NCBI GenBank assembly: GCA_011947345.1
Contig: JAAVTG010000845.1
Location: 682,001-746,000, forward strand
From: Phytophthora quininea
Taxonomy: Eukaryota; Oomycota; Peronosporomycetes; Peronosporales; Peronosporaceae
Reading direction: 5' to 3'
DNA: 64,000 nucleotides
The translations under genes were made by a program, and so were the position numbers. The notes below the pieces were generated by a model. It was given only the letters and a program-made list of their open reading frames with translations. It was not told the DNA's origin and made no database searches. This document shows positions 1 through 64,000 of this stretch, piece after piece. Position 1 is the first letter of the stretch. Each line of letters starts with the position of its first letter.

Positions 1-2001
1 TCGTCTTCCAGTTCGACCTACCGAGCAGTTGAAACACCACCATCTCCGACTTGTGGAAGCGCCAGCCGAGCACCGATCCTGACTCGGGGCAGCTCACGAC
101 TTTGGCGGAGTGCTCACTCATCGCGTACTCGAGCCCCAACTCCTTCGCCAACGGCGCGATAAATTGACTAGCCAAAGTGCGCGGCGCCGGGAACCTCAAT
201 GCACATCGCTCCAATGCCCGAGTCTTCGCAACCGACACGGACTTGAGCTGGTCCTGTCCAGTACGCCGAACACCATCACGATGGACATGCAGCACTGCAG
301 GTGGTTCGTCCGTCGGGTCGACGCCGTTCAGCAGCTGTTGCACTTTCAGGTGACGGAGGCCGTCGACGTCGTCCTTGATCAACGCTTGAAAGCGGGTCAG
401 CGGCTCGTGCCCCACAAACACTGAGCGCTGGAAAGCTCCTCTCAGCTTCCCTGCCAGCTCTGCAGATCCGAGCAATCGAACGGCTTTGTCGGGCGCGTGT
501 GAGGCCTCGCGCTTCACACTGTGAGGATCAGTAGCCACCGCTTCACCTGGCATTGTCCCTTGTGTTTTGGTGTCGCCATCGGACTGCTGCATGTCCTGGC
601 ATTTGAACGCCGGACAACCCAGCAGGTGCGCCGCCGCGATCTTGCGAGAAGCCGTGATCTCATGGTGGCAGTACTTGCACTCCATCGAGGCTGGGTCAGA
701 GCCTGAAGCACTTGTCCGACGGTCAAAGTGCCACATCACGGACGCGTCCGGAAGATGGCTATCCCAAGCACCATACCGCGGGGCCTCGGCCTTGATCCGA
801 GAGGAGCGTCGCAAGTGTGGAGAATCACCGCCAGAGCCATCCACGTCGGCTTCCGACACCTTTCTGCGTTTCGTTGGCGTTGTCGCCGTCCGAGTCTTCG
901 GGCGCTTTTGACCCCTGCCCGTCTTCTTTGGAGTAGCAGTCGGAGCCTTCCTGATGACTCGTTTGGTTGGGGACGAGGCCGCCTCCGTCTCATTACTGTC
1001 ATCCGTCGACTGCAACGTCGTATACTCGGGGTCAGGGCCGGTAGTCGTTTGCCCGCCGTCCATATCGGAGTCTTCCCCGTTGCTACAATTTTGGACGCTG
1101 TGGGCGCTACTGGGGGTGCATGGTCTTGCCCAGCCTCCATGTCGGAGTCGTCTCCATGTGCCAAAACTGCGGACGCTGCCGACGGTGTTTGGCCTTCGTT
1201 CAGTGTGTCCTCCGTCGACTCGTCCTCTAATGGCTCAGACGTGCCATTGTCGTCGGCGTGCAAATCATAATCAGCAGGCGGGTCCTCGCTTGGCGGCATG
1301 TCATCGTCGACTTCGTTCTCCGCGCCGTCTTCACGGCCTTCACTACCGGTAGGAATCATCACGTCTTGGACTTTATCAACGGATTCTGTCGAATTTGGCG
1401 TACAACCAGCGGTTTGATCTGGCGAAACTTCTTGTTCGCCAGCCAAAGCCAGCACTTGAGTCGATAAGGATGTCCCCGGCCGTTGTCGGTCTGGGCTGCT
1501 ACATTCGAGTTCTTCTCCACGACGATTGTCTCCGAAAGAATCACACGCTCCTCCACTTGAACTCTCCGCAGTGCAATCATGGTTTCCGTCGGAGAAGTGC
1601 TACTAACCGGCGGCGGAGAGACTTCCTTGGCTTCTTCGCGCTCCACGTTGTTGCTGTGCTTACTCTCAGCCCCACTGTACACGCTGCTGGCGTCAGAGCC
1701 GTTTTCGGGCAGGTAGTCATAGCTCATATCAGCATTCTCCATTTCCTGGTCCTCATCCGTCTTGTATTCGCCCTCCTCCAACTGTAGTTCCTCCCCTCTT
1801 CTTGCTGCGGAGGCGTGTCAGTTGCGATCCCAGCTTCGGCCGTCATGGAGATAATATCCATCAGTGAGTCCGCAAGCTCTTGGACCTGGTGCCCACCTTC
1901 TTCCACGATATGCGCCACAGCACCCGTCTTGAAGCTCGTTCTTTTCCAACTGGAGGATGTAGACTTTCGTTCTCTCCGGGACAGGACGAGGTGGGAAATG
2001 A
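1..2001 (-). CDS. Acidic BED-like zinc-finger protein with possible cupin/JmjC-like C-terminus, partial
   Basis: The gene is read on the minus strand and runs off the left edge of the window. Its N-terminal half is acidic and low in complexity. Around 650-700 there is a BED-like finger, C-x2-C followed by H-x4-C (ECKYCHH ... AAHLLGCPAF). The last readable residues (GWRFHKSEMVVFQLLGR) resemble the core of cupin_4/JmjC-type oxygenases, but the iron-binding HxD is not evident, so that call is weak. The frame changes near 1920, 1800, 1470 and 1085. Each change is explained by one base missing or added in a short homopolymer (GGG, GGGG, GGGG, AAAA). An ATG at 1861 is the first clear start, but open coding-like sequence extends to about 2000, so the true start is uncertain. 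A possible intron (GTAAGT...CAG, about 2088-2002) lies upstream. An internal near-duplicate of an acidic block (DDSDMEAGQ / EDSDMDGGQ) flanks position 1085. I do not recognise the family as a whole. Confidence 0.45.
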
Positions 2002-2116
2002 TCTGATAGCAAATGACAACGACCAACGACCAACGACAACCTCCAAAACACTCGTGTGTTAGCATTAAATATTGCACTCGCAACCACTTACCAAACTGTC
2101 TGCTCCTAGTCTCAGA

Positions 2117-4109
2117 TCACTCTTCGCTGAATTCCGTCCACTCCATGTCTAGAACCGCGTACAGTGCGTTTTCCATCTCGGTCCTGGTCCCGTAGATCGG
2201 CAACTCCACACGGTTGAAGCACGTGTGCACCTTTGGGAAGCCTCGCGTTTGGCCAGGGAGAGATCGTAGTGAAAAAGGACAAATGCGTCCGTCATAGCTA
2301 GTAAGGCCCTTGAAGCCCTGTACGGGGACACGGGACGACCCCGTTGAAAACTGCAGGAACCGGGCACGCTCGTCCTCCGTGAACATCTCGAGCACCTCCC
2401 AAAACCACTGCACAATGTGAGGAGTGTCGCTGAAACTCGGAGCGACGACCGTATTGCGCTTCCAGTCGGCGAGGTCGATCTCTGGCATGCCGCAAAGCAC
2501 AAGCTCCAGCTCCTGGTAGTCGAACACCAGCAGAGCCTCCTGCGGGATAATCTCGAACAACCCGAGAGATAGTGCCTGCAGTTGTGGCGCGTACCGATCC
2601 AGCATGAGGTAGCGTAGCTTGAGGTGAAGAAACTCCGCCTTGTTGGTGTCGGTCACGGGCTTGTCGCGTCCATCGGGCACCAAGTCGATCGTCACAACTT
2701 CGTCGTCGGCCCGCAGCTCGGTCACTGCGAACGTGAGCTCGAGAGCGTCAACGCCGTCGTTCTCGCGGATCCACTTCATGCTCGTGTACACCTCCGGGTC
2801 CACGTACTGCAAGTCGGAGAACGTGATCGGCACGCCGATTAGATGTTTGAGAATCGGCAGACACAGTCTCGCCTGCATGGTCTGTCCTTCCAGCAGGGCT
2901 CGTCCAATCAGCCGTCCAATGCCGCGGAAGTACAGCAGGTGGTCGGCCGTGCAGTCTTCCGAGTGCGGATTGATCGCCACCGCCTGCGTGTCGATGGCAC
3001 GTCATGAAGAGTCCCAGCTCGTCGTCCAGCAGTCTGCCGAACAAAATGGAGAACCATTCCCTCTGTAGACCTCCTGCGTCGATTCCTGCTTCGCCCACGA
3101 ACTCAATTCGAAGCGGGAAGTGAATGTGCTCGGGCTGAATCCCCAGCAGCTGCTCCATGCTCTCGACAAGGATATGTTCTCTCTGCACACGCAGCTTGAT
3201 GCGTCCTTCCTCCCACGGTCTCAGTAGCGCGCCCATGCGCTCCAAGAACCACGTGTACTTTTGGGGAACGGCAGTCTCGACACTCTGTCGATCAGTTCCA
3301 GCTCGTGCGCAGTAAGTTTGTATCCCCGACTGTCTCGGCGGCATCCAACTGCGAGGCCTCTGCGAACGTAAGACGACCTGTATCGCCCATAACCGACGAC
3401 CTCCTCACCATGTGCGTCACAAAGCCCACCGACACTCGTCCAGGATGTGCGTGAGAGTTCCCGTTGGCAGCGACTGTGAGTCTCCTCGTGGCGGCGGCAA
3501 CGTCCGCGCGGGTCCAGAACGCAGACACGCCGTCTTCTCCGAGACACCGGACCCACTCCTTGCGTCGTCGCGCATACTTTTGCCTCGGGTTCAACGTCGA
3601 GAGCCGCAACGGCCTCAAGTTCTGGCTGCTGACACTCAGTACGGACGAGCGCCTCGTGACTAGCGACGGTCTCGATAACATCGTGACGGAGCTCGCTCGA
3701 CTGCGGCGCTCGTCTGCGGCTGCAATCGAGTGCTTGAGTCTCGGCAGCTCTTCTCGGCTGGATTCAGTGCTCAAGTTCTTGGTGCCGCACAGCAGACACG
3801 TGCGCCGCTCCATGGCATTGCTAAAGTCGCAGACACTGCACTTCCAGCGCTCGTTCTGCGCTTCGCCTCTCTCCAGGTCCAGTCTTGTGATGGTTTCCTG
3901 GTCTTGCAGAAGCATCCTGACAACAATGAATGCAATGAGTCAATGTTGGAAGACAGGCGGTTGTTCTCTTCATACCGTGCCAAGAACGATTGGGAGGCGC
4001 CTCGCAGCTCGTGGCGCGCCCGCAGGAACCAGAGGCCGCCGGCGAACACCATGAGCAACAGCAGCGCCACCACCGGCAGCAGAATCGACACGGAGCTGTC
4101 ACTCTCCAT
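2117..4109 (-). CDS. Membrane-anchored HECT-domain E3 ubiquitin ligase with RanBP2-type zinc finger
   Basis: This is a predicted ubiquitin ligase that forms a thioester with ubiquitin before transferring it to substrate. Exon 1 (4109-3976) encodes a short head followed by one hydrophobic segment (about residues 8-27, LLPVVALLLLMVFAGGLWF). A 59-bp intron (3975-3917, GTATG...TCAG) follows. Exon 2 (3916-2117) opens with a RanBP2-type finger, W-x-C-x2-C ... C-x2-C (WKCSVCDF, CLLCGT), then a basic linker, then the HECT domain. HECT hallmarks are FVGEAGIDAGGLQREWF, INPHSED and the catalytic cysteine in KVHTCFNR, about 35 residues from the end. The frame changes near 3350, 3300 and 3000 (two bases missing, one extra). 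With these allowed for, the coding length is 645 codons. The protein ends shortly after the catalytic loop, as is normal for HECT proteins. Substrate and organelle are unknown. The anchor predicts a membrane-bound ligase with a cytosolic catalytic domain, but this is inference. Confidence 0.85.
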
Positions 4110-5073
4110 TTGTCGTGGCGCGGCCCGCTGGAATGGAGGCCGCGCCTGTGTGCCAAATGCCAAATGCCAAATGCCAAATGCGACTGGCCCACCACACGAG
4201 AGACCCCACCTGGTGCCGGCTCTTTTGTCGACTTTTGCCAGCCGGACCGCGACGTAACGATTGGCGATGCCCAGGCGCTTCCAAAAGGAAACAACGGAAG
4301 ACTCGGCTCTGGCGGAGCTCGTCATCCGAGGTGGCGATGCCTCACTCGACCCGGCGGTGAGTAGCTTGTTACAGCCAAAGCCTGCGCTGCCTTCTCTCCA
4401 GTGCAGAAGGCGTCGAGCACTTTCCCGCAGGCGAGCGTTTGCAAGACACGGAGCAACAGCCTTGTAGGTGCAGAGCTCCGTATAACTTGAGTGTGCCTGT
4501 TGCAAACGTTGAAGGCGGCGTCTTGCTCGGCAGTGGACTTGCTCAATGGCTACCAACGCTTGGCCCCAGAGGCAAGGCGTCCAGGCCATGTTGCGCCACG
4601 CTATTGTCCCGAGATGCATTCCGCCTTCGGGAGAGATCGGATTGCCACGCCGCGACAATCGACGTTCTCCGTACGATTCACCACATAGACCCCACTTCGC
4701 AACGAGAAAACAATCTGAGCTCAGAGCTGTGGCGGTATTCATCACAACCTTGGAAGACCGCACTGACAAAGGCACTCGGTCTGTAGAGCAGTTCGAGTTG
4801 TTAACAGCCTATTGGCTTGTGAGCCCCATAAACCAATGCCTGCACCTACTTCATTTCCTCTTCCGAGGAGCTGCACAGCATCAAGACAACCAATAGCAGC
4901 AGCAGCAGCCTCCGCCGTAGCAGCATTACACTGCGAGAGACTTGATGAAGAAACTGAAGAATGTCAAGACGTCCTCCACTCGCGGCAAGGCAGACGGGAA
5001 CAAATCCAACGCGATTCCCGTGATCTCTTGTCGAGATGATTCACGCCACCACTTTTGTGCAACTTCACTGGTG
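4110..5073. other. Intergenic region between HECT ligase and ALG12; possible small secreted-protein gene
   Basis: No established gene is visible. On the minus strand an ATG at 4926 opens a short frame whose first residues are basic and then almost all leucine and valine (MLLRRRLLLLLLVVLML), which would act as a signal peptide. It is followed by an intron-like stretch (GTAGGTG ... TGTTAAC ... CTCTACAG). Splicing would extend the frame by about 30 residues to a stop near 4690. The leucine run is encoded by a CTG microsatellite (4893-4906), so it may be a chance product. Another minus-strand stretch, 4380-4545, has coding-like third positions but no ATG and a stop immediately upstream. I would not call a gene from either without transcript data. 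Confidence 0.25.
4151..4178. repeat. Heptanucleotide tandem repeat (TGCCAAA x4)
   Basis: Four perfect copies of a 7-bp unit lie 42-69 bp upstream of the HECT-ligase start codon, in its promoter or 5' leader. A length change here would not alter the protein. No function is shown by the sequence. Confidence 0.9.
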
Positions 5074-6914
5074 CTACGCTTCCCCTGTTAGCAGGTTACG
5101 GTTGCGCATGAGGAAGACGAGCTTCTGCGTCTTGAACCTGATGCGCTTATTGACGAGCCCGACACCGGCGAAGGCGTCAAAGCCTGCAACATACTGGAAT
5201 TGTGTCTCGAGCTTTTCCGGATCCTTGGCCGTCAGCAAATAGTCGAACTGCGCAAGCAGCTCGGGCGTCGTCACCGCCTCGTCCTTCGAGTATCTCCAGG
5301 CTTCGAACTCTTCTCCAAAGCGAGAGACGCCGGTCATCGCGGCGGGTACGTCGATATGAACGCTGCGTGGCAAGTCGCGTTCGTGCACAGCCACTTGATG
5401 CAAATGGGCGAAAGCCTCTCCACCTGCAGCGTGTTAGCTTTAGAAAGACGCGAACCGAGAGAAGCATTTAAAGCAAACATTACCAGGATAGTTGATTCGT
5501 GCCGCCATGAGGAGGAAGACCATGCCAAAGATCGAGACCAGCAGACAGCCGACGGCAGCAATGAATGGTAGACGAGCCTTGCTGCGGTTCCGGTAGAGCT
5601 TCGTGAGGCCCTGAAAGCGTGTGAATCACAAAACAAAGTCAGTATCCTCGATAAGCGCAACAGAGTTCACAGAAATTCATACCACAGCGGACACCATGTT
5701 CAAGATCGGGATGGCGTTGAAGATGAAGCGCAACTCCTTGTGTGGTAGGAAGGAGAACAGGACCAAGTACACGAATACGGGCCAGACCAAGGACATGACA
5801 CTCCAGTCCACCAGTGGCGCTGCCTTGAACGCCCAATTGACCTCATGCCATGAACGACTTTTCAAGAGCGTTGGAAGCAATGTGCTGTAGTAAAAAGCAC
5901 ACCAGTAAGTTGGGAGAGCCAATAAACATATTTCAACAGCGCAAAGGTAGCAAACCTTAGCCCCAGAGGGAGCAACAATGCAGTCGTGAGCAAAGCTCTT
6001 GGCAGCGCTGACGTAAAGTACCACAGCGGCGGACTCACGCCCCACTCGCTGCTCTTGTTCTGCACCGTGTTGAACCACAACACCTCGCCCTCGGGCCAGA
6101 GCCAGCGCTGCCAAAAGTACGAGTCCACCAGCACCGTCACCACCAACGACAGCACGCCCGCAGATACGCCCCACCACACCATCCTGACGAACGACACTCG
6201 TCTCGACAGCAGCATACTCAGAACGAACGGGGCAAACAGCACCACCGTATCCGCTCGAAACACCACCGTCGTAAACGTGAACAGGAACACACACCGCTGC
6301 CTTTTTCCCTGCAATAGATCTACATCAGCACTCCATTTCATAAAACATAAAAGCTGTTGCATTTTCCTACCCGAAGGTAAAAGCCCAATGCGAGCAGCAC
6401 CAAGATCTACAGCAACAATCACGACGATTAGCATCTTATAAGAAGAACTAAATGACATGTTCATTCGCACCAAAGCATAGACGTTGGGAAGCATTCTGCT
6501 CATGTAAAACACGAGATGGAATTGGCAGGCGCTAATTATCAGTAGAAACCTGCTGGCATCTTTGCCGAATCTCTTGGCCACTCCGTCGCTGAAAAACACA
6601 AGCGCCCCCAAGCTCATGAAACCCAAAACCCATCGCGACAGGTATTGGACAAGCAGTTTCTGGGGACTTAGCACACTCAGCAGCACTAGCAGCGGCTTGG
6701 TGGCGGCTGCTACGACCAACGAGCCCACGAACGTGCGCGGCACGACGCCAGGGAACTCCAAATGGTCGAAGCTCTGCACGTTAGACGGCCCCAGCAGCAG
6801 CAGGTCGTGCGTCGCCTGCATGTTGAAGCTCTCCTCCACCTTGTTGTACGGGCACAGCAACAGGTGCGTCGTCATGGCCACCGCCAGCAGCAACTCTGCG
6901 CGTCGTCCGTGCAT
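5074..6914 (-). CDS. ALG12: Dolichyl-P-mannose:Man7GlcNAc2-PP-dolichol alpha-1,6-mannosyltransferase
   Basis: ALG12 adds the eighth mannose to the lipid-linked oligosaccharide in the ER lumen, using dolichyl-phosphate mannose. It is a multi-pass GT22-family enzyme. Six exons can be defined from GT-AG junctions with continuous phase: 6914-6471, 6406-6371, 6308-5956, 5884-5683, 5610-5484 and 5423-5074. They sum to 504 codons, the usual length for the family, with no frame error. The GT22 first-loop signature is present (FDHLEFPGVVPRTF) after CPYNKVEESFN. Further conserved blocks are DSYFWQRWLWPEGEVLWFN, WYFTSALPRAL and FSFLPHKELRF. The C-terminal VHIDVPAAMTGVSRF is also typical of ALG12. Introns are 57-73 bp, and the first contains a GCTAATC branch-like site. 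Exon 2 is only 36 bp. The gene is divergent from the ankyrin gene, with 182 bp between the start codons. Confidence 0.93.
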
Positions 6915-6988
6915 CGTCTCGTGTTTTAGTGTCGAGACCTGCTGTCATACAAATTACATGTCCTCTTTATCAAACTGCAGCCATTATT

Positions 6989-6995
6989 GAAATGA
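6989..6995 (-). promoter_or_regulatory. Oomycete-type initiator (TCATTTC) upstream of ALG12
   Basis: GATCATTTCAATAAT lies 75 bp upstream of the ALG12 start codon. It fits the oomycete initiator core (TCATTY followed by an A/T-rich flank) known from Phytophthora promoters. Transcription start was not measured. Confidence 0.45.
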
Positions 6996-7096
6996 TCGCT
7001 CTATCATCTAGTTTCACAATGCTAAGGGCGATCATTTACATATGGGTACAATTTGATGCGTTGTTGAATGACAGCGGGGTTAGAGGCTAAATCGAA

Positions 7097-9034
7097 ATGA
7101 CGATGCAGCTCATTCTGGTCGTCCTCGCGCTTCCCAACGCTCCGGACGGCGTCCGTGCGCTGATTTCCGACTTCCTCGTTGCCGACATTCCTCTGATGAC
7201 TGCGTGTCGATGCTCTGCTCTGGGTTCTGTGGCTCTATTAGACTTAGTATGGCGCAGAAGCCTCCGAGACGTTGACAGCGACCGCTGGACCATGGCCAGA
7301 GTGCACCAGGGCGGACTGGACGAGTTTTCCAGCAGCCAGTTCACTTGCGGGCTGATGATTGCGATCGGCCGGTCGGACTTGACAATGTTGCGGTGGCTAT
7401 TGACCTACTTCCCTGACGCTGCGATCGCTACGGAGGCGGTGAATTCCGCAGCCGAAGGAGGCCACTTGTGGGCTCTGCAAGCGATGAAAATGGACAGGAA
7501 CCGTGAAGTTTTGTGGACGTATTGGAGCGTGCGAACTGCCGCAGAAAAGAAGCACTGGGACCTTGGCATGTGGCTCTTGAAACAAGTGGATCCCGCTCGG
7601 CGGAACAGGGAGATGAACACCGACTTAGTGTTCACAGCGTCCAAGCAGGACGACTTCGATCGAGTGAACCGACTCCTCGCAATGGGTTTTGGAGTGGGCT
7701 ATATCGATTTCAGCTCGAGGGGTGTGGAGAAAGCGCTCAGAACTTGTGCATGATTTGTTGGACAGAGGCCTTGGCGATCAAGAGTGTTTGGTAAGTGCAA
7801 GTGTAAATCAAGCGGCGCAGTTGGGCGATCTCGAATTCGTGCAATGGATCGTATCGCAGCACATTTTCTGAGACGGTGTGGTCGTCGTAGGACGACAATA
7901 CTATGTCACTTCGGCGTTGGAGAAAGCAGCTGAAAGTGGGCAAATTCCAGTGGTGCAGTGGCTTATAAGCTGTATGAACGACCTCGCTATTCCGAACGGA
8001 CCGCCGGACGCTATGTTTACGGCAGCACAAACTGGTCGCCTCGATGTGGTGCGATGGCTGCATGAAGCGTATTTCCAGGACCTGGGTCGCGAGCTGTATC
8101 GAAACCACACAGGCTACAACCGGTGGGACTTGCTTCCGACTGCCGTGATTGATGCCACAGCTGCAAGAGGACATCTCGATATACTCCAGTGTCTTCACGA
8201 TGTTGATGTGTCGCTCCGCGAAAGTTTTACTGAAACGTCTGGCACCGTGTCTGTCAAAGAATTTGCAGGTCTTCGATGCACCACAATGGCTATGGACGCT
8301 GCAGCTGAGAATGGACACCTTAGCGTTGTAAAATGGCTCCATGAAAATCGCTCTGAAGGGTGTACGCCCGAGGCTATCGATCAAGCTGCAGGAAAAGGTC
8401 ATTTGGAGGTGGTAAAGTGGTTGAGCTCCCACCGTTCCGAGGGATGTTCGATCGCAGCAGTCGACAAAGCAGCCGCAAGACAGTTTCATTTGGGCCACCT
8501 CCACGTTACTCTGCCTGGATGCTGCGCTGCTAGCGAACCGAAAGCGTTCGCCAGGACGCAGTTTGAGATTGTTAAGTTCTTGCAAGAAAAACATTCGAAG
8601 GGTGCACCTCGGCAGCAATTGATGGAGCGGCGTCGGTGGGAAATTTGGAAATGCTGCAATGGCTACGCGAGGATACGACGGTAAGCTGGACTGGCAAAGC
8701 GATGGAGGACGCTGCAGCTACTGGCCGCCTTGATATTGTGCAGTGGTTGTATGACAACGGATTGACAGAGTCTGCTGCAGACAGTCTGAATGTGGCGGCC
8801 AGGAATGGGCATCTTGACGTTGCTAACTATTTATTCGCCAAGTGTGGCGATGAGTCCTTCGATTGGGCGCTTTCCCAGGCAGCACTTAAGGGCCATGTGT
8901 CGATGGTCGAGTGGTTTCTCTTCAATTGCGATGCATTCTCCAAGATGCCTGCCAAGGAACAGATAGCTTTTCGCGCGCAGGCTTTCCAGGCTGTGGAGAG
9001 GGATTTGCGATGGGATGCCGCATCGCACGGTTGA
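7097..9034 (+). pseudogene. Ankyrin-repeat protein gene, disrupted
   Basis: The reading starts at an ATG at 7097 with a hydrophobic, F-box-like leader. It then has many ankyrin-type units of the oomycete form (AAENGHLSVVKWLHENR, AAGKGHLEVVKWLSSHR, AAATGRLDIVQWLYDNG). The frame is broken in several ways. There is a frameshift near 7740, an in-frame TGA at 7869-7871 between two well-conserved repeats, an apparent 70-bp insertion at about 8484-8554 and another frameshift near 8620. The insertion is bounded by GTTTC and GCCAG, so it might be an intron. The single-base shifts could be sequence errors, but the TGA cannot be one missing base. I therefore call this a probable pseudogene, or at best a gene shortened to the N-terminal 258 codons. 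Such ankyrin proteins form large, variable families in oomycetes, and no specific role can be given. Confidence 0.65.
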
Positions 9035-9037
9035 ATG

Positions 9038-10340
9038 CCTTGTCGTCGTACTCCTACGGCGCTTTTTGTCGAGGTGCTGCACGAAGCAACTTGTTAAATC
9101 AATGCGGGTCGCTATCATCAATCATCCTGGCGTGGAAGCAACATGCCAAGGTGCATCTGGTGCGAGTCGCACCAGACACCTCGGAAAGCCTTGAATGACG
9201 ATTCGAGGGACTGCAGATCGCCACCATGGGTCTCATGGTACTGATCTGGAGAATTAATGCGACCACGAATTTGTACCGAAGCTGAGAAAACGATTGCGGA
9301 GGACTCGGCGCATGGCAGCAAGACTGAATCCGATCGGCGGTCGTCACACACGTATTGTGCTCGCCTGCTGTGTTTTCTGAAATTTATTTCAGAGCTCATA
9401 ACCCGATCTACCTCAGCAAGCATGAAGATCTAGTTTCGCGAACATGTTATGATCACTTAGGCTCATTACCAGAAACAATAACCCAGCTTGAAATCTCAAA
9501 ATCCCAGCCGTATTTTTGCTTTCGTTCTCCTGACGCGATAAACCATCTTCAACCTGCAAGTCTAGTGCGAGGTAGACCACTTTCCCACACAAGCAATAAG
9601 ATCAGCTCACTGCAATGGTAAGTATAAAGTACTGTTGATTCTTCAGAAGAGTTCAAGTGACAAGCAGCAACACGCGTAATTTACGCACATCAAAGCTCGA
9701 TAGAGTTCGATCTCACTGGGTGGGTGGGTGAACGTGGCAGCAATTTCACAACGCTTGGCAGTAGTCAACTGCTCTATTCGACGACGACTGTACTCTACGA
9801 CTGAACCAATAGAGAATCCCCTAACTAGTTAATCACATCACTTCAACTCTACGGCAGAACTAAGTATTCTGCGACGGTAATCTGCAGCAAACACAATCGG
9901 GAACTTAACATTGTCAGCAGATGCCGAAGATCTTCACAAACTAAACAAAATCACGCCTCATCACCAACAAACAAACTGTAAATGAAGCAACAGCTCATTC
10001 ACAATAAATTCAGAGCTTCTCCGGGCACAGCACGGCCTTGTTCGGTACTGGGACAGGATTTTTAAAGTATATACTGGTACCGGTGATATGTATTTTATGG
10101 CATCTAGCGCGCCTGCTTCGCAGCCGCCGTCTGCCCTCGTGAATATTGGCAGATATAAACTAGGATAGACGCATTAGAAGCAATATCGCACTGGAAATTA
10201 CTGGTACTACCAGCGTTGGCATTAAACATTCGGGAGTGCCATATCTGTACCGATTTTGGCTACCGGCAATTCCAGAGCCCAAGGATTTTCGATATTATCC
10301 AAGCAAAACCTCTACTTTTATTCCCCCAAAATACGCGATC
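9038..10340. other. Intergenic region, A/T-richer, no gene seen
   Basis: About 1.3 kb between the ankyrin pseudogene and the hAT-derived gene. Only short frames are present, stop codons are dense in all frames, and no zinc-finger or transposase remnants were recognised. A GGGTGGGTGGG run occurs at 9718-9728. No terminal inverted repeat or target-site duplication belonging to the downstream hAT-like gene was found by eye. Confidence 0.6.
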
Positions 10341-12663
10341 ATGGGGCGGGATCTGCGCACGCCCTTCCAGCCTGGGCACGACGAGCGCTACGGGCTGGAG
10401 GTGGCCCAGCAGGACGAGGACACCGGCGCCGTGACGCAGGTACGCTGCCGCTTCTGCGCCGCGTTCGGGCGCGAGTTCCGGCCGGGGCTCAAGCGCAAGC
10501 AGCGCAGCTCCATCCACCACTTCAAGTTCCCGTTCCGCACCGACCAGTACAAGCTGCACATGCAGACGCAGCACCCGAGCAAGTGGCAGCGGTACCAGAC
10601 GCTCAACTCGGACCAGAAGAGGGCGTTCTTCGGTCCGTCCGATGCGGCCGAGGACCTTTTCAACGAGGTGGACCACTTGGCGACGACAGAGGACCCGATG
10701 ACCAGCATGATTCCTCCAAGGAGCAATATTGTGACTGAGCTGCCGAAGGTGGAGATCCCTCCCCGAGGACTAGTAGCCAACTCTCGGTCGAGCAGCCGAG
10801 ACCGAGCGGCCAAGTCAGTGCCAATATGTTTCTGCTGACGGACACGCCGACCCCGAAGCGCAGGAAAGCGGACACGCCTAATGGATCGCCCCACTGTGCC
10901 CCGCAGAGCCTGACGCTGGACGTGGATGGCGCTGTCGTGGATGCGCTTGTCGGAGACATTTTGTTCGACGCCAGCGACGTCGAGTCGCAGCCAACGAAAG
11001 CAAAAGCGCTGCACATCTTCAAGACTGCCAAGAGCGACGGCGCCGCGTACAAGGTGCTGATCTCGTCGGCTCGACTCTTTAAACTAGTGGTCGGATTCGT
11101 TGCCCATGGGGCCTCGTTCCGCAACGCGGCCGAGATGGTCGCGGTGACTCAAGAGGTGACCAAGGTGACCTACCTGGGACGCTGCAACGAGGATCTATGC
11201 GCGTCCTTTGTGCGAGTCGTCTGCGCGTCGACCTTGAGTCAGACGAGCAGGCTGCTCAAGACCAGTTGGGCGTACTCGCTCGTGCTCGACAACAGTGATG
11301 CGACGTCGTTTGTGGACCTTCGCGTGCGCTTCAACTCTCCGAACGGGAAGCTTGTGGACTTGCACCTGCTTGCTCTGCCTGCGTTCGAGTCGACGAGCTC
11401 GGATAAACTCTTCGAAACCTGTCAGGGCGTGCTGGACGTGCTGGATGAAAACTGGCGCTCTAAACTCGTGGCTGTCTACACCAGCGGAGAACAGACGACG
11501 ACAGACCACCTCTCTGATATGCTGACACTGTTCGAGGTCGCGGCGAGATACCCGCTCATGCGCGTCTGGAACGGGTTGCAGGAGCTCGACACGATCGCCC
11601 AACGAGCGTTTGACAAGTTCTGCGACGGCCACTTCATTTCTATGCTGAAAAGGCTATCGGACTGGCTGCGGAGCGAAGATCTTGAGATTGGCAGTGTATG
11701 CCCCAAGCTGGAAGACGTGCGGTGGCAAACAGTGGGCGGCGTGGCAGCCTGGATCATAAAGTACCGCGTGCGCGTCGTGCTGCAATTGGGGACCGCTAAT
11801 CCGACGTGCGTGCCGTCGCCCATGTGGTGGGTTCTTCTGCTGTGCGCAAACGCTGTGGCCACGATGCTGTTGACCACTTGCAAACGACTCCAAGGATTCG
11901 AGACGCTTCTCGGCCAGCGAGAGGAGCTGGTGGCTTTGAACACGCGACTTGCACTCGATTGTCGTGTTTCCGGCCCACACCAGCCAGCTAGGATCCAAGC
12001 ACTACTTGCCGAATGCTGTATTGTTCAAGGCGCGTACTCCGTGGATCCTTCCGATGCATTGGCCTTCATCGAAGACCGCGGAACGTACGCTATCGACTCG
12101 CTTGAAGAACTTCGCGAGGAAGAAGTTTCAGCCTGCCTACATACCGTTGGGGAGCTTTTCGTTAGTCTTTTCAATGGGATAACTAACACTGTAGCGACGT
12201 GCGCTGCACGCACTGACCCGTTGCCTCCGGTTGTGCCACATTTGCTGGCGAAGGTGCGCACGGCAGCAGTGTGCGAGGCGATTCGCCCCCTTCGGCTGCG
12301 ATTGCTGGAGAATAACTGGACGCAGGAGCTGATCGAAAGCATCGAGCGCGACCACCAAGCTCTCGTCCAAGCCTCCCGAGTAGAAGCTCACCTCGAGCAA
12401 GCCTTTCGAAAGTGCACGGATGCTGTGGTGAACTTTGAGCAGGGCTGGGAATTGGTGGGCGGGCGATTCCAGGCACTGCGGCGATTCTGCGGGGCGCTAG
12501 CCACCACCTTCCCCAACACCTTAAAACAAGGCCCCCGCTCCAACGTCAAAGTCTGGGAAAAGACCCGAATGTCAACTCGGTGGCGAGTTTGTCGCTGGAA
12601 GGGATTCTCCACGCCAAACAGTTCGATGCTGTCATGGTATTAAGTGGAGAACTGAGGAAGTGA
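10341..12663 (+). CDS. BED-finger/hAT-transposase-derived protein
   Basis: The ATG at 10341 starts a protein with a BED-type zinc finger at about residues 30-80 (RCRFCAAFG ... HMQTQH). After a serine-rich linker comes an RNase-H-like transposase core in the order seen in hAT elements (WAYSLVLDNSDATSFVDLRV, LVAVYTSGEQTTTDH, MRVWNGLQELDTIAQRAF, PKLEDVRWQTVGGVAAWI). The C-terminal region (FCGALATTFPNT ... LSLEGILHAKQFDAVM) looks like the hAT dimerisation segment. The frame shifts near 10815 and 12550. Adding one base at each gives 775 codons. The catalytic acidic triad cannot be established by eye, and no terminal inverted repeats were seen. It may be a domesticated transposase acting as a DNA-binding protein, or an immobile relic. 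The GC-rich coding region with long open frames argues against advanced decay. Confidence 0.7.
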
Positions 12664-12901
12664 TCGTTGAGATTGTTCAAAGCTTCATGAAGGAGGCACT
12701 CTATCGATCAGAGAAACAATGCAGTGGTTTATGAATAGTGTGTTGGCGCAGCGCGTTGTGATGGATTTGACGCCGTCCTGATACATGTACATGAACCTAC
12801 TACCAGAGAGGTTCATGGCCGGTAGATGTAGTGGACTGCCGCGCTCACCAGTACTGCTGGCCGCAGATCAGTTCTTGATTTGCATCCGAACTGGAAAGAC
12901 A

Positions 12902-13658
12902 ATGCCGTGAGGACTGCGCTCGCTCGAAGTTTACTTGCTCTGGCTCAGCACGTGGTCGGCTGTCCTGATCATCACCACCGTCTTCGACCCGGGCATAGGC
13001 ACGCTGGCGGTGCTCGGTGGCATGCACTACTGGAGCTCCAGGAAGCTCATCAAGAAGCTCGGTCGCAAGAGGTACATGCTCGTTGCGGCTCAAGCGCTCA
13101 AGATTGTAGTCACGGTATCGTCCATTTACATGATCAAAGACGGCGGCCAGATGCAACTCAAAACGGGCGACGACCGCAAGATCGGCATTGTGTTATGGGT
13201 CTGCGAGTACACGAGCATCGTTCTGGAGCTGTCGCTCAACGTGCTGGAGGAGAAGTCTCGACTCGGAGTTTCTCAAGGCCTTCGCAGAAGTGACGCTGGC
13301 GCAGATGATCTCGGGCCAGCTCTTCGTGATCGACGAGATCAACATGCTGTATGCAGGAGTGCTGCATGCTGTGGGTCTTGGCGTGTAGTGGGTGAAAGAG
13401 TTCGGCAAATGGGAGGCATATCTGCTCTGGATCGGGATCGCCGGCGGGTTCGTCGAAGGACTCACCTTCCAGAAGGCAACATTCAAAGACCGGCAGGACG
13501 TGGATCAACGACGTGGCGCTATTTGTGCTGACACTGGTTTCCGTGAGTGGAGAACAAGTATCGCGAGTTGGATCGCGCCGGAACACAAGTATTCCTATCA
13601 CAAAGACACTACCGAGGTCGGTGCGTTGGAGATGAATGTTGAGTGCCGACCAACCTGA
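12902..13658 (+). pseudogene. Multi-pass membrane protein paralogue 1, pseudogene
   Basis: This is the upstream member of a tandem pair; the intact copy starts at 13873. The matching start codon is the ATG at 12902, but codon 3 is TGA where copy 2 has Cys. From GLRSLEVYLLWLSTWSA onward the reading matches copy 2 (GLRLLEFFLIWLSSWSA). Later blocks also match: ALKIVVTVSSIYMI, VLWVCEYTSIVLELSLNVL and LLWIGIAGGFVEGLTFQ. A second in-frame stop, TAG, is at 13386-13388, and frameshifts occur near 13262 and 13505. Two nonsense codons make sequence error an unlikely explanation. Several hydrophobic helices remain recognisable. The family is not known to me. Confidence 0.7.
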
Positions 13659-13872
13659 ACTTCAGTCGGAGGCGAGAGTCTAGACGCTGTGCCAGTGAGA
13701 CTGGTGTGATATGATTCATCAACTATATCAACATCCTATGCGAAACGCTGCCAAACAAAACTGCTCATGATGCTACCGACGATACGTTGACCATGAACTC
13801 CATGCTGCAAACTGGAACGGAACCAAGACAACTGATCGTCGTAGCTCACTTTCAAATTCGCCAACCCACGGT

Positions 13873-14749
13873 ATGGCGTGCTGTGGGCTTCGTTTGCTCG
13901 AGTTTTTCCTGATCTGGCTGAGCTCCTGGTCGGCAGGTCTCGTTGTAGTGACACTCTACGATCCAAGCTCTCTGGTGGTCGATGACTCTGGCACGACGCT
14001 GGCCGACGAAGCAGAAACACCCGACGATCAAACGGACTCGTCGTTCGAGGTCGGCTTCTGCGGATATGCCTTGGGCGTTTCGCTGGTGTTCACTTTGCTT
14101 GTACGGATGGTAATGCATTGCTGGACGTCCACCAAGTACTGGTCGTCGCGCAGTGCCTCAAAATCGGCGTCATCTTGGCATCGATCGCGTACATTGAAGA
14201 GGAAGCCAAAATGAAGAAAAAGACCGGCGAAGAGTTCGATGTCGGCCTCATGCTGTGGATCTGCGAGTTCACGGGGATTTTTCTGGAGTTGTCTCTCAAG
14301 CTGTGGGAGTCGGAGTCGAAGCATGGTTTTCGAGTATTCTTGAGCAACTTTGCAGAGCTCACACCAGCGCAAATGATCTCGGCCCAGCTATTTGCCGTTA
14401 AAGAGCAGTACATGCTGCCAGTCGCGCTTGCAGCTAGTTTCTTCCTGTGTCTCGCAATCGCGTGTGTCAAGGGCAAGAAGCTCGGCAACTGGAGGAATGG
14501 CTGCAGTGGATTGGCATCGCGCTCGGATTCACGCAGGGACTAGTCTTCGAGGGGCTGGCGTTCAAGCAGAACCAGGAGCTTGTCAACTACGGGTTCCTGT
14601 TTGCGTTGTCACTACTACTGCCGTGGATCAAGCACAAGTACCACCACCTCGAAATCGCCCCTGAGTATCTGTACTCCTACCACACAGATCCCGATGCGAC
14701 GGCGAGTTACGCAGATGTGCAGACTCCAGGAATGGGAGCCTTCGTCTAA
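13873..14749 (+). CDS. Multi-pass membrane protein of unknown family, paralogue 2
   Basis: The ATG at 13873 gives a protein of about 292 residues. It has a short N-terminal helix (LLEFFLIWLSSWSAGLVVVTL), an acidic loop, and then further helices (ALGVSLVFTLLV, VVAQCLKIGVILASIAYI, DVGLMLWICEFTGIFLELSL, MLPVALAASFFLCLAIA, WLQWIGIALGFTQGLVFEG, YGFLFALSLLLPWI). It ends in a hydrophilic tail with His, Tyr and Asp. One base is missing near 14115 and one near 14480 (TGG(G)AG). With both restored the frame is 293 codons. The organisation suggests six to seven membrane segments. The tandem pseudogene copy just upstream shows recent duplication. I cannot assign a function. Confidence 0.65.
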
Positions 14750-14883
14750 GCATTGTACTGGGCATGGGGTTGTTCCTTCTTTGAGCGTCGTCTTCATGCG
14801 TTGCCATGCTGTTAGTCAAACTTTTAACGATGATTATCCTGAAAAGTTTTGAAAAGAGTACGACTATAGTAAAATTCAGCCTC

Positions 14884-16876
14884 TCACTCGAGCGCAGGCA
14901 TGTCATCAAACTCCTCTGCCTCTGCCTTCAGCTTCTCCTGCTTCTCCAGTTCTTTGTTCTTGGCCTCCAGACGGTCGAAGATCTTCTCCTTGTACAGCTT
15001 TTCTCGTCCTCTTTATATTTCGCGGCGTATTTGTGGAGAACCCCTAGGCGCATTGACAACAACAAACATCAGCATATAGCAGCACAACAAGGCAGGCAGG
15101 CACATTGAGTAGTAATACAGTACCTGGCTCCGTTTGAGATCTGCCACTGCACGCGTCATCTTGCTATCGTGGGATTCACCCAACAGATCCTGCGCCTTTT
15201 GAAGACTTTTTCAGCCTCAGCAGCATACTCAAAGCCCTTGTCGACGATCCAGAACTCGCCCTTTTTCTCCTTCTCGAGCTCGCCCTTGAGCTTTTCAGTG
15301 AACACGAGGGCTCGACGGAAATGTCCCTTACTGTTTTTGGCATCGATCAGGATAGCCTGGCAGTGCGTGCAAACAACGTCAAGCTACGAACCATCAGCAC
15401 CGAAAACGTTTTAGCTGGAGCAAACCTGATCGCAGTCCCACTCTGCGTCGTCGATCTTCGCCAGTTTGATCTTACACAGCGCTCGATTCAGGTACAACAC
15501 CAGTTTCACTTGGTTAATCTTGTCCTTGTCTTCCTGAGGGAGCACGTTCTCCCACTCATCTTTCGCGTAGAATATGTGTACGAACCCCTGAAAAAGAGAT
15601 GCAAAGTCAAACGTAAATGCGATTCTACAAGTATAATACAACACGCTTCGCTGAGACCCACCGAGTCGTAGCACTTCTGCGCCTGCTCGTAGTCCTTTTT
15701 GGCAATAAACTCATTACCCTTCTCCTTCTGTTCCAACGCACTTGCAATGCGTTCATCTACAGAAACACACAACGTTTAATTCCCCAACAATAGTATGTGC
15801 AGTTGTCAAAATTAGGATCCTACCAACAGTAGGGGAGGGTTTTCTTCCAACATCTTTTGTCCTCCTCGTATTGTTTCTTGCGGGATTCCGCGAGCTCTGC
15901 TTGAGTCGGGAATCGGGGCAGTGGGTCCTGTTCAAGCGAAACCATTAGCCTTCACAATCCTTTACACATCCATACAACGTTCGACAAACCTTGAATCGAA
16001 GCAGTTCGATCTCAAAGTCAAGCGTCTCGTCGGGCTCCACTTTAGGGGCGAAGCCTTCATGGCCATAGCCGTACTCTGGAGCGATAATGAACCGAGCGAT
16101 CTCGCCCACATTCATCGTGGCGACACCGATGTCCCAACCCTTGATGACTTTCTCTACACGATTGCAGGACACAATATGAGAATTCGGCACTGCTGGGGCG
16201 GTAATTCTGCAAAGTGGAACATACCGCGGCCGAGTTGGAACTCAAAAGGGTCGTCCGTGCCGCCCACATGCTTGCCATCGACCATGTCTCGACTGGAAAC
16301 AGCAAAAGGTAAGACACTACCCAGCTACTTTTCTCCCTAAAGAGTCGTACGCACGTCGTGTCGAAGATGGAGCCATCGTCCAGCCTGCCAATGTATTGCA
16401 CTGGAGACACAACAACGCCGTTTAGGACTGTGATTTTCTAGTCACAGAATCGTCAAGCAACGCACCGAATGTCGGACAGCCCTCTTCCAGCTTGTCTTTG
16501 CTGGGCTCGCCCTCTCGAAGGATCTGGAAAGCAATCCGCCACGTTAGACGCCCAACCACCTATCGATCCGTGTCTCCATCCTGCACCTTTTTCAGCACGC
16601 CGCCGTCTGCGCTAGGCGAGATGTCCACGAAGCCTTCCTCGCGACAGAACTTGCTGCTGTCCGGGTCGAAGAATGCCTTGGTTGCTCTGTTGCAGCAATC
16701 GTCAGCTCCGCAGCAGCAAACGTGTTAGTAGGGGCGCGGTCCCACCTGGCGCAGTGCATACACAGCTTCTGAGGGTTTGTGACCAGCCCCACGCCGAAGC
16801 CGCCGCACTCTACGCAGCGCGGCAGGTCCGCCACGCGGGTGTCGGTCTGCAGCTCTTCCTCGGAATCGGACGCCAT
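14884..16876 (-). CDS. FKBP-type peptidyl-prolyl isomerase with TPR repeats and N-terminal zinc ribbon
   Basis: Predicted prolyl isomerase/co-chaperone of the large FKBP class, in which TPR repeats usually bind the C-terminus of Hsp90. The start is ATG 16876 (a GTG upstream is not used). The first exons are clear: 16876-16746, 16686-16587, 16523-16466, 16400-16355, 16292-16225 and 16153-15990. They sum to 189 codons in phase. Residues 17-45 hold two C-x2-C knuckles (CVECGG, CMHCAR). The FKBP fold follows, with VQYIGRLDDGSIFDTT, VIKGWDIGVATMNVGE and the APEYGYG loop, so the main active-site aromatics are kept. TPR helices follow (EKGNEFIAKKDYEQAQKCYD, VLYLNRALCKIKLAKIDDAE). A charged tail ends FDDMPALE at 14884. 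The frame is uncertain near 15850. One A is probably missing near 15212 (GAAAAAG). The last exons (15760-14884) contain at least three short introns that I did not fix to the base. Confidence 0.85.
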
Positions 16877-17241
16877 GTCGAAATGGGCCACTTTTACCCA
16901 AATAGGAAAATGGATACAATTATGTCAACCACATCAACTTTATTTTTAGTGTATGAATCGACCTCGCGGAAGCTTCCCGCATGCAACGATCGGCGCATGT
17001 AAATACACGAGCACGCACTCCATTACCGCGCCATGACAGTGCGATTACGACCGCCAAGCGCTCTCGGTCATTTCTTCCAGCGAAAAACGCCCAACGACAT
17101 GACGGTTTCAGTTGCGGTATTTCACCCAATCAAAAATGATGAAATTGCCGCTTCTCATTCGCTAAAAACCTGTAGTGGAGAACTTCCCGCTCAGTGCGGA
17201 ATCGCATACAAAGCCCGAGAGAGATCCCTCGTCTCCGGCTC
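16877..17241. promoter_or_regulatory. Bidirectional promoter region between FKBP and the F-box/CDK/cyclin gene
   Basis: This 365-bp spacer separates two divergent start codons, so it should carry both promoters. On the plus side TTCTCATTCGCTA (17152-17164) fits the oomycete initiator and lies about 87 bp upstream of the fusion-gene ATG. No strong TATA box is evident. No RNA gene was recognised here. Confidence 0.45.
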
Positions 17242-20224
17242 ATGGACGCTGCTGCGCCGTCCAGAGCCTCCGCCGCCTTCGACTCGGACGCCACGCCGTC
17301 CAAGAAGCGCCGCGCCACCGGCCCCAACGCGCAGCCGGTGCGCTCCGACGCGTCCAAGCGCGAGCGCGGCCTGCCGCTGCTGCTGTCCCCGAGCGTGGGG
17401 AGAACCCCATTCTGGCCGCGCTGGGAGGCACGCCACGCTCTCAAGCAGCCGCCGCCAAAGGCTTCGACGAGCCTGAGCCGCTGGATCTGTCGCAGAACGA
17501 GCTTAAGATGCCCAGTGTAAAGCAAGAGAAGCCCCACCTGAAGCAAGAAGCCGTCAAGCAGGAGATGGTGACGGTGGCAGTTAAACCGGAGCCCGTGAGG
17601 GTTAAATCCGAGCCCCACGTGAAGGACGAGTCCATGACCAACAAGCGGAAGAGGGAGGACGAGAGCGAGAGCAAGAGCAGCGACTACGTGGCCTACGCTC
17701 GGGAGCACATCCACAGCCAGGAGCCGGGCGAGGAGGGCTTCTCCATCGACCCTTCGGAGCGGGCCGTGGAGCACCGCGCCAGCAAGGTGGTGCGGAGAGA
17801 GATCTTGATCGCGTCGCCAGCAGCCAACGACGACGAGGACTGGGAGCAGCACGCGCCCGTGGACGTGCAGGCCGAGGAGGCGGAGGCGACGCTGACGCCG
17901 ACGGAGCACTTTGATCTGCAGCCCATTGACATTATTCTGCACGTGTTTTCGTTCCTGGTGACGGCAAAAGATCTCGGTAGTATGGCGCAGGTCTCCACCA
18001 AGTGGAGGGAGCTCACGAGCAGGAGATCATTGTACAGAGCAGTACCAAGCGTGACCCCTGAAGGCTCCGTCAATTGGATCAACTTTAAGAACCTCGGCAT
18101 CAAGAACAAGGGCACGGAAGGCACGTGCATCAAGTGCTGCCAGAGATCCACCGGCAAGATCTTGGCCATGAAGAAGGCGCGCGTTTTCCCCAAGGTAAGC
18201 GAGATCTTTCGAGTGAATGGGAGTTTTAGATTGAGGCTGGACTAATATCGGTGCGCTGGCTAAAACAGGGAGAAGGAGTGCCGTACTACATGCTGCGAGA
18301 GCTGGCGGTGCTCAAGGGCATCCGACACGAAAATATCGCGTCTCTTGAGCTCATCAGTTTGGCCAAGGACGAGCTCCACGTGTTCTTCCCCTACGTCGAC
18401 AAGACGTTGCATGAAATTATCAACCCCACAGGAGACCCGACTGGCGGTCGAGTCTTGTCGGAGCAAGTGGTGAGTCACTTCATGCAATACGTTGTTGAGT
18501 CTTTCTAAGTGATTTATGATATTTGCAGATCCGGAAATTGCTCCACCAGCTTCTGGATGCGATTGCATATTGCCACCGCCGCGGAGTGTTGCACCGTAAC
18601 CTGAAACCCAAGCACTTGCTGATCAAAACCTCAGATCCAAAGAATCTGAGTGACGCCAAGTTGCAGATATCGGACTTTGCGCTGGTTCGAGCGACTGGAA
18701 TCCCTCGACGCACCTACACCATGGAAGTGGTGACGCTGTGGTATCGTCCGCCCGAGATCCTCATGGGTGTGCGAGGCTACTCCTCTGCTGTGGACATCTG
18801 GTCAGTCGGGTGCATCTTTGCCGAGATGGCCCAAGGCAAGCCCCTCTTCACAGGCATCTCGGAGATCGACCAGCTGTTCCAGATCTTCAGCAAACTCTCG
18901 ACGCCGACGTCCGAAACGTGGCCAGGATTCTCCTCTCTGCCCAATTACCACTTCGAGTTCCCGCACTGGAAACGTCGACCATTGAATCGCCTTTTCCCGA
19001 AAATCTCGGACCTCGGCATCGACTTGTTGACAAAACTGCTCGTGTACAACCCCGACCAGCGTATTACGGCTGAGGATGCTCTTCGTCACCCTTACTTCTC
19101 GGATGAAGCTCCTGCGTTTTCTCCGCTCACCCCCAAAATCCCAATGGACCAAATGTGCTACACCATGAGTCGAGCACGCATTGGGCCCACCCCAGAGCAC
19201 GTCCAACTGTTCCACGCGTATCTGCGTCAGACTGAGCGAGAGTCCTGGAAGGAGATCAAATACTTGAGGTGGGGTCTCACGTGTTCGTCCATGTCTATAG
19301 ACTCCGTTATCTCACTGTTGACATGACATGACTTCAAACAGCCGACAAAAGACGCTTCGACCAGCCCACCGATCGATGCTGGTGGATTGGCTCATCGAAG
19401 GTACGCGATTGTAACGAATAGTGAGGAATGACCGAATTGGAATGAACTGACTGCTTGTAGTGGTGGACGTGTTTGAGATGTGTCTCCGCACGGCTTTCCT
19501 CGCTGTGAACTACACGGACCGCTATCTAGACATTGTCATGGTGAAGAAGACCCAGTTCCAGTTACTCGGCGCGACCTGCTTGCACGTCGCTTCGAAGTGC
19601 GAAGATGTGTCCTATATTGGTGTGGAAGATCTCGCCATGTGCGCCGACAACGTGTATACTTCTGTGGAAGTATTGGAGATGGAAGAGAAACTGTTGAACA
19701 CCCTCAACTTTACGCTTTCGGTGCCCACTGGTGCGTTATGCGTCGTCTCATCCCTGTTGTGTTGATCTAACTGTCTGTTGCTGTGCAGCGCTGGATTTCC
19801 TGAATATTTACGAACGCATGATCCCTCCGATTCAAAAGAAAACGTCGATGTTGGCACATTACTTGCTCGAATTGGCGCTGCAAGAGTACCAGTTTCTCAA
19901 GTACTTGCCGTCCGTGGTGGCAGCCTGCTGTTTGTCCATGGCCATGTACACTTTGGATGGCTTCCCGATGGTGAGTCGACCTTCTAAGGCATGGGTAGAT
20001 GCTGATTCTGATGTTTTTACGTCGTTTGTGGTCAGACGAGAGAACTAGTCGATGCTTGCGAGTACAGTTGGTCAGAGTTGAAGGACTGCATGAGCGAGTT
20101 GGAGACGTTGTACTCGAATTCGCCGTCGAATAATTTGGCGGTGATCAAGAAGCGCTACTCGAAAGCCGAGAGGTGCCAGGTAGCGAACGTGCTACCTCCG
20201 ACGACGTTCAACATGGCGTTTTAA
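17242..20224 (+). CDS. F-box / CDK-like kinase / cyclin fusion protein
   Basis: Seven exons join in phase: 17242-18194, 18269-18469, 18529-19268, 19342-19400, 19461-19730, 19789-19970 and 20036-20224. One G is missing in the GGGG at 17398; with it the total is 865 codons. Order of parts: a basic disordered head; six psi-K-x-E SUMO-type motifs (VKQE, LKQE, VKQE, VKPE, VKSE, VKDE; residues about 92-131); an F-box (DLQPIDIILHVFSFLVTAKD, about 225-265); a CDK-like kinase (about 290-600); and an A/B-type cyclin box (RSMLVDWLIEVVDVFEMCLR) with the second cyclin fold. The kinase keeps the ATP lysine (ILAMKKARV), the T-loop threonine (RTYTMEVVTLWYRPPE) and VDIWSVGCIFAEM. It has HRN instead of HRD, DFA instead of DFG, VPYYMLRELAVLK at the PSTAIRE position, and a degenerate glycine loop. 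Exon 3 alone runs from the kinase C-lobe into the cyclin N-terminal helix (FHAYLRQTERESW), so the fusion is not a splicing artefact. Likely role: a cell-cycle scaffold or SCF adaptor with a constitutively bound pseudokinase-cyclin pair (inference). Confidence 0.9.
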
Positions 20225-20401
20225 TTCTAGTCAGTGTCAGTAGTAGTTGGGTTATGTATTTACTAGAGGTTTGTTCTCTCAGTCCGCGGCGAGTGCAGTC
20301 CTGGTTGACAAGGTGCTGGGCGGCCGACACGAAGAGCTCACAAAGGCAAGAAGAGATGGTAACAAAGAGAGAATGCGCTGTTGACTACAAAATAAGGTGT
20401 C

Positions 20402-21124
20402 CTAGTTGACCTTTTCAACCTCAATGTCATCGCCCTCTCCAGCTTCGACTTGGTTTTCAAGCAAACCAGCGGGCTCTTCTACAGTAACGCCTTTGTTGTT
20501 GTCTTCGTCGATTGACGTTGCCTCCTCAGCACCGACCGGCTCGAAAAGCATTTGGCGCAGCTTCGTTTCAAGGTCCTGCGCGATCTCAGGGTTCTCTTGG
20601 AGGAACACCTTTGCTTTAGCTTTGCCCTGAGCGATGGGTTCTGTAAAGAGATAAGAGGCAGCCATGAGAAGAGGAGCAACAACATCCAATTAGTGAAGCG
20701 AAACTTACCATCGCCTCCAGCCAGACTGTACCAAGCCCCAGAACGCTTCAGCAGACCATGCTGCACTCCCAAGTCAAGCTATGTGATCCATTGCACAAAT
20801 GGTGAGTCCCATGATAACGACCAACAAGCGGTCAATCCTACCAGCTCTGATTGGCGGTCAATGCCGTGACCAAACATCATGTCGAACGTCGCGACCTTGA
20901 AGGGCGAGGCCAACTTGTTCTTGGCCACTTTGACCACCGTCTCGTTGCCCACGACCTGGTCTCCTTCCTTGATGGCCGTTTTGCGCCGAATGTCCAGCCG
21001 CACTGACGCGTAGTAGCGCAACGCCGTGCCGCCGGACGTCACCTCAGGCGAACCGAAGATGATCCCCACCTTCTGCCGGATCTGGTTCAGGAAAATGATG
21101 GTGCAGTTCGACTTGGACAGCGAA

Positions 21125-21168
<44 letters not shown>

Positions 21169-21991
21169 AGCAATCTGCTGGTCTCCCATCTCACCCTCGA
21201 GTTCAGCGCGCGGCACGAGAGCAGCCACACTGTCCAGCACCACCAAGTCCACAGCCCCCGACCGGATCAAAGTGTCTGCAATTTCCAGAGCTTCTTCGCC
21301 TGAGTCCGGCTGGGAAACATACAGCGAGTCGATGTCGACGCCCAGAGCTTTGGCGTAATGGGCGTCAATCGCGTGCTCTGCGTCGATAAAGGCGCATACC
21401 CCACCTTCGGTCTTTTGAGCTTGAGCGATGCAACTCAATGCCAACGTCGTCTTGCCAGAGCTCTCAGGGCCGTAGATCTCCACCACGCGTCTGGCATTAG
21501 TATTGTTAGCTGAGAAGAAGAAGCAATACTCTTTTTTTTGAAGAGTAATGGGCGCACCCTCGTGGGATCCCACCAATGCCCAGAGCCAAGTCCAAAGACA
21601 AAGACCCGGAAGAAATCACCTCCACCTTCTCCGCAATCTTTCTGCAATAAAAAGTATTAGACATAATAAACTATTTCACTAAAGTTGGCTTACGTGGAGC
21701 CCAGTTGCATCACAGCTCCCTTGCCGAAACTACTCTCGATCTGGCGGATGGCCATCATCAGTGCGGCGCTCCGTTCTGTTCGTAGAGCAAAACAGCAAGT
21801 TGCTCAATGCATGTATGGGTACATTTTGTTGAGGGACACGTACCGGAGCCGGACGCACTAGTGACACGCCCGCTCTTGGCGGCCGAGCGCTTGAAGCGCA
21901 CGAGGTTCAGATGCGGCGATGCAGAAGACGCTGCGGCGGCAGGAAGCCGCTGCTGGCCAAGCACCGGAACGCGAGCCACACGACGGAGCAT
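20402..21991 (-). CDS. recA: RecA recombinase, bacterial type, mitochondrially targeted
   Basis: ATP-dependent strand-exchange protein of bacterial type, encoded in the nucleus. Six exons are in phase: 21991-21844, 21775-21694, 21641-21558, 21490-20842, 20778-20709 and 20640-20402 (424 codons, no frame error). Exon 1 encodes an Arg/Ala/Ser-rich presequence with no acidic residue ([18 protein letters not shown]), typical of mitochondrial import. The mature part begins [20 protein letters not shown]. It has the Walker A motif GPESSGKTT, Walker [11 protein letters not shown], the DNA-binding L2 loop region with [19 protein letters not shown], and the RecA-specific KNKLASPFK. The C-terminal tail is strongly acidic, as in bacterial RecA. 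Introns are 51-67 bp. It converges with the fusion gene (178 bp between ends). The origin is most simply endosymbiotic gene transfer; a plastid-type origin is not excluded by eye. Confidence 0.93.
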
Positions 21992-22292
21992 CTTGATTTA
22001 TGCTGCTTTTTACATATGCTGCAGACATTTCGAAGCGACATTATGTTAGCCAGAAAACAACAGCATTCCTGGTGTACAGACAATACCATACTGAGTCGGC
22101 AGGACAACATTCCTGGTGTATTGCTTGGGTAGAACTGCATCGTATGAACATCTCCATCACGGTAAAGAACTCACATGCATGGAGTACTATGAATACACGC
22201 AACAAGGATTAGACTGAACTATCGGCAGAGGAAAACTTGTCGGCAACTTAAAGTCGTTAAGTTCGCACGATATTGGCTCACAGTCGTCGAAG
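21992..22292. promoter_or_regulatory. Divergent spacer between recA and the following gene, with a short direct repeat
   Basis: A 301-bp spacer between two start codons. CATTCCTGGTGTA occurs twice in direct orientation, at 22064-22076 and 22108-22120, 44 bp apart. This spacing would suit a pair of protein-binding sites, but there is no other support. No RNA gene seen. Confidence 0.35.
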
Positions 22293-23686
22293 ATGCCGCT
22301 GTCCAAGAAGTCGATGCGCAGCCGCCGCGCTGCCTCCGAACACGCAGGCCAGACTCCGTCGGCGCTGCTCAAGAAGATTGGCCTGAGAGGCAAAGAGGTG
22401 GTGCGCATTATCAAAGAGGAGTGGGGATGGGAGGTGGAGGAGCCCCATGCGCTTCAGACCGAGAAGATTTACCACACGCCAGAAAGCAGAGCGAGGCGCC
22501 AAGATGCCCGACGAGGAGAAGACTTTTCATTGGAGAAGGAGAGCTATACGCATTCATTTTGGACCAAGGTGGCGTGGGGTATTTACTGCCAGGAGAAGAC
22601 TTTTCGGAAGAGGAATTGCCGCCTACACAAGTGCAGGAGCAAGAAACAACACCAGTGGAAGAGTCCAGAAGTGTGACGCCCTCTCCTCTGAAAGAATGGT
22701 TGGGTAGTAGCCGACTGACCCAGGACAGCACGCAGACGACCATTGAGATCGAGGACTCGTCCGATGCGATGAGTGTAGAAAGCTACAGTATTGGACCGCA
22801 GGAGCGCAAGTGGAAGCGGCGGAAGAAATTGTCCACCACAAGAGGAAAGTCGGTGGAGAGAGAGCCCACGCCCAAGCCCACACCAAAGAAGCAGTCATCC
22901 AAAACAGCAAAGAGTCCTGCTGGAAAGCGCACCAAGAAGGCATCGGCACGTGAGAGTAAGAGTGCTGTGAAAGCAGAGTCGATCCCGTGGAACCCTAGCG
23001 CTGGGCTCGATGCCAAGACGAATAGCGAGTACCAAGCATCGTTGACCGCAAAAGGCTGGCGAGCGCAACTGCTTCGAGACGTGGAAGTGCATCTGCTGCG
23101 AGCTGTAGCGGCGATCAGTCGTGTGCAGACGAAAGTTACGCCTTCGGATGGACGTGAAGAAGTTTTCCGGCCAAGCGAAGGAGCGGGACCCCATGCCAAG
23201 GGCTCGACGGAAATTCTGCAAGAGCTGGAGGCGCTCTCGATCAGCATCCAAGCGTCGCAAAGAGACCTCATCTCAATGGTATCGGGTGTCATCGCCCAGG
23301 CTGAACGCTCGAACGTGCCGGACCGCATTGATGTGACCGGTCGCATTGGGATCCCTACGTTCGTGTCCACGGGGCCAGAAAGCTTGACGCTCATGCGTGA
23401 CGTTGAGCGGTTCTTGCTCTACTTTGTCGCTGCGGTGCGCCGTTATCAGCGGACGAAAAACACCGCCGTTAATTGTGACAGCGATACTTCGTCACAAGCA
23501 ACTACTAGCAGAGACGGCAAGAGAGCAGAACTGCGGGCACTTCAGCTTAGAATCGAAGAATCGTCCGCAGAGCTGCAGGAAATTACGCTTTTGGTCAGCA
23601 CCCAAGTCAAGAACCAGCAGCGTACGCCAGGCGCCAAGGGATCTACCAGATCCGTGCGTGCAGTTATTGCTGAAGACACAGCTTGA
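22293..23686 (+). CDS. Hypothetical basic, probably nuclear protein
   Basis: The ATG at 22293 starts a protein of about 464 residues once a single missing base between 22440 and 22540 is allowed for; 1,394 plus 1 bases gives 465 codons. The head is basic, with a short helical region (TPSALLKKIGLRGKEVVRII). A middle part follows with acidic patches and S/T-P sites. A Lys/Pro/Ser-rich stretch (about 160-200) contains bipartite nuclear-localisation-like clusters (KWKRRKK, GKRTKK). The C-terminal half has two related predicted helical segments (LLRDVEVHLLRAVAAISRVQ and LMRDVERFLLYFVAAVRRYQ), each followed by an S/Q-rich coil. They look like an internal duplication of about 120 residues. The family is not recognised. 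It is divergent from recA. Confidence 0.6.
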
Positions 23687-23926
23687 GAGACCGTGCGCGT
23701 TTGAGCTAACGTTTTTGCATGACACTGAACAGTTCGCGGATGGCACCGTTGACGCTAAACCCAGTGACGAGTGCACCGAACACTCGGGAGCTTCGCCACG
23801 CAGGCTTGAAGACAATTTGTGGTTAGTTTGAAAGATACTATACTACTCGTGTTGTGTACCAGGAAATAGAGAGAACTCCACCACAGGCCGGATCACGCAT
23901 TTGAGCTGACCTGACTAATGTGTCTG
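23687..23926. other. Short intergenic spacer between convergent genes
   Basis: No gene, RNA or repeat recognised. Confidence 0.5.
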
Positions 23927-26900
23927 CTAATCTTTGTCTGCTTCCGCCCAGCACGGTTGAATATCAGAGAGGACGTACAGCAAGTCATTCCCGGTTAGGA
24001 CTTCGTGCGGCTGCGGATTGACGTACACATAGCCGTACGGGACACTTCGCTCCTGCTCCGGCACTTCGATGCGAGCTCTGGGGGCGGATTTCTGGTCGTT
24101 AATCCATTTACCTTCATGGAGTGTGTGAACAGAAGGCGAATGGAGTATGGGATCTGGACGACAGCGATAGAGACCGATCACCAGAATTCCGTCGGAAGAG
24201 AGGAGATAGTGGAAGACAAACTCGAAGGAGCGGCCGACAAAATCCATGGGCACTTCCACCGCGAACAGAGAGCTCCGTTGGACGCTCAATGCAGATGATG
24301 ACGACAACGACGGCGACCCCATTGCCTCGCCGAACCCTCCCATGTTGGCAGGAGTACTCGGTAGCGTTCCAACCCCTCCGTCCGTCCAAGACGCAAAGAT
24401 GAATTCGCGGAGGATGTTTTTGATGCGAGAGTTGAAGAACTGGTTGATGAGCAGACTATCGCAGAGTGATGTGCTGTACGTAAGTCCCGACGCGAAGGCT
24501 GGAGACACCGAGAAATTGCCTGCTAGCTCGAGGGATGAAGCTGATGAAAGATCGCCCTTGGTATCGGGTGAAGACGGAAACCACCCGCTGACAGCGAGAT
24601 TCTGGGCCACGAAGTGCACGTTTGCACGGTTGACGAGCTCTGTAATGACGCGTGGAGCCTGTTTGGGGCCAATGAACGTTATGATCTTCTTGTGAAGCGC
24701 GATGCAGTCCTATTGAGCATGGCATGCGATGGTTATAATCACAACTCAATCCTTCCAGAGCATTGAAGACACTTACTGCGTCTTGGAGAAGTTCTGAGCT
24801 GCCAGCGTCAGAGATCTCTCCTTCCGAGCCCATGATCACGATGCGGTATGCATGATCCACGCCAGCCCGCCTCAAAGTGCTCTGACGGAAAGGGTCCCCT
24901 ACTACAAAATGGACGTCTAGGAAGCACTGGAAATGCTCGTAGTCGTCTGCTTCTGGTAGTGTTGCAGTCACGATAACCACAGGACGATGATGCCGCAGCG
25001 CTCGAACACGAAGCGGGCCGATGAGGTACTCGAGGTGGTGGGGAAATGACGACGGCGAGTACACAAACCACAATGTGCGAGATCGGGAACACTAGCGAAG
25101 CTACGTCGTGGACAACTGCGGCGTCTGCAAATTGGTGCGTGGGCGAAGGGATTCCGGTATCGACTGTCAGTGGATCGTCCTCGTTCTCATCTGGCTTCCA
25201 TCCTGTTTGGCTCTCCGGTTCAGACGCAGGACTTATTACGTCGGTTTGCCAGTTTACGAACCGTGATTTCCTTCGACGAGGGTGCGCGCTGTTATCATAG
25301 TCAACGTTCCCCAAGCTACTTGGCGTGTCATTTCCAGTGCTGCTTCCCGATGTCGACTTTCGATTGACTTTGCTCCCTTGGCGAGATAACGAGGCCGACT
25401 TCGACCCTCGGCGTTGGGATGTCCAAGCGGCCGGCATGGTGTCACACCTGAGCATATCAGTCACGGAATTGGCTTGGCGTCGGTCTTGGGCAATGACAAA
25501 GACGTTCTCGTCTCCAAGACACGTGTACGAGTCTCCAGGATTCAAGAGCAGCTTACCTCCACTCCCTTTCGAGACCAGCGCTGTGGTGATGGCGAATATG
25601 ATGACACCTGAGCATTGCGAGTATGCGAGCGACGCCACCTCCGAAAACGTCTTCCCGAAAATCACGGCGGACGAAGGTAGGTCCACGGAATACACCTCAT
25701 GGCTTGAACCGTACAAGTAGCGATCTTCCCAGGACGCGTCTGCTGCTGGAGGTTCGTCAGCACTGCTGCTTGAAATGTAACTCGAGGTCGACGTCATGCT
25801 GTACATGAAAGTCGAGAAGCCTGGACACACGCAATTCTGGCCGAGAAGAGAGTGCATCACCTCCGAGAAACAGAGCACGTTGGACACGCTCAAGTCAGCG
25901 ATGAGACTGCGGTTCACGGACAAGTGCAGCTGTGCAAACACCCGAGCTCCTGGTGCCAGTCGTCTCGCTGCCAGAACGCGCATCAACGAGCGATGGTCGC
26001 TGCTGTCCGGAGTCTCGCCGCCTACACGTCGTGCCAGCACAAAAATTGCATCGGCTGTGCTGCATGCTGCTCTTTGGGCGTCGTCAGCGTCCAGCAGTGA
26101 GCCTTGGATGAAACTCACGCGCTTCTCGAAGAACGGGTCCATCATCAGAGCGATCAAAGCTGCTGCTGGCTCCTCCTCGCTCAAGACAACCACGTTGATG
26201 TCGACGATGTCGTGGTCGTCATGGAAAACTTCACTGAAGAAATGATCAATACGCGACGGTGTCAGGTCTCCACAAAGAACGATGTGCTTGTTCCCAGTCG
26301 ACGGCGCGTGAATAGCCAATTCGTACGGCGAGAAGGAGCTCCCCAGGGCCAGAATTTGCGAGATTTGGTACGGCACCACCAAAATCAGCACCAGAACAAG
26401 AGCACCGACACAAACTTTGGCCAGGTCGTTGTCTGCGGGAGGCGACTGGATAGTCACGAACGCCAGCACTGAGTTGAAGAACGCGTTGAAGAACGTCCAG
26501 TCTCCGAGGTTCCCTGACGAGTACTTGGCGTCTGCAGTCTCCGCAATCTGGATGATACCTGCTGCAACGGCGATGATGATGGTCAACTGGAGATAGCACA
26601 GCATGGCAAACTGCTGTACAGGAGACATCAGTCCGTGGCAGCGACTCAGCACTGCCTTGGCCTCGATGTAGCACATGACGAAGCGCAGCGGATACACGAA
26701 GCGCCAATACGACGTGTCCACCCAAAGCGTACTGCACATGACTTTGTTAGACTGATCATTACGCGAGGGAGGCTATGAATCAAATGGTACTCAACTGGTA
26801 TTGAAGGAAGAACGATGCTGGTAGCACTGGAAGCACGACAACAAGAGTGACCAGCCCTGGCCAGGAGACCATGTAGTCTCTACGCCGACTGGAGAGGTAA

Positions 26901-27473
26901 ATGCCACGGAAGAGAAAGTCGATACCAAACAGGGCAGCGCAGACAATGTCCGTGATCCAAAGGCTGTTTGGCATCTACGACGACGGAGTTAGCTTAGATA
27001 CACTATGTCAACACTCGAGTAAGAATTGCCGTACTTCGTTGGATGGGATGTAGGTGTTGGCAATGTACGAGCTGACAAAGACGGCGGATACCAGCACCAA
27101 GAAAATGTCGACGCCCACTCCAAACGAACTATGGTCCAAGTACCTGCACGAGTTTGTGGGTTGGCACACGAACTTCTAAGACATGGGCATCGGCTTTTCA
27201 CCTACCGACTGAGACGGTCTCGACTTCTAGCGTCCTGGCCACTGTGAAGGATTTTGGCGGTCGTCATCAAATCCCCGCTCTCAGACTCTGCAGGACAATG
27301 TGCGAATGAATCATCATCGTCTGTCAAGTCTCACATGACATTCTGGTCTTACCGAAATGCACCGAGTGGTGATCGTGGTGCTGCGGACTCTGCAGCTGCT
27401 GCATCGCCCGCTTCACTGGCGAAATGGCGCCGTAGTTGGATCCACGGTCGTGGTGGAGATGTTGTCGCTCCAT
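23927..27473 (-). CDS. BK (Slo)-type channel homologue with RCK domains and atypical pore
   Basis: Six exons are in phase: 27473-27353, 27320-27206, 27143-27035, 26974-26791, 26741-24777 and 24709-23927. One extra T near 25065 is assumed; the total is then 1,092 codons. The start is ATG 27473. The N-terminus is hydrophilic and His-rich. Helices S1 (VDIFLVLVSAVFVSSYIA) to S5 follow, then the pore loop, S6 (VCVGALVLVLILVVPYQISQ) and the first RCK domain (KHIVLCGDLTPSRIDHFFSE, FIQGSLLDADDAQRAACSTA, DAIFVLARR). Next come an S/D-rich linker and a second RCK-like part (HIVV, DVHFVVGDPFRQSTLRRAGV, FIGPKQAPRVITELVN). The order and spacing match BK alpha subunits. The pore loop reads WTFFNAFFNSVLAFVTIQSPPADND, where BK channels have TVGYG, so potassium selectivity is doubtful. 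Intron 1 would be only 32 bp and should be checked. It may be a non-selective, other-ion or regulatory member of the oomycete BK-like family. Confidence 0.85.
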
Positions 27474-29804
27474 TGCTGTTGACAATCGCTTTGTGAACAG
27501 ACGGCGATAAGATCGGATATGCCAAGCGTCGCCAACTTCTGGTGGACAGCAACCGACTTGTGAACCACTTGCAAATGACTCGTTCACGACAGGAAGCAGC
27601 TAGTGGGAAGTCCGCACACGGGCTTGGTACGACAACGAGCAGCAACGGCCACTCGGGAGGACTTCTCTAGTTGTCAGTGTTTTGTGGAGTGAGCTCCAAC
27701 TTCTACCTTTCGCCGCCTCCTCTCTCATATTTACTCGTGGTGGATAAACCCAGTAGGACAAACTCCACCACTCATGTGGGAAAACCTCCGGCACTTCAGC
27801 TGCCATCATGGGACGAACAATCCACAACTACCCTCCAACACCAACGGTGGCGATCAGCACACTCCGCAATAAACCAGGTTGATCAAACTTGGCTGAGACT
27901 CTCAAGAAAGGAGCTCTTTTCTGTTTCGTCATGCTTCCGAGATGTTGGGCAACTGCAGCGGCAGATCGTATCGACTTATGACAACGAGATGCCGGACATC
28001 ATTTTGCTGTCATTGAAGCCAGAAGCATCACTTCAGGTACTACATGAAATACCCTTCAAGGGTCCGGCGAGCTTTATCGAGATCACAGTAGATTGCCTAT
28101 ATCAAGAATCAGCGCATAAGCGGTTCGAATTGTTGTGGGGTAATGACTCAATTGGCTTTGTCTGCTACAGGTGAATGATCGCGGACATCCAGCATTCTCC
28201 AATTGTGAAGCTCGAAAAAGGTAGTTCTTCCAAGTCCGAAGAACCAGTCCGACGTTCGGACTGAGGCTTTTCTGGAAGCGGCAGCCGTTTACGCTAAAGC
28301 TTCATGTCGTTAACATGGTTCGGCGTGAGAAGTTTGTGGTGTCGCCGCAGCTCTAACCACACGGACATCCAGCAGTGGCGTGCCCCATTGAAAAAGAATC
28401 GCTTTCTGTCGCGTGGGTGAGCGCAACGTTTATCAACGTACTTCAGCTTTGGTGCTCGGGCTCTTGTCATTTTTGCTTCAACCTCGATGGCTCTGTCAGA
28501 TCACAGAGCAATCTTCACATCCATACGTGTTAGCGCGAAGATCAAAGGCCAGACGTTTTCTCGGGGTCGTTGCGTTCATCGTCCTCGTGCGGTCGTTCGT
28601 TGTGAAAGCCTCGGAGGTTGGCTACAGGTAGCTTCATGAGTCATGACTGTCGGCTATCCCCAGAGCAAGTTCGATGGGGAATCGCCACCACCACCAAGAA
28701 CTTCTTTCGCGAAAGACGTAGCAGGCGCCATTGACACGAAGCGATCACGCCTGTTTGGTGGTTATCCTGGTGCGACTCGACCGCTCCGACGTCCAACGAT
28801 GGACCACCTGCATCGCGAGATCGTGAACGTCTAGCAGCAGCAGGTGGTTTGCCCTCAATGAACAGTATCCGCTGGCTGCGCGACGCCTGTCCTGGCAGTA
28901 AGAACCGGAGCAGGTGAGCAACAAAAGTGCTCGACGCGCTTCAAGCAAAGGAGGCGCCTCTGGTGTCACGCCCCGAGCGATGTCGCTCGTATGGGCGCCA
29001 TCGCCGAGCTTCGGGTCGAGCACGTCGTTGAGGCCGATGGATGATACCCAACACGAACGCTTGGCTTGCATTGCAGCGGTCGGCTGCAGCCAGTGGCGAC
29101 TCGAGTTGATCTTTGTGCACTGGCTATCTGCAGTGGTAATCTTGGTCGCAGCATGACACATGCGTCGCCGGTTCAGAAACTTCATGCCAAAGCAGCTCGA
29201 GCTGGACAGCGTCCGGGGTCCTTCCCTTCGTTCGCGGCAGTGAGGCGTAGCTTGGTCCATGGTCGAGGCTCGGTGCCTTCCGATGGCACGGTGGTCGTCG
29301 GCACAGTCGGACTGACTACTGTTGCCAACTTGGCACGCCACGGAGGTCGGACTGCTGTTCTTGAAGCGGGATCTTAGTCGTTGATGATCGGTATTTCGCG
29401 CCGCAGAGCGAGCGAGCGGCTTTCAAAGCTCTGGCAGCTCTTCCTCGGGGCTGTACTGCCATCGCAGGAATAGTCCCAGGCGTCGCTTGTGGCGTGGCGC
29501 GGTGGCGCCCGACGCGTTCATGAAGCTCGTCGGAGGGGACGGCGTGACAACACCCAGCGTTTAACAGAGGACCATTAGATCAGCAGACAGGGCCGCGGTC
29601 GTCTCACGAGCGTTGAAAGAGGACAGGCGTAGGTCTAGCCTTAGCGTGAGGCCGGGAATCAAGCCGGCCCTGACCGCAATCGAAAGCGCGTGGCGATGCT
29701 TGTCACTTCCGGATTGAGCCTCGGCAGCGCAGGTCTCCGCAGCGACGTCCTCGGCCGGTCCGGAGTGGATACGTTCCCTTGCAGCTTGTTGAGACCGCTC
29801 CAAG
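27474..29804. other. 2.3-kb region without a convincing gene
   Basis: Frames here are short, mostly lack ATG starts and show no recognisable domain. The longest plus-strand frame (27671-28174) begins with TTG and has no ATG before 27991. CGGACATCCAGCA occurs twice (28182-28194 and 28362-28374). An 8-bp inverted repeat, AGTCCGAA/TTCGGACT, lies at 28233-28262. Near 29283-29376 a plus-strand stretch reads like a degenerate dinucleotide-binding segment (VGLTTVANLARHGGRTAVLE); it could be a relic of a flavoprotein gene. Confidence 0.5.
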
Positions 29805-32282
29805 ATGGCCACGTGTGGACAGCCTCAGCCGCAATCGCATTTCATCAACACCAGGGCCATGTACACCTCGAATCGACCGCCCATCCACGATCGCTCCCCT
29901 GTGCCGGTCGACCCTGTGCCGCGTACTATCCACCAGGACGAGTACATTGGCGAAGGGCTGATCGACGCCGAGGACCTGAGTGACTTGGAAGAGAGCGACG
30001 ACCACAAGTCGCTGCGGCGTAGTCGCAAAGTGCTCGACTTCTTGGCGACCGACGTGGCCGAGAAATACCTCGACAACGTCTACAACGACGACGACGACGA
30101 CAGGGGGCATGAGGACAACGACAACCAAGACGACCCGGTGGGGAATGGCCACCACGGCAATAAGTATCTATCCGCCCTGCCCAAGATCTGGCGGACGGCG
30201 ATGAACAAACCCCACGACGAAGCGCACAAAAGAAAGCACCGACCGGTAAGGAGTTGGCGTGGCAAAAAGTTCGTCAGCTTTTGATCGTCGAGGAGGAACA
30301 AGCTGCGCTGCGTGAAGACCAGAGCCCCGACAGCAACAACCGACCGCTGGACGAGGTCTCCGTGAGCAGCAAGAAGAGCGACGACAGCTACACGACCGTC
30401 AAGCTGCTGGACTACCTGGCACAGACGGCTCTCGAGGGTTCGACCCACACGCATAGTTCGTCGGAAAGCGACGCCGACTCGGCCATTGAGGCGTCTCGAG
30501 TGTCGTTGACGGGTTGTGCCGAGCCGCCCTCCCTCTCCAAGGTAGAATGGGCAGCAACCAAGGCATTCCTCACAACCGAGTGGGCCAACTGGAATTACTG
30601 GCGCTGCTAGAGCAGATCACGCAGACTTGTCGAACGACGGAGCTGTCGGAGACGTCGATCGCGCGGATTCAGTCGCGACTGAACTCCATCTGCCAGATCG
30701 CCCGCGACGACATGTACTTGAGCTCCAAGACGCAGGAGGTAGGGCGACCCCGCCAACACTCCACGCACACAGCGTCCAGCAGTGGCGCGTCTCGATCCAG
30801 GAACGAGACGAGTGTGCGAAGTCCCAGTCCGTCCGAGACGCTCAAGGTCCCGTCGGCTCTTCGGAAAAACAGCGTCGCGTCGACGGTCTTGAGCTCCTTC
30901 AAAGCTTTCGTTGCCGGTCAGGATCTGGGTGACACCGTGGCCGCCTTCCGACAGTTGCTGACCGACTGCGGACTCGACGGCATGCGGCTGGAAGAGCCGT
31001 GGCACCAGTACTGCCACATCAAGTCGTCCGTGTACGGCAAGCTCGGCTTCCGTCACAAACAGATCTTCAAGCTGCTGGACGCTCGTTTCAACATGGACGT
31101 CTACAAACGAGGCCCTGCGGCTGGGAAGCGTACGTGCATCATCGGCGCTGGCCCCGTCGGTCTGCGTGCTGCGATCGAATTGGTCATGCTCGGTGGCCAA
31201 GCGGTGGTGATGGAGAAGCGAACCAACTTCATCCGAGAGAACCTGCTGCACTTGTGGCCGTGGGTCGTGCAGGATTTGGCGTCGCTAGGAGCGCGAGTCT
31301 TCTTCTCTCGCTTCTGTCGATCCCGAGTCTACTTCCACGTGAGCACTCGCCAACTGCAGGTCATTCTGCTCAAGGTGGCGCTGCTGGTGGGGGTCAAACT
31401 CTACACGGAGACAGAGTTCACGGCGGTGGTGCCTCCGAACTCGAACAACAATGCCAAGCCGTTCTACTCGATCGTGACTCAGCCGCAGATGCCCGTGGTG
31501 GAGTTCACAGCAGTGCTTGGCGCTTGCGGAACTAATGACAAGTTCGCGGAGTACGCAGAGATCAACCGGTTCGTCTTCAGTCGCAAGGAAGCGCTAGGCA
31601 TCGTCTGCTACTTCCCGAACCTCGACGACGGAGGAGACCAAGGTCAGGGAGTTCTCGTGGACTGCGCAGCTCAAGAGCCACATGCTCGCTCGAATGCGCA
31701 AAGTGGGTCTGGATCTGGAGAACATCATGTACTACCGCGGCGAAATGCACTACCTGGTCATGACCCCAAAGCGACACAACCTGCTCGAGCGGCACGTAGT
31801 GAAAGTGAACCACGCGACTCCGAAGGACCTCGTCCAGCGTGACAACATCAACGAGAAGGCTCTGCACGAGTACGCCGAACGAGTTGTCAACTTCGCGGGC
31901 ATCACCCGCCGCACCGACTTCTCCCGCGTCAGTCTGTTCGACTTCAGCTCTCGCACGCGCTGACAGAGCCGCCAACATCCTCGAATGCAACGGCAAGAAA
32001 CTGTTCGTGGGCCTCATCGGTGACTCGCTGCTTGAGCCGCTGTGGTACGAAGGTGTCGGCACCTGTCGAGGCTTCCTCGGCGCTTTAGACAGTGTGTGGA
32101 TGGTGGCGCAGATTGGCAGGAAGTCGAACGCGCAGCTACTGGCCGATCGCGAACTCGCCTACCGAGTGATGCAGCGACTATCAGGTCAGTATCGAGACGA
32201 GATGCAGAAGAATGTGCGCAAGTACACTGCAGACCCTCGCACGCGGTACTCAGTCAATTTTCCTCAGCTCCACGAAATGTAG
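29805..32282 (+). CDS. MICAL-like FAD-dependent monooxygenase
   Basis: MICAL enzymes use NADPH and FAD to oxidise methionines, classically on actin. The ATG at 29805 leads an acidic, Asp-rich head (about residues 45-100) and a low-complexity Ser-rich part. The flavin domain has TCIIGAGPVGLRAAIELVML (Rossmann GxGxxG), VVMEKRTNFIRENLLHLWPW, STRQLQVILLKVALLVGV and the second FAD motif FVGLIGDSLLEPLWYEGVG followed by TCRGFLGALDSVWMV. The end (ADPRTRYSVNF) matches the close of MICAL monooxygenase domains. The frame changes near 30247, 30590, 31640 and 31960 (two missing, two extra bases). The net length is exactly 826 codons. No CH, LIM or C-terminal Rab-binding domain is present before the stop at 32280-32282. 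Function on oomycete actin is plausible but not shown. Confidence 0.8.
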
Positions 32283-32490
32283 TCTCGCTTCATGTTGTAA
32301 AACTCCCTGTCAAGGTATGAACTCTGATTGCAGTAGAAACACCAAAGCGCTTTCAGCCTCGTTCTGGAGAAGCTGCGGGCCGTAGCGCCAGACTGTTGTT
32401 ATCTTTGCACGAAGCTACAGCAAAGTTTTGTCTTAACATTTTTATCTTCGCAAGTGCATTCCTATGGTAGTCTTCAGCACGACTGGCACT

Positions 32491-35260
32491 CTAAAAGCCC
32501 TCGTCGTCGGACTCGATGTCTCCGTACTGCCACAGGCACCGACGCTGTTTCTTAGCGTTCTCCTGCGCGTTGAGGAGGCCGTCCACGACTGGCTTCTGGT
32601 GCGGCAGCACGTGGCGCAGCGCCTTGCGGTCCGTACGCAGCAGACCAGCCTCCATTAACGTCTCCGCCAAACTCTTGCCGTCAGGAAGGTACAGCGACAC
32701 TTGCAGACGACCGTGGTCCTCCGTACTGTGAATGCGGCAGGACAGCGTCTTACCCCAAGCAATCTCTCCGAGACGCATGGCAGCGTCAGAGCCAAACTCC
32801 TCCGTCGCAGCCAGCGGCTTGACGAACGCGAAGACACATTCCTTGGCCTGTGGCGGGAACTGCAGCACATCAGCGTCAAGCGGACGCAGGCGGTTGGCAG
32901 ACACCGTCGTCTCGTTGCCGTAGTCCAGGAAGCGCACTCGGGCAGATCCATCCGGGTGCACGTACTCCACCTTGACGCGGTTCCAAGCGGAGCCGCTGCC
33001 ATCGTCGTACAGAGCAGCACAGACGGCGTTCCGTCGCACTTCAAAAGCCTTACCGGCCAGACCGTGAGTACGTGTGAACGCCTTCATCTTTTCTTCAACG
33101 GCGGCGCAGTTGCGGTCGGCCACGTTCTGGATGTAGAAGTGCGTGCCGTTCACAATTTCCGAGAGCTTGACACGAGGAAGCACATCGTCCTTGGTCTTGA
33201 CCTGCTTGGCCTCAGCAGCCTTCGCCTGGGCCTTCGCTTCGTTCGAGGCCCAGTATTTCTTCTTCTGAGACTTGGCACGCTCCTCCGCACGCTGCAGCAC
33301 ATTGCCCAGAGCAGTTCGCTCCACGCTGAAGGAATCCACCCAGGCCAGACCTTCGTCCAGTAGACGCACACCAAAGTTGTGGGCATCGTCGCGAATGGCT
33401 TTGCCCCCGTCGCTCGGCACGACGAACATGGGGCCGAAGGCGTTGCCACCACGGTCCATGTCCTCGATCTCCACCATCACCTCACGCTGCATCACATTGC
33501 GCTTCGTAAACAGCTTGGCCTCTTCGCCCAAAGGCTCCGCAGGCGACACGATCACACCTTGTGCTCCGTGACGAGCTGGCTGAGGGCATTTGATGCCAGC
33601 GACGACAAAGTTGAGCACACAGTTCTCCTTCGGTACGAAGATCTTGACTCAGTGGCTGAGTACACGTGCTCCACCACAGCTCTCGTGGATCGCTCACGCG
33701 TCAAGAACGGCAAGAACTGCTTGGCCTTGGTAGCGTCGAAGCACAAATCAGTCACGCGGCGTTCAGTGGCTGGGGCTTCCTTGTTGGAGTGGATGTTCTT
33801 CTTCTGGGTCTTGGCCTTGGTTTCGGCTGTCACGAGGTCGTCGTAGTACTCGCTCTTCTCCTCGTCAGGACGGTGGAACACCACTTCAGCCAGACCAGCA
33901 GTCACAATATCCACAGCGAGGTTGGCTCCCTTGGCCTGTGGGTTCTTCTTGAGCGCATTCGCCGACGGCTCCAGCAGCACACTGGCAAATGTCATCACGT
34001 CGCCCTGGCCAGAAGGACTGGGCTTCTCGTACTCCACCTCAACGTGGACTGTCTTGGCGATGGCACGGTGACGCAAAAACTCCTTGGCTTCAGCAGCGTA
34101 CGGCGCATTGGGCTCCTGGCGACGTGGGTTTCCTAGTCGAGGAGCACGAAGAGAACTCAAATAAATGCGTTTCTCCTGTTCTGCCGGAGTAGCTGCGTCC
34201 GGCAGATACACCACCAGACAGTCTCCACTGATCACTTCCACCACCGTTCCAGTCAAATGCTTGGCCGAGTGCAGCACCGGCGCCTGGTAGTCTCTCCAGA
34301 CCCTCAACTTCTGCTGCTTGGCTTCTTTCTCGGCGTTCCTCATCGTTGCACGAGCCGATGCACTGGTGAACGCTGAGCTCCAGTCCGCCATGCGTCCCAG
34401 TCCATTCTTGAGCAACTCTACACTAATATTTCTACCGGAAGGATGCACTACACTGCCGAACAAGTTGTCGTACTTATCGACGCCTTCCAACTTGACTTCC
34501 ACGTCTCTGTGCAGCAGTCTCAGCTCCGTAAAGTGTTTGGCTTCTCGTGCGTGCGGTGCCGGGCCTGTAGGAGCCGCCGGAGCGCCTTCCTCGTCCTCGG
34601 TATTGGACGTATTCACCGGTGGGTTCACCCGCGGACATTGCACCCCTGCCAGGCCAAAGTTGACCAGCTGCATGTTGGGTTTGAGGATCACTCGCAGAGA
34701 CGCTCCGTCCCGCACCGACTCGACGATTGCCGGCACTAGTTTGCCCTTAAACTCGCTGGCCAACGCAGCGCCTTCTGCCCCGTGCCATTGCACAGTGGCA
34801 TTGGACTCTGCGTCCGCGTCTGCGTACATGCCTTTCTTCTCGTTGATGGCCACTGCCTCCACCTGCAGCATCTTCTCGTGGTCCACGCAGATTCCGTCGC
34901 GGGACTGCTCGACAGTCTTGACCTTGGCGTAGCCGGTGCGCGCCTGGATGACGCAGAGGTTCTCCTCGACGCCGCGACTGTTGGCCGGCAGCCAGACCGA
35001 GCCGAAGTCGCGGTTGATGGCTGGCACGCGGTACTCCACTTTGAAGCGCACCTGTTTGCCGATGCAGACCTTGCGCAAGTGCTCGCGACTAGCCCAGGCG
35101 TAGGGCTCATTGGTCTGCTCGGGGAGCGAGCCAAACGTGGCGCCTGCAGCGACGACAGCGTCAGCATGAGCTCCGGCGGCGGGCCGTTGGTGGCCGCGCC
35201 CATGAGCACCAGCGTGTCGCCTGAGAGGACGGCCTTGACAGTGGCGTGTCCGGAGGCCAT
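32491..35260 (-). CDS. SND1: Tudor staphylococcal nuclease (SND1/Tudor-SN)
   Basis: Multifunctional RNA-binding protein with four staphylococcal-nuclease-like repeats, a Tudor domain and a partial fifth SN repeat. The ATG at 35260 begins MASGHATVKAVLSGDTLVLMG, the first SN repeat. Later repeats are recognised from FRVEYR-like and EAKEFLRHRAIAKTVHVEVE, EAKHFTELRLLHRDVEVKLE and EAKLFTKRNVMQREVMVEIE. The Tudor core is at about 32930-33000 (ARVRFLDYGNETTVSANRL). The C-terminus is EDHGRLQVSLYLPDGKSLAE ... GDIESDDEGF. One T is missing near 35126 (CGTTT(T)GG) and one base near 33632. With both, the coding length is 924 codons, the family norm (human protein about 910). No introns. Nuclease activity is known to be weak or selective in the family. 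Confidence 0.93.
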
Positions 35261-35592
35261 GGCGAGGCGAGAGAGATGCGGGGAGGGCTTGTCTGTTCGA
35301 GAGCTACTTGAGCTTTGACCGCGAGATGACACGTATCTTGGTCGCAGGAAGCAGAACGTGACTTGGTTTCGGTATTCAGGTCAGGCGAAATATTTACAGG
35401 AAGGATCGCTCGGTACTTGTAGGAGAAACCATGTGATTGGACGGATTAATTACAATACACATAGCCATGTCGCTGAAGACCATCACAGCTTTGATGTGCA
35501 TGTTGTTGCCGTGGCAGTGCAAGTATTCAAATGCAAATTGTCTATTCGATTACAGTCCACATGCAGTCTATATCTTTCCTCAATGATGTAGC
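35261..35592. other. Spacer between MDN1 3' end and SND1 start
   Basis: A 332-bp spacer that should hold the MDN1 3' end and the SND1 promoter. No clear initiator, RNA gene or repeat was seen. Confidence 0.4.
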
Positions 35593-38500
35593 TCAGCTCT
35601 TGGCCTGCAGCATCTCGAACCATTGGCGTAGCGAGTCCGACAGAATCTCCGGTAGCATGGCAGACGTCGGCAGCAACACGTAGTACGGGAACGGGTAGTT
35701 CTCCAAGTACGGCACCATGCGCACCTTGCCCTTCTCGAACGACACGCTCTGAGTGTCTAGGATGGAGGTTTGCTGGGCGCTGCCTGCGCCTTCGGCTGCT
35801 CCCTGGTCTACGATCAGCAGCACAATGAGCTGCTGCCGCTCGAGACCCGTCTCGATGAGCTTGCGGATGCGCACACGGCCATCCGAGTCGAAGCGGCCGT
35901 CCGAAATCAAAAACACGATCTGAGTGAACTCTACAGAGCTACTGGCCGCAGCGGACGACTGTTTCGCGGTCTCTAGCAACTGCAAGATCGTATCCAGCGT
36001 CTGCACCATGTTGGTCTTCTTCTGCTGGAAGCCAAAGCGGCCGATCAAACGGCTACCGGCGTCGTCGGTGAACGGCGTGTCGAAAGCGTGCAACAGCTCA
36101 AGCTCCTGGCCAAACTTCACCACCGACAGCTCGCCCACTTCGAGCTGGGTCATGCCCTTACACAAAGTGGCGAGAGCCTCAGAGCCAAACGACCGGCGTG
36201 GTTGTCAGCCATCGACTCGGAGTCATCGATTGCGAGCATGACCTGGTACTGCCGTTTGGACGGGCGTGTGCGTCGAAGCCAGATCTTGTCCTTGCGGAAC
36301 TGACTGGCGATGTATGGGATCACCTTTCGCATGTTAATGCGCTTACCCGTCCGGAAATCACCCTCGAGTTTGGCACGAAGCATCGGCTCCAGTACCAGTC
36401 GAAGCTGCTCACACAGCCGCTGCGACGCGCCGGCCGTGAGAGCCGTGTATTTGGCCCACAGATCAGCTCCGCGTTCCTGCTCCTCGTGTGACGACCAATG
36501 CGCAATGAACGAATCCAGTTCCTCACGCAACGCTGCCACCTCTTCAGGAGAAAGAAGTTTCGCAGTCTGCGTTTCGTTGTCTGCATCCTCATCTTGGTCC
36601 TGAATTGTGCTAGTCAAGTCGAGGTCACGCAACTTTGATGGCAAGGCTTGCTCAGTCTCGTCGTCAAGAAGGTGGTGCTCTCCCTCGGCAGTACGATCGT
36701 TGGGCTTCTCCGTTTGTTCGTCGACTGTCTCCTTCTTTTCTTGCTCCATCGCATCGTCCTCTGCGTCGTTCTGCTCTCGCTTGTTCTCCTGTTTGACAGG
36801 CTTCGGCTTGTCCTCCGTGTCGTCTGCCTCGTCACTTTTCTTCGGCTCCTCTTCGTCCACCTCCATCGCAGTAGCTCCAGTTCCAAGGTCTGCGGTGTCC
36901 TCCTCCTCCTCTTTCTTCTCACTATCCTCCTCTTCCTCAGCGTTCGGCTGATTCATAGCTTGGTTTTCGTCTGCCGCTGCCAGAGCGTGCTCGACGTCCT
37001 CCATCTCCTCGTCATCGTCGACGAACTCCGCCGTCGTCATCTCCGCCGCTTTCTCCTCCTTCTCTCCGCCGTTGGTGTCCGACTCTTTCTCGTCTTCCGA
37101 GCGCTCAATCATCTCCACGCGCTTTTTCCAATGCTCTTGCGCTTCTTGAGCGTTGCGGTACGGGTTTGGCTCTCGGCGGTCTCGACGCTTCTCGCGTGGC
37201 CGTTCTTGCTCTGGTTGGCTCGCAACTTGCGACTGCGGCTTCCACTCCTGCCGCTCGTCTTGGTCGTTGCTGTTGCTCTGTTGTTGAGCTCTGCTACTGT
37301 TACTGTCTTCGTTGCTCTGCTCCTGGTCCTGCTCATTGGCGTTAGCATCTTCCATCTCCTGGTCTTCCGCCTCTTGTTCCTCGGCTTCTAGCTCGTCCTG
37401 ACCATCCTTGGATTGAGTGCCTGCTACCGTTGAAGCAGCCTGCTCCTCTTCCGAGGGCTCCGGAGCTTCCGTTTGATCAGCCTCGTCGTCTTCCTTTTCT
37501 TCGGCCTGCTCTGGTTCATCTTCCAGACCGCCACCTCCAAGTTGAACAGCGTTGTCCAGAGGTTCCTCCTCCTTCGCTTCCTCCTCGTCTTCGTCGTCGT
37601 TACCATCAGCAGTTGCGTCTTCTCCAGTGGCATCCTCGTCACCCATCGCTTCATCCGGATCGTCCACGTTCTCTCCTTCGTCGTCAGCGTCGTCGTCTTC
37701 GCCATCGCCATCGCCGTCATGGTCGAGCTGCATGTTCTCTGGCAACTCGTCGCCTTGCTCTTCTTCCGCCTCGTCACCGTCGTGGCCCTCCTCTCGATCC
37801 TGAGGATCAACCTCATGATTCTCTTCGTACTTATCCTCGAAGTCGTCATTCACTTCTTCCTCCATTTTGTCATCTCCGTCGTCGTCGCCGTCCCCGTCGT
37901 CTTCATCTGCAGCATTGTCGTTCGACGTTTCTGGCTGTGCCTTGGACTTCTCTTCCTCCTTCTTGGAGTCGGGTTTCTCCTCCTCGTCGCCGTCCTTGCC
38001 ACGCACCTCGTCTTCCAATGCCTCTCCTTCGACCTTCGAGTCTTCCTCGAACTTTTCCTTCTCCTTGTCGATGTTGTCTTCGTCGTCGTCCGAGTCTTCG
38101 CCCCACATCTTCTCGTCCACGACGTTCTCGTCATCTTGGTCAAACTCGCCCATCTCCCGGTCCAGTTCCTCCTCCTCGTCTTCGTTCTGGTCGTCGTCTT
38201 CCTCTTTCTCGTCGTCTGGGAGATCCTGCATCGTCCCCTCAAAGTCGTTTTGCATCTCCAGACCAGTGTCCTCCGGCTTCTCGTCGGACGGCGGCTCCTG
38301 CTCTTCCTGTTGGTCTCCTTGCAGACCAAGCAATTGCTCCTCGTCCTCGATCTCATGACTAACATCCTTTTTGCCTTCACCCTCGCCCATTCCTGTGCCT
38401 TCCACGTCGTCTTGGAACTGCATTTTGCCATCTCCGCCACCGTCTCCGTCCTGCTCGTTGTCCTCTGTGCGGCAAAACCCGTGCTGGAACAGATTCCGGA

Positions 38501-41500
38501 AGATGCGGACGAGCACAAAGTCCAATTTCATGACACTTTTGTGCGCCACAAGGAAATCAACCAGCAACTGTCGGCTAATGCCCCGGACGTCAACAAGAAC
38601 AGGCTCCAGCCGTTCCAACAGAGATAGGGACGCTGCAAACACGCTGCGCCATTCCTCCGCCCGAGTGGTCAAAAGCTGCACGTACTGAGCCTCAAGCAAC
38701 CGAAGTAGCTTTGTCAATCGAGCAGCGATATGGTTCACACGTGAGTCCTTAACGAAAGCGCTCAACATCCCAAGCTGCTTCTGTAGAGAAAGGGTTTCGC
38801 TGTTCTCGTCATCCTCTTGACCTCCAGGCAGCTCAAATTCCTTGGACATTTTTGTCAAGTCCTGGACCGATACCAGCACAACCTCCACGAGTTTGTCGTA
38901 CTGTCCAGTGAATGTGGCGAACGCTTGAGCACTGCTTTGGTCACTCTTCTCTTCGGACAAAGAGGCCGGAGGGTTTGTCTCGAGTGTGTGCTGGAACTTG
39001 CGATCATCACGAACCATTTGAGCATAATCGACAAGGAACGTCTCCAAGCCGCACGATGCCGTCGATGTACCAAACGCAGCAGAAACATTCTCCAGAAGAG
39101 ATTGGAACTCTGCAAACAAGGAAGAGTTCGACTTTAGCACGCCCAGGGCAACAGGCAAGCGTGCGCAATTCTGCAGTTCGTCATCATTCGCACCACGCGA
39201 TACCACCCGAGACACACCATAGACCCGCTTGGACGGTCGGGCAAAGGCCATCATCGCAGCATCACCACCAGCATCTTCACTGGCATTAACGACGCGGTGA
39301 GGAATCGCAGGCACGCCAACTGACTGCGGCAAACCAGCGTGTTCACTAAACGCGTTCTGAATGCTTTCACACACGTCAAACATACGCTGGAACAGTTGAC
39401 GGACTTTCGGCGTCTTCGTTGAGGCTTCTGACGACTGCTGCAGCACCTGCGTGACTGAAATCTCAAGTTCGCGAAGAGACCGCTGCAAGGACGCAACAGA
39501 AGACTGCTGGAACGCCTGCCACTCGCTCGCGATCTTCGGATCGACCGGACCGCTGCTTTCCGAAAAATAGTTCTCTTTGAAAGTTTTCATCGTCTTCAAC
39601 GTAGTCAGCCCGTCAACCAGTTGTTCGTGGCTAAGCGATGTGGCATGAAGAATTTGCCGTTGCTGCAACATCGTAAACAGCATATTCTCGGCGTACCCAC
39701 TCATCCGGTCAATCTCGCTGCCGGACAAGTCACGCGAAAAACTGGTGACTGCACTGAAGCGCAAAGACGCAAGCTGGCCCAGGAATCGGTAGTAGTACCC
39801 ATCGGCACGTTGCCACAGCCAGATCGGAGAGTTTTTGGTCGAGGTTTCTTGTGGGTTATCCACTGCCCCTCCTGACGTTTTATTCTTTCTTTTGCCTTGC
39901 TTCTTCTTCTCTTTCAGTGCAGCAGGCGTCGAATTTGCAGAATCCACAGCAGAATTCAGATTGTCGATGTGAAGACAATTTTCCACATCCGGGACGTCCA
40001 ACTCAAAGAGCTGTTGAATTTGCTGCTGCTCAGCAGGCAGCTGCAGTCGGTGGTAAGCCATGCCTTGCGTTTTTAACTCACTCAACAAATCGATTAACGC
40101 CTTCTTCTTCGCACCCTTGGGGAGTCCTGTCGCCTTCTGTAGCTTGAACATTCGGTAGAAAATCGATTCACAGAGGTCTTCGCAGAGTTCACGCACGTTT
40201 TGTCGACGTTCAACTTGCTCGTAGGATAAAATATGTTTTCGAGCGAACTTTGCAATGCGCTTAGAAAGCACAGGGAGCTTATCCGCATAAGCGGACTGCT
40301 CCGTCATGACGTCGGTATCATCTTGCTCCGGTAGTGAAACACTCGTGTGAGTGAGATATAGCACTGGGGGCCTTTGAGTATCTGCCGATTCCTCTTCTAT
40401 CACTACATTGGGTTTCTCCCTTTCAGTGCCGTCACCCTCCTCAGATTCTGGTTTTTATCCGTATCATGGTGTTCAACATCCTTTGGAACCACAATACCGT
40501 CGTCAAGACCAGCCAGTTCGGCCTTAGTGGAATGAATTCCAACAAACCCTCCATCCTTAGCAATGCCGCTGTCGGTCGATGCATCGATAACAGTTTGCAT
40601 GTTCACAGTGAGCACCGCGTCGTAGTCTCGAACGAACTTCATCAGTTTGCGATGCGATTTCTCTGCTGACTCAGCGAGCGAGTAATACGTCTGTTCGTCC
40701 CAGCGACAAATCTTCACGAACTCCATTAGTTTGCGTTGGATTGGGGCCTTGAGGCCGCTCCACTGCCGTTCCAAGTAGCCCAAGTGCTGTCCGTAATATC
40801 GATACAAATGATACAGCATGTTAGCAAGACCGTACTTCGAGGACGTGGACGCGCCTTGATCGGACGAGCTCTGCAATTCCATAAACAACTGGGCGCAGAA
40901 CGAATACACCACCAGCAATCGTGTTTCGTACTGACCGATGGTGCACGAACGGACGTACGCGTCTAATGTCTCGAACAAACTGTCCATGAACTCACGTTGT
41001 TTGACCAAACTTTGTTGCTCACCTTCGCTTAGCGATTGAAGGCCAGTCTTGTTCTCCATTAAAGGCGTAAAGAGCCACTGCGACACGTGATTCAGGTGCA
41101 GCCACTGCAAATTCGACGAGTTGGTGGAGTTGGCGACAACGTTAACACCAGCATCCGATTCGAATTGCGCTGTAAGCAACGAGTACATGTTGATCCATGT
41201 TTTCTGCGCTGCCAAACGATGCTGTTTCTCCTTCACGTACAGCAAATGTGGCCACGAGTACAATTCAAGCTTACGCCACCGCGTAACCAGCGAAGATAGC
41301 GCGCTGAGCTCTTCGCTGATTGAGTATACTTTTGCTGCATATCCCTCCCATTCCTGGGCCTTACGCAGCAGCAGTTCTACTCCAGTCAACGTTCGCACCA
41401 GTGGGGAGCTAATTTCAAAGTTACGAATACAGTCAGCGATCAGTACAATTTGCTGCAAAATCGCATGGTCAGGCCACATCGCCAAGAGTGATTGCACCTT

Positions 41501-44500
41501 CACCATAAGCCGCTGAAGGGCTCCGCAGCTAGTACAACCTCCTTAACCAGGGGTCCCGATGGAAGTCAATGCCACGAATGTAGTCACTGTTCAGAGATTG
41601 GAAAGATGGGACAGCACCAGCACTGCTACCCAGCCGTGCTTGAACAAGCGAAGCCGCAAAGACTCCTGAAGCCGCCACAGCGCTTTCGATAGCAGAGGAC
41701 GTCGTCGCATTCAGCGTTTTCTGCATCCTCACTGCCAACGAAAAAGCCCGCGCAAATGTGTCTACAATTTCGTCCTTCGTGATGACAATCTTCGAGTTCG
41801 ACATCTCGGCGTATAGCTTGATGTGTGTTTTGCAGAGCCGCTGCATGATGTTGTCTGTTATCAGTAGATCTGCATCCACAGCTGCCGAGAGACCATCCTC
41901 ACTGATAGAAGGTGTTGCTTGACCTGGACCCAAAAGGCTTTAAAGTCGCGGCCGCTGTAGTCGGGAAATTGTTCGCGGTATTCCTTTTCCAACAGCTCCT
42001 CCTCTGTCTCCAAATCGAGCTGCCGCACCTTGTATTTAAACAGTTCTTCTTCCTCCTTCCGTTTCTGCTCCTCGCGCTCTTTTTGCTCCTGCCATTTCGT
42101 CAAGAAGAGATCGAAAAGCGCCTTGCTGCTGCTTAGCGCCATTTTCACCGCTGTTGTATCGAACGCACGGTTAGACCGAGCCGCCATGACAGTGTCTCGG
42201 AAGAGGAACTCCATCTTCGCTAGCGCCACATCGAGCAGAGCAACCTCTACTTTGCGTCTGTTGCCGCCGAATAAAATGGGCGTCGCTTTCGTCCCAACAG
42301 TTTGCAGCATCAACTGGATCCCCTGCCATGATATGTCCGTTGTGTTTCCAGTGGGGTCGGCCCGAAGCGTAGCTGGGAATTGCACCAAAGCAAGCGCCAA
42401 AGTATTCTTCTGTTGCTCCTTTAATGACTTCTCTTTAAGCTGCTGATACAGCGAACATGTAACAAGCGCAACACCTTCCTTCACACAATAAATTGCAGCA
42501 CCAATTGGCTCCACCATATCACGAAAACATTCGCCAAACTTCTTCGCTAGCTGAGCAAGGAAGCTTTCCGAGGTTTGCTGGAACATCTCCAACTCACGCA
42601 GTAAGTCCCGTTTCCGCTTCAGCGTAGACTTCGAAGAGCGTGTCGACGACAACAAAGTGAGCATCTTTTCTGCCGACATTACAGTCGCATTGAACCGAAG
42701 CAGATCGCGGAAAAGGTCCCCAAACACGGACATCGCCACAGGTTTCATCTCGAACTCATCCGGACTAATAGCGTCAAATTCGCCACGCGGCTTGGTTGGC
42801 TGGTAACGCTGAATCGCGTGAGCAGAAACTTCCATTACGCTTCTGTATAGGTCACGCAAAGTCTGCGATTCCTTTTTCACGGTCTCTAGCGACGGCATAG
42901 GAGACGGATTCAAACGATGAATGGAAGAATTCGCTGCATCTTGCAAGGTGATCATTGCCAAGCGACTCAATAGCGTCTCTTTCCTCACCAATGGTTTCGT
43001 GACGGGGTCTACTGGGGACGAAGGAAGAAGCAGTGCAAAGCGCCACAAGCCTAGAAGAACCATACTGTGGCCAAGATCCTGCTCTGTCATGTCCGAATCC
43101 AACAGCCGCAGCATTGGGATCAGAAGTTGATCCACCAAATTCACGAACGTACTGTCGCCTGATGTCTGCAGGGACTTGAGCAACTGAGCTTGCCCCTTAG
43201 CACCAAGCGAAGAACTGCTGCCCAGCTGGAGCAGCGTTTCCTGAATGTCTTCCCATTGGGCGGCACTGAATGTTGTCTCGAATGCCAGTACGGTCGACAC
43301 AAACAGCTCCTTCACAAAAGTGATGCTTGTGCATTTCATTTGCTGCCCTTGCTTTGCTTGATCAGACGCAAAATGACGCTTGATCTTCTCCAATCTCGTT
43401 GATCGAACGTTAGCTTCGATCGTAGGACACGACGACTCCTCCAAGTTCACTTCCGAAATATTCTTGAAGGCGACCGCGCTTTGGACAGCCTGAAACAAAC
43501 GTGGATACCCGGCAATCGCCTGTGCATGATCTTGAACATCCGTCGACACGGCAGGGAGGTGTCTATTTGCCTTCCGTAGCTTTCTCCGAGTGTCAAAAAT
43601 CTCGAGCGAAATCAAGTCCACCTCATTAAAGCTATTGCAACGTAAGAACTGGTGAAAGCCAAACAGAACGCCGTTTAAGTGAGATTGTACCACGGTTGTA
43701 AACGTTTCCAACTCGGCGGATTGAGAGACAGCGAGACGGATGTCGCTGGGATCCAACTCCGAGAACGTATGTCCACACCACACAATATCCTGGTAAGCAT
43801 AGAAGCAAGCTGGGTCGCGAAGCCCAAGACGAAGAAGCTCTGCAATGATGCCTTCCAGCAATGTCAATACGCTCAATATCGTTTTTAGCAGATCCAAGTA
43901 ACTGGCATGAGTTGAATCATTTTTGACCAGCCGATACATATTCACGATTCGGACAAGCTCAGCAATTGCTTTGAGTTCCTGGCGAGCAAGCGCATGCTCT
44001 AGCAGCGGGCTGAGCTGAAAAGTTACCATTCGATCCATCAGCAGAGCGCTCTCCTTCATGTCAAACAGCAAAATAGGAGCATCCTTGCCAATGCGGCTGT
44101 CTTCTTCACTCAAAAAGTCGACGTGGCTGTCCGCACTGTCCTCGATCTCGCTGAGGTAAAGGGTTTTCTTTGAGATGAGAGACGTCATTTCAGTTTGGTT
44201 CTCCTGGAGTTTCTTCAGCAGAACACTGGGCAACTTGAATAGCTCTTCGGCCATCAGTGCATGGGGCTGACGCTTGTCTGATGCATCGCCACTTCTTCCC
44301 CGCGTTTTCTCTTGAGCCAAATACGAAAACGTACAAAGTGCATGCAAAACCTCTTTACGCGTGTCGACATCCACGTAAAACAGTGAAGACACGTCCAGCT
44401 TCCCACTCTTCATCGCAGCTTCCATGGACGCAATACCACCAAACAGCAACGCCAACACATCAACACTACCGTCCGCAGCCGCCGAAGATCCAAGCGAAAG

Positions 44501-47500
44501 CGCAGAGAACGAGCTCGAATTCACTTGCATGAACGTTTTTGACAATCGGTTTAGCAAGTACTCAGCGCCCCACAAGTTGGCGTTACTTGGGAGCAGCGAG
44601 TGCCCGCCCTTCTTCCACAGCACATTCTTCTTGGAGCCGCATCCGATCAGTTTTTCAATCGTCTCTTGCATGCGCTGGGACATATCAAGTAGGTCATTCC
44701 AGCACGTTCTCCACGGCGCTGCCGTCTCTTTCGTATCCTCAATCAATTTAGATAATCGATGGAGAGACTTCTTCAGCCACTGCCAGTGGATAAGGAAGTG
44801 TGTCCATTCGAACGTTGACACACGCAACTGGATTGAAAACTCAAATCGATCACGTACAAGGGTTTGCAACGCCTCAAAGAAAGCCGAGTTCATCGTCAAG
44901 TCGGAAAAGTCATTGATAATCGCTCCAAGGAAAGAGTCAAAGGCGTTCACCAAAGGATACACCAAGAAGATCAAGTCATTTTCCACGTTGGCTCGGTCGA
45001 CGTGATACTTGTGAACAGCGTACGATTGCTGCAATACAGAAAACCCATTAAGACTGGTCTCCTGTTGGCGTTTGCTGCGCTTTGATGACGTTGAAAACAA
45101 ACCATCGACCTGACGATGCTGCTCCTGCTCACAAAACCTCAACCACTGCACTCCGTCAAGCAACTCTAATTGACGCTGTCCGATCTGTACAGTGTTCCAG
45201 GCGTTTTCAAGATCCTCCTTCTTAAATGGAGACTTTGCAATCCCCTCGAAGACCAAAGACTGCAGCCGCAGAAACTGCGCGTGGTTAGCTGCGAGATAAA
45301 CAGAGGTCGGGGGAAGGTTATCCTTGATACCAACCAGGCCGATCAAGTTTTGAAGTGCCTCGCTCGTTTTACGAAAAATGATAGCAAATAGCTCGGACTT
45401 CACAATCGATTGACAGTAGCGTGCTAGCAATTCCATTGAGGCCAGCACACTCGCATTTCCAGGTACACCATGCGCAATCTTCTCCAAAGCAAAAAGTAAG
45501 CGATCTTCAGTCATCGATCCGCAGCTAGAAGCGCACATGGTCGCCACTTGTACAATGCGGCGCAGAGCAGAAGGGGCCAGTGTCACAGCTAACGCTGCGT
45601 CAGTCTTGTCGTCGACTTGGAAAAATGACTTTGAGACCAAGTGACTGCGTACTTCTTCTAGAGCACTCTGGGAGTACATCGTCTCTGTCTGTTGACACCG
45701 AGAAGCTACGCAGCTTAGCCAAGCAGCTGTGCTGGAATCAGTCGTACTAGTGGCTTCCCGGGATTGATACACTTAACTTCAGGGGCCAGCCAGGTCAGCT
45801 GCAAAGTCTCAACGTCGTTGTCACCTGATAGTTGTGAGGACAAGATGAGGTGTTCAATGTATGCGATGTCGCGCTGCAACGTAAAGCATTCGCTTTGCTG
45901 GCACAGCGCAAACGTCGAAAGAGCAACACCTGCTGGGAGGATACGTTGGCGTTGCGGTTCATCACGAGAACTCGAAAGTGCAGCACGGAATGCATCCAAA
46001 ACGTCTTGACTCAAATCAAGCTGCGTCAACAAGTCGTCGCCATACACACGCCGAAACGATTCTGCAATGGCACTGAGAGGCTGCACACCTCGAGAAAGCT
46101 CTGCGGACGCCAACAGAGACCAATTCTCAAGATGCCTTCGATTGATGCGAGAGAAGTTGACGCCAGACGCATACTGTCCCAATTTCTCCTCAACACGTTC
46201 GTGGGAACGCTGGAAAGCCCTACAAAGAGCGAACCCTGGAATACCACAAGCCACGGGGATTCGAGCAAGATCCAGGCGCAGGACGTCCTCTCCAGCGAGT
46301 GCAATCTCCACACACCGATTTCGCATCGCCCGTGACACCTCGCCATGGTGCGCATCCATCGCCAAGAACATTCGGAAGTTTTTGTGGGGCTTAATCACAC
46401 GCAACTTCCCGTTGATGATTCCGCACTCATTGATCAGCATTTCTCCACCGGTTTCCATCAAAGAGTTCAATCTATCCAGTACGGACGAGCTGCAAAAGTT
46501 CACATTGTCCAAGAGAACCCACTCACCTCTCTCCATCGCCTGGATCAGAGTGCCGTCTACCCATTCGAAACAGCTCGCAATCGAACTAGATTTGCTCAGT
46601 TGAACGACACTGTTGATCTCCGTCGACAGTTTAGTAAGCGTCGACAAGTCTTGGTCATTTCTAGACAATACCTTTCGAAGCAGAACCACCATATCTCTCA
46701 TCAAGTCAACAACCACGTCGTCAAGCTGGCCCTTAGCGAGCTTTTTAGTTGAGGATGTCTTTCCCTTGACATTGGAAGCCGAATAACTTCCAGTGAAAAG
46801 CTTCTCTCGTGAAGATAATGCCCACCACGCGCTGCTCAGGTGGTTCGTTTGTTTGAGCGACGTCGACTTCTTCTTCTGCGAAGTTGTGCTAGATGCCGAA
46901 TCAACCATCAGCTTTCGGATTGCACGTTCGTAAATGACCTGGAGTTCTTGCTTGATACCTCTAAGTTTCCTACCGAGATCGACCTGTTCAAAGCAGCCAA
47001 GCAGTTCAGTCGCATCCGTTCCTGCACTCATTCCCAATTCGTGTAGCGTGTTGCCACTGAGAGCAGCAAGCAGGCGAACCGACGACGTTTTTCCACTAGC
47101 CGGTGGACCTATTAGCAATGCGGGCCAAGCCATATTCACACAATGCACCAACCCTTCCATCGGTTTCAAGAGAAAATTGAAGAGTGGGGCACGACACGAC
47201 TAGCTGGAAGGCCATGCTGACGCTTAAGCAACGCATTTCCAATTTCTACATGATCGGCTGACACACGCAATGAGGTAGAACTGAGATCCATCGGCTTCAA
47301 TCCGAAAAACTCTTCGAACCGACGAGAAATCAATTCGCGATCGCGAGCAGAACGCATTCTTTCGATGTAGATGAAGTTCACGTAGTAGCTCAAAGCCTGC
47401 ACTTGTTGTTCAGGGACGGCAACCTCTTGTTGCTTCAGCAGGTCGCAAAAGCGAAAGACGTCTCGCAAGTTAAACTCCCATGGCGCACCTGATCGGCCGT

Positions 47501-50500
47501 ATCTGCAGTTCACCATGGTGTCTTCATGCACCGCGCGGTTAAAGCCAATCATCCGTTCGAGCAAAGTCTGGTTCGACAACACAGAGGTAGCTGTTCTTGC
47601 GAACTCGCAGTGGAGGGTGGGGTACATCGAGCTCGCGATATGGATTAGATCCTGCTCGTGAAGAGTTTCGACAAAGACTCGCGTGAACCGATTCAGGAAA
47701 GACTTTGGCAGCCCTTTACGCCCACCGCCCTGGCGGAGTGGGTTTTGCGCTGCAAACACGCGGAAGGTGGGTGGGCACTCGAACTCGCGATCTAACTCTG
47801 GGATGAAGACACTACCTCGATGATCCAAGCAGGAGTTTAATCCCTCCAATACAGATTGCGAAGCCAAGTTCAGCTCATCTAACAACACCCAGTCGCCCGC
47901 CTTCAGCGCACGCAAGAACACACCATCACACCACTCGAACATCCCGCTGGAATTTCCGCTCTCTCTCATCGTCGGCAGCTGACGAGGCTGCTGGCAGATC
48001 CGACCCAAAAGATCGGAAATGTCTGTCTGCTCCGACAAGTTAATGCGCACAAGTCGATGGCCAGATGCTGCTGCTAAAGCGCTGATCAAACTTGTCTTGC
48101 CAACGCCAGGTGAGCCTTCAAGGATGATTGGGCGACTAACTTGCATAGCGCGAAGTACACGATACAGGTTCGACATCGTAGTGGGCGCTTTAAGCGAGAA
48201 CGCTGGCTTCTTTAGCTCTGGGTCAGGCCCGCGCGGGATCAAGAACGGGCTAATACCAAATTTCCCACCAGTCTCACCTCTCTCCGAAGCGAACGAGTTC
48301 AGCTGATCGATGTTATCACCAATAGAAAGATTCATCCCATTCAGTGAGTCCACCACTAATCTCTTGACGGCTTGGTCATCGTCAGGCACAAGGGTCAGCA
48401 AACACTGATAAGCATCGTTTCGAGCCTTCAGCGCCGTATGCAATGCCTTGTCGGAACCAAGCCCAAGGCCATCAAGGATCGACAATGCAGCACCCTGAAC
48501 AAAAGCTGTCCAGATGGTTGCCTTAGCGCAGCCGCCCTGCTTCTTCACAACCGATGTGATGAAGTTAATCCAGCTCAATATGTCACGAAGTGTCACTGCA
48601 CCGCAGCCTCCAACGCCACTGTTGGCTTCGTTGAAAGTCTTGACGAAACTGAGAATTGGACTGCACAGCGAAGAGAGGCCATCTAGCGATCGAGAACGGG
48701 GTGGTGCTACGATTCCCGAAGGAGACCCCACCAGTCGGTCACGAATTATTGTAGCAATGTCGCCCAAATCGGAGATTGCCGGGACCCAAATTTCTGTGAA
48801 ACGATTGCGAAGAGCAGGAGAAAGCTCGCGCTTACCAAAGTCACCACCAGGGTTCATCGTGGCCATCACTCGCCACTGCGGATGTGCAACGATCTCCTCT
48901 ACTTGGTCTCCACCCTTTTCAGCAAGCAGCAATGTGCGCGAAGGTTCCAGTACACTGTTCAGTCGCTCAAGCACAGCATCTTCAGCAAGGTTCACTTCGT
49001 CAATAAGAATCAAGTCGCCGTTCTTCATCGATTCTACCAGTGGCCCATCAGCCCATTCAAAAATGGACTGGAATCGCCTCCGGAGAGCATCAATACGCGC
49101 CACAAGCTCCACTTGGCACTCATCATTCGAGGCTTTCAATCGAGCGTTATCAAACCTGGTCAGCATCGTTGGAACACCCATAGACCTGATGTCAGTCCTG
49201 CGACGTCCAGCCTCCTCTTCGTCGATAGCACCTTCACGAAGCAGAAGGAAATCCACAAGCGCATCTTCCAGCTCCTGTGCAGTTTTCTCCTTTCCTCGCA
49301 CAGGACGCAGACATCCCAGAAAGTCCGAAGTCTCTGTGTGTTGGTGACAATTCAAAATGTGCAGAGGTTGAGAGAATAGCAAGGAATACAGCTGACACAC
49401 AGTGGTTTTGCCGCAACCAGTTTCGCCCACCAATAACACAGGCTCCTGGTTCTGCAAGCAACGTCCGACCAAGGCGAATAGCCTTCGCAATGACTTCGTC
49501 ACACTAATCTTTTCAGGCCTGCTGCATTGCCCACTCGTTTGGTTTCTCCGTCATTGGCAGTTTTCCCAGATGCCGCGTCAAGGACTGCACGTTCCACCAT
49601 CGCTTGCACACGCTCGAACTGTTCTGTGGTGCCCCAGACTTTCTCCTGTTCAATCTCGCCATTCTCGTTTAGCAAATTGGACTCGCGCGGTTTCCCACTG
49701 TAATAGAGTGCATCCAAATCGATCTTGACATTGCACTTCTGTTCCAGCACCTGCTTCACAACTTGCTTCTCTTCGTCCTTACGAAGACGCTCAGCAAGCA
49801 GGCAGTAACCTTCCTCAGCCAGAGCTTGCTTGGTAGCGGGTCTTCTTTCTGCCCATCGAAGCAAATCACGCGTTGTAATAAAACCCGATTTGCCAGCAAA
49901 GACCGAGGACTGCTGGCGAACAAGTTGCAGCTGCCTCATAATGTCAATCAGAATTCCACAGTACGATGGAGGAAGAGAACTGCGCTCTTGCAGAATCGTT
50001 TGCAGTTCGTTTGATGCAACTTCATCCACCTGGATCTCCAAGAATCGATTGCGGAACGCTCGCGAAAGTACTTTTCGTCCACCGTAAAGCCCCGGAGGGT
50101 TCTGCGTCGCGAATAGCATAAACTTCGGGTGAGGCTTCACAGTTTCCTGCGTTTCAGAAAGAAACAACTCCCGGTTATCATCCAGTAGTCGATTCAGAGC
50201 CTCCAGCACTTCGGACGGGGCCAAGTTCAGCTCGTCCAAAATGATCCACCAGCCTTTGCGCACAGCTTCAACCAAAACACCTTCCTTGAACGCAAGTTTG
50301 CCGTTAGCATCCGACACATAACTTCCCAGGTACTCCTGGATATCCGTGTGCTCGTGATTGTTGATTCGCACGCACTTCTGTCCGATTCGTGCTGCCAAAT
50401 AACCGATCAACGACGTTTTACCTGCGGAAGTCGGGCCTTGCAGCAAAACAGGGTATTTACCGATTAGCGCTGCTCGAGAAACATGGCGCAGATTTTCTTC

Positions 50501-53500
50501 CACCGAGTTTGTAAGCACAAACTTCCGTCTTGAAGTCACTCGATCCGGTAATGAGTCGTCTCTCGGAGGTTGAAAGTCGCCTTTGCGGACCCAATATGAG
50601 CTCACAAGAACGAATTCGTTGGTCTTCTTCGATCCACCCGGGCAAGGAGGCGTTCGCTTGAGTTCCTTCGACTTGATTGTCTTCGCAAAGGTGTTCTTAA
50701 TCAGCTTCTCGAGATACTGACGTGATTCCATTTCAAGCTGAGTGCAGAAGCTCGAGCAAAAGCCTTCAAACATAGCTCGAGATGTGCCGTACCCGCGCTG
50801 AATCAAGATACGCGTAATGTGCAAGGCCCGGCTGAGCGTACGAAGCGAGTAGCGGGGCTTGTGTCGTGCTCCATCGCTTAACCGGAGCTCCGCTTGCTTT
50901 CTGGCCTCCAAGTAAAATTCAACAGTTTCCGGTACAAGAGCGCCCGCAATCTCTTTAAACTGGTGATGGACAACCATTTGCAAATCTGACGGATTCACAC
51001 ACTCGTCAACATAGATCTCCGTAAAGCGATTCCGGAGCGACGGAGGTAAATCCTTCTTACCGACATCCGTTGAAGGGTTCATAGCCCCAAAAGACGGAAG
51101 TTAGGGTGTGGGCGAATGATCTCTACATCGCCACGCTCTGTCAAAGAAAACGCACTCGTCTCGTGTTCTAGCAGCGTGCTAATGCGCTCCAGCGTGTCGG
51201 AAGATGCCAAATTAATTTCATCCAGCAGCACCCAGTGGCCTTCTCGGAGTGCTTTGACCAGTACGCCTTCCACAAACGAAAATGCGAAATGCGATTCAGC
51301 TTGCTCCTTTTGTCGCTCAAACCGCCCAAGCTCCGCCTCGAAGGAGTCCCAACGGCTCTCTAAAATGCTCGCCGAAGCGCCTGCTGCCGTCATTTTATTG
51401 CTGTAGTTTGACACAGCTCCCTCTTGATCTCTAATGGTGCTGCCCTGCAGTTTTGTGGTCGCCATTTGAATAGCCTTACGCATGCCCTTCACAAGCTTCT
51501 TCCAGTCCTTGTGCTCAAGTGCAACCCTGACAACATTAAGGAAGGCGGAGTTGCTCTTCTGGGAGAACGTAGCTGTGAAAAGGTCTACGAAGTCGATATA
51601 CAATGGCCGAGCAAGCAAGTGAATTTCAACGGGTTTGAACCCTCCCACGAGATCGGAACTATCACTTTGAATGTTCAAATTCTGCACAACCAACCGCTGG
51701 CTCATTGCTGCAGCCATATGCTGGATAATCGTAGTTTTACCGCAACCGGTCTCACCGATGAGTAGTGCAGGTTCGCAAGTAGCGACAATTGCTGCCAATT
51801 TTTCCAACAAGCGCAGTACGTGCCCTGTCATTACGACAGAACTCGTCGCCGGTTTGTCACCTTGCTGTAATTGATCTTGCTGTGACAGCATCGGCAAATG
51901 CACGCGCCCAAATCCCACTTCGTGCGAATTGAATGCGACGTGCGGCTTGTGTTGTTCAAGATAGTATTCGATCTTTTCCGGCTGCACTTCCCAAATGGCA
52001 CCCAGTGCGCAAGCAGAACGAGACCGAGTAGTCACATCACGAATGCCTGCACAGAATACGTCAAGTGCTTCCACCACGATTCGCATGCGCTCATCCTCCG
52101 TAATATAGTCATGGCTGGGCGACGATTCTTCTTGAGTGTTGCCAGCAGCATAATAGCAAAAACGGTAAATGCGCTTGCACCATTTAAGCAAATCCCGCAA
52201 GCAGAAATCTCGACCATAATTCCGTCGCGTCTCCTTCCAAAGCTGAGTTGATCCACCGATCTCCTCGTTCATTTTCCCTGACACAACGTTGTATGTCGTC
52301 ATCATCTTGGAGATCACCTGCCGGGGAATCTTCGTAAAGCACGTCACCATGATCTGTTCGATCTCATCATCGACAAGCGGAGCGACATTAACACTCGTCC
52401 AAACGGATTCCTGGAAGCCCTTCGGCATCTGATGGCCGTGCGTAGTGGTACCAAAGATCTGAAAATTCGGGTGCGCGACCAGGAGCTCCCCTCGACCCGG
52501 AAGGACCATTTCACGAGTCTCGAGCAGCGGCATGAGCGCCGCTAATACTTCAAATGGCGCGCGATCAATATCTTCGACAACCACCCACCGGCCTGCTAGA
52601 ACGGCAGTCGTAAGAGCACCCGGCTGCCACGTGAACTCGCCCGGAACGTCTGTACATACATACGACCCCAGCAACGTTTTGCTATCGATTTGGTCGTCCA
52701 GATGCAGCTCGACCATGTCTCCATTGCCGGACAGCCGCGCAAGTTCACGAATTGTGGCCGTCTTACCACAACCGCCTGGGCCCGCCACTAGAATCGGGCG
52801 CTTTAGTCCTAGTGCAATAGCCAAAGACTGCAAATTCCTCTTTGTCGAGGACGTCGGTACAAGCGGATCGGTAGAAACCGATTTTTCCGACTGGTGTTGC
52901 TGCAAGTTGCTCGCTGGGACGACTACACCGAAAATGTTTTTCAGCAAGTCGTGGAAAGGGATAACGCGGTTGTCATCATCTCCCGTCGTTTCTTCTAGCT
53001 CGTTTGCATTCAACTTGATCAGCTCTTCCTGTCTCCTGGCGTCGTCAGTGTGCCGTGCCAATTCAACCTGTCGGACGGCTGGATACTCTCCACTGACCGC
53101 GTCGTCTTCACCGACATGGAGACTCTTCAAAAACTCGTTGCGTTGGGCGTTGCTCATCTTCAACACCATCGTCGTCGCTCTGGCCGCATACCATCTCGCC
53201 TCTGCGTCGACATGGAAGCTCAGCGGGAAGAACGGCGTCCAGTTCCACATGGTTGCCAGCTCCGTAGGCCTGTCGCTCATTAATCTGAAGGCCGTTCGTG
53301 CAATCCGTCTCACTCTGTCGATCGTCCCGCTCTGGGTCTTGTCGGCCACATCGACGAACGCAAAGAAACAAGGCGCCGTCTCAAAGTACTGCGTCACGAG
53401 GGTGCTCGTAGCCGGCAGGAACAGTAGCAGCTCGCTCAGCGTCTCGGCGATCAGCTCGCCGCGCTTCATGCTGTCCGTGCACTCCACAAAGTGCGCATCT

Positions 53501-53853
53501 TGCTCTTCGTACAGCACCAGCGTCTGGTCTGTGAGTCTCGCCGTCAGGTCTAGTAAAAATGGCCGCAAGTGGGCAATGACCAGCCCTCTCAGTTGCGTCT
53601 GGCTCAGTGCGGAAGCCAGCGCCTGCAGCTTGGAAGTCACTGCAGCATCCAGCTCTTGGTCGTCTGCGGGGCTGGCGAGCGTCTGTACGGTCGGGTGACT
53701 GCGTAGAGCATCGGGAATCGCTCCGAGCAGCGCCGAGAGGCCGCGCTGCAGTCTGGACACGCTCACGAGACCATTGCCGTCCGCGTCCATGGTCGCTGCC
53801 AGTGCGGAATGGTGGAATGAAGCGTCCGGACCAACAAAATCGTTGGTTGCCAT
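35593..53853 (-). CDS. MDN1: Midasin, giant AAA+ ribosome-assembly ATPase
   Basis: MDN1/Rea1 removes assembly factors from pre-60S ribosomes in the nucleolus and nucleoplasm. It is one intronless gene of about 6,089 codons. The start is ATG 53853; an ATG at 53862 in the same frame would add three residues. Six AAA+ modules are seen by Walker A, in order: GPGGCGKT, GETGCGKT, GPTSAGKT, GETGCGKT, GSPGVGKT and GPPASGKT. Sensor-1 type NP motifs follow (MNPSTDVGKKDLP, MNPGGDFGKRELS, QNPLRQGGGRKGLPK). A long helical linker spans about 46000-40500. A huge Asp/Glu-rich region spans about 38450-36550. The C-terminal MIDAS domain has DDSES at about 36215-36230. The frame changes near 51090, 49515, 47175, 45730, 41915, 41510, 40440 and 36190. 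Seven are a missing base, mostly in T, A or C runs, and one is an extra base. These corrections make the length a multiple of three. The protein is longer than yeast (about 4,900) and human (about 5,600) midasin. Confidence 0.95.
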
Positions 53854-53873
53854 AATGCACATGGCTACACTGG

Positions 53874-53909
53874 AGCTTCTATTCGAGCGTTGGCTCCCGA
53901 ATAGAAGCT
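53874..53909. repeat. Perfect 12-bp inverted repeat upstream of MDN1
   Basis: AGCTTCTATTCG (53874-53885) and its exact complement CGAATAGAAGCT (53898-53909) are separated by 12 bases. The hairpin would begin 12 bases upstream of the ATG at 53862, within the expected 5' leader of the transcript. It may affect initiation or bind a dimeric protein; both are inference. Confidence 0.85.
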
Positions 53910-53965
53910 TGTGCCGGGATTTGGGTACGTTTGTTTTTAGTCCTACCTTATCTTGGGCATACCCA

Positions 53966-53972
53966 TTTTATA
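53966..53972 (-). promoter_or_regulatory. TATA-like element upstream of MDN1
   Basis: TATAAAA on the minus strand, about 104 bp upstream of the ATG at 53862. TATA boxes are uncommon in oomycetes, so this may be chance. Confidence 0.3.
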
Positions 53973-54200
53973 GTCGCACTTGAGAAAAAAACAGAACATT
54001 TTTAAAATATATGTTGAAAATATTGCGCTGGAATACTCGCAGCAGGTTGCTGTTGCCGTCAGCATTGACACTAGAAAGCGACTCATTCGAAGTCGCTGAC
54101 AAAATACTGTCGTCCGGCCTGACACCAACGTTGAAGGCGTCACCAAACCATTGGCACACCTTGGAGGACAATGTGAGGACAGTTGGGGCTGTACATAAAT

Positions 54201-55956
54201 CTATTGCATGGAGCTGATGTAGCTCCATGGTTCCTTAACGGTGAAGATGGTTTCCTCAAAAGCAATGCAAGACGCTCATTTGTGCTTTTGCCCTTCTTGC
54301 CCGACTTCTTCTTGCCCTGTTGCTGCTGCTTCTCGCGTTCCTCCTCGGCTGCGAGCTCCTCGCCCAATTGGTACGGCGACCGGAATGAAGACGAAATGTC
54401 AGTGGAGGTTGCGGTGGCGACGCCTTGCACACGAGAGCTGAATCGGCGCTGGACTCCTTCATTCTCGGTGGTTTCCCACAGCGCCAACGTGCCCTTGGAC
54501 CCGCCCACGCCCAGCATGAACGGTGAGTCCTGGTAGAACGACAGCGTGAACAGCTCGCCCTGCACAACAGAAGCACAGCAATGACGTTAGCGTCGAGCTC
54601 ACCGTTGCTGCACTCATTATCGATGCTACGTACCACGTTCATCTCCTTGGAAGTAACACACACCGGCGCGTTGTCCTTGAGGTCCCAAATCTTAACCGTC
54701 TTGTCCACACCAGCAGTGGCGAAAAGGCCAGGCACTTGGGCAGAGAACGAAATAGCCGAGACGGCGCCGGCGTGGGCGTCGAAGCGGAAAAGCGGCGCCG
54801 AACCATTTATACGCACATCAAAGCCGACCACGACGCCGTCCTCAGACGAAGCCACGATTGTGCTCGGGTTGTGCGGTGCCCACGCCAAGCTCTCGACCTC
54901 ACCGCTGAGCTGGAATTTGGAGAACGCATCGGGCTGACGGCCGTCCAGCACAACAATCGATCGGTCGAACGACGCACTGGCGAGTACCGTAGTCTCTGCA
55001 GGATTCCAACGCACGCTCTGCACCTTGTTACCGTGGTGTGCCATCGTGTACAGACATTTCTGTGTGGTGATATCCCAGACCTTGACAGTGGAGTCGGCTG
55101 AGCCACTGGCGAGCATGTTGCGGTGGCTGCTGTTCCAGTCGAGCGACATCACGGCGTCCTGGTGGCTGCCAGGCTTCATCGCCGTCTTGCGGTTCTTCCG
55201 TCGCTTGGAGATTTTAGGCATCGCAACATCACGCAGTTCCTCCTCCTGCTCGCCGCCCAGCGTCGCCGCAGGTTCCAGTACATCCAGCACATTCAGGTCC
55301 CAAATCTCAATGCCTGGCTTAAAGGTTCCCACAGCAACAAAACTGCCATCTACCGGCCCCGTGGTCGGGTCGAGTGGCACGGGAGCACAGTCCATCCAAG
55401 CCAGACAGAGCGGGAAGGCTGGCAGGTTGATCTCGTGATGCACGTAGAGCGCACCGTTCTCGTCGTCGTAGACCTGCACCTCGAGGTTGCTGAACTCCTC
55501 CTCCGTGTTGGCCACGAGGACGACGCTGTCGGTGGGTCGGATCTCTATATCGTCCTTGTCCATCTCCAGCTCGTCGTCCTGCTCGTCTTCGTCCTCCATC
55601 GGCACGTTTCCTTCGTCGTCCTCTGCTTCCTCTTCCTCCTCATCGTCCTCGTCCATGCCTTCCTCGATGGCTCCGCTCTTGCCAATGTAGTTGGTGATGG
55701 CTGCGTCATCGTCTTCTTCGTCGTACTCGTCCATCTTGAAGGACGCTGGCAGTCCGTCGGCGTCCTTTGCGTTGCTGTCCGCTTGCACTTCAGCTGCGTC
55801 CTCCTCCGCCATCGCTTCGGCCATCGCCTCCTGCTCCTCCAGTTCCTCTTCCGTGGCAGCTTCACGCAGCATCTGCATCTCGTTCTCCGTCAGCTTCAGC
55901 TTCTCCGGCATGCGGCGAGACGCGCCCTTGGGGACCCATGCCAGCGCCGAGATCAT
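54201..55956 (-). CDS. PWP1: PWP1, WD40-repeat ribosome-biogenesis factor
   Basis: Nucleolar WD40 protein involved in rRNA transcription and 60S assembly. Exon 1 (55956-54634) begins MISALAWVPKGASRRMPEKL, the conserved PWP1 N-terminus, followed by an acidic region (about residues 40-150). WD40 blades follow (SGSADSTVKVWDITTQKCLY, LASASFDRSIVVLDGRQPD, FATAGVDKTVKIWDLKD). A 74-bp intron (54633-54560) is followed by exon 2, with the last blade (LGVGGSKGTLALWETTENEG) and a Lys/Gln-rich tail. The uninterrupted frame continues to 54140 but becomes unlike protein after KSTNERLAL. If one base is missing near 54265, the frame ends with FTVKEPWSYISSMQ and a TAG at 54201-54203, which looks more natural; I used that end. 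It lies directly upstream of MDN1 on the same strand. Confidence 0.9.
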
Positions 55957-56073
55957 GCTGCCCCGCCGAGATTGATTCGGTTAGTGCGACGACGATGGCC
56001 AGTGGTTGGTCGGGACTATTTTTGGTCCAATTTAGGTCGATGTTTTTATCCAACAGATGGCTTCCTCTTGAAG

Positions 56074-57959
56074 ATGAACAATGCAGAAGAAGATCATGCA
56101 GCACCAAGGCCATTCCTGAAGCGCGTGGCTGTCTACGACAGCACTACAGGCTGGTGGAACAAGGAGATGCTGCATCTAAATACTGCAGACGTTGTTATTG
56201 ACACAAAAGCCGGCGCTCACGTGGTGCTGTGGCTTGAACAGCCCGTCACTTCAAGGGGCTCGATTTTTGGCTCGCGAAAGACTGTGCACATTTCGGCATT
56301 CAGGCAAGGCTGACACCGACGTCATGGAGTTTTAATCCGAGAGCTCGGTGCGGACGTCAACACAAGAGCCAAGAATGGCAGGACAATGCTCGAGTTTCTC
56401 AGGCGGACGAACCCCGGCGGATGGAGAGAGAATCTTCCATACCTGTCAGATTATGGATACGAGAGTGTCATCCCTTTCTTCCAAAACGGAGGTGCTTGTG
56501 CGCATCCGAATGCGAGAGACCTGAATGGTATGACACTGCTGATGCACCTCTGCCGTTGTTGGACACCGACTGATCAGGCCGTGCAATGGCTCGGAGCGAG
56601 ATCCTCACCGCGTGCCCAGGCGCTCGAGGCGAACAGGCGGCTGTGGGGTGCTTTACGGAGAAATGATATTGATGAAATTCAGTACGCGGTGAAAATCGAT
56701 TCTGCATCTATAGCGGCGAGAGTGGCGCCTTCCAGGGATAAGTCGCTCACGTATGCGTGCCTCTTCCGTCATGCCGACCTCGTTCGGTGCTTGCTAATGT
56801 TAAACGCATGTATTGACGCAGAAACTATCGAAGTACTGAGCACTACTACCAGCGTGGTGGATCGTGACATTGCCGGGATTTTAGTGGATCATTGGACTGG
56901 TTTACACAAGACAGTATGGCCGCCGCATCTTCCAACTTACAAGGGGCACCTGGGACTGGCGACGTGGCTGCTGGAACACGGAGCTGATGTTAACACACCA
57001 AAGAAAACGGTAAAACGCCATTAATGCGTCTTTGTGCATCAGGAAATGCAACTGTCGACGCGATCAATGCTTTTGTTTTAGACCACGGCGCTGATGTCAA
57101 CGTCCGTGACAATTGCGGAATGACGGCGCTGATGTATATTGAAAGATCCAAACTTCGTTCGACATTGGACTTGAACGGCTCTGAAAAGCTGGCGGATACG
57201 ATTGATGTTGCGGTCGTAAATCGTTTAGTGTTGGATTATGGCGCCGATGTCAATGCAAAGATGATAGCGGGATGACTCCGCTGATGTGGGCTTCCAGCCG
57301 TGGACTAGCCAAAGTTGTGGAGCAACTATTGAGACTCAACGCGGACCCAAACATCGTCGACACGCAACGCATGATAGCGCTCGGGTATGCGTCAAGAAAT
57401 CGCCACACACGAGTGCAGAAGCTTCTCATCTCGGACATTGCTCTAAGACAGAACACACACATCAAATGGCTATCAACAAAGCCAAAATGGTCTATAAGGG
57501 CCACTGAAATCGAGTTTACAGACTTTACTACCGCCAAAGGTGTTGGGGATTTCGTCGGTACGTGGCTAGACTCTGATGTGGCTAATAAATTCTTCGCGGC
57601 ATCTTCAGCATATGATATCTCGTCAATTTACGACCAGGTTCATTTCTGGTTTGCTCTTCGTCATCCAAATGTGCAAACTCTCTACGGAGCTGTGCACGAG
57701 GGGTACAACTTGTTTGTGTGCGAGCCCATGCCGAACGGGTTATTGCATGAATATCTCGAAAATATGACTTGGTCCGAAAGAAACCCGAGAAACATATTGA
57801 TTGCTTTCCAGCACTTTTACGAGGCAGCTCTGGGGTTACAGTATTTGCATGACCTTGGCATGACTCACGGAGGTCCGTACGGAAAACATTTTCATTGGTC
57901 GTGACAGAATAGCCAAGTTGGTATACATGAATTCGACCTGGAAATCTACTCAAGGACAA
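56074..57959 (+). pseudogene. Ankyrin-repeat/TKL-kinase copy A, decayed
   Basis: The ATG at 56074 starts a family-specific head (NTADVVIDTKAGAHVVLWLE). After a frameshift near 56310 come ankyrin units (LGADVNTRAKNGRT, LLEHGADVNTPKK, VLDHGADVNVRDNCGMTALM, LVLDYGADVNAK). More shifts lie near 57005 and 57265. The kinase follows (FWFALRHPNVQTLYGAVHEG, LFVCEPMPNGLLHEYLE, YEAALGLQYLHDLGMTHGG). The catalytic loop has THGG instead of HRDL, and the reading ends at a TGA near 57903. Even before the breaks this lineage had lost the catalytic Asp. It was probably a pseudokinase first and then decayed. Copies B and C follow on the same strand. Confidence 0.65.
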
Positions 57960-57969
57960 TAATGACACC

Positions 57970-59933
57970 GCTGAAAGATCTATCGAAACGGATGTTCGGG
58001 ATCTTGGATTGTGTATCAAATCAGCGATGCGGGATTTGCCGATCAACGGTGTTTTCTGGCGACTTCACGTCGCGGGAGCTCGTGCATGGAAAGCTACATG
58101 CCAAGGTCTTTGCGCTATGGCATTCGTCGTGGGTCGAATCAAGGACATGGTTGCTATTCTTTCGATGACCAACAGCAGCAAGCTCATGCGATGCAAATCG
58201 AAGAACTTCTGTCCAAGCTGCAAGACGTACGCGATGCAGTCGACGACTCAGGCGACGATATGTACTGCGCGCTTTTTCGGACTTTGATGCTGTCTGTAAC
58301 CAAATTATCGGTTCGAGCGAGCCGATGTCTGTGCGATCATATGAAGATGCATTGATCTTCCTGGAAAATATTCAGTATGCGATTGAACAGCGAAACAGCA
58401 GAACCAATCCGATCAAGCGCTTCTCATCGAGTCGTGCTGGTAATGCGTCGTTGGAGTTCCTCCACAAACAAGAGGAACAGTTGTTAAGTACCCTAGGTGC
58501 TCCGCCGGATGAGCATCACAAGCTGGAAAAACGCTGGGCAGCGATACACAAGCGAAATGTCGAACTCTTCATGTCGGAGCTAGACAACAGCATCACAACT
58601 GCATGACGCTGATCCGGCTGAGGTAAAACTACTACTCCAGCGAGAGCTGCAGAGTGACAACTACTCTGAAGCTCACAAGAAAATTATTCAGAAAGCTTTC
58701 AACGAGATAAGTTCCAATAGGCCGGCTGACCCGCTGCCAGAATGGTTTATTGGATGGTACGAACTTGAAAACGAGGTCGTTTTCGCCCGAGGTGGCTTTA
58801 GTGAGGTGTCACGAGCCCAGTGGCTCCAATCCGACGTCTTTGTAAAAAAGTCACCCAGAGCAGACAATTATCGTCAACACAAAGCGAGCGTGACAAACAG
58901 CGCCAAATGTTCGCGCACGAGGTGTCGCTGTGGTTCAGACTAAATCACCCACATATCGTGAAGCTCTTTGGCGGCTGCCATATTGGTCAATCATTCTTCG
59001 TCTGCGAAGAAGCCAAGAACGGCTCACTTGACAAGTACTTGGTCAAACATCCACATGAAATATGGACAAAGCTGTACGAGGCGGCGCTTGGACTGGAGTA
59101 CCTTCACACTTGTGGAATTGTCCACCGAGATCTCAAGTGCGGCAACATCTTGGTGGGAAGCAATGGAAGTGCGAAGCTCACAGACTTTAGCTTGAGCCCA
59201 TCGGTAAGTGCACCCGACCAAGGTGATGACTCGGGAGCTGTCCGCTGGGTGGCCCGAAATGTCTAGCTGGACAGCCGTCTTTGTATGCATCCGACATTTA
59301 CTCGTTAGGTATGTGTATTATACAAGCTTTGAGCGGTGAATTGCCGTGGGGAAACATATGGATAACGCGGTGGTGAGGCATCACGTTAGTAAAAATAGTT
59401 ACCACGGCGTCCTACTCAATTCACAGACGCCCAATGGGGACTCGTCGAGGACATGTGCAGGTTCGAGCCGTGTGAAAGGCTCCATATTTTGGTCGTGGTC
59501 CAACGACTGAAGCAATTTGCCCTCAACCCAACGATGGAACTCGTTGATTCTGTGCCCGTGACGTCGAACCAGTCCATCGGAGATGCGATCCTAACAATGA
59601 AGCAATCGCTATCTTGCGAGGGCAAGAACGCGAACACTAAGGTCGCTCACCAGATCTACGGCATGCTGGTCGCTCGCATCGACCACCTTCGCGCTGATGA
59701 ACGCTACCCACAAATTAAGCACAGCCTCCAATCGATTGTATCGATGACCAGTGGGAATGTGGCGCAGCTCGAGAAACACCAGTCAACGGTTGATTTGGTG
59801 AAGGCAGCCTTTCAAGGGTCTGCCCTGCATCGGCAGGTAGACCACATTATGGCGGAGTATTTCATTGCACCGGACAGTGATGTACATCAATGGTCGACGA
59901 GGTGCTCTGATGTACTGCAACATAATGCATCCT
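57970..59933 (+). pseudogene. Ankyrin/TKL-kinase family copy B, kinase motifs mostly kept
   Basis: Copy B lacks clear ankyrin repeats. It starts with an alpha-helical head (IEELLSKLQDVRDAVDDSGD; SYEDALIFLENIQYAIEQRN) and then a kinase domain. The kinase has EWFIGWYELENEVVFARGGF (glycine-loop region), EVSLWFRLNHPHIVKLFGG, LFVCEE-like FFVCEEAKNGSLDKYL, GIVHRDLKCGNILVGS with an intact HRD, and KLTDFSLS with DFS in place of DFG. A C-terminal helical part ends with the family motif FQGSALHRQVDHIMAEYF ... DSDVHQW. Frameshifts occur near 58330, 58610, 58850, 59265 and 59400, so the frame is not continuous. Many shifts are single-base, so this copy could be intact in the real genome. It is the only one of the three that keeps HRD. 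Confidence 0.6.
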
Positions 59934-59937
59934 AATA

Positions 59938-61437
59938 TGAGTGGTGCATTTCGAATATGGAAGATCGCAATGCTGGAGAAACATCGCGCGGAGTTAGAGG
60001 TGTACAGACGCGGGGATACGGAAAACGTGATCGCAGTCAAGCACCGTAATACTGCCGATCTCATCATTGACATCAGGGACAGGGACGAAGTAAGCGTGGC
60101 GTTGTGGCTTGAACATCCGATTCCGAGACCACGGATGTTGGAGCTATTGTACCGGTTCCCTGAAGAGCTCCAGGCCCGAACGAATCCGCCCACTCGTCTT
60201 CCAGTATTTGGTCCGACCTACCTAGGAGTGATGACTCTTTAATTCGAGATCTCGGAGCTGACGTGAACGTAAGAGCCAAGAAAGGCATGACACCGCTGAT
60301 GCACCTCTGTCGGTCTCCGGAATACGATGATACTGACTCTCTTCCTATACTGTTGCCACCAAAAGGGGAGTTGCATCGGTCCTGCAAGCCTTTTTGGATA
60401 ACGGAGCTGACGTAAATGACAAAGACTTTACCAAATGACAGCTCTCGTGCATCTTTGTCGGCGAACGCTATCCAACCTCGGCGCAGTAAATTTCTGGTGG
60501 AAAAGGCGCGGACACCAACGCAACAGACAAGAATGGAATGACCCCTTCATGCATCTCTGTCAATCCAGCCCATATAACGCGGGAAGAGCGAGTTTTCTCG
60601 TGGACAATGGCGCTGCAGTTATGTTGGCGATAATAACGGCAGGACGCCTCTCATGTTTGCCAATCAAGTGACAACAGCCCAGCACTGCTACAGCGGATGA
60701 TCACAAATTATCGCGCTGGTGTCAGTGCTCAAGACTTGGTAGGGGAAACACCACTTATGATAGCTGCGGGAAGTGGTAACCTCGCGGTTGTGACGTTACT
60801 GCTAAATATGAATGCTTGTACAAATTGTCGACAACAACAGCTCTCAACTACGCATCGCAGAACGGTCATCCGGGTGTTCGAAACGTGTCATGCATTGCAC
60901 GAAGCAACGTCAAATCCACTCGGTTGACCCAGTTGAGAGTTCTACATGTTGCCAGCTTGAATTCGGCGACATTGCAAGAGTATATTGATACTACAAGCGT
61001 ATCACGCATGCGGATGTCTTTGCAATATCTCTACGAAGCTGGCTGGGGTCTTCAGTACTTGCACGAACGGAAGATTGCACATGGAGATATCCGACTAGAA
61101 AATATATTGATCGGAAGCCAAGGCGTCGCCAAGGTGCTGGTCAGAGCTGCGGGCACGAAGACTGGTGATATTTGTTTCGAGCATCCTTAGAATGCGAAAC
61201 AACATCGGGGTGTCATCAGTTGTCGATAGATGTGGTTTAAATGATCTTTCAAGGTTCCTCGCTACAGTGGCAGATAGATCGCGTGCTAGCAGATTGTTTT
61301 GTTACGCCAGTGCGTGGGGCGCACCACTGGACGGGTAAGTGCTCGAGATTCTACGAGATGGTTAATGTGTTCTTCCTCAAGTCAAGCAAAATGAATGTGC
61401 AAGTAAGACACCGAAGCCGGTTACACAACCAAAAGTG
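59938..61437 (+). pseudogene. Ankyrin-repeat/TKL-kinase copy C, decayed with kinase C-lobe deleted
   Basis: The N-terminal head matches copy A (NTADLIIDIRDRDEVSVALWL). Ankyrin units follow across several frames (DLGADVNVRAKKGMTPLMHL, FLDNGADVNDKDFT, NGMTPFMHLCQ, GETPLMIAAGSGNLAVVTLLL). A short kinase piece has YLYEAGWGLQYLHERKIAHG followed by DIRLENILIGSQGVAK, where HRD has become HGD. The reading then passes almost directly to the family's C-terminal motif (FQGSSLQWQIDRVLADCF), so the activation segment and C-lobe are missing. Stops lie near 60240, 60415, 60670 and 61190. This is clear decay, not only sequence error. Confidence 0.7.
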
Positions 61438-61625
61438 ATCGATGAAATGTTCTCCAACGATAGGGCTAATCCGAGGATATGTGTAAACGATATTTGCGTA
61501 TCAACCAGGAAATAGTTTACAACGAGGGGTTTTCAATTCTATCTTGACCGCGTAGTTTGTGAAGAAGAGTGTCATTATGTACTACCGGTGCTGTCTCAAA
61601 GGTGCTATTTTCGCTGGTATTTTTG

Positions 61626-62455
61626 CTAGTTGGCCTGAACACTTTGGGCGGACTTCCCGGCATTTACAGGCTTAATAGGCTGGGCGATGTAGATGACGGT
61701 GGGATCGTTCGGGTCGACGAACGCCTTCTTCTGGCTCTGCACAAAGTTCATGTCGATTGTTTCTGGAGAGCCAAACCACTTCCAGTGAGAATTTCGTGTT
61801 GAATTGATGAGTAAGGAAACCACGCACCTTTCTTCTGGCGCTTCTCCATCAGTCGCAAGAACACAGGTAGAACCACGCCCGTGCCGCCGTTGGCAAACGT
61901 AATCTTCCACGCAAAGGTGCCGGCATCGCGATCCCCGCTCTAGATGCCCGCAAAGGACAAGGTCAGTTAAACTTGATCTGGTGGAGTCATTAGATACTTC
62001 GTGCTTTTCTTACCGGGGCAACAAGACCCGAGATGCTGCACGCGCCGAAAATCGGTTGATTGAATTTCTCGTCTGTCATTTTCACCAGTGGAATTTCCTA
62101 CCCCACCGAAACTCGTTAGTTGCCTTTATAACGGACAGGAGAGTCGCAACACGTACGAATGCCTCGAAGAAGAAGCCGTTCTGCGTGACACCCTTCTCAG
62201 CTACGAAGATGATACGCTGCGTCGTGCAGTAGATGCGCCCTTTGCCCTTGAACATCACATGTCTGATGCACACAAACAGAGCCAACCCACGCGCTCAGCT
62301 GCAGCTCGACACATAATATAACATCGGCAACACTCACTCGGGGTCTTGCATTGAAAAGTGATTTTCGCGCGTTGCAGAATGAAGAGCTCGTCTTGGTTGG
62401 CCAGCGGCAGCTTCTTGCCGTCATCGTCTTCGAAAAGCTCGGGCTTGAACGACAT
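61626..62455 (-). CDS. GRAM-domain protein, WBP2-like
   Basis: Small protein made largely of one GRAM (PH-like) domain, related to WW-domain-binding protein 2; such domains bind lipids or proteins. Exons 62455-62334, 62262-62157, 62097-62014 and 61939-61828 join in phase. A last exon ends at 61626. Key segments are NQDELFILQRAKITFQCKTP, FKGKGRIYCTTQRIIFVAEK, VKMTDEKFNQPIFGACSISG and WKITFANGGTGVVLPVFLRL. This is the order seen in WBP2. The tail FVDPNDPTVIYIAQPIKP has no obvious PPxY motif. The junction to the last exon does not join in phase by eye, so one base may be missing or the acceptor may differ. Introns are 70-75 bp. Confidence 0.75.
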
Positions 62456-62919
62456 TGCGGTCGCTTGCGTAGGTAGTTGACCACTAGAAGAGAAAGTGAG
62501 CGACAGAACACAAGAAACAAACATAACGATGGCCCTTCCCAAAAAAGATGAAGAAACAGCCACGCCAAGACGGCGAGAATGAGCATCCAATTGAACGATT
62601 CCTGCTGAACTGGTTTAGCCAAAGCGAGAGCAATCGCCGTCTTTGCCTCCTACAATGTCGTGATCTCGCTGGATCAATACTTGACATCAGCTCTCACTTG
62701 GAATCTGGACATCAGTTCGTCTTCACGACCGCTGCGAAACTCTTTCGCAGCTTCACTGCTCAAGCGGTCTTCAGGGCGCCCTTCGATCCGGATTAAAAGG
62801 AGTTCGCCCTGCTCTAGCTCTCCATCTTGACAAGGTCTCACAGACCGGAAATGTCAACAGTCCGAGTACATGCTACAGCAATTGGTAGAGGTATCACTTC
62901 TCCGTAAACACTCGCTCGC
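62456..62919. other. Spacer between UPF1 3' end and the GRAM-domain gene
   Basis: A 464-bp spacer. A plus-strand frame of 82 codons (62548-62796) has no recognisable features and overlaps no domain. I see no RNA gene. It should contain the promoter of the GRAM-domain gene. Confidence 0.45.
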
Positions 62920-64000
62920 TTAGTAGAAGTCGCTTCCAGGGGCACGCGAATCTTGCGACATCGGCAGGTTCTGGGACTTGAAGTCGTGCTCGAAGCCAAA
63001 GCTGTCCTGGGACATCGCGAACTTGTCCGAAGACATTTGGCTGAACGACTGCGTCTGTGCGGCCTGAGTGAACGGACCGTCCAGTCCCATCGACGACTGC
63101 GTCATGCCATCTTGAGTAAGCGGACCCATACTGCCAGCCATATAGCCACCTGGGCCGCGACGCTGACCCCCGCGCTGCTGAGAGTAACCTCCAGCAGCCA
63201 GAGGATCAAGCGGAGGAATCCCTGCCTGGTCGTAACGCGGGTCGAAGCGGGAGTCCAGCGGAGGCAATGGCCCACGTTGGCGACTAGATCCGCTGTCGTT
63301 GCGATGAACACCACGGCCCGGGTGCCTTGGCGGTGGGAACTGCATGTGCGATGGAGTCAAATTGTTCAAAGGCCCCTCTACAATCAGTTGGTTGTCGCGG
63401 TAATGGTTCAGCAGGTTGTTCCACAGAGACTGCTTCGCTAGGACGCGCGGGTTACCCAGCACAATGGTGCCGTACTTTGCACGCGTCAGAGCAACGTTTA
63501 GACGGCGCTCGTCGCTGAGGAAACCGATTCCTTGGTTTTCATTCGAGCGCACACACGAAAGAATGATGAGATCCTTCTCGCGGCCTTGGAACGAGTCCAC
63601 ACTAGCCACTTCTACATCCTTATAAAGTTGAGATCGCATCGAGCCATTGCGTTGCATGTAGCTGACAACATAGGCGCGCTGGCCTTCGTACGGAGTAACA
63701 ACACCGATCTGCGAGGGCATTACCCCGGCCTTCAAGAATGTCGTGACAATCTTCTCAACGTTGCTGGCCTCTGTGCGATTCAGGTAGCTCGTACCAGAGG
63801 AACTGATCTCCTCAGCGCCAAGACAAATGTAGAAGAACGTTGGTTTGTTCGGGTTGGGCCACGGGAAATCCACATTCGCGAGCTGCCGTTCACTGGCAGC
63901 CACGCCATTCTGCAGTTCGCCTTCGTAGAACCTGTTCGAGGGGAACTCCGATAGAAAAGGGTGCATTCGGTACTGCACACGCAGACGAAAGGGGCGGTGG
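62920..64000 (-). CDS. UPF1: UPF1 RNA helicase, C-terminal part
   Basis: UPF1 is the ATP-dependent RNA helicase of nonsense-mediated decay. The gene enters from the right edge, so only about the last 360 residues are visible. Superfamily-1 motifs are clear: [51 protein letters not shown] and [11 protein letters not shown]. They are followed by [18 protein letters not shown], the end of the helicase core. The tail is Gly/Arg/Pro-rich and then has at least seven SQ or TQ dipeptides ([31 protein letters not shown]). In other eukaryotes these are SMG1 kinase targets. The frame is uninterrupted from the edge to the stop at 62920. The conserved tail suggests phosphorylation-controlled decay as in animals and plants. 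Confidence 0.95.

What the first reader, a model, noticed from the sequence alone, without database searches (positions are those of the whole stretch)
17242..20224. Single gene joins an F-box, a CDK-like kinase and a cyclin
Normally SCF adaptor, kinase and cyclin are separate proteins that meet at a complex. Here exon 3 alone crosses from the kinase C-lobe into the cyclin N-terminal helix, and seven exons join in phase to 865 codons. This predicts a permanently assembled kinase-cyclin unit tied to a ubiquitin-ligase adaptor. I recall that kinase surveys of oomycetes mention unusual domain fusions, but I cannot say whether this exact three-part architecture has been described.
Basis: partly seen in the sequence, partly recalled or inferred. 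Interest (0 to 1): 0.88.

Follow-up and report, generated by a model that had tools for sequence, protein, structure and literature searches.

The report
F-box, dead CDK and cyclin fused
One oomycete gene really does encode a ubiquitin-ligase adaptor part, a CDK-like part and a cyclin in a single protein, but the CDK part has lost its catalytic residue, and relatives of the same design occur in water moulds, algal kin, ciliates and dinoflagellates, so it looks like an old substrate-grabbing part of a protein-degradation machine and not an always-on kinase.

Summary
The three-part gene is real: F-box, Pkinase, Cyclin_N and Cyclin_C pass curated Pfam cut-offs in one spliced frame, and both junctions lie inside single exons. 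The claim of 865 codons in phase from 17242 is not exact: the exons sum to 2594 nt and ATG 17242 is out of frame with the F-box. The kinase is a predicted pseudokinase: HRD is HRN, KPxN is KPxH, DFG is DFA and Tyr15 is Glu in 60 of 60 aligned relatives (60 of 120 listed hits, truncated rows and ordinary CDKs left out). It resembles CDK1/2/3, and the cyclin resembles cyclin A more than cyclin F. Kinase-cyclin fusions with this Asp-to-Asn change were published in 2010 (PMC3019232, passages); its main text has no 'F-box', and nine literature searches found no paper on the three-part protein. F-box/kinase/cyclin proteins also occur in named ciliates and a named dinoflagellate; HRN holds in 110 of 110 near-complete rows of that 120-row set. 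Best model: an SCF substrate receptor with a built-in pseudo-CDK/cyclin docking module. Binding, substrates and function are untested.

The parts
17242..17507 (+). Leader part of exon 1; disordered in relatives; contains a frame break relative to the F-box frame
   Evidence: Frames compared; relative P0002; residues 1-262 of P0002 under pLDDT 50
17508..18194 (+). Rest of exon 1, from the first in-frame ATG: F-box and start of the kinase N-lobe
17922..18041 (+). F-box (residues 139-178 from ATG 17508)
   Evidence: PF12937 6.6e-11, PF00646 3.1e-4
18108..19098 (+). CDK-like pseudokinase (residues 201-486), over exons 1-3 with introns 1 and 2 between
   Evidence: PF00069 1.5e-52; nearest solved chains CDK3, CDK2, CDK1
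18117..18119 (+). Codon at the CDK2 Tyr15 place: Glu; 60 of 60 in A1
   Evidence: CDK2 numbering recalled
18598..18600 (+). Codon at the catalytic Asp of HRD: Asn (HRN); 60 of 60 in A1
18613..18615 (+). Codon at the Asn of KPxN: His; 60 of 60 in A1
18679..18681 (+). Codon at the Gly of DFG: Ala; 60 of 60 in A1
18269..18469 (+). Exon 2
18529..19268 (+). Exon 3: kinase C-lobe running without an intron into the cyclin N-terminal helices
19216..19720 (+). Cyclin_N (residues 526-649), over exons 3-5
   Evidence: PF00134 1.7e-34; cyclin A2 7.1e-42 for the whole cyclin part
19342..19400 (+). Exon 4
19461..19730 (+). Exon 5
19724..20194 (+). Cyclin_C (residues 651-766), over exons 5-7
   Evidence: PF02984 3.1e-25
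19789..19970 (+). Exon 6
20036..20224 (+). Exon 7 with the stop codon

Best explanation
One protein: disordered leader, F-box, CDK1/2-type pseudokinase and cyclin A-type cyclin packed in cis. Most likely it is the substrate receptor of an SCF ubiquitin ligase. The F-box would hold SKP1-cullin; the permanently paired pseudo-CDK/cyclin surface (cyclin docking patch, T-loop face, perhaps the CKS site) would capture cyclin-docking proteins such as CDK inhibitors or CDK substrates and present them for ubiquitylation without phosphorylating them, as human SCF-SKP2 does together with CKS1, CDK2 and cyclin A. Shown: one gene, domain order, invariant change of catalytic residues, kept cyclin-pairing residues, breadth of the family, a confident model. 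Inferred: cis pairing geometry, SKP1 binding, substrate capture, lack of phosphotransfer, cell-cycle role.
For: F-box over Pfam cut-off in the window; F-box-like found by Pfam in 49 of 60 A1 members at E up to 0.1, kinase and Cyclin_N in 60 of 60. Asn127, His132, Ala147 and Glu15 in 60 of 60; DFG Asp and T-loop Thr kept in 60 of 60, VAIK Lys and helix-C Glu in 59 of 60; cyclin Lys266 60 of 60, Glu295 58 of 60, Trp217 55 of 60, Gln254 48 of 60. Cyclin nearest cyclin A2, 7.1e-42. Model pTM 0.89 for P0044. SKP1-type (2 matches) and CKS (1 match) genes in the genome. Human SCF-SKP2/CKS1/CDK2/cyclin A/p27 complex: PMC10318019, abstract. Trp217 as heart of the RXL site: PMC6170502, passage.
Against: No interaction, substrate or expression data. 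The docking patch is altered: the Met210 place is His in 45 of 60 and the Leu253 place Phe in 33 of 60; in the ciliate/dinoflagellate set Trp217 is kept in only 31 of 101 and Lys266 is Val in 90 of 101. Eleven of 60 A1 members lack a Pfam F-box match at E 0.1, some because they are cut short, and Hondaea P0059 has none. VAIK Lys and DFG Asp are kept, so nucleotide binding or weak activity is not excluded. The cullin search did not complete. AlphaFold may echo known CDK2-cyclin A complexes, and coordinates were not inspected.
Confidence: 0.5

Rival explanations
1. A still active, permanently assembled CDK-cyclin: catalysis works weakly or in an unusual way despite HRN, and the F-box limits the protein's own lifetime.
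For: VAIK Lys, helix-C Glu, DFG Asp and T-loop Thr kept in 59-60 of 60. HRN alone also occurs in a listed animal CDK-like protein (P0124) and in one of two kinase motifs of P0105.
Against: Asp127 to Asn and Asn132 to His together in 60 of 60, with Gly147 to Ala and Tyr15 to Glu; in the ciliate/dinoflagellate set VAIK Lys is Arg in 104 of 110 as well. The 2010 authors also judged such fusions probably inactive (PMC3019232, passage).
Confidence: 0.12
2. A decoy or scaffold: the pseudo-CDK/cyclin titrates CDK inhibitors, CKS or substrates away from active CDKs, and the F-box serves mainly to control the protein's own turnover. The 2010 authors suggested that the cyclin domain might regulate stability.
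For: Same residue pattern as the best explanation; suggestion in PMC3019232 (passage).
Against: The F-box keeps its place directly before the kinase in distant relatives, more than a simple degradation signal would need (inference).
Confidence: 0.25
3. Gene-prediction artefact: two or three neighbouring genes read as one.
For: ATG 17242 is out of frame with the F-box.
Against: Both junctions are inside single exons; the same order recurs in named oomycetes, ciliates and a transcriptome ORF (P0224).
Confidence: 0.02

Closest known systems
CDKs with C-terminal cyclin domains of Phytophthora infestans (Judelson and Ah-Fong 2010, PMC3019232; passages read)
   Same: CDK-like kinase followed by Cyclin_N and Cyclin_C in one gene; same catalytic Asp-to-Asn change; relatives reported there in other oomycetes, two ciliates and Theileria
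   Different: The main text has no 'F-box'; the other active-site changes and the wider spread are not in the passages seen. It reports none in two diatoms
Automatic database entries: 'cyclin-dependent kinase with F-box domain' (Achlya hypogyna), 'Cyclin-F' (UniRef)
   Same: Same homologous family; the three domains are annotated there by machine
   Different: The 'Cyclin-F' name fits badly: the cyclin is nearest cyclin A and a kinase lies between F-box and cyclin
Cyclin F (SCF-cyclin F)
   Same: F-box before a cyclin fold in one protein
   Different: [quoted passage not shown] here a pseudo-CDK is built in and the cyclin matches cyclin F only at 3.4e-20
SCF-SKP2/CKS1 with CDK2-cyclin A and p27 (PMC10318019, abstract)
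   Same: F-box protein, CDK2 and cyclin A brought together for ubiquitylation
   Different: Separate proteins and a working CDK2 there; one chain and a pseudokinase here. Resemblance only, no membership

Membership tests
CDK-cyclin fusions of oomycetes (2010) | Kinase domain followed by Cyclin_N and Cyclin_C in one gene | tested here: met
   junction inside exon 3
CDK-cyclin fusions of oomycetes (2010) | Catalytic Asp of subdomain VIb replaced by Asn | tested here: met
   HRN at 18592-18600; 60 of 60 in A1
CDK-cyclin fusions of oomycetes (2010) | Joined transcript shown | not testable with these tools
   RT-PCR reported for P. infestans genes only
Active CDK | HRD catalytic Asp and KPxN Asn | tested here: not met
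   Asn and His; nine other CDK-like rows of the genome read HRD, two of which appear to be copies of one gene
Active CDK | VAIK Lys, DFG Asp, T-loop Thr | tested here: met
   kept in 59, 60 and 60 of 60
Cyclin F | F-box followed by a cyclin fold | tested here: met
Cyclin F | Cyclin closest to cyclin F; no kinase domain | tested here: not met
   cyclin A2 7.1e-42 against cyclin F 3.4e-20; kinase 1.5e-52
F-box substrate receptor of SCF | F-box domain | tested here: met
   PF12937 6.6e-11
F-box substrate receptor of SCF | SKP1 and cullin in the genome | tested here: inconclusive
   Skp1 2 matches; cullin search unanswered
F-box substrate receptor of SCF | Binds SKP1 and delivers a substrate | not testable with these tools
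   needs biochemistry

The most novel reading that the evidence does not exclude
A single ancestral F-box/pseudo-CDK/cyclin A protein, older than the split of stramenopiles and alveolates, is a dedicated SCF receptor for cyclin-docking proteins: a one-chain counterpart of SCF-SKP2/CDK2/cyclin A. Catalysis was given up once (HRN), and different further catalytic residues were then lost in the two lineages (KPxH and DFA in one, VAIK Lys to Arg in the other).
Probability: 0.3. Interest if true: 0.8.

Novelty: new variant of a known kind. Interest (0 to 1): 0.6.

Why it matters
Kinase-cyclin fusions of oomycetes were noted in 2010 as probably inactive and left without a clear job. The conserved F-box offers one: the unit looks built to recognise proteins for degradation, not to phosphorylate them. 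If so, a CDK-cyclin pair has been turned into a ubiquitin-ligase receptor in a large part of eukaryotic diversity, and surveys that count these genes as CDKs or as cyclin F are misled. It is directly testable in Tetrahymena laboratory strains, where gene removal is routine.

Tried and rejected
Separate genes: rejected (junctions inside exons; same order in distant relatives). Recent lineage-specific fusion: rejected. F-box/kinase/cyclin proteins by Pfam occur in many named oomycetes, in the ciliates Blepharisma, Tetrahymena malaccensis, Ichthyophthirius (P0250) and Stylonychia, and in the dinoflagellate Effrenium (its F-box is just under the curated cut-off). Polarella P0209 is a partial protein with F-box and kinase only. 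The F-box was not seen in Paramecium P0259 or Ichthyophthirius P0242 and was weak in Halteria P0252. In the brown-alga relative Choristocarpus P0044 Pfam's F-box match is below its cut-off, and in Hondaea P0059 Pfam finds none; in these, in Discosporangium and in Phaeothamnion the F-box rests on the alignment. For Chrysoparadoxa and Tribonema that stretch is cut short.

More copies in this genome: an exact degenerate DNA pattern for HRNLKPKHL fits only the window and C452; it would miss variants. A paralogue query (P0028) found the same two best, and a 58-60% identical fragment on C543 of about 100 residues that I did not follow up.

One origin of the two groups: not shown. In the kinase tree (49 rows) they are not sisters; holding them together is not rejected (p-AU 0.313). 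The cyclin tree (36 rows, six ordinary cyclins, long branches meeting) is also unresolved (p-AU 0.262). In the first kinase tree (47 of 52 rows; 5 dropped as short) the fusions are one side of a branch at 92/84.

Rows dropped before counts: A1 holds 60 of the 120 listed hits (of 521 in all); I left out truncated rows and ordinary CDKs. A1 includes many unnamed rows and P0096, listed under a chytrid. In the set (120 listed of 158) 115 read HRN, 5 have no readable motif and none reads HRD; 110 had a near-complete kinase match and enter, 101 a cyclin match long enough. The glycine-loop columns there are gapped in 20-24 of 110. Each protein search scored only the about 8000 candidates sharing most words.

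Literature: nine searches of an open-licence library listed no paper on the three-part protein. PMC2872877 (diatom cell cycle), PMC4818844 (Tetrahymena CYC2) and PMC5795050 were seen in passages only and do not describe it there. Supplements were not seen.

Full report
What is there. The gene has seven exons with GT-AG introns and ends at 20224. In the F-box frame the spliced product has an F-box, a protein kinase domain and both cyclin folds, each over its Pfam cut-off. The F-box/kinase junction is inside exon 1 and the kinase/cyclin junction inside exon 3, so no splicing choice joins the parts. Contig C452, which I take for the other allele (inference), differs at 26 of 389 intron bases but by 15 substitutions and one deleted base in 1716 exon bases; of the substituted codons 10 are silent and 5 are not.

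From 17242 the exons sum to 2594 nt, and the frame of that ATG closes before the F-box. The first ATG in the F-box frame is 17508, giving 775 codons. The leader of relative P0002 resembles one frame and then the other (by eye), so exon 1 has a frame break in its disordered leader; intact copies exist in relatives. C452 has a one-base deletion in another exon, which makes assembly error plausible; this is not settled.

A predicted pseudokinase. In alignment A1 (60 of the 120 listed hits) the places of CDK2 Asp127, Asn132, Gly147 and Tyr15 are Asn, His, Ala and Glu in 60 of 60 rows. Helix-C Glu, VAIK Lys, DFG Asp and T-loop Thr are kept in 59, 59, 60 and 60. CDK2 numbering and residue roles are recalled. 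Nine CDK-like rows of the same genome all read HRD, two of them apparently copies of one gene. HRN by itself is not unique: it also appears in the animal rows P0105 and P0124. The nearest solved kinases are CDK3, CDK2 and CDK1. The nearest solved cyclin is cyclin A2 at 7.1e-42; cyclin F follows at 3.4e-20.

How widespread. Pfam sees the F-box in 49 of 60 A1 members at E up to 0.1, and kinase and Cyclin_N in 60 of 60. Named members include many oomycetes, and, with kinase and cyclin but an F-box resting on the alignment or cut short, several ochrophytes and the thraustochytrid Hondaea. A search with the divergent protein P0121 brought in dinoflagellates and ciliates. Of eight of these scanned, all eight had an F-box match at E up to 0.1 (seven over a curated cut-off), and seven had a cyclin. 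Some ciliate rows lack a visible F-box. In this set the catalytic Asp is Asn in 110 of 110 near-complete rows, but the other losses differ: VAIK Lys is Arg in 104 of 110, KPxN keeps its Asn in 110 of 110, and cyclin Lys266 is Val in 90 of 101. The shared core is thus F-box, HRN kinase and cyclin in the same order, with separate further change of the active site. The trees do not decide between one and two origins.

How it probably works. A catalytically impaired CDK that keeps a cyclin, its T-loop Thr and much of a cyclin docking patch, with an F-box directly before it, is best read as a substrate receptor: the F-box would bring SKP1-cullin and the CDK-cyclin surface would hold cyclin-docking proteins. 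The place of cyclin A Trp217, called the heart of the RXL site in PMC6170502 (passage), is Trp in 55 of 60 A1 rows; against this, Met210 is mostly His there (45 of 60), and Trp217 is kept in only 31 of 101 rows of the other set. Human SCF-SKP2 handles p27 together with CKS1, CDK2 and cyclin A (PMC10318019, abstract). The genome holds SKP1-type and CKS genes; the cullin search did not complete. SKP1 binding, substrates and loss of phosphotransfer are inferred.

What is known. Judelson and Ah-Fong (PMC3019232; passages) reported four P. infestans CDKs with C-terminal cyclin domains, confirmed by RT-PCR, with the shared Asp-to-Asn change and relatives in other oomycetes, two ciliates and Theileria. 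'F-box' does not occur in the main text. Databases annotate the three parts by machine. Nine literature searches listed no paper on the three-part protein. So the kinase-cyclin fusion is known; the F-box, the fuller pseudo-active-site signature and the spread are what this work adds, hence 'new variant of a known kind'.

Noticed in passing
P0116 (ENA source, 711 aa): A CDK-cyclin fusion of another kind: catalytic motifs HRD, KPQN and DFG are intact and Pfam finds no F-box.
   Followed up: partly
ciliate/dinoflagellate rows: The VAIK Lys is Arg in 104 of 110 rows, while the stramenopile-type rows keep it (59 of 60) and lose other residues instead.
   Followed up: yes
window 17242-17507 and contig C452: Frame break in exon 1 of the window and a one-base exon deletion in C452: indels in coding sequence of this assembly.
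   Followed up: partly
UniRef names: Many members are named 'Cyclin-F' although the cyclin is A-like and a kinase is present; misleading for surveys of cyclin F.
   Followed up: yes
P0195 (Effrenium voratum, 1360 aa): A Vps41-type beta-propeller precedes the F-box in this predicted protein: extra domain or a gene-model fusion.
   Followed up: no
P0073 (Durusdinium) and P0096 (Batrachochytrium salamandrivorans): Both look stramenopile-type (KPKH, DFA) and may be contaminants of those assemblies (inference).
   Followed up: no
window 20400-22000, minus strand: The neighbouring open frames look like a RecA-type recombinase (by eye, not scanned).
   Followed up: no
window 15500-16880, minus strand: The divergent upstream neighbour looks like an FKBP-type peptidyl-prolyl isomerase gene (by eye, not scanned).
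   Followed up: no
own genome C543:867322-867600: A fragment about 60% identical to the pseudokinase C-lobe region; possible remote paralogue.
   Followed up: no
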